Shown here one piece after another: positions 1 to 39,519 of a DNA stretch of 39,519 bases. The notes below the pieces were generated by a model. It saw only the letters and a list, made by a program, of their open reading frames with translations. It was not told the DNA's origin and did no database searches. How positions within the stretch are numbered: position 1 is the first letter of the stretch; each line of letters begins with the position of its first letter. A program made the position numbers and the translations under genes. Source of the DNA: Oscillospiraceae bacterium (GTDB taxonomy: Bacteria; Bacillota; Clostridia; Oscillospirales; CAG-272); contig SVSS01000003.1 of NCBI GenBank assembly GCA_015064185.1, positions 175,791 through 215,309 on the forward strand. The letters are read 5' to 3'.

Positions 1-16
1 AGAGGTTGGTGAATTT

Positions 17-82
17 GCTTTTCGCGGATGCGAAAAGCAAAGAGGAAGGGGAGCCCTTTTGCAAAAGGGTTCCCCTTCCTCT
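17..82. terminator. Two stacked hairpins downstream of asd
   Basis: Two hairpins lie beyond the asd stop codon. Positions 17-38 form a perfect 9-bp stem with a 4-nt loop. Positions 41-82 form a long stem (41-52 with 71-82, then 54-60 with 63-69). Thymine-rich sequence follows on the plus side (from 81) and a short T run on the minus side, so this is probably a terminator for asd and perhaps bidirectional. The gene to the left lies outside the window. Confidence 0.6.
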
Positions 83-103
83 TTATCTTTCTCGTTTCAT
101 CGA

Positions 104-1180
104 TCAGTCAAAATAACCTTCTCTGTGCAGAAGCTCTGCGATGAGAACCGCACCGCCTGCGGCACCGCGCAGGGTGTTGTGAGAAAGGCCTACAAACTTG
201 TAATCGTAAACGCTATCCTCACGCAGTCTGCCCACAGTTACGCCCATGCCGCCGTAGATGTCGCGATCAAGCGCGGCTTGGGGACGGTTATCCTCCTCAA
301 AGTAGGTGATAAACTGCTCGGGCGCGTGGGGGAGCTGCAGCTCCTGAGGCTTGCCCTTAAAGTTTTTCCAAGCGGCAAGAATTTGCTCCTTGGTGGGCTT
401 TTTGCGGAATTTTACAAACACGGCGGCGGTGTGACCGTCGGTTACAGGTACGCGAATGCACTGGGTGGTAATGGTGATGCCATTGCACTTTACGATCTCA
501 CCGTTCTTTACCTCGCCCCAAACGCGCAGGGGCTCCTGCTCGCTCTTTTCCTCCTCGCCTCCGATGAAGGGAATGACGTTATCGATCATTTCGGGCCATT
601 CCTTAAAGGTCTTACCCGCACCGGAGATTGCCTGATAGGTGGTAGCCACTACCTCGTAGGGCTCAAACTCTAAAAGAGCGGTAAGGGCGGGCACGTAGGA
701 CTGGATCGAGCAGTTGGGCTTAACGGCAACAAAGCCGCGCTTGGTGCCAAGACGCTTTCTTTGCGCCTCGATCACAGCGAGGTGTGCGTCGTTGATCTCC
801 GGAATCACCATCGGCACGTCGGGTGTCCAGCGGTGTGCGGAGTTGTTGGATACTACGGGGATCTCTGCCTTAGCATACGCATCCTCAAGGGCGCGGATAT
901 CCTCTTTTTTCATATCTACTGCACAGAACACCATGCTGCAAAGCGCCTTCATCTCCTCGATGTTAGCGGCATCATGTACCACCATATCGGCGGCGTATGC
1001 GGGCATGGGGGTCTTCAGCTTCCAACGGTCGCCTACTGCCTCGCGGTAGGTTTTGCCGGCAGAGCGTGCAGAAGCTGCAAGTGCGGTTACTTCAAAATAA
1101 GGGTGATGATCAAGCAGGGTGAGAAAACGCTGTCCCACCATACCCGTGGCGCCAATTACGCCAACCTTACGTTTTGTCAT
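104..1180 (-). CDS. asd: Aspartate-semialdehyde dehydrogenase
   Basis: Converts L-aspartyl-4-phosphate to L-aspartate-4-semialdehyde with NADPH, the branch point to lysine/diaminopimelate, threonine and methionine; cytosolic. The 358-aa protein has the NADP-binding loop GATGMVGQR at residues 10-18, the catalytic cysteine in KPNC (C157) and the acid/base histidine in the RVPVTDGH segment (H250). Length and the KPNCSIQ context match the archaeal/fungal-type branch better than the roughly 330-370-aa classical enzyme of E. coli. The start is supported by AAAGGAG 8 nt upstream and by a promoter at 1218-1246. Transcribed alone, downstream of and parallel to rsmI. I saw no lysine riboswitch in the 82-nt leader. 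Confidence 0.93.
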   Translation of the reverse strand: MTKRKVGVIGATGMVGQRFLTLLDHHPYFEVTALAASARSAGKTYREAVGDRWKLKTPMPAYAADMVVHDAANIEEMKALCSMVFCAVDMKKEDIRALEDAYAKAEIPVVSNNSAHRWTPDVPMVIPEINDAHLAVIEAQRKRLGTKRGFVAVKPNCSIQSYVPALTALLEFEPYEVVATTYQAISGAGKTFKEWPEMIDNVIPFIGGEEEKSEQEPLRVWGEVKNGEIVKCNGITITTQCIRVPVTDGHTAAVFVKFRKKPTKEQILAAWKNFKGKPQELQLPHAPEQFITYFEEDNRPQAALDRDIYGGMGVTVGRLREDSVYDYKFVGLSHNTLRGAAGGAVLIAELLHREGYFD

Positions 1181-1217
1181 GGTAAATCTCCTTTGAGAAA
1201 ATCAAAATAATAAACAA

Positions 1218-1246
1218 ATTGTAGCATACAGTGTATAAAAAATCAA
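1218..1246 (-). promoter_or_regulatory. Sigma-A-type promoter of asd
   Basis: On the minus strand, TTGATT (1246-1241) is separated by 17 nt from TACAAT (1223-1218). This lies just upstream of the asd ribosome binding site and gives asd a start of its own, separate from rsmI. Confidence 0.6.
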
Positions 1247-1262
1247 GAGGTTTTTCGTGATT

Positions 1263-2129
1263 TTATTGATGTAAAATGCGGTAAAGCTCATTTTTTTGCA
1301 TACCGCGCTCCTTTGCTGCCGCTTTTATGGCATTCATGCGGGTCATGCCCTGCTTTTCATAATATGCAACGTGGTCGGCAGGGGAGAGCGCGAGCAGGGG
1401 GGAGGTGGGCTGTTCTACTGCTTTTCTGTCGCCGCCTGCCACGATCAGCACGTATTCACCGCGCGGGTCGGTTTCGCTGTAATGGGCAATGGCGCCCCCG
1501 ATAGTGGTGCGCAGGATCTCCTCGTTTCGCTTGGTCAGCTCGCGGCAAAGTGCAATATCGCGCGTTTCGCCAAAAACTGACAAAAAGGTATCCAGCGTTT
1601 CGCAAAGGCGGTGCGGTGCTTCATGAAAGATCATGGTGCGTTCCTCATTTTTTAAAGCCTCAAGGCGCAGGCGAAGGTCCTTTTTTTCGCGCGGCAAAAA
1701 GCCCTCAAAGCAAAAGCGCGCGGTGGGAAGACCCGAAAGCGCAAGCGCGGTAAGACCTGCGCAGCAGCCGGGAACCGCGGTGACGGGAACGCCCGCCTTT
1801 GCGGCAAGCGCTACCAGATCCTCACCGGGGTCGCTGATAGCAGGTGTGCCTGCATCGGTTACCAGCGCGCAGCTCTCGCCAGAAAGCAAGCGCTCTACGA
1901 TCACGGGGCCGCGCTCGCGGCGGTTGTGGTCGTGATAGGAAACAAGGGGGCGCGAGATGCCAAATGCGGCAAGGAGTCTTGCGGTGTTGCGGGTATCCTC
2001 TGCCGCGATAAAGTCAACCTCGGCAAGCGTTTTCTTGGCGCGCTCCGAGAGATCGGCAAGATTGCCGATCGGCGTGGCGACCAAATAGAGCGTGCCGCCC
2101 ATAATGCGGTTTTTTTCTTCGTTTGACAT
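1263..2129 (-). CDS. rsmI: 16S rRNA (cytidine1402-2'-O)-methyltransferase RsmI
   Basis: SAM-dependent methyltransferase that 2'-O-methylates C1402 of 16S rRNA in the decoding centre (family knowledge). The 288-aa protein begins, after a nine-residue lead, with the tetrapyrrole-methylase-fold signature LYLVATPIGNL, followed by AAEDTR, SYHDHNR, VTDAGTPAISDPGE and the PGCCAGLTAL loop, all typical of RsmI. The C-terminal helix-rich tail ends in an ELYRILHQ-like segment, as in Firmicute homologues. The first ATG is preceded by AAAGGA about 9 nt upstream. It is divergent from the amidase gene across an 82-nt gap. Confidence 0.93.
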   Translation of the reverse strand: MSNEEKNRIMGGTLYLVATPIGNLADLSERAKKTLAEVDFIAAEDTRNTARLLAAFGISRPLVSYHDHNRRERGPVIVERLLSGESCALVTDAGTPAISDPGEDLVALAAKAGVPVTAVPGCCAGLTALALSGLPTARFCFEGFLPREKKDLRLRLEALKNEERTMIFHEAPHRLCETLDTFLSVFGETRDIALCRELTKRNEEILRTTIGGAIAHYSETDPRGEYVLIVAGGDRKAVEQPTSPLLALSPADHVAYYEKQGMTRMNAIKAAAKERGMQKNELYRILHQ

Positions 2130-2211
2130 GGAGCGATCCTTTCTTGCGCGGTGACACGGCGTGCCCTTGCAGCATAAGATAATTGTGAGAACTTTTGGAA
2201 AGGGTGAGCGA

Positions 2212-2778
2212 ATGGCAATTAAAATTTATATCGACCAGGGGCATAACCCCGTCAATCCCAATGCGGGTGCCGAGGGCAACGGACTTCGGGAGCAAAACAT
2301 CGTTTACCGCATTGGGCAGGAGCTTGCCACGCTGCTGCGACAAAGCGGAAACTATGAGGTGCGCCTTTCCCGTCCTACGGCACAAACACAGCTCGGTACA
2401 TCCAATGCCACCAGCCTGCGTGTGCGCACAAGCGAGGCGAACAATTGGGGGGCGAACTATTTTATCAGCCTGCACACGAATGCCTCCGAGCTTGCCGCCG
2501 CTACGGGAAGTGAAGCGTTTGTATTTTCACTTGGCGGTGTGGCGGATGCACTTGCAAGTGATATCTTGGCGGCATTGCAGCGCGAAACGGGGCTTGCCAA
2601 TCGTGGCGTGTTTGCGCGCCCCTCGCTATACGTATTAAAGCGCACCAACATGCCAGCCACGTTGCTTGAGCTTGGTTTTATCACCAACGCGCGTGATGCG
2701 CGCTTGATGAACGAGGAGCCGCAGCTGTTCGCCAGAGGCATTTATGAGGGGATCGTGGCATATACGGGCTTGGCGTAG
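2212..2778 (+). CDS. N-acetylmuramoyl-L-alanine amidase (Amidase_3)
   Basis: Zinc amidase expected to cleave the MurNAc-L-Ala bond of peptidoglycan. The 188-aa protein is a bare Amidase_3 domain. Candidate zinc ligands are H11 (DQGHN), E27 (REQNIVY) and H88 (ISLHTN), and the catalytic glutamate is E153 (LLELGF). There is no signal peptide, membrane segment or wall-binding domain, so export is unexplained; endolysin-like or sporulation/germination amidases can look like this. I start it at 2212, where AAAGGG lies about 8 nt upstream and the protein begins directly at the first beta strand. An in-frame ATG at 2161 would add 17 residues with no homology and no ribosome binding site. Convergent with trmN6 (30-nt gap, no clear terminator). 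Confidence 0.85.
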   Translation: MAIKIYIDQGHNPVNPNAGAEGNGLREQNIVYRIGQELATLLRQSGNYEVRLSRPTAQTQLGTSNATSLRVRTSEANNWGANYFISLHTNASELAAATGSEAFVFSLGGVADALASDILAALQRETGLANRGVFARPSLYVLKRTNMPATLLELGFITNARDARLMNEEPQLFARGIYEGIVAYTGLA

Positions 2779-2808
2779 CGAGATAAGCACCAAACGTGAG
2801 AAACGGTA

Positions 2809-3564
2809 TCAAAAAATGCCGTTGTTGTAGATCTCCTGTGCCCGTGCTGAAAGTGCGGGGTCACCTGCGCTATCGTGCAAAAACAGAGGTGGCAGCACCA
2901 TGAGCCCCTCGCCTGCACCCTTTTTGGCTTCAAGCAAGACCATGGAAGGAGCGGTAGTTGGGTTATCGTGTACGAAAATCATGCGCTTGGGCGCCAATTT
3001 ATTCATGTGCAGTGCCGCAAAAAGGCTTTCCAGCCGATCGGGGCGGTAAACCGTGTAAAAAAGCCCACCGTATTTTAGGCACCTTGCGGCAGCTGCCGCA
3101 AAATCGGCAATGCCGCCGTCGGTTTCGTGGCGCGCGGTCTGCTTGGCACTGTGAGGGGAAGCGAGGCCCGAATCAACGCGCATATAGGGGGGGTTAGCAA
3201 ACACGGCGCCAACCTCGCCGCCAAGTGTGGCGGCACTCAAGCGGCGCACATCGTTTTGCTGCACGGTAATACGGTCCGTCAGGTGGTTCAGGGCGATGTT
3301 TCGCGCCGTTAGCTTCGCCATTTCGGGTTGTATTTCGATCGCTGTTATGTGAGAAAATCTCCCACGGGCGGCTGCTAAAAGCGAAATGATGCCGTTGCCG
3401 CAGCCAAGCTCCACAGCGCGCTCGCGCGGCGCGGGGCGCAAAAAGGCAGAGAGCAAAAAAGCATCGGTGCCAAAGGCAAGCGCGTTTTTCTTTTGTATGA
3501 GAGAGAGCTTTTCGTTAACCTCATCTACGCGCTCATCGGCGGCAAGAGGAATATCGTGATACAT
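2809..3564 (-). CDS. tRNA1(Val) (adenine(37)-N6)-methyltransferase family (TrmN6/YfiC-like)
   Basis: SAM-dependent N6-adenine methyltransferase of the TrmN6 family. In E. coli the relative methylates A37 of tRNA1(Val); the substrate here is inferred. The 251-aa protein has motif I ELGCGNG (residues 52-58) and the catalytic NPPY motif (124-127), diagnostic of N6-amino methylation. The start has AAAAAGGAG 5 nt upstream. Just ahead of it is a small hairpin (about 3577-3592, AGTGC/GCACT). In many Clostridia and Bacilli this gene sits beside rsmI in a ricT/holB neighbourhood; here the same set is present but split by the amidase and a ferredoxin. Confidence 0.88.
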   Translation of the reverse strand: MYHDIPLAADERVDEVNEKLSLIQKKNALAFGTDAFLLSAFLRPAPRERAVELGCGNGIISLLAAARGRFSHITAIEIQPEMAKLTARNIALNHLTDRITVQQNDVRRLSAATLGGEVGAVFANPPYMRVDSGLASPHSAKQTARHETDGGIADFAAAAARCLKYGGLFYTVYRPDRLESLFAALHMNKLAPKRMIFVHDNPTTAPSMVLLEAKKGAGEGLMVLPPLFLHDSAGDPALSARAQEIYNNGIF

Positions 3565-3613
3565 AGTACTCCTTTTTAGTGCTTTATGGCACTTATCTCA
3601 CTTGCAAGGTTTA

Positions 3614-3647
3614 GCCGCACGGATGTCAAGCCCATAAGCCGTGCGGT
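3614..3647. other. Inverted repeat between ferredoxin and trmN6
   Basis: CCGCACGG at 3615-3622 is exactly inverted at 3639-3646, with a 16-nt spacer. No T tract follows on the minus strand, so it is not a standard terminator. It could be a second hairpin protecting the ferredoxin mRNA end or part of the trmN6 leader. Confidence 0.4.
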
Positions 3648-3657
3648 TATAAAAGTA

Positions 3658-3683
3658 GCGCGAAGCGGGGTTCCGCTTCGCGC
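3658..3683. terminator. Terminator after the ferredoxin gene
   Basis: An 11-bp perfect stem (3658-3668 with 3673-3683) with a 4-nt loop. On the plus side it is followed by CGCTTTTTT, and on the minus side by TACTTTTAT, so it can work in both directions. It lies 20 nt past the ferredoxin stop codon and explains why trmN6 is probably not co-transcribed efficiently. Confidence 0.75.
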
Positions 3684-3702
3684 CGCTTTTTTGGCGTATG
3701 GA

Positions 3703-3873
3703 TTATTCAGCCTGGGGAGCGCCAACAGGGCAAACACCCTCGCAAGCGCCGCACTCTACGCAAAGATCAGCGTCGATCTCGTATTTGTCAGCACCCTCTT
3801 TGATTGCCTCAACAGGGCATTCAGACTGGCATGCGCCGCAGGAAATGCAAGCATCGGTAATTTTGTAAGCCAT
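3703..3873 (-). CDS. 2[4Fe-4S] ferredoxin, 56 aa
   Basis: Small bacterial-type (clostridial) ferredoxin, an electron carrier in the cytosol. The 56-aa protein starts MAYKITDACISCG and carries two CxxCxxCxxxCP motifs (ISCGACQSECP and VECGACEGVCP), giving eight cysteines for two cubane clusters. This is the usual length for the clostridial family. The ATG is preceded by ACGGAGG 9 nt upstream, and a good promoter with an overlapping palindrome lies further up. It is transcribed as a single gene, ending in the hairpin at 3658-3683. It sits between ricT and trmN6 but has its own control signals. Confidence 0.95.
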   Translation of the reverse strand: MAYKITDACISCGACQSECPVEAIKEGADKYEIDADLCVECGACEGVCPVGAPQAE

Positions 3874-3905
3874 GATAAGTACCTCCGTAAAAATTGTATC
3901 ACATG

Positions 3906-3949
3906 ATGATACGATGATATCATTGTATCATATTTTTTAAAAAATGCAA
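3906..3949 (-). promoter_or_regulatory. Ferredoxin promoter with overlapping 26-bp palindrome
   Basis: On the minus strand, TTGCAT (3949-3944) is followed after 16 nt by TACAAT (3927-3922). A 26-bp palindrome with one mismatched pair (3906-3931) covers the -10 box and the likely start site. A further GTATCA half-site at 3896-3901 sits downstream. This arrangement is what a repressor operator would look like; the regulator is unknown. Confidence 0.6.
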
Positions 3950-4025
3950 CCGTTTTTGACAAAAAAGTTTGAATAAATTTTTGCAAGACCTGTTTTAATT
4001 ATACACGCTTGTCTGTGGCATATCC

Positions 4026-5498
4026 TTATTGCTGCTCGGTTCCCTCAGGGTTTGCTTTAACTTGAACAGTAAGCGTGTCACGGTGATAGGCGGTAGGGGC
4101 TGCGTCGGGGGCGCTGTCAAGGCGAACCTTTACCATGCCCGAAAGAGGAGCTGCCTCAACTACGGTGCCAAGCCCATCGGGTGTTGTCACACGGGTGTCC
4201 TTTTTGGGGGTAAGCGCCATTTCAGCGGCATAGCTCTCGTGCTCGTAGCGCAGGCAGCACATAAGGCGTCCGCAGCAGCCCGAGATCTTTGAGGTGTTGA
4301 TAGAAAGGCCTTGCTCCTTTGCCATCTTCACCGATACCTGACCGAAATCGGACAGGAACGTGGTGCAGCAGAAGGGTCTGCCACACATGCCAAGTCCGCC
4401 AATGAGGCGCGATTCATCGCGGATGCCGATCTGACGGAGCTCGATCCTTGTGCGGAACAGGCCCGCAAGGTCACGCACCAATTCGCGGAAATCCACGCGT
4501 CCCTCGGCAGTGAAATAGAAGAGCAGCTTGGAGTTATCAAAGGTGTACTGTGCATCGACCAAATTCATATCGAGCTTGTGTGCCGCAATTTTTTCGGCGC
4601 AGGCCTTTAATGCCTCTGCCTCCTTGATACGGTTTTCGGTATTGTGCGCGGTATCCTCCTTGGTGGCACGGCGCAAAACCGAGCGCAGGGGCTGTACGAT
4701 ATCCTTTTCTGCCATTCTGCGGTTCAGCATGACGACCTCGCCGTATTCCGCGCCGCGTGCGGTATCTACGATTGCTGCCTCACCGATGCGAAAGCGTTCG
4801 CCGTTGGGGGCAAAAAAGTAGACCTTGCCCGCCCCTCTGAAGCGTACGCCAATGACCTCGACAGCCTTGCCGTCGGGCACGGGGAAGCCGCAGGGCACAT
4901 CCTCAACCAAATATGCGGCGGTGGCAATGTCCACCTCGAATTCCTTGGTGCTTACCGCATCACTCTCTGCCAGCTTTTTCTCTGCCATTGCAACAGGAGA
5001 GAGGAAGGAGAGCGTAGAGGGGGTAGAGAATTGCGCATCAAGCTCGCGCTGCAGGGATTCGCTGATCTCGGGCTTAGCGGGGGCAGCGGGTGCCTGCTGC
5101 GGCTTTGCTTCGACATGACGGCTCTGCTTGTCATTATGGTGACGGCGATCTCTGCGATCCCCACGGTGCTTTGCGTTTTTCTCCTCGCCTGCGGGCTTTT
5201 GCGGTGTGGAAGGAGTGTTCTTGTTAGCGTTTCTCTGCTCGGCGTTTTGCGTGTTGGGGGCAGAATGTCCGCGGCCGTGACGGTTGCCTCTGTGACGGTT
5301 GCGTCTTTTGGCGTTGCCGTTGCCGTGTGCTTGCCCATTGCCCTCCTCGCGAGGGGCGGCCTTTTCGGGCGTGCGCGCTTCCGCCGCTTCTTGGCGCGGC
5401 TGGTTATGCTGGTTGCCGGGGATGATAAAATTGCCGGGGCGAACCGAAATGCGGGCTTCGCCCTCCTTTTTTTCTGTTTTTTTCTTTTGTTTTTCCAT
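4026..5498 (-). CDS. ricT: PSP1/RicT (YaaT) family protein with long basic N-terminal extension
   Basis: Homologue of B. subtilis YaaT/RicT, a subunit of the RicAFT complex that carries iron-sulfur clusters and steers RNase Y (family knowledge). The 490-aa protein has a PSP1 region from about residue 185 to 470. The conserved cysteine set is C372, C377, C378, C408, C409, C414 and C415, in the contexts MCGRPFCC and SGCCGRLMCC. Residues 25-145 are low-complexity and rich in N, R, H, Q and K, with an RNRHRGNRHGRGH-like stretch, so the protein is almost twice the size of the Bacillus one. This extension resembles disordered RNA-binding tails. It is 36 nt downstream of holB, the classical holB-yaaT pair, and is preceded by GGGAG. 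Confidence 0.88.
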   Translation of the reverse strand: MEKQKKKTEKKEGEARISVRPGNFIIPGNQHNQPRQEAAEARTPEKAAPREEGNGQAHGNGNAKRRNRHRGNRHGRGHSAPNTQNAEQRNANKNTPSTPQKPAGEEKNAKHRGDRRDRRHHNDKQSRHVEAKPQQAPAAPAKPEISESLQRELDAQFSTPSTLSFLSPVAMAEKKLAESDAVSTKEFEVDIATAAYLVEDVPCGFPVPDGKAVEVIGVRFRGAGKVYFFAPNGERFRIGEAAIVDTARGAEYGEVVMLNRRMAEKDIVQPLRSVLRRATKEDTAHNTENRIKEAEALKACAEKIAAHKLDMNLVDAQYTFDNSKLLFYFTAEGRVDFRELVRDLAGLFRTRIELRQIGIRDESRLIGGLGMCGRPFCCTTFLSDFGQVSVKMAKEQGLSINTSKISGCCGRLMCCLRYEHESYAAEMALTPKKDTRVTTPDGLGTVVEAAPLSGMVKVRLDSAPDAAPTAYHRDTLTVQVKANPEGTEQQ

Positions 5499-5534
5499 TG
5501 TTTACTCCCAGCCCTCGGGGTTGCCGAGGGAGTA

Positions 5535-6581
5535 TTATGTGGTGAATAGCTGTGCCTGCAGCTGTGTGAGCGTTAGGCGCACGTTTGCGTTTGCGGCAAG
5601 TGCTTCCTTTGCCTCCTCAACGGCACGGGAAATGAGAAGCAGTCTTGCGGTGGTAAAGGATGCGGCAAGCTCGGTCGCTTGCTCGCGGTTGGTGAAGAAA
5701 AGCAGGGGCGCGTGCTCGGTGCGAGAGAGCAAGGTGAGGTCACGCAGCGCAAGTAAAAGCGTTGTCAGGCGCGCGCTTAACTCATCGCGGGCGGTGCCAA
5801 GTGAGCGAAGCAGCAAAAAGAGCTCATCCTGCCCTGCGTGCGCGGCAAGCAAACGAAGCATTCTTTCAGCATCCTCTTTTTGTTGCATCAGCGGCGCGCG
5901 CTTTTGCGGGTCAAGCAGTGTCAGTGCTTTGCCGACCGACCCTGCCGAGAGGGTAAGCAGCGCTTCAAATTCCTCAGGACGCTCGCGCAGCAGTGCGGGA
6001 GCACCGCCGGCAATGCCGACGGGCGAGGTCGTAAGAAAGTGTTGCATGTCATTACGGTCAAGCGGCTGTAAGCGAAAGATGGGCGCACGGGAGCGCACGG
6101 TTTCAAGCAGTGCCCCGGCATCCTCCGAGAGCAGCAGGAAAAGCACAAAGGCGGGTGGCTCCTCAAGGGTAAGCAGCAGGGCGTTTTGCGCCTGCTTGGT
6201 CATGGTATGCGCATCCTCTATAATATAGACCTTTATGTCAAGGTCGTTGGGTACGGTCGCGATCCCCTCTCGCAGGGCTCTGACGGTATCCACGCTCATG
6301 GTGGCGCGCCCCTCGGGCTTTGCAACGGTAATTACATCCACACAGTTGCCGACTGCAATCTTGCGGCAAGATTTGCAGATGCCGCAGGGCAGGGGATGGG
6401 TGCTGCTTTTGCGGTTTTCGCAAGCAGCCGCCATTGCGATTTGACGGGCAAGCAAGTGCTTGCCAAAGCCATTATCGCCCTCTAAAATATAGGCATGAGA
6501 AAAGGAGCCCTCATAAAATTCCGCACCGATGCGGCGGCGCAGCGACTCGTTGCCGCAAATGCCGGGAAAAAAAGATTTCAT
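5535..6581 (-). CDS. holB: DNA polymerase III delta' subunit
   Basis: AAA+-fold clamp-loader subunit that helps load the beta sliding clamp at primed DNA. The 348-aa protein has a degenerate P-loop (GDNGFGKHLL, residues 35-44; the catalytic GKT/S is altered, as usual for delta'), a four-cysteine zinc module (C66, C69, C72, C80), and the sensor region EDAHTMTKQAQNALL with a LEEPP motif. The C-terminal half is helical and divergent, as in the family. AAGGAGG precedes the ATG by 9 nt. It heads a two-gene unit with ricT behind a consensus promoter and is divergent from glgB. Confidence 0.88.
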   Translation of the reverse strand: MKSFFPGICGNESLRRRIGAEFYEGSFSHAYILEGDNGFGKHLLARQIAMAAACENRKSSTHPLPCGICKSCRKIAVGNCVDVITVAKPEGRATMSVDTVRALREGIATVPNDLDIKVYIIEDAHTMTKQAQNALLLTLEEPPAFVLFLLLSEDAGALLETVRSRAPIFRLQPLDRNDMQHFLTTSPVGIAGGAPALLRERPEEFEALLTLSAGSVGKALTLLDPQKRAPLMQQKEDAERMLRLLAAHAGQDELFLLLRSLGTARDELSARLTTLLLALRDLTLLSRTEHAPLLFFTNREQATELAASFTTARLLLISRAVEEAKEALAANANVRLTLTQLQAQLFTT

Positions 6582-6628
6582 TGCGCACGCCTCCTTCTTT
6601 GCGATAAGGCAGATACCTTCAAAATATT

Positions 6629-6657
6629 ATTATAGCAAAATAAATTTATAATGTCAA
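6629..6657 (-). promoter_or_regulatory. Consensus promoter of holB-ricT
   Basis: A perfect sigma-A consensus on the minus strand: TTGACA (6657-6652), 17-nt spacer, TATAAT (6634-6629), about 50 nt upstream of holB. The 289-nt divergent region 6582-6870 otherwise holds only the glgB promoter and AT-rich DNA. Confidence 0.8.
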
Positions 6658-6790
6658 TCCCGTAAGGAAAGGAAGTTTATTGCAAGCTTCTTCGCTATCA
6701 AGAGTTGCTTTTTTGTGGAAAAAAGTAGAAATTTTTCCAAAAAAATGCAAAATTTGTTGAATTTACTCACATAAAGTGTTCCGAAAAATC

Positions 6791-6819
6791 TTGCCTTTCC
6801 AAGGTGTATATGTTATAAT
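6791..6819 (+). promoter_or_regulatory. Promoter of the glycogen operon
   Basis: TTGCCT (6791-6796), 17-nt spacer, TATAAT (6814-6819), about 50 nt upstream of glgB. It is the only strong promoter found ahead of the seven co-directional genes up to 17445. Confidence 0.7.
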
Positions 6820-6870
6820 ATAGTCAGGTATAGATTGTACCGATTTGTCAAGATGAAACGAGGTGATCAC

Positions 6871-8784
6871 ATGCAGCAAAACGATCTTGCGCCGTATTTG
6901 TTCCATCAGGGCACAAATTTTAAAGCGCATGACTATCTTGGTGTTCACAAGACCGAGGGCGGATATGTCTTCCGCGTTTGGGCGCCGCACGCCATTGCCG
7001 CTTTCGTGGTGGGAGATTTTAACGGCTGGGGGGAAAGTGACCCCATGGTGCGCGCAACCGGGGGTGGCGTTTTTGAGTGCACGGTGTCAACCGAACGGTT
7101 TGGGCGAGGCTGTCTTTATAAATTCAAAATGAAGACACCGCACGGCGACGTGTATAAGGCAGACCCATACGGCACCTGCGCCGGGCAATATCCCGAAACG
7201 GCTTCGATCTATTTTGACATTGACGGTTATCCTTGGCGCGATGACGGCTGGCTCCGCTACCGTCGGCGCGAGGCAAAAAAGCCGATCGTGAGCAGACCTC
7301 TCAATATTTACGAGGTGCACCTCGGCTCTTGGAAAAAGCACGCGGACGGCAGCTATTGCACGTATGAGGAGATCGCGCGCGAGCTTGTACCCTACGTCAA
7401 GCAAATGGGCTATACGCACGTAGAGCTTCTGCCTGTCATGGAGCACCCTTACGATGGCTCCTGGGGCTACCAGGTAACGGGATATTTTGCACCGACCTCG
7501 CGCTTTGGCACGCCGCATGATTTTATGGCGTTTGTGGATGCCATGCACGAGGCAGGCATTGGCGTGATCCTTGACTGGGTGCCCGCGCATTTCCCCAAGG
7601 ATGCTCAGGGGCTTTACGAGTTTGACGGTCAGCCGCTTTACGAGTATCAGGGCAGAGATCGCATGGAGCACCGCGGTTGGGGCACTCGTTGCTTTGACGT
7701 GGGGCGTGAGGAGGTGCAAAGCTTTCTCATTTCGAATGCGAGCTATTGGGCGGATAAATATCATATCGACGGCTTGCGCGTGGATGCAGTTGCCTCCATG
7801 CTCTACCTCGATTATGACCGCTTGCCCGACGAATGGGTGCCGAACGTGTACGGTGATAACCGCAACCTTGAGGCAATGGCGTTTTTCCGCAAGCTCAACG
7901 CCCACATGAGAGGTGCCTTTCCCGACGTTTTGATGATCGCCGAGGAATCCACGGCATGGGGCAACCTTACGAGCCTTGAAAACGGCGGTCTTGGATTTAC
8001 GCTGAAATGGAATATGGGGTGGATGAACGACACGCTCGCGTACGCGACCACAGACCCCATTTACCGCAAGTACAATCATGGCAATCTGACCTTTTCGCTC
8101 TCTTACGCGTTTGGGGAAAAATACGTGCTGCCTATTTCGCACGATGAGGTGGTGCACGGCAAAAAATCCTTCCTTGACCGCAATCCCGGCAGTTATGAGG
8201 AGAAGTTTGCGGGTGCGCGCGCGCATTTGGCATATATGATGACGCATCCCGGCAAAAAGCTGCTGTTTATGGGCAGTGAGTTTGGGCAGTTCCGTGAGTG
8301 GGACTATGAAAATGAGCTGGAATGGTTTTTGCTTGACTATCCCATGCATGCTAAATTCCAGCAGTACGTGGCAGCGCTCAATCACCTTTACCTGAAAACC
8401 CCTGCGCTCTTTGAGCAGGACGGCGGCTGGGAGGGCTTTCAGTGGATCGACCCCGACAACTGCGACCAGAGCGTGATCTCCTATCGCCGTATTGACAAGC
8501 ACGGCAGGGAGGTGGTTGTTTTGATCAACTTCACACCCGTTTTGCGTGATAATTTCCGCGTGGGTCTGCCGAGGCACGGTGTGTGGGAGGAGATCTTTAA
8601 CTCCGACAGTGCTTCCTTTGGCGGCACAAATTATTTAAATGAGGGAGAGCTTCGCACCGAGCAAGTGCCCATGCACGGGCATGCCCAATCGGTCAAGCTG
8701 GTGCTGCCGCCTCTTGGCGCGGTGATGCTGAGCTGCCGAAGAAGATTTCCCCAAAAAAGAATAACAAAAGAAAAGAAACAGTAA
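6871..8784 (+). CDS. glgB: 1,4-alpha-glucan branching enzyme
   Basis: GH13 transglycosylase that cuts alpha-1,4 chains and re-attaches them by alpha-1,6 bonds during glycogen synthesis. The 637-aa protein has a CBM48-type N-domain (about 25-115; FRVWAPHA, DFNGWG), a TIM barrel with nucleophile D305 (GLRVDA), acid/base E358 (MIAEES) and the HDEV element (D425), and a C-terminal beta domain. The N-terminal N1 extension of some enzymes is absent; the length is normal. I start at 6871, where GAGGTGA sits 5 nt upstream; an earlier in-frame ATG at 6835 would swallow that site. First gene of the glycogen operon, 71 nt ahead of glgC. Confidence 0.96.
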   Translation: MQQNDLAPYLFHQGTNFKAHDYLGVHKTEGGYVFRVWAPHAIAAFVVGDFNGWGESDPMVRATGGGVFECTVSTERFGRGCLYKFKMKTPHGDVYKADPYGTCAGQYPETASIYFDIDGYPWRDDGWLRYRRREAKKPIVSRPLNIYEVHLGSWKKHADGSYCTYEEIARELVPYVKQMGYTHVELLPVMEHPYDGSWGYQVTGYFAPTSRFGTPHDFMAFVDAMHEAGIGVILDWVPAHFPKDAQGLYEFDGQPLYEYQGRDRMEHRGWGTRCFDVGREEVQSFLISNASYWADKYHIDGLRVDAVASMLYLDYDRLPDEWVPNVYGDNRNLEAMAFFRKLNAHMRGAFPDVLMIAEESTAWGNLTSLENGGLGFTLKWNMGWMNDTLAYATTDPIYRKYNHGNLTFSLSYAFGEKYVLPISHDEVVHGKKSFLDRNPGSYEEKFAGARAHLAYMMTHPGKKLLFMGSEFGQFREWDYENELEWFLLDYPMHAKFQQYVAALNHLYLKTPALFEQDGGWEGFQWIDPDNCDQSVISYRRIDKHGREVVVLINFTPVLRDNFRVGLPRHGVWEEIFNSDSASFGGTNYLNEGELRTEQVPMHGHAQSVKLVLPPLGAVMLSCRRRFPQKRITKEKKQ

Positions 8785-8855
8785 AACGATCTCGCAAATC
8801 CCCCTTTTTGAACCCCCGCAACGATACGATCCAATAAAACCATGGAGGACATAGT

Positions 8856-10052
8856 ATGTTCAAGAAGAAAGAATGTGTGGCAATGCTGCTTGCCGGAGGG
8901 CAGGGCAGCCGACTTTACGCTTTGACCGATAAAACGGCAAAGCCTGCCGTTACGTTTGGCGGAAAATACCGTATTATCGATTTTCCTCTTTCCAACTGTA
9001 TCAACTCCGGGCTTGATACCGTGGGTGTGCTGACACAGTACCAGCCCCTTGTACTTAACGAATATATCGGCACGGGTCTGCCGTGGGATCTTGACCGCAA
9101 CTACGGCGGTGTAAAGATCCTTCCCCCCTACCAGGCAAAGGACGGCGCCGATTGGTACAGCGGCACGGCAAACGCCATTTACCAAAATATGCAATTTATT
9201 GAGCGCTACGATGCAGAGTATGTGCTGATCCTTTCGGGTGACCATATCTATCATATGGATTATTCCAAAATGATCGATTACCACAAGGAAACGGGCGCTG
9301 CGTGCACCATTGCCGTGCTTGACGTGCCGCTTTCTGAGGCGAGCCGCTTTGGTATTATGAGCACCTACGATGACGGTACGATCTATAAGTTTACCGAAAA
9401 GCCCAAAAATCCCGATAGCACCAAGGCATCCATGGGCATTTACGTGTTTACGCGTAAAAAGCTCTTTGACTATCTGATCGCAGATGCAAAGGATCCGAGC
9501 TCCGCAAACGATTTCGGTAAAAACATCATTCCCACCATGCTTGGCGCGGGTGAGAAGATGATGGCGTATTCCTTTGAGGGATACTGGAAGGACGTGGGAA
9601 CCATCGACTCGTTGTGGGAGGCGAATATGGATATCCTCGGCGAGGATCCTGTTTTGAAGCTGCACGACGGCAAGCATCGCGTGCTTTCGCGTCACGAAAA
9701 TGCACCGCCCCAATACGTAGGCCCCAACGCGGTCATCGAAAACGCATCGATCACCGAGGGCTGCGAGATCCTTGGCACGGTGAAAAACTCTGTGCTGGGC
9801 GAAAACGTGCGTGTTTTGGAGGGCGCTGTGGTGGAGGATGCTGTGATCATGGGTGACTGCATTATTCACGAGGGTGCGCATGTATCCTACGCGATCATTG
9901 ACCGTGAGGTGAAGATCTGCAAGGGCGCCGTTGTCGGCAAGCCGAGAGGTGAGGCAAAGGGTATAACCGTTATTGGCGAGGGCGTTGTTATTGAGGAAAA
10001 CGGTATCGCCAAGGACGGCGAGATCATTTCGGATAAGGGAGGTGCAATGTAA
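8856..10052 (+). CDS. glgC: Glucose-1-phosphate adenylyltransferase, catalytic subunit
   Basis: Makes ADP-glucose and PPi from ATP and glucose-1-phosphate, the committed step of bacterial glycogen synthesis. The 398-aa protein carries the nucleotidyl loop [10 protein letters not shown] near the N-terminus, [13 protein letters not shown], the [10 protein letters not shown] active-site segment, GYWKDVGT, and a C-terminal left-handed beta helix. GGAGG lies 9 nt before the ATG. Its TAA overlaps the glgD ATG (TAATG), a sign of coupled translation and stoichiometric production of a GlgC/GlgD complex. Confidence 0.96.
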
Positions 10053-11185
10053 TGACCGCAGCAGGCATTATTTTCTCTAACATTCACGATGCAACCGTGC
10101 CCGAGCTTACGAGCCGCCGCACCATGGCAAGTATCCCCTTTGGTGGCAGATACCGCCTGATTGATTTTGCACTTTCCAACATGGTAAATTCGGGTATCTC
10201 CAAGGTGGGTCTTATTACGCACTATAACTATCAGTCCCTGCTTGACCATGTCGGCAACGGTAAGGACTGGGATCTTGCGCGCCGCACGGGCGGCATTAAG
10301 ATCCTGCCCCCCTTTATCACGGCGTATGACAATGCTACGGCAGGACGCTTGTATTCTACCCGACTTGAAGCGCTTATGGGCGTGATGAACTTTATCGACC
10401 GTTGCACCGAGGACGTGCTGGTGCTTTCCGACTGTGACGTGATCTGCAATGTGGATATTGCTTCGGCAATGAAGCTGCATGAAAAGCGCGGCGCTGATTT
10501 TACGCTGATCACCACCACTGTGGATACCGCGTTCCAATCGCTTGACAGCCATGCAGAGCTGCCTGTGGTAGATGAGGCGGGTCGCGTGATCGATATGGCG
10601 GAATATAACGGCGAGCAGGGCAAGGTAAAGGTTTGTGCTGATATCTGGCTTGCCAACCGTACGTATTTGAAGCGTGTGGTATCTGAGGCTGTGGCGCACG
10701 GATACAAGAGCTTTTACAAGGACGTGATCATGCGCAATCTTGCCAAGGATAAGATCTATGCGCATGAGTATGACGGCTTTTTCGCGCGTATCAATTCGCT
10801 TGAAAGCTATTTCCGCTGCTCAATGCGCTTGCTTGACCCCGTAAATCGCGTGAACCTCTTTTACCGCCGCAACCAGCCCATCTTTACCAAGGTGCGTAAC
10901 TCTGTGCCCACGCGCTATACGGGGGACGCAAAGGTAAGCGGCTCTATGATCGCAGACGGGTGCGTGATTGAGGGCACGGTTGAAAACTCTATCCTTTTCC
11001 GCGGTGTGAAGGTCGGCAAGGGAACGGTCGTTAAGAACTCTATTCTGATGCAGGATACCGTAACGGGCGAAAATGTGCGCCTGTCCTCGGTCATTACCGA
11101 TAAAAATGTTGTGATCCGCGACGGCCGTGAGCTTTGCGGCTGCGAGAGCATGCCGTTTTACATCGGCAAGGGCGTTATGGTATAA
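10052..11185 (+). CDS. glgD: GlgD, regulatory subunit of ADP-glucose pyrophosphorylase
   Basis: Paralogue of GlgC found with it in Firmicutes; in studied cases GlgD alone has little activity and boosts GlgC in a heterotetramer. The 377-aa protein keeps the fold (IPFGGRYRLIDFALSN, SDCDVICNVDI) but lacks the GGxGxRL nucleotide loop, reading AAGIIFSNIHDA instead, and the DHIY segment is changed to DCDV. The C-terminal beta helix is present. It starts on the last base of the glgC stop codon. A 134-nt spacer with a large hairpin separates it from glgA. Confidence 0.93.
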   Translation: MTAAGIIFSNIHDATVPELTSRRTMASIPFGGRYRLIDFALSNMVNSGISKVGLITHYNYQSLLDHVGNGKDWDLARRTGGIKILPPFITAYDNATAGRLYSTRLEALMGVMNFIDRCTEDVLVLSDCDVICNVDIASAMKLHEKRGADFTLITTTVDTAFQSLDSHAELPVVDEAGRVIDMAEYNGEQGKVKVCADIWLANRTYLKRVVSEAVAHGYKSFYKDVIMRNLAKDKIYAHEYDGFFARINSLESYFRCSMRLLDPVNRVNLFYRRNQPIFTKVRNSVPTRYTGDAKVSGSMIADGCVIEGTVENSILFRGVKVGKGTVVKNSILMQDTVTGENVRLSSVITDKNVVIRDGRELCGCESMPFYIGKGVMV

Positions 11186-11230
11186 TCCAAGGCGCTTGCC
11201 GCACGGCAAAAACCTTTTCGCAACATAAAA

Positions 11231-11281
11231 GCGGGATGCTGCAATGGCGCGCGATCCGTTCGCCCTTTGACAGCATCCCGC
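11231..11281. other. Intercistronic hairpin between glgD and glgA
   Basis: GCGGGATGCTG (11231-11241) is perfectly inverted at 11271-11281, and an inner GGCG/CGCC pair can extend the structure. No T run follows, so it is unlikely to terminate transcription. More likely it is an mRNA processing or stability element within the glycogen transcript. A smaller stem (TTGCCG/CGGCAA near 11193) precedes it. Confidence 0.55.
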
Positions 11282-11319
11282 AAGACAGTAAAAACAGACA
11301 AGTTATATTAGGAGAAACC

Positions 11320-12756
11320 ATGAAAAAGATTTTATTTGTAGGCGCTGAGGCAATGCCTTTTGCAGCAACGGGCGGCCTTGGTGACGTGCTGGGCTCGCTT
11401 CCCGCGGCCCTTTCAAAGGAGGGCGCCGATGTGCGTGTGATCCTGCCTCTTTACGGTCAGGTAAAGGAGGAATGGCGCGCAAAAATGAAGACTGAGGCGG
11501 TCTTTACCGTTCGGCTTGCTTGGCGCGAGCTGTATTGCGGCATCAAATCCCTCAAAAAAGACGGCGTGATCTATTATTTTGTAGATAATGAGTATTACTT
11601 CAAGCGCGATACGCTTTACGGCAGCTTTGATGACGGTGAGCGCTTTGCATATTTCTCAATGGCGGTGATGGAAGCGATCGAGAAACTTGATTTTTACCCC
11701 GACGTGCTGCACGCACATGATTGGCAGGCGGCACTTTCGGTAGTATATCTTAAGTGCCTGTATCAAAGTAAGGCGGGCTACGGGGATATTCGCTCGGTAT
11801 TTACCATTCACAATATCGAGTATCAGGGTCAGTATAATTTCGGCATTCTTGGTGACGTGTTTGGGCTTGACGTGGCGCAGTATGAGCTGATGGATTTCGG
11901 CGGCTGCATCAATTTGATGAAGGCGGCGATCGTTGCGGCTGATACCGTAAGCACGGTCAGCCCGCGCTATGCAGAGGAGATCTGCACCCCTGCCTATGGC
12001 AAGGGGCTTGACGGTATTTTGCGCGAAAACCGCTACAAGCTGTGTGGCATTTTAAACGGCATTGACTACCGCTACTATAATCCTGCAAAGGACCCCGCTA
12101 TTCCTGTAAATTACAGCTGGCGCGCACGTGAGAAAAAGCCCGAAAATAAGCTTGCGCTGCAATCAGCGCTTGACCTGCCCATGCGCCGTGACGTGCCGCT
12201 TCTTGCGGTCATCACACGCTTGGTCGCACATAAGGGTGTTGATATCATGACCGAGATCCTCAGTAAGCTTACCGGGGAGAGCGACATACAATTGGTCGTG
12301 CTAGGCTGCGGGGATGAGCGCTTTGAGCATTATTTCACTGAGCTTGCACGGTGCTTCCCCGACAAGGTACGCGTACTTCTGAAATATGACCGTGATCTTG
12401 CCAAGCAGATCTACGCTGCTTGCGATATCTTCCTTATGCCCTCGAAATCCGAGCCCTGCGGCCTTGCACAGATGATCGCTTCGCGCTACGGTGCAATTCC
12501 CGTGGTGCGCGAAACAGGCGGCCTTTACGATTCGATCAAGGGATATTGGGAAGAGGGCAAGCGCATCCACGGCAACGGCTTTACGTTTGCAGGCTACAGC
12601 GGTGCAGAGCTTTACGAGCGCACGCATGCTGCCATTGCCCTTTGGCGCAATGAGGCAAAGCGCGACCGCTTGATGAGCAAGATCATGCGCACAAACTTTT
12701 CGTGGGCAGCTGCCGCACGTGACTACCTTGCGATGTACGATCAATTTAACGCATAA
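11320..12756 (+). CDS. glgA: Glycogen synthase (ADP-glucose), GT5
   Basis: Transfers glucose from ADP-glucose to the non-reducing end of alpha-1,4-glucan. The 478-aa protein has the N-terminal MKKILFVGAEAMPFAATGGL (the KxGGL element appears as ATGGL), HAHDW, the central SPRYAEEI segment and the C-terminal SKSEPCGLAQMIA with ETGGLYDSI. I start at 11320, where AGGAG lies 6 nt upstream; a longer frame from 11134 would overlap glgD and has no homology. Third synthetic activity of the operon after GlgC/GlgD; 18 nt ahead of glgP. Confidence 0.95.
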   Translation: MKKILFVGAEAMPFAATGGLGDVLGSLPAALSKEGADVRVILPLYGQVKEEWRAKMKTEAVFTVRLAWRELYCGIKSLKKDGVIYYFVDNEYYFKRDTLYGSFDDGERFAYFSMAVMEAIEKLDFYPDVLHAHDWQAALSVVYLKCLYQSKAGYGDIRSVFTIHNIEYQGQYNFGILGDVFGLDVAQYELMDFGGCINLMKAAIVAADTVSTVSPRYAEEICTPAYGKGLDGILRENRYKLCGILNGIDYRYYNPAKDPAIPVNYSWRAREKKPENKLALQSALDLPMRRDVPLLAVITRLVAHKGVDIMTEILSKLTGESDIQLVVLGCGDERFEHYFTELARCFPDKVRVLLKYDRDLAKQIYAACDIFLMPSKSEPCGLAQMIASRYGAIPVVRETGGLYDSIKGYWEEGKRIHGNGFTFAGYSGAELYERTHAAIALWRNEAKRDRLMSKIMRTNFSWAAAARDYLAMYDQFNA

Positions 12757-12774
12757 TCCGGAGGAACCCCTAAC

Positions 12775-15210
12775 ATGAACTATACCCCTAACGCAAAAGA
12801 AGTAAAAAAGAATATTGAAGAAAAGCTTTCCCGCCATTTTGGCGTCAGCGCAAAGGAAGCGACCAAGGAGCAGCTCTACAAGGCAGCTGCACTTACCGTA
12901 AAGGATGTTTTGGTAGAGAAGCGTAATCAGTTTAAGGACAAGGTCAACGAAGCGGGCGCGAAGCGCGTGTACTATATGTGCATGGAGTTTCTGCTTGGCA
13001 GATCTCTTAAGACCAACCTTTGCAATCTCGGCCTGCAGGAAAACTACCGCAAGGCACTAAAGACCCTTGGCATGGATCTTGACGAGCTCTATGAATGCGA
13101 GCCCGATGCAGGTCTTGGCAACGGCGGTCTTGGCCGTCTTGCCGCTTGCTTTATGGATTCGCTTTCCTCTCTCGATTACCCTGCAACCGGCTTTTCGCTC
13201 TGCTACGAGTACGGTCTTTTTAAGCAAATGATCGTGGACGGTATGCAGATCGAGCTGCCTGACGCATGGTTGCCCGGCGGTGAGGTTTGGCTTTCGCCCC
13301 GTGCCGACCGCGTGTACAAGGTGCATTTCGGCGGACACGTGAAGGAAGAGTGGAAGGAAGGAAGGCTGGAGATCAGCTATGAGGGGGGCGAGGAGTATGA
13401 GGCCGTTCCCTATGATATGATGATCTCGGGTGCTGACAGCGATGCCGTATCCCAGCTTCGCCTGTGGAAGGCGCGCCCTGTAAGCAGCTTTAATATGGGC
13501 CTTTTCTCGCAGGGACAGTATACCCTTGCCATGGAGCAGACCAACAATGCGGATATCATTACCAAGGTGCTGTATCCTGCCGATAATCATACCGAGGGCA
13601 AGCTTTTGCGTCTTACCCAGCAGTATTTCTTGGTTTCCGCATCCTGCCAGAGCATCATTCGCGATCATATGGCGGTTTACGGAAATCTTGACAATCTCCC
13701 CGAAAAGGCATCGATCCATATCAACGACACCCACCCCGCACTCTGCGTGCCCGAATTGATGCGTATTCTCATTGATGAGTATTGCTTCTCCTGGGATAAG
13801 GCATGGGATATTGTGACGAGAACCGTATCCTACACCAACCACACTGTTATGCCCGAGGCGCTTGAAACCTGGAACGAGGATCTGTTTGCTCTCAAGCTGC
13901 CCCGTATTCATATGATCGTAAAGGAGATCAATGAGCGCTTTTGCCATGAGGCTTGGGAATTTTTCCCCGGCAACTGGAATCGCATTTCCGCACTCAGCGT
14001 GATCGCCTACGGTCAGGTGCGTATGGCAAATCTCTCGGTCATTGGCTCACACAAGATCAACGGTGTATCAAAGCTTCACTCTGATATTTTGGTGGACACC
14101 GTGTTTAAGGATTTCTACCGCATGTACCCCGATCGCTTTACCAATGTAACAAACGGTATCGCGCATCGCCGCTGGCTTGTTTACTCCAATCCCGAGCTGG
14201 CAGGACTGCTTGACGAGTGTATCGGCCAGGGTTATCGCCATGAGCCGGAGCGTCTTGCCGATTTCCTCAAATACAGTGATGACGCCGCCGTTCTTGAAAG
14301 GCTTGCCGCCATCAAGCACAACAACAAGGTGCGTTTTGCGAAGCATTTGCAGAAAAAGACGGGTATCGTGCTTGACACCAACTCGATCTTCGACGTGCAG
14401 ATCAAGCGCTTGCATGAGTATAAGCGTCAGCTTCTCAATGCGCTGAACATCATTGGCCTTTACTTGGATCTCAAGGAAAATCCCAATTTGGATATACAGC
14501 CGCAAACCTTTATTTTCGGTGCTAAGGCGGCGCCCGGTTATGCTATGGCAAAGCGCATCATCAAGCTGCTTTGCATGCTGCAAAAGGATATTGAGCAGCA
14601 CCCTGCGATCGCCGCTAAGCTGCGTGTAGTCTTCCTTGAGGATTACAACGTCAGCACGGCTGAAGCACTTATCCCCTCTGCCGAGATCAGTGAGCAGATC
14701 TCGATGGCAGGCAAGGAGGCAAGCGGCACGGGCTGCATGAAGCTGATGATCAACGGTGCGCTTACCATTGGCACGCTTGACGGCGCAAACGTGGAGATGC
14801 AAGCGGCAACCGGACCCGAAAACATGTTTATCTTCGGTCTTACTGCTGCTGAGGTCAGCGAGCTTTGGAACATGGGCTACAATTCCGCGCTCTACTATGC
14901 GCAAAACGAGCGCCTTGCACGCATTGTTAACTATCTTAACGTTGGCTTTGCGGGTGAAAACTTCTCGGATATTGCAACCTACCTGCTGGCAGGTCCCGGT
15001 GTTGCAGATCCCTATCTCTGCCTTGCCGATTTCGAGTCTTACCGTCAAGCACACGTTGCCGCACTCGGTGCTTATGCCGACAAGATGCGTTGGAACCGCA
15101 TGTCGCTGGCAAACATTGCGGGCGCAGGCTTCTTTGCCGCTGACCGCAGCATCAACGATTACGCAAGAGATATCTGGAATCTCAAGCGTTTGCCCGGTGA
15201 GAAACAATAA
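12775..15210 (+). CDS. glgP: Glycogen/alpha-glucan phosphorylase, GT35
   Basis: PLP-dependent phosphorylase releasing glucose-1-phosphate from alpha-1,4-glucans. The 811-aa protein has the family hallmarks GLGNGGLGRLAACFMDS near residue 115, HINDTHPAL, the IKRLHEYKRQLLN element and the PLP lysine K656 in EASGTGCMKLMINGA. The length is typical of bacterial GlgP. GGAGG lies 10 nt before the ATG. The TAA overlaps the start of the next gene (ATAATG), so degradation enzymes are made as a coupled pair. Confidence 0.96.
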   Translation: MNYTPNAKEVKKNIEEKLSRHFGVSAKEATKEQLYKAAALTVKDVLVEKRNQFKDKVNEAGAKRVYYMCMEFLLGRSLKTNLCNLGLQENYRKALKTLGMDLDELYECEPDAGLGNGGLGRLAACFMDSLSSLDYPATGFSLCYEYGLFKQMIVDGMQIELPDAWLPGGEVWLSPRADRVYKVHFGGHVKEEWKEGRLEISYEGGEEYEAVPYDMMISGADSDAVSQLRLWKARPVSSFNMGLFSQGQYTLAMEQTNNADIITKVLYPADNHTEGKLLRLTQQYFLVSASCQSIIRDHMAVYGNLDNLPEKASIHINDTHPALCVPELMRILIDEYCFSWDKAWDIVTRTVSYTNHTVMPEALETWNEDLFALKLPRIHMIVKEINERFCHEAWEFFPGNWNRISALSVIAYGQVRMANLSVIGSHKINGVSKLHSDILVDTVFKDFYRMYPDRFTNVTNGIAHRRWLVYSNPELAGLLDECIGQGYRHEPERLADFLKYSDDAAVLERLAAIKHNNKVRFAKHLQKKTGIVLDTNSIFDVQIKRLHEYKRQLLNALNIIGLYLDLKENPNLDIQPQTFIFGAKAAPGYAMAKRIIKLLCMLQKDIEQHPAIAAKLRVVFLEDYNVSTAEALIPSAEISEQISMAGKEASGTGCMKLMINGALTIGTLDGANVEMQAATGPENMFIFGLTAAEVSELWNMGYNSALYYAQNERLARIVNYLNVGFAGENFSDIATYLLAGPGVADPYLCLADFESYRQAHVAALGAYADKMRWNRMSLANIAGAGFFAADRSINDYARDIWNLKRLPGEKQ

Positions 15211-17126
15211 TGCTAGCAAAAAAACAGCTTGAATTTACCCTGCCGCAGCTGAAAAAGCAGGTTGGCGGCAGGGACGTGAGCGCGCGCGGTGCCTTTTTCT
15301 GCCGTGATACCTTGGTATTCACGGCACAGGTACCGCGCACCATGGGCGCGGCGTGCGTGGTGCTGCGTATTGCGCCCGACGGCGGCAAGGATACCGATCA
15401 TCCGTTTGCCTTTGTCAGCACAAAGGGTGGGATCGATACCTACCGCCTGTCATTATCCCTTACCGAGCTTACCTCGCCCCGCACGCACGGGCTTTTTTAC
15501 TATGAGATGCTTTTTCTGCGTGGGGCGGATACGCTCTTTACCGATGCTAAGGGAGATAACGTAACCTATACGCTTTCAACAGAGAGTGGGGGACGATTTC
15601 GACTTTTGGTATCGGAAAACGAGTACACCACACCTGCGTGGTTCCGCGGAAAAACCATGTATCATATCTTTGTGGATCGCTTTGCGCCCGGTGGGGGCGA
15701 GCGCCCCTCGGATGCGGTATACCATGAGGGGTGGCACGAGGAGATCGAGCAGTTTGGCGCGTACTCCGGCGCACCTGTTGCCAATAACGAATTTTTTGGC
15801 GGCACGCTATGGGGTGTGATCGACAAGCTTGATCATCTTGCCGCGCTTGGTGTTGGCGTCATTTACCTGTCGCCTATCTTTAAATCGGTATCAAACCACA
15901 AATACGATACGGGTGACTATGAAACGGTAGACCCGCAGTTTGGCGGCAGAGGGGCCCTTGATGCCTTGATCGCCGCGGCAAAAGAGCGCGGCATGGGTGT
16001 GATGCTTGACGGTGTGTTCAATCACACGGGCGACAACAGCCGTTACTTTGACCGATACAGCACCTACGGCGGCAACGGGGCATATCATTCAAAGCAATCC
16101 CCCTATTACGATTGGTTTTACTTCAAAAAGTATCCCGATAAATACGAGTGCTGGTGGGATATTCCGATCCTACCAAAGCTCAACCTTTCAAGCCCTGCCG
16201 TGCACGAATACCTTGTGGGCGAGGGCGGCATCATCGATACCTATACCAAGGCAGGGGTGCTGGGTTGGCGCCTTGACGTTGCCGACGAGCTGCCAAATGC
16301 CTTTCTCGATGACCTGCGCCTGCGCGTGAAAAACGCCACAAACGGTGAGGGTGTGGTGCTGGGTGAAGTGTGGGAGAACGCCGCAGATAAGATCGCCTAC
16401 GGCAAGCGCCGCCGTTATTTTGAGGGTAGGCAGCTTGACAGTGTGATGAATTATCCCTTGCGCCGTGGTATTATCGCGTTTGTGCGCGATGGAAATGCCA
16501 CAGCACTTGCCGACGTTTTGCGTGAGCTTTGGGGCTCCTATCCCGAGGCGGTCTGCCATAGCCTGATGAATATTCTTTCAACGCACGATACCGAGCGTAT
16601 TCTTACTACGCTTGGCGGCGAGCGGGATGACGGGCGCTTTACCAATGCCCAGCTGCGCGAGATGCGCATGACCCCTGCCGAGCGAGCTGTTGCCGTATCA
16701 CGCTTGCGGATCGCTGCGGCATTGCAATATACCGTGTTTGGCGTGCCCTCGCTTTTCTACGGCGATGAGGCAGGGCTTGAGGGATATCATGACCCGTTCT
16801 GCCGCCGTCCCTATCCTTGGGGGCGTGAGGATCAGTCGCTGCTGCGTTATTATAAAAAGCTTGGCAGGATCAGGCGCGAGAACCCTGTTTTTGGCGATGG
16901 GGAATTTGAAATTGTTGCAGAATCTGCGCACGCGATCGCATTTTCGCGTAAAAATGAAAAAGGTCATATCATTGTAGGGGCAAATTGCGGCACGGAGCCA
17001 TTTTCTCTGTGCTTGCCAAGTGCCGCAGTCGACCTGCTTTCGGGCAAGAGATACGCACGCCGTGTCACGGTTGGTGCGGGAGAAGTTTACATTTGGAGGA
17101 TGAAAAATGCTTCGTCGCATCATTGA
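15210..17126 (+). CDS. GH13 alpha-amylase/neopullulanase-family glycosidase
   Basis: Intracellular (no signal peptide) GH13 hydrolase. The 638-aa protein has an N-terminal beta-sandwich of about 140 residues resembling the CBM34/N-domain of neopullulanases and cyclomaltodextrinases, then a barrel with MYHIFVDRF, DGVFNHTGD, nucleophile D356 (WRLDVADE), acid/base E386 (LGEVWE) and D460 (STHDTE). The C-terminal beta domain ends at 17126. It probably trims branched limit dextrins or imported maltodextrins. It starts on the last base of the glgP stop, and its last 20 nt overlap the next gene. Exact specificity (neopullulanase, cyclomaltodextrinase or maltogenic amylase) cannot be told from sequence alone. 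Confidence 0.9.
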   Translation: MLAKKQLEFTLPQLKKQVGGRDVSARGAFFCRDTLVFTAQVPRTMGAACVVLRIAPDGGKDTDHPFAFVSTKGGIDTYRLSLSLTELTSPRTHGLFYYEMLFLRGADTLFTDAKGDNVTYTLSTESGGRFRLLVSENEYTTPAWFRGKTMYHIFVDRFAPGGGERPSDAVYHEGWHEEIEQFGAYSGAPVANNEFFGGTLWGVIDKLDHLAALGVGVIYLSPIFKSVSNHKYDTGDYETVDPQFGGRGALDALIAAAKERGMGVMLDGVFNHTGDNSRYFDRYSTYGGNGAYHSKQSPYYDWFYFKKYPDKYECWWDIPILPKLNLSSPAVHEYLVGEGGIIDTYTKAGVLGWRLDVADELPNAFLDDLRLRVKNATNGEGVVLGEVWENAADKIAYGKRRRYFEGRQLDSVMNYPLRRGIIAFVRDGNATALADVLRELWGSYPEAVCHSLMNILSTHDTERILTTLGGERDDGRFTNAQLREMRMTPAERAVAVSRLRIAAALQYTVFGVPSLFYGDEAGLEGYHDPFCRRPYPWGREDQSLLRYYKKLGRIRRENPVFGDGEFEIVAESAHAIAFSRKNEKGHIIVGANCGTEPFSLCLPSAAVDLLSGKRYARRVTVGAGEVYIWRMKNASSHH

Positions 17127-17445
17127 GCGCCTGAAAAAGAGTAAAAACCCAAACAGTCCGCGCTATAAGTGGGATATGGCAAGGCGCATCTCGGGCCATC
17201 ACGTCAAATACGTGAGCGAGCGCATTGATAATGTCGATGAGGTGATCGGCAAATCGGGTGCGCTGAATATTAAGGATGACGAGCTGCTTGTCTATGCCTC
17301 GTTTGATGTTTTGATGCGCTGTAAGATCGTGGATATGCAGGCGGCAGAGCTGCTTTCGGGTGATGGCGTGGTGATTACCGCGCCCGACCTTGAGCACGGC
17401 GGTAGGATGCGCACCGTGATCGTGCATTACGTATATTACAGGTAG
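17107..17445 (+). CDS. Conserved-looking 112-aa protein of unknown function at the end of the glycogen operon
   Basis: I do not recognise a named domain. The 112-aa protein begins with a short basic helix (MLRRIIERLKKSK), followed by a mixed alpha/beta body with HHVKYVSERIDNVDEVIG, an acidic IKDDELLVYASFDVLMR strand-rich centre and the tail DLEHGGRMRTVIVHYVYYR. There is no membrane segment and no cysteine cluster. GGAGGATG precedes its ATG inside the upstream GH13 gene, and the two genes overlap by 20 nt, so it is translated from the glycogen mRNA. I recall similar short proteins in other Clostridia, which would argue it is real, but this is memory and not a search. Confidence 0.75.
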   Translation: MLRRIIERLKKSKNPNSPRYKWDMARRISGHHVKYVSERIDNVDEVIGKSGALNIKDDELLVYASFDVLMRCKIVDMQAAELLSGDGVVITAPDLEHGGRMRTVIVHYVYYR

Positions 17446-17537
17446 TAAAGGACCGAGCGCGAGGTGCATGGTCTTGGGTGAAAAGCATCAAAAATTTTAC
17501 TTGTGCCCAAAACAACCAAGAAAACCCAAAATAGTGG

Positions 17538-17566
17538 TTGACAAGCAAATCCTTTTGTGATAAAAT
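17538..17566 (+). promoter_or_regulatory. Promoter of the SCIFF gene
   Basis: TTGACA (17538-17543), 17-nt spacer, TAAAAT (17561-17566), 32 nt before the scfA ATG. It is close to consensus and fits high expression of a small peptide gene. The stretch 17446-17537 shows no convincing terminator for the glycogen operon. Confidence 0.75.
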
Positions 17567-17598
17567 TTTACTAACGAACAGCAAAGGAGAGTTTTCTC

Positions 17599-17739
17599 AT
17601 GAAAAGAATTACAACTATTGAAACCAAGGATATTGCAAAGACCGTAACGACCGGCGGCTGCGGCGAGTGCCAGACCTCTTGCCAGTCTGCTTGCAAAACC
17701 TCTTGCGGCGTTGCAAATCAGCAGTGCGAGAACAAGTAA
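17599..17739 (+). CDS. scfA: SCIFF ranthipeptide precursor, 46 aa
   Basis: Precursor of the clostridial 'six cysteines in forty-five residues' peptide. It is 46 aa with a leader (MKRITTIETKDIAKTVTTGG) and six cysteines at 21, 24, 28, 32, 36 and 43. In characterised SCIFF peptides, a radical SAM enzyme links cysteine sulfur to the gamma (or other non-alpha) carbon of a downstream residue, often Thr, forming thioethers; the biological role is unresolved. AAAGGAG lies 8 nt before the ATG. It is too short for ordinary gene callers. A perfect hairpin separates it from the maturase gene, 74 nt downstream. Confidence 0.95.
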   Translation: MKRITTIETKDIAKTVTTGGCGECQTSCQSACKTSCGVANQQCENK

Positions 17740-17751
17740 TTGTTTCACACA

Positions 17752-17780
17752 TAAAACGCTGCCCCTGTGGCAGCGTTTTA
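17752..17780 (+). terminator. Hairpin between scfA and scfB, probable attenuating terminator
   Basis: A perfect 12-bp stem (17752-17763 with 17769-17780), 5-nt loop, followed by a T-rich but interrupted run (TATTTGTTATTTTTT). It would let most transcripts stop after the peptide gene and some continue into the maturase, giving more substrate than enzyme. This is inference from position and shape. Confidence 0.65.
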
Positions 17781-17813
17781 TATTTGTTATTTTTTGTTGG
17801 CTAGGAGTAGACC

Positions 17814-19190
17814 ATGGTACATCAATATAAATTAAACGGATACAACATTGTGCTGGATACGGCAAGCGGCTCTGTACACGCGGTGGATGAGGTGGCATAT
17901 GACATCATTGCCATGTATGAGCATGCCACAGCCGACCGGATCGTTTCGGCAATGCTCCAAAAATACGGCGACCGCGCGGATGTAACGCGTGAGGAGATCC
18001 TTTTGTGCCTTGACGATGTGAAAGCGCTTAAGGATGCGGGTAAGCTTTTTTCGCATGACCCGTATGAGAATCTTGCCCATACATATAAAAACAACAGCAA
18101 GGTGGTAAAGGCGCTGTGCCTGCATGTGGCGCACACCTGCAACCTTTGCTGCGAATACTGCTTTGCGGGGCAGGGTAAATATCAGGGCAAGGATGCGCTG
18201 ATGAGCTTTGAGGTTGGCAAGCAGGCGCTCGATTTTCTGATTGCCAATTCGGGCACGCGCCGCAACCTTGAGGTCGATTTCTTTGGCGGCGAGCCGATGA
18301 TGAACTTTGAGGTGGTAAAGCAGCTTGTGGCATACGCGCGCTCGGTGGAGAAGGAGAAGGGAAAGAACTTCCGCTTTACCTTTACCACCAACGGTGTGCT
18401 GCTTGACGATGACGTGATGGACTTCCTCAACCGCGAGATGAGCAACGTTGTGCTCTCACTTGACGGCAGACGAGAGGTTAACGACCACTTCCGTAAAAAC
18501 ACGGCAGGGCGCGGCAGCTACGATATTATCGTGCCGAAGTTCCAAAAGCTCGTAGAAAAGCGCGGCGGCAAGAATTATTACGTGCGCGGCACCTTTACCC
18601 ACCAAAACGTTGATTTTACAAACGACCTGTTCCACATGGCTGACCTTGGCTTTACCGAGCTTAGCATGGAGCCCGTTGTTTGTCCGCCCGATGATCCTTA
18701 TGCCCTCACAAAAGAGGATCTGCCCCTGCTGTTCGAGCAGTATGAGATCCTTGCAAAGGAAATGCTCAAGCGTGAAAAAGAGGGTAGACCCATTACGTTT
18801 TATCACTATATGCTCGATCTTAAAAACGGTCCCTGCATCTACAAGCGCATTACGGGCTGTGGCTCGGGCACAGAATATATGGCGGTAACACCCGCAGGCG
18901 AGCTCTACCCCTGCCATCAATTTGTAGGTGATACACGCTACAAGCTCGGTGACGTGTGGAACGGTGTGTCAAATACCGCCGTGCAGGATGAGTTCCGTCT
19001 TTGCAATGCCTATGCGCGCCCTGAATGTAAGGAGTGCTGGGCAAGGCTTTACTGCTCGGGCGGCTGTGCCGCAAACGCCTATCACGCCACAGGCAGCATT
19101 GGTGGTGTTTACGAGTACGGGTGCGAGCTCTTCAAAAAGCGCATTGAGTGCGCCGTGATGATGCAGGTCGCAAAATCGGAGCAGGTATGA
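17814..19190 (+). CDS. scfB: SCIFF maturase, radical SAM/SPASM thioether-forming enzyme
   Basis: Installs the thioether crosslinks of SCIFF. The 458-aa protein opens with a RiPP-recognition-like region (MVHQYKLNGYNIVLD... GSVHAVDEVAYDI, residues 1-95), as usual in this family. The radical SAM cluster motif CxxxCxxC is C109, C113, C116 (CNLCCEYC), followed by the FFGGEP motif. The C-terminal SPASM domain has cysteines in CGSGTEYMAVTP, ELYPCHQF and CKECWARLYCSGGCAANAY for auxiliary Fe-S clusters. The ATG follows GGCTAGGAGTAGACC. It overlaps the following decarboxylase-family gene by 4 nt (ATGA), which is not the neighbour I expect for scfB. Confidence 0.95.
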   Translation: MVHQYKLNGYNIVLDTASGSVHAVDEVAYDIIAMYEHATADRIVSAMLQKYGDRADVTREEILLCLDDVKALKDAGKLFSHDPYENLAHTYKNNSKVVKALCLHVAHTCNLCCEYCFAGQGKYQGKDALMSFEVGKQALDFLIANSGTRRNLEVDFFGGEPMMNFEVVKQLVAYARSVEKEKGKNFRFTFTTNGVLLDDDVMDFLNREMSNVVLSLDGRREVNDHFRKNTAGRGSYDIIVPKFQKLVEKRGGKNYYVRGTFTHQNVDFTNDLFHMADLGFTELSMEPVVCPPDDPYALTKEDLPLLFEQYEILAKEMLKREKEGRPITFYHYMLDLKNGPCIYKRITGCGSGTEYMAVTPAGELYPCHQFVGDTRYKLGDVWNGVSNTAVQDEFRLCNAYARPECKECWARLYCSGGCAANAYHATGSIGGVYEYGCELFKKRIECAVMMQVAKSEQV

Positions 19191-20527
19191 CAACACCGAT
19201 CGTAGATTTTGTGCGCCGCTATGCTGAAAAAAAGGGCGTACGCTTTCATATGCCGGGGCATAAGGGAAAGCCTTACCTCGGCTGTGAGCACCTCGATATA
19301 ACCGAGATCAAGGGTGCGGATGTTCTCTATGATGCCGCGGGCATTATTGATGAGAGCGAGCAAAACGCCACGGCACTGTTTGGCAGTGCGCACACCTTTT
19401 ATTCTACCGAGGGTGCAACGCTTGCCATTAAGGCAATGCTTGCTACTGTTGCCATGCAGCTGCCGCGCGGGGAGCGACTTCACGTGCTTGCGGCGCGCAA
19501 TGCGCATAAGGCGTTTTTGTATGGCGCCGCGCTGCTGGATGCTAAGGTAACTTGGCTGTATCCAAAGGATACGGCACATCTTTGTGCTTGCCCCCTCTCG
19601 AGGGAGGAAGTGGCAAACGCTATTCGCTCGTGTGCGGAAAAGCCGCATGCGGTGTATCTTACCTCGCCCGATTACCTCGGTAACGTGGCGGATATCGCGG
19701 CGATCGCCGCTGTTTGCGACGGCTTTGGCGTACCGCTGCTTGTTGATAACGCGCACGGCGCGTATCTTAACTTTTTATCTCCCTCAAGGCATCCCATTGC
19801 ATTGGGGGCTACCATGTGTGCCGATTCCGCGCACAAAACGCTTTCTGTTTTAACAGGGGGTGCGTATCTGCACGTGGCAAGAAAGGCACCGGAAGCCTAT
19901 TTGAAGAGCGCGAGGGAAGCACTTTCCCTCTTTGCCTCTACCAGCCCCTCTTACCTCATACTGCAATCGCTTGATCTTTGCAATGCGGTGCTTGCCGACG
20001 GCTATGCCGCGGCGCTTGCCGAAACGGCGGCGCGCGTGGCGGGTGTTCGCGCAGTGCTTCTGGCACACGGCTACCGCGTGCTTGAGGGCGAGCCCTTAAA
20101 AATCGTGATCGAAGCCGCAAAAAGCGGTTACACAGGCGAGGCGCTTGCCGATATTTTGCGTGAAAATGGCATTGAGCCCGAATTTGCCGATAAGGAATTT
20201 TTGGTGCTGATGTGCACCGAGGGGAATGGGGAAGCAGATCTTTTGCACCTTTGCACGGTCTTGTGCAGTGTGCCGCTGCGTGCGGCGCTTCCGCAAACGC
20301 AACCACCTATCATTCGACCTACAACAGGCTTGTCGATAAGGGAAGCGATGCTTTCTCCTGCCGAGTTGGTATCGCTTGAAAACGCGGCGGGTCGCATTTG
20401 TGCCGCTCCCACCGTTTCCTGCCCGCCCGCCGTACCCATTGCGGTGGCAGGCGAGTATATTGATGAGAGTGTTATTGCGCTTCTTCGGCACTACGGCGTT
20501 GATAGGATAAAGGTAATAAAGGAATAA
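19187..20527 (+). CDS. Orn/Lys/Arg decarboxylase-family PLP enzyme (SpeA/YaaO-like)
   Basis: Fold-type I PLP enzyme of the basic amino-acid decarboxylase family, short Gram-positive type; likely makes a diamine or agmatine, but the substrate is unproven. The 446-aa protein has the N-terminal MPGHKG (residues 22-27), the STEGAT segment, D187 (LLVDNAH) for the pyridine nitrogen and the Schiff-base lysine K217 in DSAHKTLS, then VLTGGAYLH. The C-terminal domain is present (GIEPEFAD onwards), so it is not truncated. It starts inside the scfB stop (ATGA), with GGAGCAGG just upstream; a longer frame from 19148 lacks a site. In Bacillus the relative yaaO sits in the tmk-holB-yaaT region, while here holB-ricT is 13 kb away. 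Confidence 0.85.
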   Translation: MTTPIVDFVRRYAEKKGVRFHMPGHKGKPYLGCEHLDITEIKGADVLYDAAGIIDESEQNATALFGSAHTFYSTEGATLAIKAMLATVAMQLPRGERLHVLAARNAHKAFLYGAALLDAKVTWLYPKDTAHLCACPLSREEVANAIRSCAEKPHAVYLTSPDYLGNVADIAAIAAVCDGFGVPLLVDNAHGAYLNFLSPSRHPIALGATMCADSAHKTLSVLTGGAYLHVARKAPEAYLKSAREALSLFASTSPSYLILQSLDLCNAVLADGYAAALAETAARVAGVRAVLLAHGYRVLEGEPLKIVIEAAKSGYTGEALADILRENGIEPEFADKEFLVLMCTEGNGEADLLHLCTVLCSVPLRAALPQTQPPIIRPTTGLSIREAMLSPAELVSLENAAGRICAAPTVSCPPAVPIAVAGEYIDESVIALLRHYGVDRIKVIKE

Positions 20528-20569
20528 AAAAATCCACCGATACAGGGTGTCACTCTAAAGGACAGTTTT
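20526..20569 (+). repeat. Left 44-bp inverted repeat of the AT-rich island
   Basis: It matches the reverse complement of 21765-21808 at 37 of 44 positions with no gap. The outermost 15 bases (seven A then TCCACCGA) and the inner AAGGACAGTTTT are exact. It begins inside the stop codon of the decarboxylase-family gene. Confidence 0.85.
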
Positions 20570-20590
20570 ACCTACCGACAGAAAAAATAG

Positions 20591-20619
20591 AAACCGCAGA
20601 TTGATTTTCTGCGGTTTTT
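20591..20619 (+). terminator. Terminator after the scfB-decarboxylase genes
   Basis: A 10-bp stem (20591-20600 with 20608-20617) with a 7-nt loop and a T run. It is an intrinsic terminator for the upstream genes, even though it lies inside the inverted-repeat island. Confidence 0.75.
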
Positions 20620-20629
20620 GTGTTATAAT
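20601..20629 (+). promoter_or_regulatory. Promoter overlapping the terminator, for the island membrane protein
   Basis: TTGATT (20601-20606), 17-nt spacer, TATAAT (20624-20629). The -35 box lies in the terminator loop and the spacer covers the terminator's right arm. It would serve the gene at 20673. Confidence 0.5.
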
Positions 20630-20672
20630 AGGCGTATGAGCAACTTCTTATGAAATTAAGAGGAGGAACATT

Positions 20673-21140
20673 GTGAAAACAGCAGGAATATGCTTTTTTA
20701 TACTTGGCGGTGTTTTATTATTGATATCGGGATTATATTTTGGTGCTTATTTGATATTTGAAAAATTACCACATAAAACAGGCAGGGCACTTGGCAAACT
20801 GTGCAATAGAAAATACAAAAAAGATGTCGCGGTTTGGGCGGGTTTGGGAAAATATGATGGTCCTCCAAGAATTGCTTTTACCATAAAGCATTTAACAAAA
20901 TCTAAATACCTATATAATGTAAATAACAAACTTTATATTTGTGCTTTTGATTTTTGGAGAAAGCCACACAAAGTACCAAATTGCTCTTGGGTAATTTATC
21001 TAAAATCATTTCCACGAATTTCATATTTAGACAATGATGAGAACTGCATCGGTGCTTTCGACTTTGCTGTTAAAGCGATTCTCTTTTTTGTAATAGCAAT
21101 ATTTTCATTTTGTTTGGGATTTGCATTTCTTAGTCCGTAA
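20673..21140 (+). CDS. Two-TM membrane protein of unknown function in the AT-rich island
   Basis: Not recognised. The 155-aa protein has an N-terminal hydrophobic helix (about 4-31), a basic and aromatic middle domain (about 32-130, rich in K, Y, W and N) and a C-terminal hydrophobic helix (about 131-153), giving a small bitopic or hairpin topology. It starts with GTG, supported by AGGAGG 6 nt upstream; no ATG fits. The codon use is strikingly A/T-rich (AAA, ATT, TTT, TAT) next to the GC-rich neighbours, which points to horizontal acquisition. It sits inside the 44-bp inverted-repeat island, upstream of the DUF559 element. It could be cargo, an immunity or defence accessory, or a decaying passenger. 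Confidence 0.7.
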   Translation: MKTAGICFFILGGVLLLISGLYFGAYLIFEKLPHKTGRALGKLCNRKYKKDVAVWAGLGKYDGPPRIAFTIKHLTKSKYLYNVNNKLYICAFDFWRKPHKVPNCSWVIYLKSFPRISYLDNDENCIGAFDFAVKAILFFVIAIFSFCLGFAFLSP

Positions 21141-21209
21141 TATCACCATAAACTACATTGATTTTCTCGACAAATCTCGAATTGCTGAAAAACGAGAACG
21201 CAAATTACT

Positions 21210-21265
21210 AAAAGCCTCCCTTGTGTAAAGGGAGGTGGCACGCGTAAGCGTGACGGAGGGATTGT
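21210..21265 (+). repeat. Left terminal inverted repeat of the DUF559 element
   Basis: About 55 bp, imperfectly inverted at 21611-21665. The outer arm (CTCCCTTGTGTAAAGGGAG) is itself a short palindrome and is nearly exact in both copies. An inner hairpin (CACGCGTAAGCGTG here, TCAGCGAAGCTGA there) differs in sequence but keeps pairing, a compensatory pattern. The GGAGGG of this repeat serves as ribosome binding site for the gene that follows. Confidence 0.85.
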
Positions 21266-21266
21266 A

Positions 21267-21635
21267 ATGCAGAGAAAACACAATAATGATATTGTACCAA
21301 CCGCCAAAATGTTGCGAAAGAATATGACCAAAGAAGAAAAGCACCTTTGGTATGATTTTCTGCGTACTTATCCTATTCGTTTTTCTCGTCAGAAGGTTCT
21401 CGGAAGGTATATTGCGGATTTTTACTGTGCAGAGGCAAAGCTCGTTATAGAGCTTGACGGTTCGGGACATTATACCGAGGAAGGAAAGCAGTACGATGAA
21501 GAAAGAACAGCTTTTCTTGAAGAATACGGATTGACAGTTATCAGAATACCAAATACGGAAATACATAAAAACTTTCGGGGTGTTTGTGAATATATTGATC
21601 GCCTCGTAGAACAATCCCTCAGTCAGCTTCGCTGA
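21267..21635 (+). CDS. DUF559 (Vsr-like/PD-(D/E)xK) endonuclease-domain protein
   Basis: The 122-aa protein matches the DUF559 family, distant relatives of very-short-patch-repair endonucleases; the substrate is unknown. Visible landmarks are LRKNMTKEEKHLWYDFLR near the N-terminus, RFSRQKVLGRYIADFYC with D51, and LVIELDGSGHY with E62, D64 and H68, the presumed metal-binding core, then a VIRIPNTEI segment and FRGVCEYID. The gene fits exactly between two inverted repeats: GGAGGG of the left repeat is 6 nt before the ATG, and the last residues and the TGA are encoded inside the right repeat. This suggests gene and repeats move as one unit. AT-rich relative to the host. Confidence 0.88.
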   Translation: MQRKHNNDIVPTAKMLRKNMTKEEKHLWYDFLRTYPIRFSRQKVLGRYIADFYCAEAKLVIELDGSGHYTEEGKQYDEERTAFLEEYGLTVIRIPNTEIHKNFRGVCEYIDRLVEQSLSQLR

Positions 21636-21665
21636 CAGCTCCCTTTACACAAGGGAGCCTTTTTT
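21611..21665 (-). repeat. Right terminal inverted repeat of the DUF559 element
   Basis: Inverted counterpart of 21210-21265. It contains the stop codon of the DUF559 gene (21633-21635) and ends in a GGGAGCCTTTTT sequence that also looks like a terminator for that gene. No convincing target-site duplication was found outside the pair. Confidence 0.85.
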
Positions 21666-21679
21666 ATGTTCATCTATGC

Positions 21680-21761
21680 CTTGTCAATTTTCCTGACAAG
21701 CACTGCATTTGCGTCCACAAACGCAAAATACGGCGTACCTCTTCCGAGATATGCCGTATTT
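21680..21761. repeat. Cluster of three adjacent hairpins
   Basis: Three perfect stems occur in a row: 21680-21686 with 21694-21700 (7 bp, 7-nt loop); 21708-21714 with 21721-21727 (7 bp, 6-nt loop); 21726-21734 with 21753-21761 (9 bp, 18-nt loop). The third also works as a terminator for the shikimate-kinase-like gene on the minus strand. The cluster joins directly to the right 44-bp inverted repeat, so it may be part of a dispersed palindromic unit. Confidence 0.7.
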
Positions 21762-21764
21762 TTG

Positions 21765-21808
21765 AAAACTGTCCTTAAGAGCAACGCTCTATGTCGGTGG
21801 ATTTTTTT
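21765..21808 (-). repeat. Right 44-bp inverted repeat of the AT-rich island
   Basis: Partner of 20526-20569 (37/44 identical when inverted). It ends 10 nt from the stop codon of the shikimate-kinase-like gene, so the island sits exactly between two convergent genes. Confidence 0.85.
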
Positions 21809-21818
21809 ATAAATGGTA

Positions 21819-22334
21819 TTACGGTGCCAAGATTTTTTGACATACAGAGAGTGTTTCTTCAAGTGCTTGGCTAAGGCCCTCGGCACAGCGCTCCTCATCT
21901 ACAATATAATCGGCATATGCCTCATAAAGAGCCGCACGCTCGCGGTAAAGATCCTCTAGCGTAAATCCATCCTGCAGCACAACGCCGCGATGCACATAAT
22001 CGCCAAGGCGGGTAGCAAGCGTTTGGTAGCTGATCTTCAAATAGATCACCGTGCCGATGCTTTTAAGGTGTGCCATTGCCTCCTTACCGTAGATCACGCT
22101 GCCGCCCGTAGAGATGACGGCGCGCTCCGCTTTCAGCGTGGCGCATATCTCGTTTTCAAGCTTTAAAAATCCATCTGTTCCGCGCGCGGCAATGAGCTCA
22201 TGCAGCAGCTTTCCGTAGCGCTCCTGTATGACAAGGTCGGTATCGATAAAGCGGTAGCCGAGATTTTTGGCAAGCAGCACCCCCACCGTGCTTTTGCCGC
22301 ACGAGGGCATGCCAATGAGTATGATATTGTTCAT
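21819..22334 (-). CDS. Shikimate-kinase-like P-loop kinase
   Basis: The 171-aa protein has the shikimate kinase fold: P-loop GMPSCGKST (8-16), D31/D33 (DTD), STGGS (75-79), and late arginines in HRGVV and ERAALY. In classical AroK an arginine in FRxxE binds the shikimate carboxylate; here the motif is FLKLE, with leucine (L57) at that place, and the third glycine of GGG is S79. It may be a specialised kinase for another small hydroxylated substrate, or a divergent AroK. It is last in the polysaccharide operon, 9 nt after the EEP gene, with AAGGAG before the ATG. No other aromatic-pathway gene is in the window. Confidence 0.75.
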   Translation of the reverse strand: MNNIILIGMPSCGKSTVGVLLAKNLGYRFIDTDLVIQERYGKLLHELIAARGTDGFLKLENEICATLKAERAVISTGGSVIYGKEAMAHLKSIGTVIYLKISYQTLATRLGDYVHRGVVLQDGFTLEDLYRERAALYEAYADYIVDEERCAEGLSQALEETLSVCQKILAP

Positions 22335-22343
22335 GCGTTCTCC

Positions 22344-23405
22344 TTATTTTAGCAAAAAGGCGAGCTTAACGGGATTGTGATCGGAATGCATAAAGTCCTC
22401 GTTTAGCGTTTCGCAGGCGCTGACCGAAATGTTATCTGAAACAATAAAGCCGTCAACCGTCACCTCAAATGTAACACCCTTCTCATAACCGATGTCGCAG
22501 CTTCTGCAGCTATGCACCGCATCCCCACCCGAATAAAGTGCAAGCCCTTCGGGTAGCAGCTCGGTGGGAAAGGGCTGTGCCCAGGTGTTTTCGCCCCCGT
22601 CGCCAATGCCCAACAGATCCTTGTTGAAATCGCCGCCTGCCAGCACGTAGTTGCCCTTTTGGTATTCCGCCGCCATGTCGGCAAGCAATAGCTTTAACTG
22701 CTCTGTGGCAATGGTGCCGTCGCTCGTATAGGCGGAAAGGTGCAGATTGTAGAGATAAAGCGTTTTGCCGTTTTCCACGGGCAGCGCCATTTTATGATAG
22801 CAGCGGTCAAGATCGAGAAATTTCATAAAGCCGTTTTCCACGGGCACCTCAACACGCTTGGCGCTTGCGATCTCCTTGGCGCTGAGCGTCAGCAGCCCCG
22901 CCTTTGATTTGCCGTGCGGCGAGGTGAAGGGGTAAAAGAGATAGGGTGAATCGTAGTTTTCGGCAAAGCTCTTGCTGTATGTGGGGAATTGTGCCGAGAT
23001 ATAGTCCTTTTGATCAACGTGATAGCTTCTTGTCGCGTCGGTATCCACCTCTTGCAGGAACATAAAATCGGGATCTTCGGCAAGCAGACGGGATAAGATG
23101 CCGTCAAGGTTTTTGTAGACCTCATCCTTTGAGTAGGCGCGCGACTCTGTGCCGCCGTCCATGAAAAAGCTGAAATCTTGGCTGTATGCCGCAAAGCCCA
23201 CGTTCCACGTAATAAAGGAATATTCGGTTTGCACGGCAACCTTGCCGCTGCCGCCCGCTTCTATCGCGGTTTCCTTGTCACCGATGCGGTAGTAGGCGAT
23301 CAGTACGTAAGAGAGATAGCCACCTGCCACCAATAAAAGTGCGAGCAGCGCGCATGCAGCACCAATTCCAATGCGCTTTAGCGTTCTTTTTGCAGTGTTG
23401 TTCAT
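22344..23405 (-). CDS. Membrane-anchored endonuclease/exonuclease/phosphatase-family protein
   Basis: The 353-aa protein has an N-terminal membrane anchor (about 12-38) preceded by a basic stretch, then an EEP-fold domain on the outside. The metal and catalytic motifs are complete: N68 (TWNVG), E119 (LQEVD), H222 (NLHLSAY), D259 and N261 (GGDFNKD), D318 (VDGF) and D342/H343 (SDHNPV). The family includes nucleases, sphingomyelinases and phosphoinositide phosphatases, so the substrate is open; in this operon a role on a lipid-linked or phosphate-substituted glycan is plausible. It overlaps the upstream gene by 4 nt and has GAGGAGG upstream. Confidence 0.85.
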   Translation of the reverse strand: MNNTAKRTLKRIGIGAACALLALLLVAGGYLSYVLIAYYRIGDKETAIEAGGSGKVAVQTEYSFITWNVGFAAYSQDFSFFMDGGTESRAYSKDEVYKNLDGILSRLLAEDPDFMFLQEVDTDATRSYHVDQKDYISAQFPTYSKSFAENYDSPYLFYPFTSPHGKSKAGLLTLSAKEIASAKRVEVPVENGFMKFLDLDRCYHKMALPVENGKTLYLYNLHLSAYTSDGTIATEQLKLLLADMAAEYQKGNYVLAGGDFNKDLLGIGDGGENTWAQPFPTELLPEGLALYSGGDAVHSCRSCDIGYEKGVTFEVTVDGFIVSDNISVSACETLNEDFMHSDHNPVKLAFLLK

Positions 23406-25981
23406 GACCTTTCATCCTCCTCAAAGAGCTTTAGGCTATCGTAAAGACTGCCGCGTGCCCCTGCCGAGCGAAGCATGGAAAGGGGACGTACGGGTGCCTT
23501 TAGCAGGCGGCGCACCACCCAAAAAGGAACTAAGAACAATAGAAGTGCGCTGTGCTTTTGGCAAATCGGCCATTCCTGCCTGCATTTTTGCCCCACGTTT
23601 GCAAGCGCTGTGGCAAGGCTGCCCTTGCCCTCTTGTCGGTGGAGCGTGACGATGCCGCTGCCGGCAAAATCAGCATTGCCAAGACCAAAGTTGCCGCTTG
23701 CCATAAAATCGGCAAACAGTGCATCGGCAAGTGCGGTGTCGCCCGCCTCAAACGGGCATTTTTCGAGAGGCAAGCCAAGGTGGCGCACAGCGGCAAGTGT
23801 TGTGGCGGCGGCAAAGCGGTAAAGCCCTACCTCATGCAGCGCCGCAATGAGGCGCTGCACGGTTTCTTTCTTAAGATCCTTTGCTACAAACAGTGTCCAA
23901 TCGCATATCTGACGCAGTCCAAGCCCTCCCTCGCGCATATGCTGCTGCATATGCAAAAGCAGGATCAGCGCTTGGTGGAAATCACTTGCCATGGGGAATT
24001 GCTCGCCGTTCATTTCGGCAAGCGTGCTTGCCGCCAAGGTGTTATCAAGATACGTGCGCAGCCTTTGGCGCATTTCACCCTCGGGCAGCCCCGATACGGT
24101 GCGGTGTAATTCGATCTCATAGCCGTCCTTTTTATATACGGCATGGTGCTCGCTATGTGTTTCGTGTGCGGTAAAGCCTTGGCTGATAAGATATGCGCCA
24201 ACCCTTGGCAGTGCCGCCTCATCTATCAGGCAATCGATATCTCCCGCCACGCGCAGGTCGGGTGAGGGGTAGAGGCGTGCAACGCTGTCGCCCTTGAGGA
24301 TCACGGCAGGGATATGCTGCTGTGCAAGAAAGTCACACAGCGCGGCGCGGTATGCCGCAAGGCGCGCGTTTTGGCGCAGGAGCGTGACGGTCTGGTCCTG
24401 CAAGCAAAGCAGGGTGTCTTTTGAGAGGGCGTCCTCAGGCAGCGTGCCAAGCGCTTCTCCTACAATACCAAACACCATGTGGCGGTCGGCAAGTGCCAGC
24501 ACGGCATCAAGATCCGTGTTAGGGGGGAGCTCAAGCGGCTTTTCAAAAAGTGCGTGAGAAATGAGAGAGGTAAGCGCTTTTTCGGTCGCTTTTTGCTGCG
24601 CCTTGGCTGCATGCTCCTCATTTTCCTCAAGAAAAAGGAAGATCATTACGGCAACGAGCTCATAGGGCAAGGGGCAAAACTCGCCGGGATTGACCTGCGA
24701 CATGAGAAGCAGCCCGATATAGGAGAGTGCCAAGGCACGGGAGAGGGGATCGGCATTGCGCACCATCAGCACGCCGCGCCGCCAAAAGAGAAACGCGTAA
24801 GCAAAGATGCCAACGAGGCCCATGCCCGCCACGATCTGCGGTATCATCATATGATACCAATTCATGGCAAACATTTTGGGATCGTAGATATCGGCATTGC
24901 CCGTGTAGCCGAGCCCAACGCCAAAAATGGGGTGATAGAGAAAATCCCAAACCGCACGGCCAAGCAGGCGCACGCGCGGCTCATCCCCCTTGATAAAGCC
25001 ACCCTCAAAGCGGAAGGAATAAAACTTGATCAAAAATCCGCCTGCCAACAGTGCCGCAGCACCGAGCATTGCCAAAATGATGATGTTGCGGCGGCGGTGC
25101 TTTTTGTCGCGCCGCAAGAGATATAGGAAGCAAAGCCCGAAAAGTGCAAGCCCCATCAGCATCCCACCGCGCGAGCCCGTAAGCATCAGGGCAGCGAAAA
25201 ACAGGAGTGCGGGGATCAGATGCCATCCCTTGCCCCTTGCCGCATGGTAAAAGGGGGCAGGCAGGGCAAGCAATAAAAACGTGGCGTAAACATTGCGGTT
25301 GTCTATGCTAATGAGGCGCAAATGTCCAAAGATCTCAAGGTCATCCTGCATCCAAACCAGGCGCTCGGCATAAAACAGAAGCGTAAAAAAGGTGGCGTAA
25401 AGCCCGACCAGATAAAGCCCTGTTAAGAGCAAATTTTTTACATCGTAATCGCGTTTTTTGCCTAAAGCCGATTTGAGTAAAAGATAGACACCAACCATGC
25501 CAAAGCCAAGCCCTGCGACATAATAAAGGGCAGCAGGTGTAAAATATTCCTTAAGGGAAAGACATCCGACACCGCCAAGGGTCACCGCAACCGAAACGGC
25601 AACAAGGGGGGCAAAGGAGTGACCGATGCGGTAAGGCGCGCGGTAATAAATAAAATGGAACAGGAGCGCGGCAAGCGCGGGTACGATCATCGGTGCGTAG
25701 GGGATAAAGAGCGCGTATCCGTCGTAGCATGCCGAAACCAGCACGGTGAGCAGTAAAAAGGGAACGGTGGCGGCAAATGCATCGTCTGAGGTAACGAGTA
25801 TGATGAGGATAAGCCACAAAAGCGTCATGGCACCCGCCACCTCGCGCGAGAGTGCCGTAAAGGTACAGCAAGCGACCAGCAGCAGGGCAAAAAAGATAGG
25901 AGAGAGCCAAAAACGGCGCAGGGAAAGAAGCCACGGGGGTGTGGTAAAGCCGTTTTTCTTTACTGACAGTGTCGGCATCAT
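23402..25981 (-). CDS. Wzy/O-antigen-ligase-like polymerase fused to a nucleotidyltransferase domain
   Basis: An 859-aa two-part protein. Residues 1 to about 455 are a polytopic membrane region with about ten to twelve hydrophobic helices and a periplasm-type loop carrying LTGSRGG, as in Wzy/WaaL-like O-antigen polymerases and ligases. Residues about 460-855 are soluble and resemble the NTP_transf_5 family often seen in polysaccharide loci: ILKGDSVARLYPSPDLR near 562, GDIDCLID near 580 and GYEIELHRTVSG after it. I start at 25981 (ATGATG), 8 nt after AGGAG; the longer frame from 26020 overlaps the upstream gene and lacks a site. No frameshift or stop separates the halves. The fusion is unusual; normally these are separate genes. 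Confidence 0.82.
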   Translation of the reverse strand: MMPTLSVKKNGFTTPPWLLSLRRFWLSPIFFALLLVACCTFTALSREVAGAMTLLWLILIILVTSDDAFAATVPFLLLTVLVSACYDGYALFIPYAPMIVPALAALLFHFIYYRAPYRIGHSFAPLVAVSVAVTLGGVGCLSLKEYFTPAALYYVAGLGFGMVGVYLLLKSALGKKRDYDVKNLLLTGLYLVGLYATFFTLLFYAERLVWMQDDLEIFGHLRLISIDNRNVYATFLLLALPAPFYHAARGKGWHLIPALLFFAALMLTGSRGGMLMGLALFGLCFLYLLRRDKKHRRRNIIILAMLGAAALLAGGFLIKFYSFRFEGGFIKGDEPRVRLLGRAVWDFLYHPIFGVGLGYTGNADIYDPKMFAMNWYHMMIPQIVAGMGLVGIFAYAFLFWRRGVLMVRNADPLSRALALSYIGLLLMSQVNPGEFCPLPYELVAVMIFLFLEENEEHAAKAQQKATEKALTSLISHALFEKPLELPPNTDLDAVLALADRHMVFGIVGEALGTLPEDALSKDTLLCLQDQTVTLLRQNARLAAYRAALCDFLAQQHIPAVILKGDSVARLYPSPDLRVAGDIDCLIDEAALPRVGAYLISQGFTAHETHSEHHAVYKKDGYEIELHRTVSGLPEGEMRQRLRTYLDNTLAASTLAEMNGEQFPMASDFHQALILLLHMQQHMREGGLGLRQICDWTLFVAKDLKKETVQRLIAALHEVGLYRFAAATTLAAVRHLGLPLEKCPFEAGDTALADALFADFMASGNFGLGNADFAGSGIVTLHRQEGKGSLATALANVGQKCRQEWPICQKHSALLLFLVPFWVVRRLLKAPVRPLSMLRSAGARGSLYDSLKLFEEDERS

Positions 25982-25994
25982 GCGTGGCTCTCCT

Positions 25995-27080
25995 TTACTT
26001 TGTTTTACATGCCGCCTCAAGGGCTTGGCGAACGGTGGCGGCAGACTGTTGCCAATCGTAGCGTGAAAGGCGTGCCTTGGCGGCGGCGGGGTCTGCCTTG
26101 AGCTTACCCAGCACCACCTCGCGCATCAAGTTAGCAAGCACTGATTCATCCCCCAGCGGGTAATAAGAAGCATATGCGCCCGAAACCTCGCGGTTGGTGG
26201 GAATGTCCCCCACAATGAGGGGAAGCGCCGCCGCCATTGCCTCGGTCTGGGGAGAGCCAAAGCCCTCGTAGATGCTGGGAAAGACAAATGCCGCAGCCTC
26301 ACCGAAAAGCTTTGCGCGGTCAGCGTTGCTCACAAACCCCGCAAGGCGGATATCGGCAGTGTCGGGGGCGCTTGAAACAAGGTCCGTTACCGCCTTGGCG
26401 CCAAACCCTTGTCTGCCTGCCAATACCAAGGCATAGTCACGGGCGGCAGGGCAGGTTTGTTGCAGTAGGTTATAGGCACGGATCAGCTCGGTCAAATTTT
26501 TACGCTTTTCCACAGTGCCCACAAACAAAAAGAATTTGCGCTTGGTAAGACCCTTTAGGATCTCGCTTTCATAAACTGCGGGTGTGACATCCTCGGTTGC
26601 ACCCGTATAGTGCCCGGGGTGCACTGCCACCACCTTTTTAGCGGCACGGGGGAAGCGGGCACAGATCTCCCCTTTCATTGCGTTTGATACCGTAAAAATA
26701 ATATCGGCATGCTTCATGGCGCGGCGCACCATAAAGCGGTTGTACAGGGCATATGCACGCGGCAGCGTTTCGGGATGAGAAAACGCGGTAAGATCGTGCA
26801 CTGTAACTGCCACGGCGGTGTGCGGGGGATGCTTTTTCGGCAGAGCGTAGTTGGCATAATGTACCACATCAAATGCCGCAAGCTTTTCGCGGTAGGCGGC
26901 GGAGTTTAGATATTTGAGATAGGAAAGGCGCGCGGCGCGTCGCCCCCCTGCGGGTGCAAAATCCTCGCGTGTGACGGTGGTGTCGGGCAGGGCAGCAAGT
27001 GCCTCACCGAGATACTTTGCGTAACTGCCGATGCCTGTTCCGATATGCAGTTGTAAGCCGTCATCAAGTAAGATATTCAT
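25995..27080 (-). CDS. Glycosyltransferase, GT4 family
   Basis: The 361-aa GT-B enzyme is predicted to transfer a sugar from a nucleotide donor to a membrane-lipid-linked acceptor. It shows the N-terminal IGTGIGSYAKYLGEAL loop, an ADIIFTVSNAMKGEI segment, the nucleotide-binding FLFVGTVEKRKNL and the donor-binding PSIYEGFGSPQTEAMA with the E-x7-E pattern. The start at 27080 has AAGGA 7 nt upstream; two codons earlier there is another ATG without room for a site. It lies 8 nt after the preceding glycosyltransferase and 13 nt before the polymerase fusion. Sugar specificity cannot be read from sequence. Confidence 0.88.
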   Translation of the reverse strand: MNILLDDGLQLHIGTGIGSYAKYLGEALAALPDTTVTREDFAPAGGRRAARLSYLKYLNSAAYREKLAAFDVVHYANYALPKKHPPHTAVAVTVHDLTAFSHPETLPRAYALYNRFMVRRAMKHADIIFTVSNAMKGEICARFPRAAKKVVAVHPGHYTGATEDVTPAVYESEILKGLTKRKFFLFVGTVEKRKNLTELIRAYNLLQQTCPAARDYALVLAGRQGFGAKAVTDLVSSAPDTADIRLAGFVSNADRAKLFGEAAAFVFPSIYEGFGSPQTEAMAAALPLIVGDIPTNREVSGAYASYYPLGDESVLANLMREVVLGKLKADPAAAKARLSRYDWQQSAATVRQALEAACKTK

Positions 27081-27088
27081 AAGCATCC

Positions 27089-28336
27089 TTATAGATCAAG
27101 ATTTTGAAATGCGTGAAATGTGTGCTCCCAAGCAAAGCTTTCGCCAACAAATGCGGCAGCGTTTTTGCCGATCTCGCGGCAGCGCTCGGGGTTATCAAGC
27201 AATTCGTTTGCCGTGTTGGCAAGTGCTGTGGGGTCGTCATGCACGAAAATAGATTTACCGTGTGGGGCATTGATGCCCTCGCTACCCACGGTATTGGTGA
27301 TAACGGGGAGCTCTGCTGCCATGGCTTCAAGAATTTTGGTCTTGATCCCCGAGCCAAACGGAATGGGGCAAAGGGAAAATTGCCATGTGTGCATCACAGG
27401 AGCAAGGTCTTTGACCTCGCCAAGAAAGGAGAGTCCTGTTATCCCTTCAAGGCGCGCACGCACCTCGTCGGGCACGGGCCCCGCCACCTCAAAGCAAAAG
27501 GGCGCAGCAAGGCTTGGCAGGATATGTTCTGTGATATATTGGAGTGAGGAAACGTTTGCGGCAACGTGCAAATTGCCTACAAAACCAAACGTGCGTGCGC
27601 GCTTTTTGGTGTCACAAGGGGCAAATGCCGCCATGTCAACACCCATCGGTACGGCAACGGCACGGGGGGCGCCCAGCCTTTGATTGAGTGCTGTGGCTTC
27701 CGCTTCGGATACCAGGATCACACCGTCGGCATCCTTTGCATACCGCACCTCCCAGCGCGCAAGCCGCTTTTGCTCGCTTTTTAAGATCATACGGCCGATC
27801 CTGCCGCGGCAAAACAGGCGCTCGGCGGTGGGGGACATGCCGCCCGCATAGTGCCCTGCGATGCTCGTGCCCTTATCAAGGGCAGAGAGCTGGCGCGCGT
27901 AGCGCACCGACAAGAGGTCGTCAAGGTCAAGAATACAGCGCACCTTGCCCTTGAAATCGTGCATGTAGGGCGCCAAGCGTATCATGTCAAACAGTATCAC
28001 GTCGGGCTTAAAATCCGCCACATGCTTTTCCAGCAAACGGCGGTTTTCAGGGCTTTGGTAAAGTGCCGCCTGCAGGGGCTTGCCCGAGAGCGCGCTTGAT
28101 GCAAGATTTACAGCCTTACGCGCGCGAGAGATCGGCGTGGAAAAGCGCACCTCCGAGATAAACGCAGGCTTATCCGCAGCATCGCGCGGCTGATCCCATT
28201 CGGGAAATACAAATAAGGCAATTTCATACCCGTATTGCTCGCAAAGCCCGCGACAGTAGTGATAAAGTGAAACCTTGCGTCCACTGTTCTTGGGCCACGG
28301 CAGACGTGAGGTCACAAACAACAAGCGCTTACTCAT
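27089..28336 (-). CDS. Glycosyltransferase, GT4-like (TIGR03087-type appearance)
   Basis: The 415-aa GT-B protein starts LLFVTSRLPWPKNSGRKV, an acceptor-side glycine-rich loop seen in a subgroup of sugar transferases. It contains ARTFGFVGNLHVAANV (nucleotide domain entry) and IPFGSGIKTKILEAMAAELPVI, a donor-binding EAMA motif, with the tail NANELL-like region. There is no transmembrane segment, so it is a peripheral enzyme at the inner face of the membrane. It overlaps gmhA by 4 nt (ATGA) and is followed by a second GT4 gene, so the repeat unit contains at least two sugars added by this operon. Confidence 0.85.
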   Translation of the reverse strand: MSKRLLFVTSRLPWPKNSGRKVSLYHYCRGLCEQYGYEIALFVFPEWDQPRDAADKPAFISEVRFSTPISRARKAVNLASSALSGKPLQAALYQSPENRRLLEKHVADFKPDVILFDMIRLAPYMHDFKGKVRCILDLDDLLSVRYARQLSALDKGTSIAGHYAGGMSPTAERLFCRGRIGRMILKSEQKRLARWEVRYAKDADGVILVSEAEATALNQRLGAPRAVAVPMGVDMAAFAPCDTKKRARTFGFVGNLHVAANVSSLQYITEHILPSLAAPFCFEVAGPVPDEVRARLEGITGLSFLGEVKDLAPVMHTWQFSLCPIPFGSGIKTKILEAMAAELPVITNTVGSEGINAPHGKSIFVHDDPTALANTANELLDNPERCREIGKNAAAFVGESFAWEHTFHAFQNLDL

Positions 28337-28974
28337 ACCGCAAAAAATTCGTTTTCAAGCATGCGGCAAAGCGCATGGTAAAGGGGCAGATGCAGCTCCT
28401 GCACAAGATAGGTTTCCTGCTCTGGCACGCGCATGGCAATGTCCGCAAGGGGCGCAAGCTTGCCGCCCGTAGCACCCGTGAGGAGAATCACCTTCATGCC
28501 GCGCGCCTTGGCGGCGGCGGTGGCAAGTAACAGGTTTTCGGCATTGCCCGAGGTGGAAATGGCAAGCAGGATATCACCCGGCTTGCCCCAGCCCCATACC
28601 TGCTGCGCAAAAACAGCAACGGCATCACTGTCGTTCATCACGGCGGTGGAGAGTGCCGCGTGACCTGTAAGAGAAATGATGGGCAGTGTTTCCTGTAGCA
28701 TGTCTGCAAGTGCTTGTCCTCGCTGGGGGTCAGCGGCAATGAGCGCCGCGCGGTGCTCGGGGGACAAGGGGCGCTTTTTGGCAAAGCATTTCATCAGCTC
28801 TCCCGCAATGTGCTCGGCATCCGCGGCGGAGCCGCCATTGCCTGCGGTCAGCACCTTGCCGCCCTCGGCAAAGCATTGCTTCATGGCAGTGTATGCCGCG
28901 ATCACGTCCTGCCGCACGGCGGCAAGTGTGGGATAGCGGGAAAAAAGGTCTTGCAATATATCAAGATAAGTCAT
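28333..28974 (-). CDS. gmhA: Phosphoheptose isomerase (SIS domain), GmhA-like
   Basis: Converts sedoheptulose-7-phosphate to D-glycero-D-manno-heptose-7-phosphate, the first step of activated-heptose synthesis. The 213-aa protein has the SIS phosphate loop GNGGSAAD (45-52), H55/E59 and Q192/H195 at the places of the zinc and catalytic residues of E. coli GmhA, and STSGN (140-144). I start at 28974, where GAGGA lies 8 nt upstream; the ATG at 28992 has none. It overlaps the upstream fusion gene by 14 nt. DiaA-like SIS proteins are the main alternative, but the heptose-specific neighbour makes GmhA more likely. Confidence 0.87.
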   Translation of the reverse strand: MTYLDILQDLFSRYPTLAAVRQDVIAAYTAMKQCFAEGGKVLTAGNGGSAADAEHIAGELMKCFAKKRPLSPEHRAALIAADPQRGQALADMLQETLPIISLTGHAALSTAVMNDSDAVAVFAQQVWGWGKPGDILLAISTSGNAENLLLATAAAKARGMKVILLTGATGGKLAPLADIAMRVPEQETYLVQELHLPLYHALCRMLENEFFAV

Positions 28975-30247
28975 GGCGATATTCCTCAACATCTAAAATT
29001 TTAGAAACGCAATCGGGAAGGCTGCTGCCCGTGATGTCGGCTTGCATGCCGCCAATGGCGGCGGCACGGCAGCCCGCGCGGCGCGCCGCTGTCATGTCGC
29101 TTTCGCTGTCCCCGATCATAAAGGAGCGCGAAAGATCAAGATCGTAACGCTTTGCGGCGGCAAGGAGTAGCCCCGGCGCCGGCTTGCGGCAATTGCAGAT
29201 GCGCTTTAAGGCAGGCACCTCCCCTGCAAAGCCGCTGTCGGGGTGGTGCGGGCAGTAAAAGATATCGGTCAGATACGCGCCCTGCTCGGCAAGGAGTGCT
29301 TCAAGCCTTGCGTGTATCGCAGTAATGCCTGCTTCGTCAACCTCACCACGCGCCAAAACGGGCTGATTGGTCACCACAATGACGGGGATGTGACGGTCGT
29401 TTAATTGCTTGATCGCCTCGGCGGCGCCGGGGAGCAATTCAATTTGATCGGGCGATGTTACAAACCCCACATGGCGGTTAATGGTGCCGTCGCGGTCAAG
29501 AAATATCGCACCGCGGGGGGATTTTGGGTCGCCGCGTGTAACCACGCCGGCGGCAAGATCGCGCTCCGCTTCCTTTAAGCGTTGCGGTGTGCCCATGTCC
29601 TTTACGTATTCGGGGGAGTTGTAAGCAAAAAGTGCCCTTTCGGCGGCAAGGGGAACAAGCACCTCACGGTCAAGATCTGTCTTTTTTACTGTTTTAAAAC
29701 GGGAGAGAACGGCGGGGGAAAAGAAGTGCAAGCCCGCATTGGTGCGGTTGCGTGAGGCGCGCCGTGCCGTATCGGGGGCAAGAAAGGCGGTCACGCGATC
29801 GTTTTTGTCGCTTTCCACGATCACGCTGTCGGCGGGATGCGTGCTTGGGTGTGTAAACACAGTGGCGATGCCGCGTTTTTCACGGTGAAAGGCAAGAAAG
29901 CGCTTAAGGTCCACGTCAAACAAAACGTCGCCGTTGAGAAGCAAAAAGTCATCGCCCTTCAGCACGTCACCAAGCAGCGCCAGCGCTCCTGCGGTGCCAA
30001 GTGGCTCTTTTTCCTCGATGTAGGTGATACGCACGCCAAACGCACAGCCGTTGCCAAAATGGTTTTGGATCACCGCGCCAAGATGCCCCACGACAAGCAC
30101 GATATCAAGAAAGCCCTCTCGCCGCAGCACCTCGATCTGGCGCTCTAAAACGGGCTTGCCGCAAAGCGGCAGCATGGGCTTGGGGATGTCCCTTGCAAGA
30201 GACGCAATGCGTGTTCCCTTGCCACCCGCCATGATCACTGCTCGCAT
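28961..30247 (-). CDS. Fusion: heptose-1-phosphate nucleotidyltransferase (HddC-like) + heptose bisphosphate phosphatase (GmhB-like)
   Basis: A 428-aa bifunctional protein. Residues 1 to about 228 form a sugar-nucleotide transferase with AVIMAGGKGTR (loop 8-13), IPKPMLPLCGKP and the metal aspartate D107 (LLNGDVLF). Residues about 245-428 form a HAD phosphatase with nucleophile D251 and D253 (FLDRDGTIN) and the GmhB zinc knuckle C332, H334, C351, C353. The pair would dephosphorylate heptose-1,7-bisphosphate and activate heptose-1-phosphate with GTP (HddC) or ATP. The ATG at 30247 has AAGGAGGTG upstream; GTG at 30256 is an in-frame alternative inside that site. First gene of the operon; the kinase step (HddA) is not seen nearby. 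Confidence 0.87.
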   Translation of the reverse strand: MRAVIMAGGKGTRIASLARDIPKPMLPLCGKPVLERQIEVLRREGFLDIVLVVGHLGAVIQNHFGNGCAFGVRITYIEEKEPLGTAGALALLGDVLKGDDFLLLNGDVLFDVDLKRFLAFHREKRGIATVFTHPSTHPADSVIVESDKNDRVTAFLAPDTARRASRNRTNAGLHFFSPAVLSRFKTVKKTDLDREVLVPLAAERALFAYNSPEYVKDMGTPQRLKEAERDLAAGVVTRGDPKSPRGAIFLDRDGTINRHVGFVTSPDQIELLPGAAEAIKQLNDRHIPVIVVTNQPVLARGEVDEAGITAIHARLEALLAEQGAYLTDIFYCPHHPDSGFAGEVPALKRICNCRKPAPGLLLAAAKRYDLDLSRSFMIGDSESDMTAARRAGCRAAAIGGMQADITGSSLPDCVSKILDVEEYRHDLS

Positions 30248-30293
30248 GCCTATCACCTCCTTGTCTTAATTTAAAGATAACTATACAGAATAT

Positions 30294-30322
30294 ATTATAC
30301 ACTTAAAATTTGAGAATTGCAA
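30294..30322 (-). promoter_or_regulatory. Promoter of the polysaccharide/heptose operon
   Basis: Minus strand TTGCAA (30322-30317), 17-nt spacer, TATAAT (30299-30294), about 47 nt upstream of the fusion gene. It is the only good promoter found for the seven genes down to 21819. Confidence 0.75.
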
Positions 30323-30375
30323 GGGGGAGGGGATAGGTTGTGAAATTTGCATAGAGATAAATTTTTTAAACCTAC

Positions 30376-30404
30376 TTGACAGGCGGAGTGAATAGTGCTA
30401 CAAT
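30376..30404 (+). promoter_or_regulatory. Promoter of the aspS-gatC/gatA/gatB operon
   Basis: TTGACA (30376-30381), 17-nt spacer, TACAAT (30399-30404). Transcription would begin near 30411, directly at the foot of the T-box leader. Confidence 0.8.
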
Positions 30405-30410
30405 ATCCGT

Positions 30411-30687
30411 GTATAATAAAAAGGCTATGATGGAAAAAAGTAGTCGCGAGTGCAATCACAGAGAGCCGTTGGTGCTGGGATAACGGTATATGCGCGCGGT
30501 GAAAGAACATTTCGGAGCTCTCAACCGAACCCGTAAGGCAGTAGGCTTGAGCGTGGCGGCACGTTACAGCCGAGAGGTATTCGATGGAGTATCTGTGAGG
30601 AGCGTATGCTCGAATGCGGGTGGTACCGCGGAAGCTTGTCTTTCGTCCCGAAGGTGTTTTTGGCACTTTCAGGGGCGTTATTTTTTT
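30411..30687 (+). ncRNA. T-box riboswitch leader (Asn-type specifier)
   Basis: A complete T-box leader. It has AGTA (30439-30442) in the Stem I internal loop, the AGAGAG bulge (30460-30465) with the distal GCTG loop (30474-30477), and the T-box sequence GGGTGGTACCGCGG (30618-30631) that pairs with the tRNA acceptor end. Its intrinsic terminator is 30644-30687 (stem closed by CGTCCC and GGGGCG, then seven T). The specifier region after the GTGAAA side of Stem I reads GAACA: AAC (Asn) at 30506-30508, overlapped one base upstream by GAA (Glu). No Asp codon GAC/GAT is there. This suits an operon whose job is to make Asn-tRNA(Asn), and possibly Gln-tRNA(Gln). Confidence 0.9.
30644..30687 (+). terminator. 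T-box regulated terminator
   Basis: The stem 30644-30677 contains two paired segments (outer CGTCCC with GGGGCG, then GAAGGTG with CACTTTC), and a TTATTTTTTT tail follows. Its 5' arm is close to the T-box motif, as required for the antiterminator/terminator switch. Confidence 0.8.
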
Positions 30688-30718
30688 GCCCTGTAAAAAT
30701 TCCGAAAGGAGTATTGAT

Positions 30719-32806
30719 ATGAAAAGAACGATTTATTGCGGCCTTGTGCGCGAGGCACACATCGGCACAGACCAGCGGGTTGCCGGTTGGGTACTCAACA
30801 AGCGTGATATGGGCGGTGTTATTTTTATCGACCTGCGCGACCGCGAGGGCGTGGTGCAGGTGGTATTTGATGCCGCTAACCTTTCTGCCGCTGACTTTGC
30901 CGTGGCTGAGAGCCTGAAAAACCAATCCGTTATTTCGGCGCTTGGCGCTGTGCGCTTGCGCGCTGCCGAAACGGTAAATCCCCGTATTGCAACGGGCACG
31001 GTTGAGGTGATGGCAACCTCTCTTGAGCTTTTGTCGCAGTGCGACCAGCTCCCCTTCTCGCCCGAGGACAATCAAAACACGCGTGAGGATCTGCGCCTGA
31101 AGTACCGTTATATCGATCTTCGTCGCCCCTCGATGTATCACAATTTAAAGACACGTGCCTTTATTCAGCGCACGGTAGAGCAATATCTTAACGAGCAAGG
31201 GTTCCTGTGTGTGGAGACCCCCATGCTCTGTAAATCTACGCCCGAGGGCGCGCGCGATTATCTCGTGCCCTCTCGCGTGCATCCCGGCAGCTTTTACGCG
31301 CTGCCCCAATCGCCCCAGATCTACAAGCAGCTTTTGATGGTGGGCGGCATTGACCGCTACTATCAGGTAGCGCGTTGCTTCCGTGATGAGGATCTGCGCG
31401 CTGACCGTCAGCCCGAGTTTACGCAGGTCGATATGGAGATGTCGTTTGTCGAGCAGGAGGACGTGCTTGTTCACCTTGAGGGCATGTTCAAGGATCTGTT
31501 TTACAAGGTCAAGGGCATTGACATCAAGGAGCCGTTCCAGCGCATCACATGGCATGAGGCAATGGACAAATACGGCTCGGATAAGCCCGACCTGCGCTTT
31601 GACCTGCCTATCGTTGACGTAACCGATCTTGCCGCCGCTTCCACCTTCTCGGTCTTCAATTCCGTCACCAAGCAGGGCGGTGTGGTGCGCGCGATCTGCG
31701 TGCCCGGTGCCGGCGAGAAATTTGCCCGTACCGATATTGAAAATCTCACAGAGGCAGCCATTTCCTTTGGCGCTAAGGGCATGGCATGGATCTTACTGCG
31801 TGCCGACGGTACGGTAAACTCCATTCTCCCCAAATACTTTACCGATGAGGGCTTCAAGGCCCTGCTTGATCGCCTTGGCGCAAAGGCGGGCGACTTTATC
31901 CTGTTCTCGGCTGATAAGCTTGCGACCGTGCGTAAGGTGCTGGGCGCTTTGCGTCTTAGCGTAGCCGATATGCTGGGGCTTCGCCACAAGGATGAATACA
32001 AGTTCTTGTTCGTGACCGATTTTCCGCAGTTTGAATACTCCGAGGAGGAGGATCGCTTTGTGGCGACCCACCACCCCTTTACCATGCCCTATCCCGAGGA
32101 TGTGCAGTATCTCCTGACCGACAAGGCAAGGGTGCGCGCACAGGCGTATGACGTGGTTTTAAACGGCGTTGAGCTGGGCTCGGGATCGGTTCGTATTCAC
32201 AACCGTGACGTGCAAAAGGTGATGTTTGAGGCGCTCGGCTTCTCGAATGAGGAGATCGAGGATCGCTTTGGCTTTATGGTGGGTGCATTCCGTTACGGCA
32301 CGCCCCCCCACGCAGGCTTTGCCTTTGGTCTTGACCGCTTTGTCATGCTGATGGTGGGCGCGGATAGCCTAAGAGAGGTCATCGCATTCCCCAAGATCAA
32401 GGATGCTTCCTGCCCCATGACCGATGCGCCCACGCCTGTCGATGCCTCGCAGCTTGAGGTGCTTGGGCTTGGCAAGGCGCTTGAGGAGAGTGTTGGCGGC
32501 AAAACGGGTGCAAAAAAGGCAGCCCCTACCATTGATGTAGAAAAAATCGCGGATCTTGCCCGCCTTTCGCTTTCCGGTGAGGAAAAGGCGCGTGTAGCAA
32601 AGGATATGGGTGCGATCATCGGCTTTGCCGATCAGCTCTCGGCAGTAGACACCGCAGGTGTTGCGGAGGCAACCTATGTGGTGGATCTGAAAAATGTACT
32701 GCGCGAGGATGAGCCCGAAAATAATTTTGAGCGCGACGCGCTTCTCGCCAATGCAAAAACCAAGGCAGAAGGGTATGTTACCGTACCCCGCGTGGTAGAA
32801 GGATAA
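30719..32806 (+). CDS. aspS: Aspartyl-tRNA synthetase fused to GatC
   Basis: A 695-aa fusion. Residues 1 to about 588 are a bacterial class II AspRS: OB-fold anticodon domain (GWVLNKRD, IFIDLRDREG), motif 2 CFRDEDLRADRQPEF, GAD insert, and motif 3 GFAFGLDRF. After a short Lys/Ala/Thr linker (about 589-604), residues 605-695 match GatC (VEKIADLARLSLSGEE, ending LREDEP). Such an enzyme could charge tRNA(Asn) with Asp and hold the amidotransferase that converts it. At the position linked to tRNA(Asn) tolerance in P. aeruginosa (H31), this protein has M31, so relaxed specificity is not provable by eye. AAAGGAG lies 8 nt before the ATG. No separate gatC gene is present. Confidence 0.93.
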   Translation: MKRTIYCGLVREAHIGTDQRVAGWVLNKRDMGGVIFIDLRDREGVVQVVFDAANLSAADFAVAESLKNQSVISALGAVRLRAAETVNPRIATGTVEVMATSLELLSQCDQLPFSPEDNQNTREDLRLKYRYIDLRRPSMYHNLKTRAFIQRTVEQYLNEQGFLCVETPMLCKSTPEGARDYLVPSRVHPGSFYALPQSPQIYKQLLMVGGIDRYYQVARCFRDEDLRADRQPEFTQVDMEMSFVEQEDVLVHLEGMFKDLFYKVKGIDIKEPFQRITWHEAMDKYGSDKPDLRFDLPIVDVTDLAAASTFSVFNSVTKQGGVVRAICVPGAGEKFARTDIENLTEAAISFGAKGMAWILLRADGTVNSILPKYFTDEGFKALLDRLGAKAGDFILFSADKLATVRKVLGALRLSVADMLGLRHKDEYKFLFVTDFPQFEYSEEEDRFVATHHPFTMPYPEDVQYLLTDKARVRAQAYDVVLNGVELGSGSVRIHNRDVQKVMFEALGFSNEEIEDRFGFMVGAFRYGTPPHAGFAFGLDRFVMLMVGADSLREVIAFPKIKDASCPMTDAPTPVDASQLEVLGLGKALEESVGGKTGAKKAAPTIDVEKIADLARLSLSGEEKARVAKDMGAIIGFADQLSAVDTAGVAEATYVVDLKNVLREDEPENNFERDALLANAKTKAEGYVTVPRVVEG

Positions 32807-32818
32807 GGAGGATTGGCT

Positions 32819-34270
32819 ATGTCCCATTTGTTAAAAATGAATTTGTCGGAGCAATCCCTTGCCCTTCGCGAGAGAAAGATCTCCTCGGCAGAGCTGACGA
32901 AGGCATATATTGCTTCAATTGAAAAAAACGAGCCCCATGTAGGGGCATATATCTCCACCGACGCGCGCCGCGCGCTTGATATGGCGATCGCTGTTGACAA
33001 GCGTCGCGCAAAGGGCGAGGAGCTGGGGGCTTTGGCAGGCATCCCCATGGGTGTAAAGGATAACATCTGCACCAAGGGCGTTGCCACCACCTGCGCCTCT
33101 AAAATGCTTGCCGACTACGTGCCGCCCTATAATGCGCACGTTGTGGAAAACCTCGAAAAAGAGGGCTTTGTCATGCTTGGCAAGCTCAACATGGATGAGT
33201 TTGCGATGGGCTCTACGACCGAGAACTCGGCAATGAAGATCACGCACAACCCCGTGGATCTTACCCGCGTGCCCGGCGGTAGCTCGGGCGGCTCTGCCGC
33301 CGCCGTTGCCGCAAATGAGGCGGCATATACGCTTGGGTCTGATACGGGCGGCTCGATCCGTCAGCCTGCCGCATTTTGCGGTGTTGTAGGCATGAAGCCC
33401 ACCTACGGTACCGTTTCCCGCTACGGCCTTGTGGCGTTTGCTTCCTCTCTTGACCAGATCGGCCCGCTTACCAAGACTGTGCGCGATAACGCTCTCGTTT
33501 TAAATGCGATCGCAGGGCACGATAAGCGTGATGCCACCTCTGTTGACCGCGTTTTGGGCGATTTTACCGCTGAGATCGGCAAGGGTGTTGCAGGACTTAC
33601 GATCGGTATCCCGAAGGAGTTTTTTGGCGAGGGTATTTCCCCCGACGTAAAGGAAGCGGTACTGAAAGCCGCTACACGGTATGAAAAAATGGGTGCAAAG
33701 CTCCTTGAGGTATCCATGCCTGCTATCGACCACGCGCTTGCCGCTTATTACGTTATTTCGAGTGCTGAGGCATCCTCTAACCTTGCCCGCTTTGATGGCG
33801 TAAGATACGGCTACCGTACCGAGGAATTTTCCGATATTGCGGAGCTTTATAAAAAGAGCCGCTCCGAGGGCTTTGGCGCCGAGGTCAAGCGCCGTATTAT
33901 GCTTGGTACCTTTGCGCTCTCCTCCGGCTACTACGATGCTTACTATAAAAAGGCATTGCAGGTGCGCGCACTCGTGCGCGCCGATTACGATCGCGTGCTT
34001 GAGAAATGTGACGTGATCCTTTCGCCCGTAGCGCCCACCGTAGCATATAAATTGGGCGAAAAGAGCCAAAATCCGCTTGAAATGTATATGGGCGATGCGT
34101 ACAGCGTTCCCGTGAACGTAGCAGGAATTCCCGCACTTGCCCTGCCTTGCGGTACGGGCGAGGGCAATATGCCCGTAGGACTTCAGCTGATGGGCAAGCC
34201 CTTTAGCGAGGCGCTGCTTTATCGCGTTGGCGCGGCGCTTGAGGATGATATGGGAGGTGCAAGAGTATGA
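32819..34270 (+). CDS. gatA: Asp-tRNA(Asn)/Glu-tRNA(Gln) amidotransferase subunit A
   Basis: Glutaminase/amidase subunit that releases ammonia from glutamine for GatB. The 483-aa protein has the amidase-signature triad K80 (GVKDN), S155 (PGGSSGGS) and S179 (SDTGGS). The length is normal. ATG at 32819 is preceded by AAGGAGG 6 nt upstream; a TTG two codons earlier is an unlikely start. It follows the AspRS-GatC gene by 12 nt and overlaps gatB by 4 nt (ATGA). Confidence 0.95.
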   Translation: MSHLLKMNLSEQSLALRERKISSAELTKAYIASIEKNEPHVGAYISTDARRALDMAIAVDKRRAKGEELGALAGIPMGVKDNICTKGVATTCASKMLADYVPPYNAHVVENLEKEGFVMLGKLNMDEFAMGSTTENSAMKITHNPVDLTRVPGGSSGGSAAAVAANEAAYTLGSDTGGSIRQPAAFCGVVGMKPTYGTVSRYGLVAFASSLDQIGPLTKTVRDNALVLNAIAGHDKRDATSVDRVLGDFTAEIGKGVAGLTIGIPKEFFGEGISPDVKEAVLKAATRYEKMGAKLLEVSMPAIDHALAAYYVISSAEASSNLARFDGVRYGYRTEEFSDIAELYKKSRSEGFGAEVKRRIMLGTFALSSGYYDAYYKKALQVRALVRADYDRVLEKCDVILSPVAPTVAYKLGEKSQNPLEMYMGDAYSVPVNVAGIPALALPCGTGEGNMPVGLQLMGKPFSEALLYRVGAALEDDMGGARV

Positions 34271-35700
34271 CGCTTTATAAAGGCTATGAAATGGTGATCG
34301 GTCTTGAGGTGCATGTAGAGCTCAAAACCAAAACCAAGATCTTTTGCTCCTGTCCCACCACCTTTGGTGCAGAACCGAACACCCAGTGCTGTCCTGTGTG
34401 CATGGGCTACCCCGGCACACTGCCTGTTCTTAATAAAAAAGTGGTGGAGTATGCCGTAAAGGCAGGTCTTGCCACCAACTGTAAAATTGCAAATTATTCC
34501 AAGGAGGATAGAAAAAATTATTTCTATCCCGATCTCCCGAAGGCGTATCAGATCTCGCAATACGATCTGCCGCTTTGCGAGCACGGCTGGCTTGACGTGG
34601 AAACCGAGGCGGGTGCCAAGCGCATCGGCATTACGCGTATCCACATTGAGGAGGATGCGGGCAAGCTTGTGCATGACGACACGCACGGCACCATGATCGA
34701 CTGCAACCGTTGCGGCGTGCCGCTCATCGAGATCGTTTCCGAGCCCGATATCCGTTCTGCCGAGGAGGCAAAGGCGTATCTGCAGAAGTTGCGCGCGATC
34801 ATTCTTTACACCGGTGTTTCCGACTGTAAGATGCAGGAGGGGTCGCTGAGATGCGATGTCAACCTGTCGGTTCGCAAGGCGGGCGAGGAGAAGTTTGGCA
34901 CGCGCACCGAGATGAAGAACCTCAACTCCTTCCAATTTATCGTAAAGGCGATCGAGTATGAGTACAAGCGTCAGGTGGATGCCATTGAAGCAGGCGAGAC
35001 TATTGTGCAGGAAACGCGCCGCTTTGACCCCGCCACGGGCAAGACCTACACCATGCGCTCTAAGGAAAACGCAAACGATTACCGCTATTTCCCCGATCCC
35101 GATCTGCCCCCCATTGAACTGACCGATGCCGCGATCAAGGCACTTGGCGATGAGATCCCCGAGCTGCCCGATGCACGTAAAAAGGCATATATGGAGAAGT
35201 ACGGCCTTACCGCTTATGACGGCGAGGTGTTGACCTCGGATAAGGCGATGGCAGACTACTTTGAGGCGGCAGCAGCTACCACAAAGCACCCCAAGCTTGC
35301 GGCAAACCTGCTGATCTCCGAGTTTATGCGCTTGATCGAAACCGAGAGCTTTTCCTGCCCCATATCGGCAGAAAACCTTGGCGAGCTCGCGACCCTTGTG
35401 GGTGATGATGTGATCAACAGCTCCACCGCTAAGAAGCTCATTAAGGAAATGTTTGAAACCAATGCCTCGCCGAAAGCCATGGTGGAGGAAAGAGGCCTTG
35501 CACAGATCAATGACGAGGAGCTGCTTGGTAAACTGGTTGCCGAGGCAGTAGCCGCCAACCCCAAGTCGGTTGCCGACTACAAAAAGGGTAAGCTTGCTGC
35601 CGCCAAAGCCATCGTTGGTAACGTGATGGGCAAGACCGCAGGCAAGGGTAACCCCGTTATCATCAACAGACTTCTTGAGGAAGAGCTTAAAAAGTATTAA
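34267..35700 (+). CDS. gatB: Asp-tRNA(Asn)/Glu-tRNA(Gln) amidotransferase subunit B
   Basis: Binds the misacylated tRNA, phosphorylates its side-chain carboxylate with ATP and amidates it. The 477-aa protein has VIGLEVHVEL, a cysteine zinc site (C27, C29, C42, C45), SNYSKEDRKNYFYPDLPK-like kinase-pocket residues, the CGVPLIEIVSEPD segment, and the C-terminal helical/YqeY-like tail. Translation is coupled to gatA. A strong terminator follows. Together with the AspRS-GatC fusion it gives a full GatCAB set. Confidence 0.95.
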   Translation: MTLYKGYEMVIGLEVHVELKTKTKIFCSCPTTFGAEPNTQCCPVCMGYPGTLPVLNKKVVEYAVKAGLATNCKIANYSKEDRKNYFYPDLPKAYQISQYDLPLCEHGWLDVETEAGAKRIGITRIHIEEDAGKLVHDDTHGTMIDCNRCGVPLIEIVSEPDIRSAEEAKAYLQKLRAIILYTGVSDCKMQEGSLRCDVNLSVRKAGEEKFGTRTEMKNLNSFQFIVKAIEYEYKRQVDAIEAGETIVQETRRFDPATGKTYTMRSKENANDYRYFPDPDLPPIELTDAAIKALGDEIPELPDARKKAYMEKYGLTAYDGEVLTSDKAMADYFEAAAATTKHPKLAANLLISEFMRLIETESFSCPISAENLGELATLVGDDVINSSTAKKLIKEMFETNASPKAMVEERGLAQINDEELLGKLVAEAVAANPKSVADYKKGKLAAAKAIVGNVMGKTAGKGNPVIINRLLEEELKKY

Positions 35701-35724
35701 AAACGGCACCCGTTGCCCAAAAAT

Positions 35725-35756
35725 AAAAAACCCCGCACCACGGTGCGGGGTTTTTG
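35725..35756. terminator. Bidirectional terminator between gatB and the U32 gene
   Basis: CCCCGCACC (35731-35739) pairs with GGTGCGGGG (35742-35750), flanked by AAAAAA on the left and TTTTT on the right. It therefore ends both gatB (plus) and the U32 gene (minus, stop at 35757). Confidence 0.9.
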
Positions 35757-37754
35757 TTAAATGCGGCGTACGGCGCCCTTTGGCGGTGCGCCGTTTTGAT
35801 AATCGGAAATGACTCTTTTTACCTCGCTTGCCGTTTCCACGGTAAAGATAAAGTGACCGCCCGTGATGCCTGTCGCGGCAAGCTCGCGAGCTTTGTCCGC
35901 CATGTAGGTGGGTCTGCTGTTTACGATCACGCTGCGGTGAGGATAGTGTTGTAAAACAGGGAATTTCTCGCCACGTCTGTCAGTGAGTGCGTTCTCGCCT
36001 TTCTCGCAGGCGGCACAGCTGCCAACCTCCTTACCGGCACACTTTTCGAGTGTCATCAGCGGCACGCGTCCGTAAATGATGGCATCGGCACTGCCCTTTA
36101 AATCTCTGATCTGCGGAAGCGTGAGCTCGGCGGAGAGCAGCACATCGGCAAAGCCGAGGGAAAGTAAAAAGGAAAGTGCCTCGCTGTTTGTGACGTTCAG
36201 GCGAAAATCACCGTGTGGGATCAGTCCCGCCTCGCGCACGAGCGAAAGATGGGCTACATTTCCCACAAGTGCGTGTTTTGCGCCCCGTTCTACGGCTTTT
36301 TTCAGCATAGATGCTACCTTTTCGCGCTCGCTGTCAAAGATAACGGCGGGCATCACCACACCGTCAGCCTCGGGGGCGTAGCGGTCAAGCGGCAGGTAGA
36401 TGTGCTCAAAATAGTGCTTCGCCTCAGCGGAAATCTGCGCGGTATGCTCAAAGCGCGCGGTGGGCGCTTGTGGGCGCAGTCCTGTGGGCTTTTGGGGGAT
36501 ATAGCGCGGCAAATCGATCATAGCGCGGTCATTGGCATCCAGCGCTTCAAGCGCCGCGCGGCGCAGAGCGTTTAGCCTTGAGATCGGCACCATCAAGCCG
36601 CTATCCATGGTAACGGTAAGGCTTTCTGCCACGTAAGGCGTGCCGCCAAGCCGCGTGAGCTTTTCCTTAACCGCTTCCTCGCTTAAGGGGGTTGTGTTGG
36701 CTACAAAGGGGATATCCCCCGTAACGGTAACGGTTTTTTCGCCTCTCGTAACGGAAAGGGAAAGGGGTGCGTCCTTTTGCATGGTAAAATGCATGGTAAG
36801 GGGCACGCGGCGGGTAAGCTCCGCAAAGGGCGTTGAGGCGCGGCTTTGCTCCTTGTTTTCCTCGGAGCGCACGCCAAGCATGCCCCGACCCACGCGATCG
36901 GTAAAGTAGGCATCGGTAAAGCCGCCCCGTGAAAAAATAGCGGCAAGCTCCTGCATTTCGGCATCTGTTGCGGCGCGGCGCTCGTCAAGCAGGCGGCGCC
37001 AAATTCTCACCACGTCACGCACGTATTCGGGAGATTTCAGGCGTCCCTCTATTTTGAGGGAATGCACACCCATATCGATCAGGGCGGGCACGTGGCGGGC
37101 AAGGGAAAGATCCTTTAGTGAAAGCGGATATTTGCCGCTTTTGTCGGGCAGGCGGCAGGGCTGTGCGCACTCGCCGCGGTTGCCGCTGCGTCCCCCCACA
37201 AGGGAGGAGAACAGGCATTGCCCCGAGTGGGATACGCAAAGCGCACCGTGCACAAAGACCTCGGTTTCCATGCCGCACCCTTGCACAAACGTTTTCATGT
37301 TTTCGGCACTTGCCTCGCGCGCGAGAACCATGCGCGAAAAGCCGAGGGCGGCAAGCTCGCGCGCGGCATGGACGCTGTGCCCCGATGCCTGCGTTGAGGC
37401 ATGCAGCTCCATGTCGGGCATGGCGCGATGAATGGCGGCGGCACCGCCAAGGTCGGCAACGATCAGGGCATCCGCGCCTGCCTCGCGTGCCTCCCACGCC
37501 GCCTCCAAAAAGGCAGGCAGCTCGCGGTCAGTCACCAGCGTGTTAAGTGTGATATAGGCACGAACGCCAAAGGCATGGCAGAGCGCAATGCTCTCGCGCA
37601 TGGTTTCCTTGGTAAAGTTTTGTGCCCGCATGCGCGCATGAAAGGAGGGACCGCCGAAATAAACGGCATCTGCCCCCGCCTCAAGGGCGGCACGCAGTGC
37701 ATTCGGGGTCCCTGCGGGGGCAAGAAGCTCTGGTAATTTTTTCTTGTTCATCAT
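35757..37754 (-). CDS. U32 family protein (RlhA/YhbU-like)
   Basis: The 665-aa U32-family protein. The E. coli member RlhA forms 5-hydroxycytidine in 23S rRNA and other members hydroxylate tRNA, so an RNA-hydroxylation role is more likely than the old 'peptidase' label. It has the N-terminal barrel (LLAPAGTPNAL, DAVYFGG), the cysteine set C173, C180, C196 and C200 (HGALCVSHSGQC, GECAQPC), and a C-terminal region with a second cysteine group (CAGKEVGSCAAC, DRRGEKFPV). It starts on the last base of the zapA stop codon (TAATG) with no strong own ribosome binding site, so translation is probably coupled to zapA. Confidence 0.9.
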   Translation of the reverse strand: MMNKKKLPELLAPAGTPNALRAALEAGADAVYFGGPSFHARMRAQNFTKETMRESIALCHAFGVRAYITLNTLVTDRELPAFLEAAWEAREAGADALIVADLGGAAAIHRAMPDMELHASTQASGHSVHAARELAALGFSRMVLAREASAENMKTFVQGCGMETEVFVHGALCVSHSGQCLFSSLVGGRSGNRGECAQPCRLPDKSGKYPLSLKDLSLARHVPALIDMGVHSLKIEGRLKSPEYVRDVVRIWRRLLDERRAATDAEMQELAAIFSRGGFTDAYFTDRVGRGMLGVRSEENKEQSRASTPFAELTRRVPLTMHFTMQKDAPLSLSVTRGEKTVTVTGDIPFVANTTPLSEEAVKEKLTRLGGTPYVAESLTVTMDSGLMVPISRLNALRRAALEALDANDRAMIDLPRYIPQKPTGLRPQAPTARFEHTAQISAEAKHYFEHIYLPLDRYAPEADGVVMPAVIFDSEREKVASMLKKAVERGAKHALVGNVAHLSLVREAGLIPHGDFRLNVTNSEALSFLLSLGFADVLLSAELTLPQIRDLKGSADAIIYGRVPLMTLEKCAGKEVGSCAACEKGENALTDRRGEKFPVLQHYPHRSVIVNSRPTYMADKARELAATGITGGHFIFTVETASEVKRVISDYQNGAPPKGAVRRI

Positions 37755-38488
37755 TAAATTTCAGTGGACGTATCGTCAAAATCAAGCACGTCAGAGATGT
37801 GCGCGGGGATGTCATGATCGGCAGTGGCATCCAGCACGGGCGCTTGGGGGCGTGTGCCCTTGGGCGCGGTGTTTAGGATATCGTCAAGGTCCATTTGCTC
37901 GTATTTGCGTGTAACCTGCTGCTCAGTGGGGGTCACCTCGATCGCGGGCTCTTCCTCGTAGGTAGAGTAGCTCGCAGACGGCGCACGGGTCTCCACGCAC
38001 ATGGAGGCAAGGCGCTCGCGCAGCTCGCGCACCTCAGTGAGGATCGAGAGCACCTGGTCGTGCATGCGGTCGGCACGTGCGTTTGCCTCGCCGTTTTGAC
38101 GCACCAGCTTGGCATTTAACTGAAAGAGCGTGGCGTTGTCCTGCAAGAGGGCATCATACTCGCCGCGGCTGACCTGCAGCTGTGCGCGCAGCGTTTCGTT
38201 TTCACCGCGCAAAAGATTTGCCTCGTATGTATCGCCTGTGGGATCTGCTTCACTGACGTAGTTTTCAAGCTCCTGTACGCGCTCCTTCAAATGCATGCAG
38301 CGCGTGCTGTAATCAAGGGCGGAAAGCAGTGCCGCCTCGGTCTTGGTGCAGGAATGACCTGCGGTAGAGGTAAGCATGCGGATCTGTGCATCAAGCTCAC
38401 AAACAGCGGCATCAACGGTCTCGCCCGTTTCGTCGCAAATGATGTTCATCGGTATATCGGCAACGGTAATGGAAAATTTTTGTCTCAT
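37754..38488 (-). CDS. zapA: ZapA-domain protein with long coiled-coil extension
   Basis: Homologue of the FtsZ-ring-associated protein ZapA, which bundles FtsZ filaments. The 244-aa protein has an N-terminal ZapA fold (about 5-85, FSITVADIPMNIICD onwards), a coiled coil (about 70-165, heptad-like leucines, LKERVQELENYV and QLQVSRGEYDALLQDN), and an acidic, disordered tail (about 170-244). Typical ZapA is about 85-110 aa, so this one is more than twice the usual size. AAGGAGG lies 6 nt upstream of the ATG. It heads a two-gene unit with the U32 gene and faces proB across overlapping promoters. Confidence 0.85.
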   Translation of the reverse strand: MRQKFSITVADIPMNIICDETGETVDAAVCELDAQIRMLTSTAGHSCTKTEAALLSALDYSTRCMHLKERVQELENYVSEADPTGDTYEANLLRGENETLRAQLQVSRGEYDALLQDNATLFQLNAKLVRQNGEANARADRMHDQVLSILTEVRELRERLASMCVETRAPSASYSTYEEEPAIEVTPTEQQVTRKYEQMDLDDILNTAPKGTRPQAPVLDATADHDIPAHISDVLDFDDTSTEI

Positions 38489-38513
38489 AGCGGCCTCCTT
38501 TTTTTGAAACCTC

Positions 38514-38542
38514 TTGCGAAAAGAGAAAATTTAGAGTATAAT
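38514..38542 (+). promoter_or_regulatory. Promoter of proB
   Basis: TTGCGA (38514-38519), 17-nt spacer, TATAAT (38537-38542). Its -10 box overlaps the -10 of the oppositely directed zapA promoter. Confidence 0.65.
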
Positions 38543-38562
38543 CTTATTATAATACAATTCAA
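38535..38562 (-). promoter_or_regulatory. Promoter of zapA-U32
   Basis: Minus strand TTGAAT (38562-38557), 16-nt spacer, TATACT (38540-38535), about 46 nt upstream of zapA. It shares bases with the proB -10 box. Confidence 0.55.
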
Positions 38563-38601
38563 ACGAATTTTCAAATACTTTTTGCAAGGAATATCAAAAA
38601 A

Positions 38602-39384
38602 ATGTCAAGTTTAAAAAATTGTCATCGCTTGGTGGTAAAAATCGGAACCTCGACCCTCACGCACGAGGAGGGGCACCTTAATCTGCGCCGCATTGAGGCG
38701 CTGGTAAAAATTCTGTCGGATTTTAAAAATGCGGGGCAGCAAATTGTGCTGGTATCCTCGGGGGCTGTGAGTGCGGGGGTCGCGCGCCTTGGTACACATC
38801 GCCCTACCTGTACAAAGGAAAAGCAGGCAATGGCGGCAGTGGGGCAGAGCGAGCTGATGAAGATCTATTCCCGCTTTTTTTCGGACTACGGGCACACCGT
38901 TGCGCAAATGCTTCTCACCAAGGATGTGATCGACAATCCCGTTCGCCGTGCGGCGGCAGAGGATACCTTTGAAACGCTTCTTGCAATGGGGTGCGTACCG
39001 ATCGTCAATGAAAACGACAGCATCTCTACCACTGAGCTGAATTTTGGCGGTAACGATACACTTTCCGCATACGTGGCATTGGTGGCACATGCCGATCTTT
39101 TGATCAACCTTTCTGACGTGGACGGCCTTTATGACAGCGATCCGCGCAAAAATCCGAACGCCAAGCTCATTTCTCGCGTGGATCACATTGACGACAGCAT
39201 CCTGCAAATGGCAGGGGGTGCCGGCACCGCGCGCGGCACGGGCGGTATGGCAACCAAGCTGGAAGCGGCAAGGCTGGTGTGCGATGCGGGCATTCCCATG
39301 TTTATTTTAAACGGTAAAGACCCGCACGTTTTGTACGAACTGCTTGACGGCACGCCTGTTGGTACGTATTTTGCGGCAAAGTAA
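38602..39384 (+). CDS. proB: Glutamate 5-kinase, short form without PUA domain
   Basis: Phosphorylates glutamate to gamma-glutamyl phosphate, the first step of proline synthesis. The 260-aa protein covers the whole amino-acid-kinase domain: VVKIGTSTL, VLVSSGAVSAG, IVNENDSIST, FGGNDTLSAYVA, LSDVDGLYDSDP and GTGGMATKLEAA. The C-terminal PUA domain of E. coli ProB (367 aa) is absent; the frame ends naturally and a hairpin follows, so this is not a truncation at the window edge. The ribosome binding site AAGGA is 11 nt from ATG, a long spacing. No proA follows within the window. Confidence 0.93.
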   Translation: MSSLKNCHRLVVKIGTSTLTHEEGHLNLRRIEALVKILSDFKNAGQQIVLVSSGAVSAGVARLGTHRPTCTKEKQAMAAVGQSELMKIYSRFFSDYGHTVAQMLLTKDVIDNPVRRAAAEDTFETLLAMGCVPIVNENDSISTTELNFGGNDTLSAYVALVAHADLLINLSDVDGLYDSDPRKNPNAKLISRVDHIDDSILQMAGGAGTARGTGGMATKLEAARLVCDAGIPMFILNGKDPHVLYELLDGTPVGTYFAAK

Positions 39385-39400
39385 AATAAAGTAAAATCAC

Positions 39401-39491
39401 AACCACCCGTCAAACGGGTGGTTTGCACTAGGGCTAAAAGCCCAATAGTACCAGCCAGCGGCTCAAGCCGCTGGCTTTTGCTTTCAAAAGC
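39401..39491. repeat. Multi-hairpin palindromic unit after proB
   Basis: Three perfect hairpins follow in order: 39401-39410 with 39414-39423 (10 bp, loop CAA); 39431-39435 with 39439-39443 (5 bp); 39453-39463 with 39466-39476 (11 bp), followed by TTTTG. A fourth weak stem (39474-39480 with 39485-39491) overlaps the last. The first can terminate proB. I recall very similar three-stem units scattered in other gut Clostridia, which would make this a dispersed repeat rather than a plain terminator. Confidence 0.7.
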
Positions 39492-39519
39492 TGTCTGCAA
39501 AAATGCCTTCTCCTTGAGG

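Follow-up and report, generated by a model that had tools for sequence, protein, structure and literature searches.

The described systems closest to the locus analysed here are the EDxHD homing endonucleases, the Vsr mismatch endonuclease and the REPIN/RAYT elements. EDxHD enzymes such as the homing endonuclease I-Bth0305I have a Vsr-like core. REPIN/RAYT systems (REPtrons, TIRtrons), according to the sections of PMC3116915 and PMC3733652 drawn on here, consist of inverted pairs of short hairpin repeats with many gene-free copies, together with one enzyme gene framed by repeats whose family matches the enzyme clade. That enzyme is an HUH Y1 transposase, and RAYTs are described as single-copy entities in the excerpt of PMC3116915 used. 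CGTC-tagged REPs of Proteobacteria are reported without a dedicated transposase in the corresponding part of PMC3733652, and a repair role has been proposed for a DUF559 protein of Caulobacter (PMC12907096).

The window, i.e., the whole stretch of 39,519 nucleotides that was analysed, lies on contig C14 of a 1.53-Mb genome and carries a unit in which a DUF559 gene lies between two hairpin arms. The family to which it belongs shares with REPINs the two inverted hairpin repeats, the short spacer and the many copies, many of them gene-free, as well as the single framed enzyme gene and the match between repeat family and enzyme clade; with the CGTC-tagged REPs it shares palindromic repeats. However, the framed gene is a PF04480 DUF559 gene, predicted to encode a Vsr-fold nuclease and not an HUH Y1 tyrosine transposase, each arm is made of two hairpins plus a tail, and the framed gene is multi-copy. 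Since a framed HUH transposase was looked for and the framed gene turned out to be another, we do not class the unit as a RAYT REPIN; the RAYT of this genome sits elsewhere, without these arms. Its position between hairpin arms likewise sets the gene apart from that of I-Bth0305I, and its linkage to repeats from Vsr and the VsrA protein of Caulobacter. We favour, with some reserve, the view that the unit is a REPIN-like mobile palindromic element whose dedicated enzyme is a DUF559 nuclease of the Vsr/EDxHD type and not a RAYT. Recurrence with and without the gene in many gut bacteria suggests that the package is a mobile element relying on a nuclease in place of a known transposase. No open-licence PMC text was found that links DUF559 to these repeats.

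The unit, its arms and its protein

The left arm (21213-21266, plus strand), delineated from the sequence, a repeat search, covariation and folding, comprises hairpin 1 (CTCCCTT, 21216-21222, pairing with AAGGGAG, 21228-21234), hairpin 2 (CACGC, 21239-21243, with GCGTG, 21248-21252) and a tail bearing the Shine-Dalgarno sequence GGAGGG (21255-21260), six bases ahead of the ATG at 21267. The DUF559 gene (21267-21635, plus strand) encodes 122 amino acids. The right arm (21611-21661, minus strand) shows in turn a tail (ACAATCCCTC, 21611-21620), hairpin 2 (GTCAGC, 21622-21627, with GCTGAC, 21631-21636), which contains the TGA stop (21633-21635), and hairpin 1 (CTCCCTT, 21639-21645, with AAGGGAG, 21651-21657), after which comes a T run. 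As inverted repeats the two sides are 90 % complementary between 21210-21240 and 21633-21663 and 93 % between 21251-21265 and 21611-21625, and the arms read G(G/C)CTCCC.... The sequence-only reading had described the gene as exactly filling the space between inverted repeats that supply a well-spaced ribosome binding site and the stop codon, with no transposase inside; coordinates and arm complementarity bear this out. The inner stem that it had singled out as differing between the repeats while still pairing is hairpin 2, which is unlike in sequence in the two arms, paired in both, and strongly covarying.

In an alignment of 47 of the 64 distinct arms, 76 cells had changed on both sides of a pair, compared with 22.5 ± 3.6 in shuffles. 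Almost all of this covariation lies in hairpin 2, hairpin 1 being near-invariant and contributing little. Folded as single-stranded DNA, the two window arms give z scores of -5.3 and -5.6. A gene-free copy reaches -7.4, with a predicted structure in which both hairpins of both arms form and the two tails pair. At the Rfam gathering threshold, the arms at eight loci had no match.

The DUF559 product is a single-domain protein whose predicted fold is closest to a sequence relative (3hrl), to I-Bth0305I and to Vsr, in agreement with the core of EDxHD enzymes. It is under purifying selection, its candidate catalytic residues are invariant, and the predicted Vsr-like catalytic fold carries conserved acidic and His residues, as in the EDxHD group.

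Framed genes, unframed genes and gene-free copies

Close relatives of the window's gene, i.e., the best 80 of 385 in named genomes plus three copies from the window's genome, were scored as framed when their inverted-flank score was at least 20, the highest value among 20 shuffles per locus being 14. Framing was found for 76 of the 83, and the seven unframed ones include one (L096) truncated at a contig end; among other ORFs of at least 120 aa at the same loci, 0 of 399 were framed. A second rule, under which a locus had to exceed the best of its 30 shuffles by 4, gave 74 of 81 (the 80 and the window copy) against 0/399 other ORFs. Framed copies are hosted by rumen and gut Clostridia MAGs, Flavonifractor (L101), Butyricicoccus (L102) and others. 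These gene-plus-repeat units occupy different loci, the sequences beyond them being dissimilar.

The window's genome contains five DUF559 copies, three framed and two unframed, the latter (L004, C5:734-1078; L005, C7:110098-110442) being about 60 % identical to that of the window. By eye, each of the two is preceded by a hairpin and a promoter-like site of its own, and downstream of it lies an arm pair of another type that encloses no gene. In the family sample (69 loci of 99 hits), 38 DUF559 loci were framed and 31 were not; after removal of the 13 that also belong to the 80 best relatives, the count is 26/56. Since unframed copies exist in the window's genome and in the family sample, the arm association is a property of certain DUF559 clades. 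Framing as a universal property of Pfam DUF559 is ruled out by the phylum sample, in which 0 of 15 standalone relatives (of 30 loci fetched) were framed; these are mostly distant, with one strong relative (L358) and one truncated at a contig start (L359).

At several framed loci of the family sample the arms differ in sequence and keep the same plan; alternative arm families include CCTTCCCC..GGGGAAGG..GGATGAGG and CTCTCCC..GGGAGAG..GGAGAGGG. Arm family tracks the protein tree, in that four arm families can be placed with three changes, the smallest number possible, where shuffles average 11.7. The tree has few columns, leaves kinship aside and contains near-copies, which favour such clustering. 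It holds 137 proteins (87 labelled rows, 50 unlabelled), and 14 framed loci stand on it unlabelled, having either arms outside the four types or a matched stretch without the tail.

We scanned 98 family genomes with a covariance model (R1) built from the arm, scoring no more than 61 candidates in each, and counts therefore saturate. Arms were detected in 63 of the 98, with up to 59 matches per genome, and were present in 42 of 46 genomes with DUF559 vs 21 of 52 without it (Fisher odds ratio 15.5, p 8e-8, Spearman 0.63, genomes being counted regardless of kinship). Five genomes have 14-59 arm matches and no DUF559 match (G102, 59; G081, 55; G096, 51; G115, 28; G089, 14), and the gene may therefore have been lost or be dispensable. 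Among the arms of the 30 best loci there are 22 convergent pairs, 10 of which hold DUF559 (412-460 bp) while 12 are short (118-137 bp); the remaining arms are unpaired in the stretch, truncated by a contig end or divergent. All 21 convergent gene-free pairs inspected (112-137 bp) combine one GGGAGG-type with one GGGAGC-type arm. Copies of the repeat without the gene, which the sequence-only reading had proposed to look for, thus exist at about 120 bp and have the polarity of the gene unit. They occur in other genera too, and the composite flanks of one on contig C15 matched no clear empty site. The same reading had named two observations that would speak against its unit, with mixed outcome: DUF559 without repeats does occur in the window's own genome, as described above, and the arms do not flank unrelated genes, none being enclosed in the 22 convergent pairs. 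Its interpretation as a whole is partly supported.

Among plasmid and phage records, inverted framing was seen at 8 of the 14 relatives inspected (of 22 hits), the framed hosts being Novosphingobium, Sphingomonas, Sinorhizobium, Deinococcus, Pseudanabaena and a gut phage; some copies in these records lie in conserved operons, e.g., sufB-sufC. A claim of REP framing across phyla draws on these inspected loci and fails in 15/15 of the phylum-sample relatives. Single DUF559 genes between conserved genes were noted at L338-L340, L342 and L351, in slots that include sufB/sufC, the NAD(P) transhydrogenase subunits and a place upstream of dnaG in Sphingomonas; the Deinococcus slots are two different hpa-gene places, with DUF559 on the opposite strand. 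At L341 and L350, DUF559 genes are framed by repeats which we take to be of kinds abundant in Proteobacteria (CCCTCTCCCC..TAGGGTGAGGGGC) and Cyanobacteria (CCCCCTAAATCCCCCAATTCTGGGGG). E. coli ycjD was considered as a clean test case and rejected, the gene having no framing inverted pair. At least 80 % of the query locus is contained in 3361 of 5426 genomes, and the four genomes without ycjD that were inspected have efflux genes at the site, not an empty site. In the sapF-ycjD-fabI region of E. coli (L352), ycjD, a DUF559 gene, is followed by degenerate GC-rich hairpins resembling BOX C.

An outer element and the site without the unit

A second inverted repeat (20524-20569 and 21765-21810), absent from the sequence-only reading, surrounds the unit. 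It marks an outer element of about 1.25 kb (20541-21793) with inverted ends of the TCTAAAGGACAGTTTT / AAAACTGTCCTTAAGA kind, the ends being AAAGGACAGTTTT-type. In the left end, whose hairpin is weak in the window copy (folding z -1.2), a promoter-like site TTGATT-17-TATAAT can be read (20601-20629, plus strand). The element also holds a cargo ORF of 155 aa (20673-21140, plus strand) that has no Pfam match at E 0.1 and has relatives at L293 (133/154 aligned residues identical) and L046. Sequence and empty-site comparison indicate that the element splits a host terminator stem into a left half, AAAAAAATCCACCGA (20526-20540), and a right half, TCGGTGGATTTTTTT (21794-21808): in the same intergenic place the sister species G015 has the empty site AAAAAAATCCACCGA-TACG-TCGGTGGATTTTTTT. 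The outer element is seated in the terminator loop (20526-21808 of the window) with both stem halves retained, an insertion that leaves the adjacent coding sequences intact. For a second copy, G015 has an equal empty site, AAAGAACTCCTGC-CAGG-GCAGGAGTTCTTT, and the two empty sites, compared between species, show no clear duplication. For the bases that immediately flank 24 outer elements, pairing within one copy averages 14.3 (lowest 9) and exceeds that between copies (7.9 ± 1.9), with 16 of the 24 beating every mismatched pairing; the flanking bases themselves are mostly unlike from copy to copy.

A search for outer elements made independently of DUF559 gave 12 with both ends outside the window's genome. 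Pairing flanks (score at least 11) were present in 11 of these and DUF559 in three, which are also counted among the 24. Because the search was independent of the gene and only 3/12 carry it, the outer element is a separate traveller of non-autonomous appearance that can do without DUF559 and varies in its cargo. DUF559 as its cis enzyme was rejected, 9/12 elements being without the gene. The window unit probably arrived within this 1.25-kb cargo element. Of the self-contained mobile unit proposed from sequence, the compactness stands, whereas independent arrival in the window probably does not, since the unit most likely came inside the larger element. A seat of inner units in terminator stems was also considered and not seen, flank complementarity being 5.2 vs 4.9 for mismatched flanks at 39 loci in which the search for an outer right end was negative (five of them, L037, L038, L053, L059 and L067, have an outer left end).

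Several side observations concern outer ends. At L297 an outer-type right end directly follows what appears by eye to be the C-terminal part of a large serine recombinase. The end of L018 and the start of L002 show that contigs C13 and C3 overlap within another outer-element copy, whose cargo gene resembles by eye a Nudix hydrolase; the assembly breaks at these outer-element repeats. The sole Rfam match at the eight loci searched, a Gut-1 RNA (RF01706; L181, 555-631, contig C2), has an outer-type end within a few hundred bases.

A site with and without the unit, another observation that the sequence-only reading had called for, is represented by one allele pair. In genome G006 (L293), the window's cargo element is present with a single hairpin of 23 bp, GGCTCCCTTTACACAAGGGAGCC, replacing the 0.45-kb unit. 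Identity to the window is 545/621 aligned positions on the left and 100/113 on the right, and alignment is lost over the last window bases ahead of the unit (37 in L293). The unit is present in L046, whose flanks match L293 right up to it with about 90 % identity per side. Occupied alleles (window, L046) and an unoccupied one (L293) thus exist at one site, as for EDxHD homing endonucleases. When the pair was checked for a target-site duplication, a hairpin was found to be common to both alleles. In other outer elements the slot is occupied by a bare hairpin, by a repeat of a different family or by a copy that lacks the gene. The pair reflects either insertion into a hairpin or loss down to one hairpin; precise loss via slippage between the two hairpin-1 copies, and not insertion, could account for it.

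Candidate enzymes and routes of spread

The arms might be a REP/MITE family moved by another enzyme, be it an unknown transposase or a RAYT acting in trans, with DUF559 as a captured passenger that has its own job, e.g., in mismatch repair or defence. We regard this as unlikely, albeit deserving serious attention. The window's genome does contain one RAYT (C10, L180 767-1315), a Y1_Tnp match is found in 10 of 21 genus genomes, some genomes are arm-rich without DUF559, the predicted fold is of the Vsr type, and the Caulobacter protein mentioned above (PMC12907096) has been assigned a proposed repair role. However, the arm motif was found at 0 of 7 RAYT/Y1 loci inspected in a one-mismatch scan, for which reason the RAYT was rejected as the matched enzyme, and the RAYT-like Y1 gene of the window's genome contains a different, GTAG-type palindrome within its reading frame. 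Furthermore, several sequence-unlike arm families follow the same plan, each with its own DUF559 clade, and convergent arms enclose no other gene (0/22 pairs).

Two further explanations do without an enzyme acting on the arms in this lineage. That the unit is immobile by itself and travels solely with the outer terminator-loop element or through ordinary recombination would fit the mostly constant place of the right arm in this genus, some 125 nt ahead of the outer right end, and the clear empty sites of the outer element; it is made improbable by 34 loci with both arms that show neither outer end, by the gene-free copies in other genera and by the outer elements that lack DUF559. The arms could also be merely a ribosome-binding leader and a terminator, their likeness being regulatory, and the left tail is indeed a good Shine-Dalgarno sequence, just as the right hairpin 1 with its T run looks like an intrinsic terminator. 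Arm pairs whose spacer could not accommodate a gene already disfavour this, and with covariation across arms of both sides and as many as 59 arm matches per genome we give it hardly any credence.

For the DUF559 nuclease as the dedicated enzyme of a REPIN-like element, we infer that it is mobilised, how the arms are bound and cut, and how and in which direction copies are made, along the following lines. The arms would become single-stranded, on the lagging strand, or extrude as cruciforms, and the nuclease would recognise their double-hairpin structure. It may then cut near the hairpin, at the end of the element or at a bare hairpin-1 site, and repair of the break off a unit-bearing copy would write in the unit or, in trans, a gene-free copy. 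More tentatively, DUF559 proteins may serve a class of mobile palindromic DNA of its own, found across phyla, as nucleases that would recognise the folded arms with their two hairpins and insert copies of them into other hairpins, e.g., those of terminators; we take this possibility seriously without leaning towards it. If true, REP-like repeats would have arisen in bacteria a second time, independently of HUH enzymes. Should DUF559 indeed move its arms, this domain, so far without an assigned function, would acquire one, and many palindromic repeats that now lack an explanation would have a likely enzyme. The system would also make testable the spread of hairpin DNA by an enzyme without transposase chemistry.
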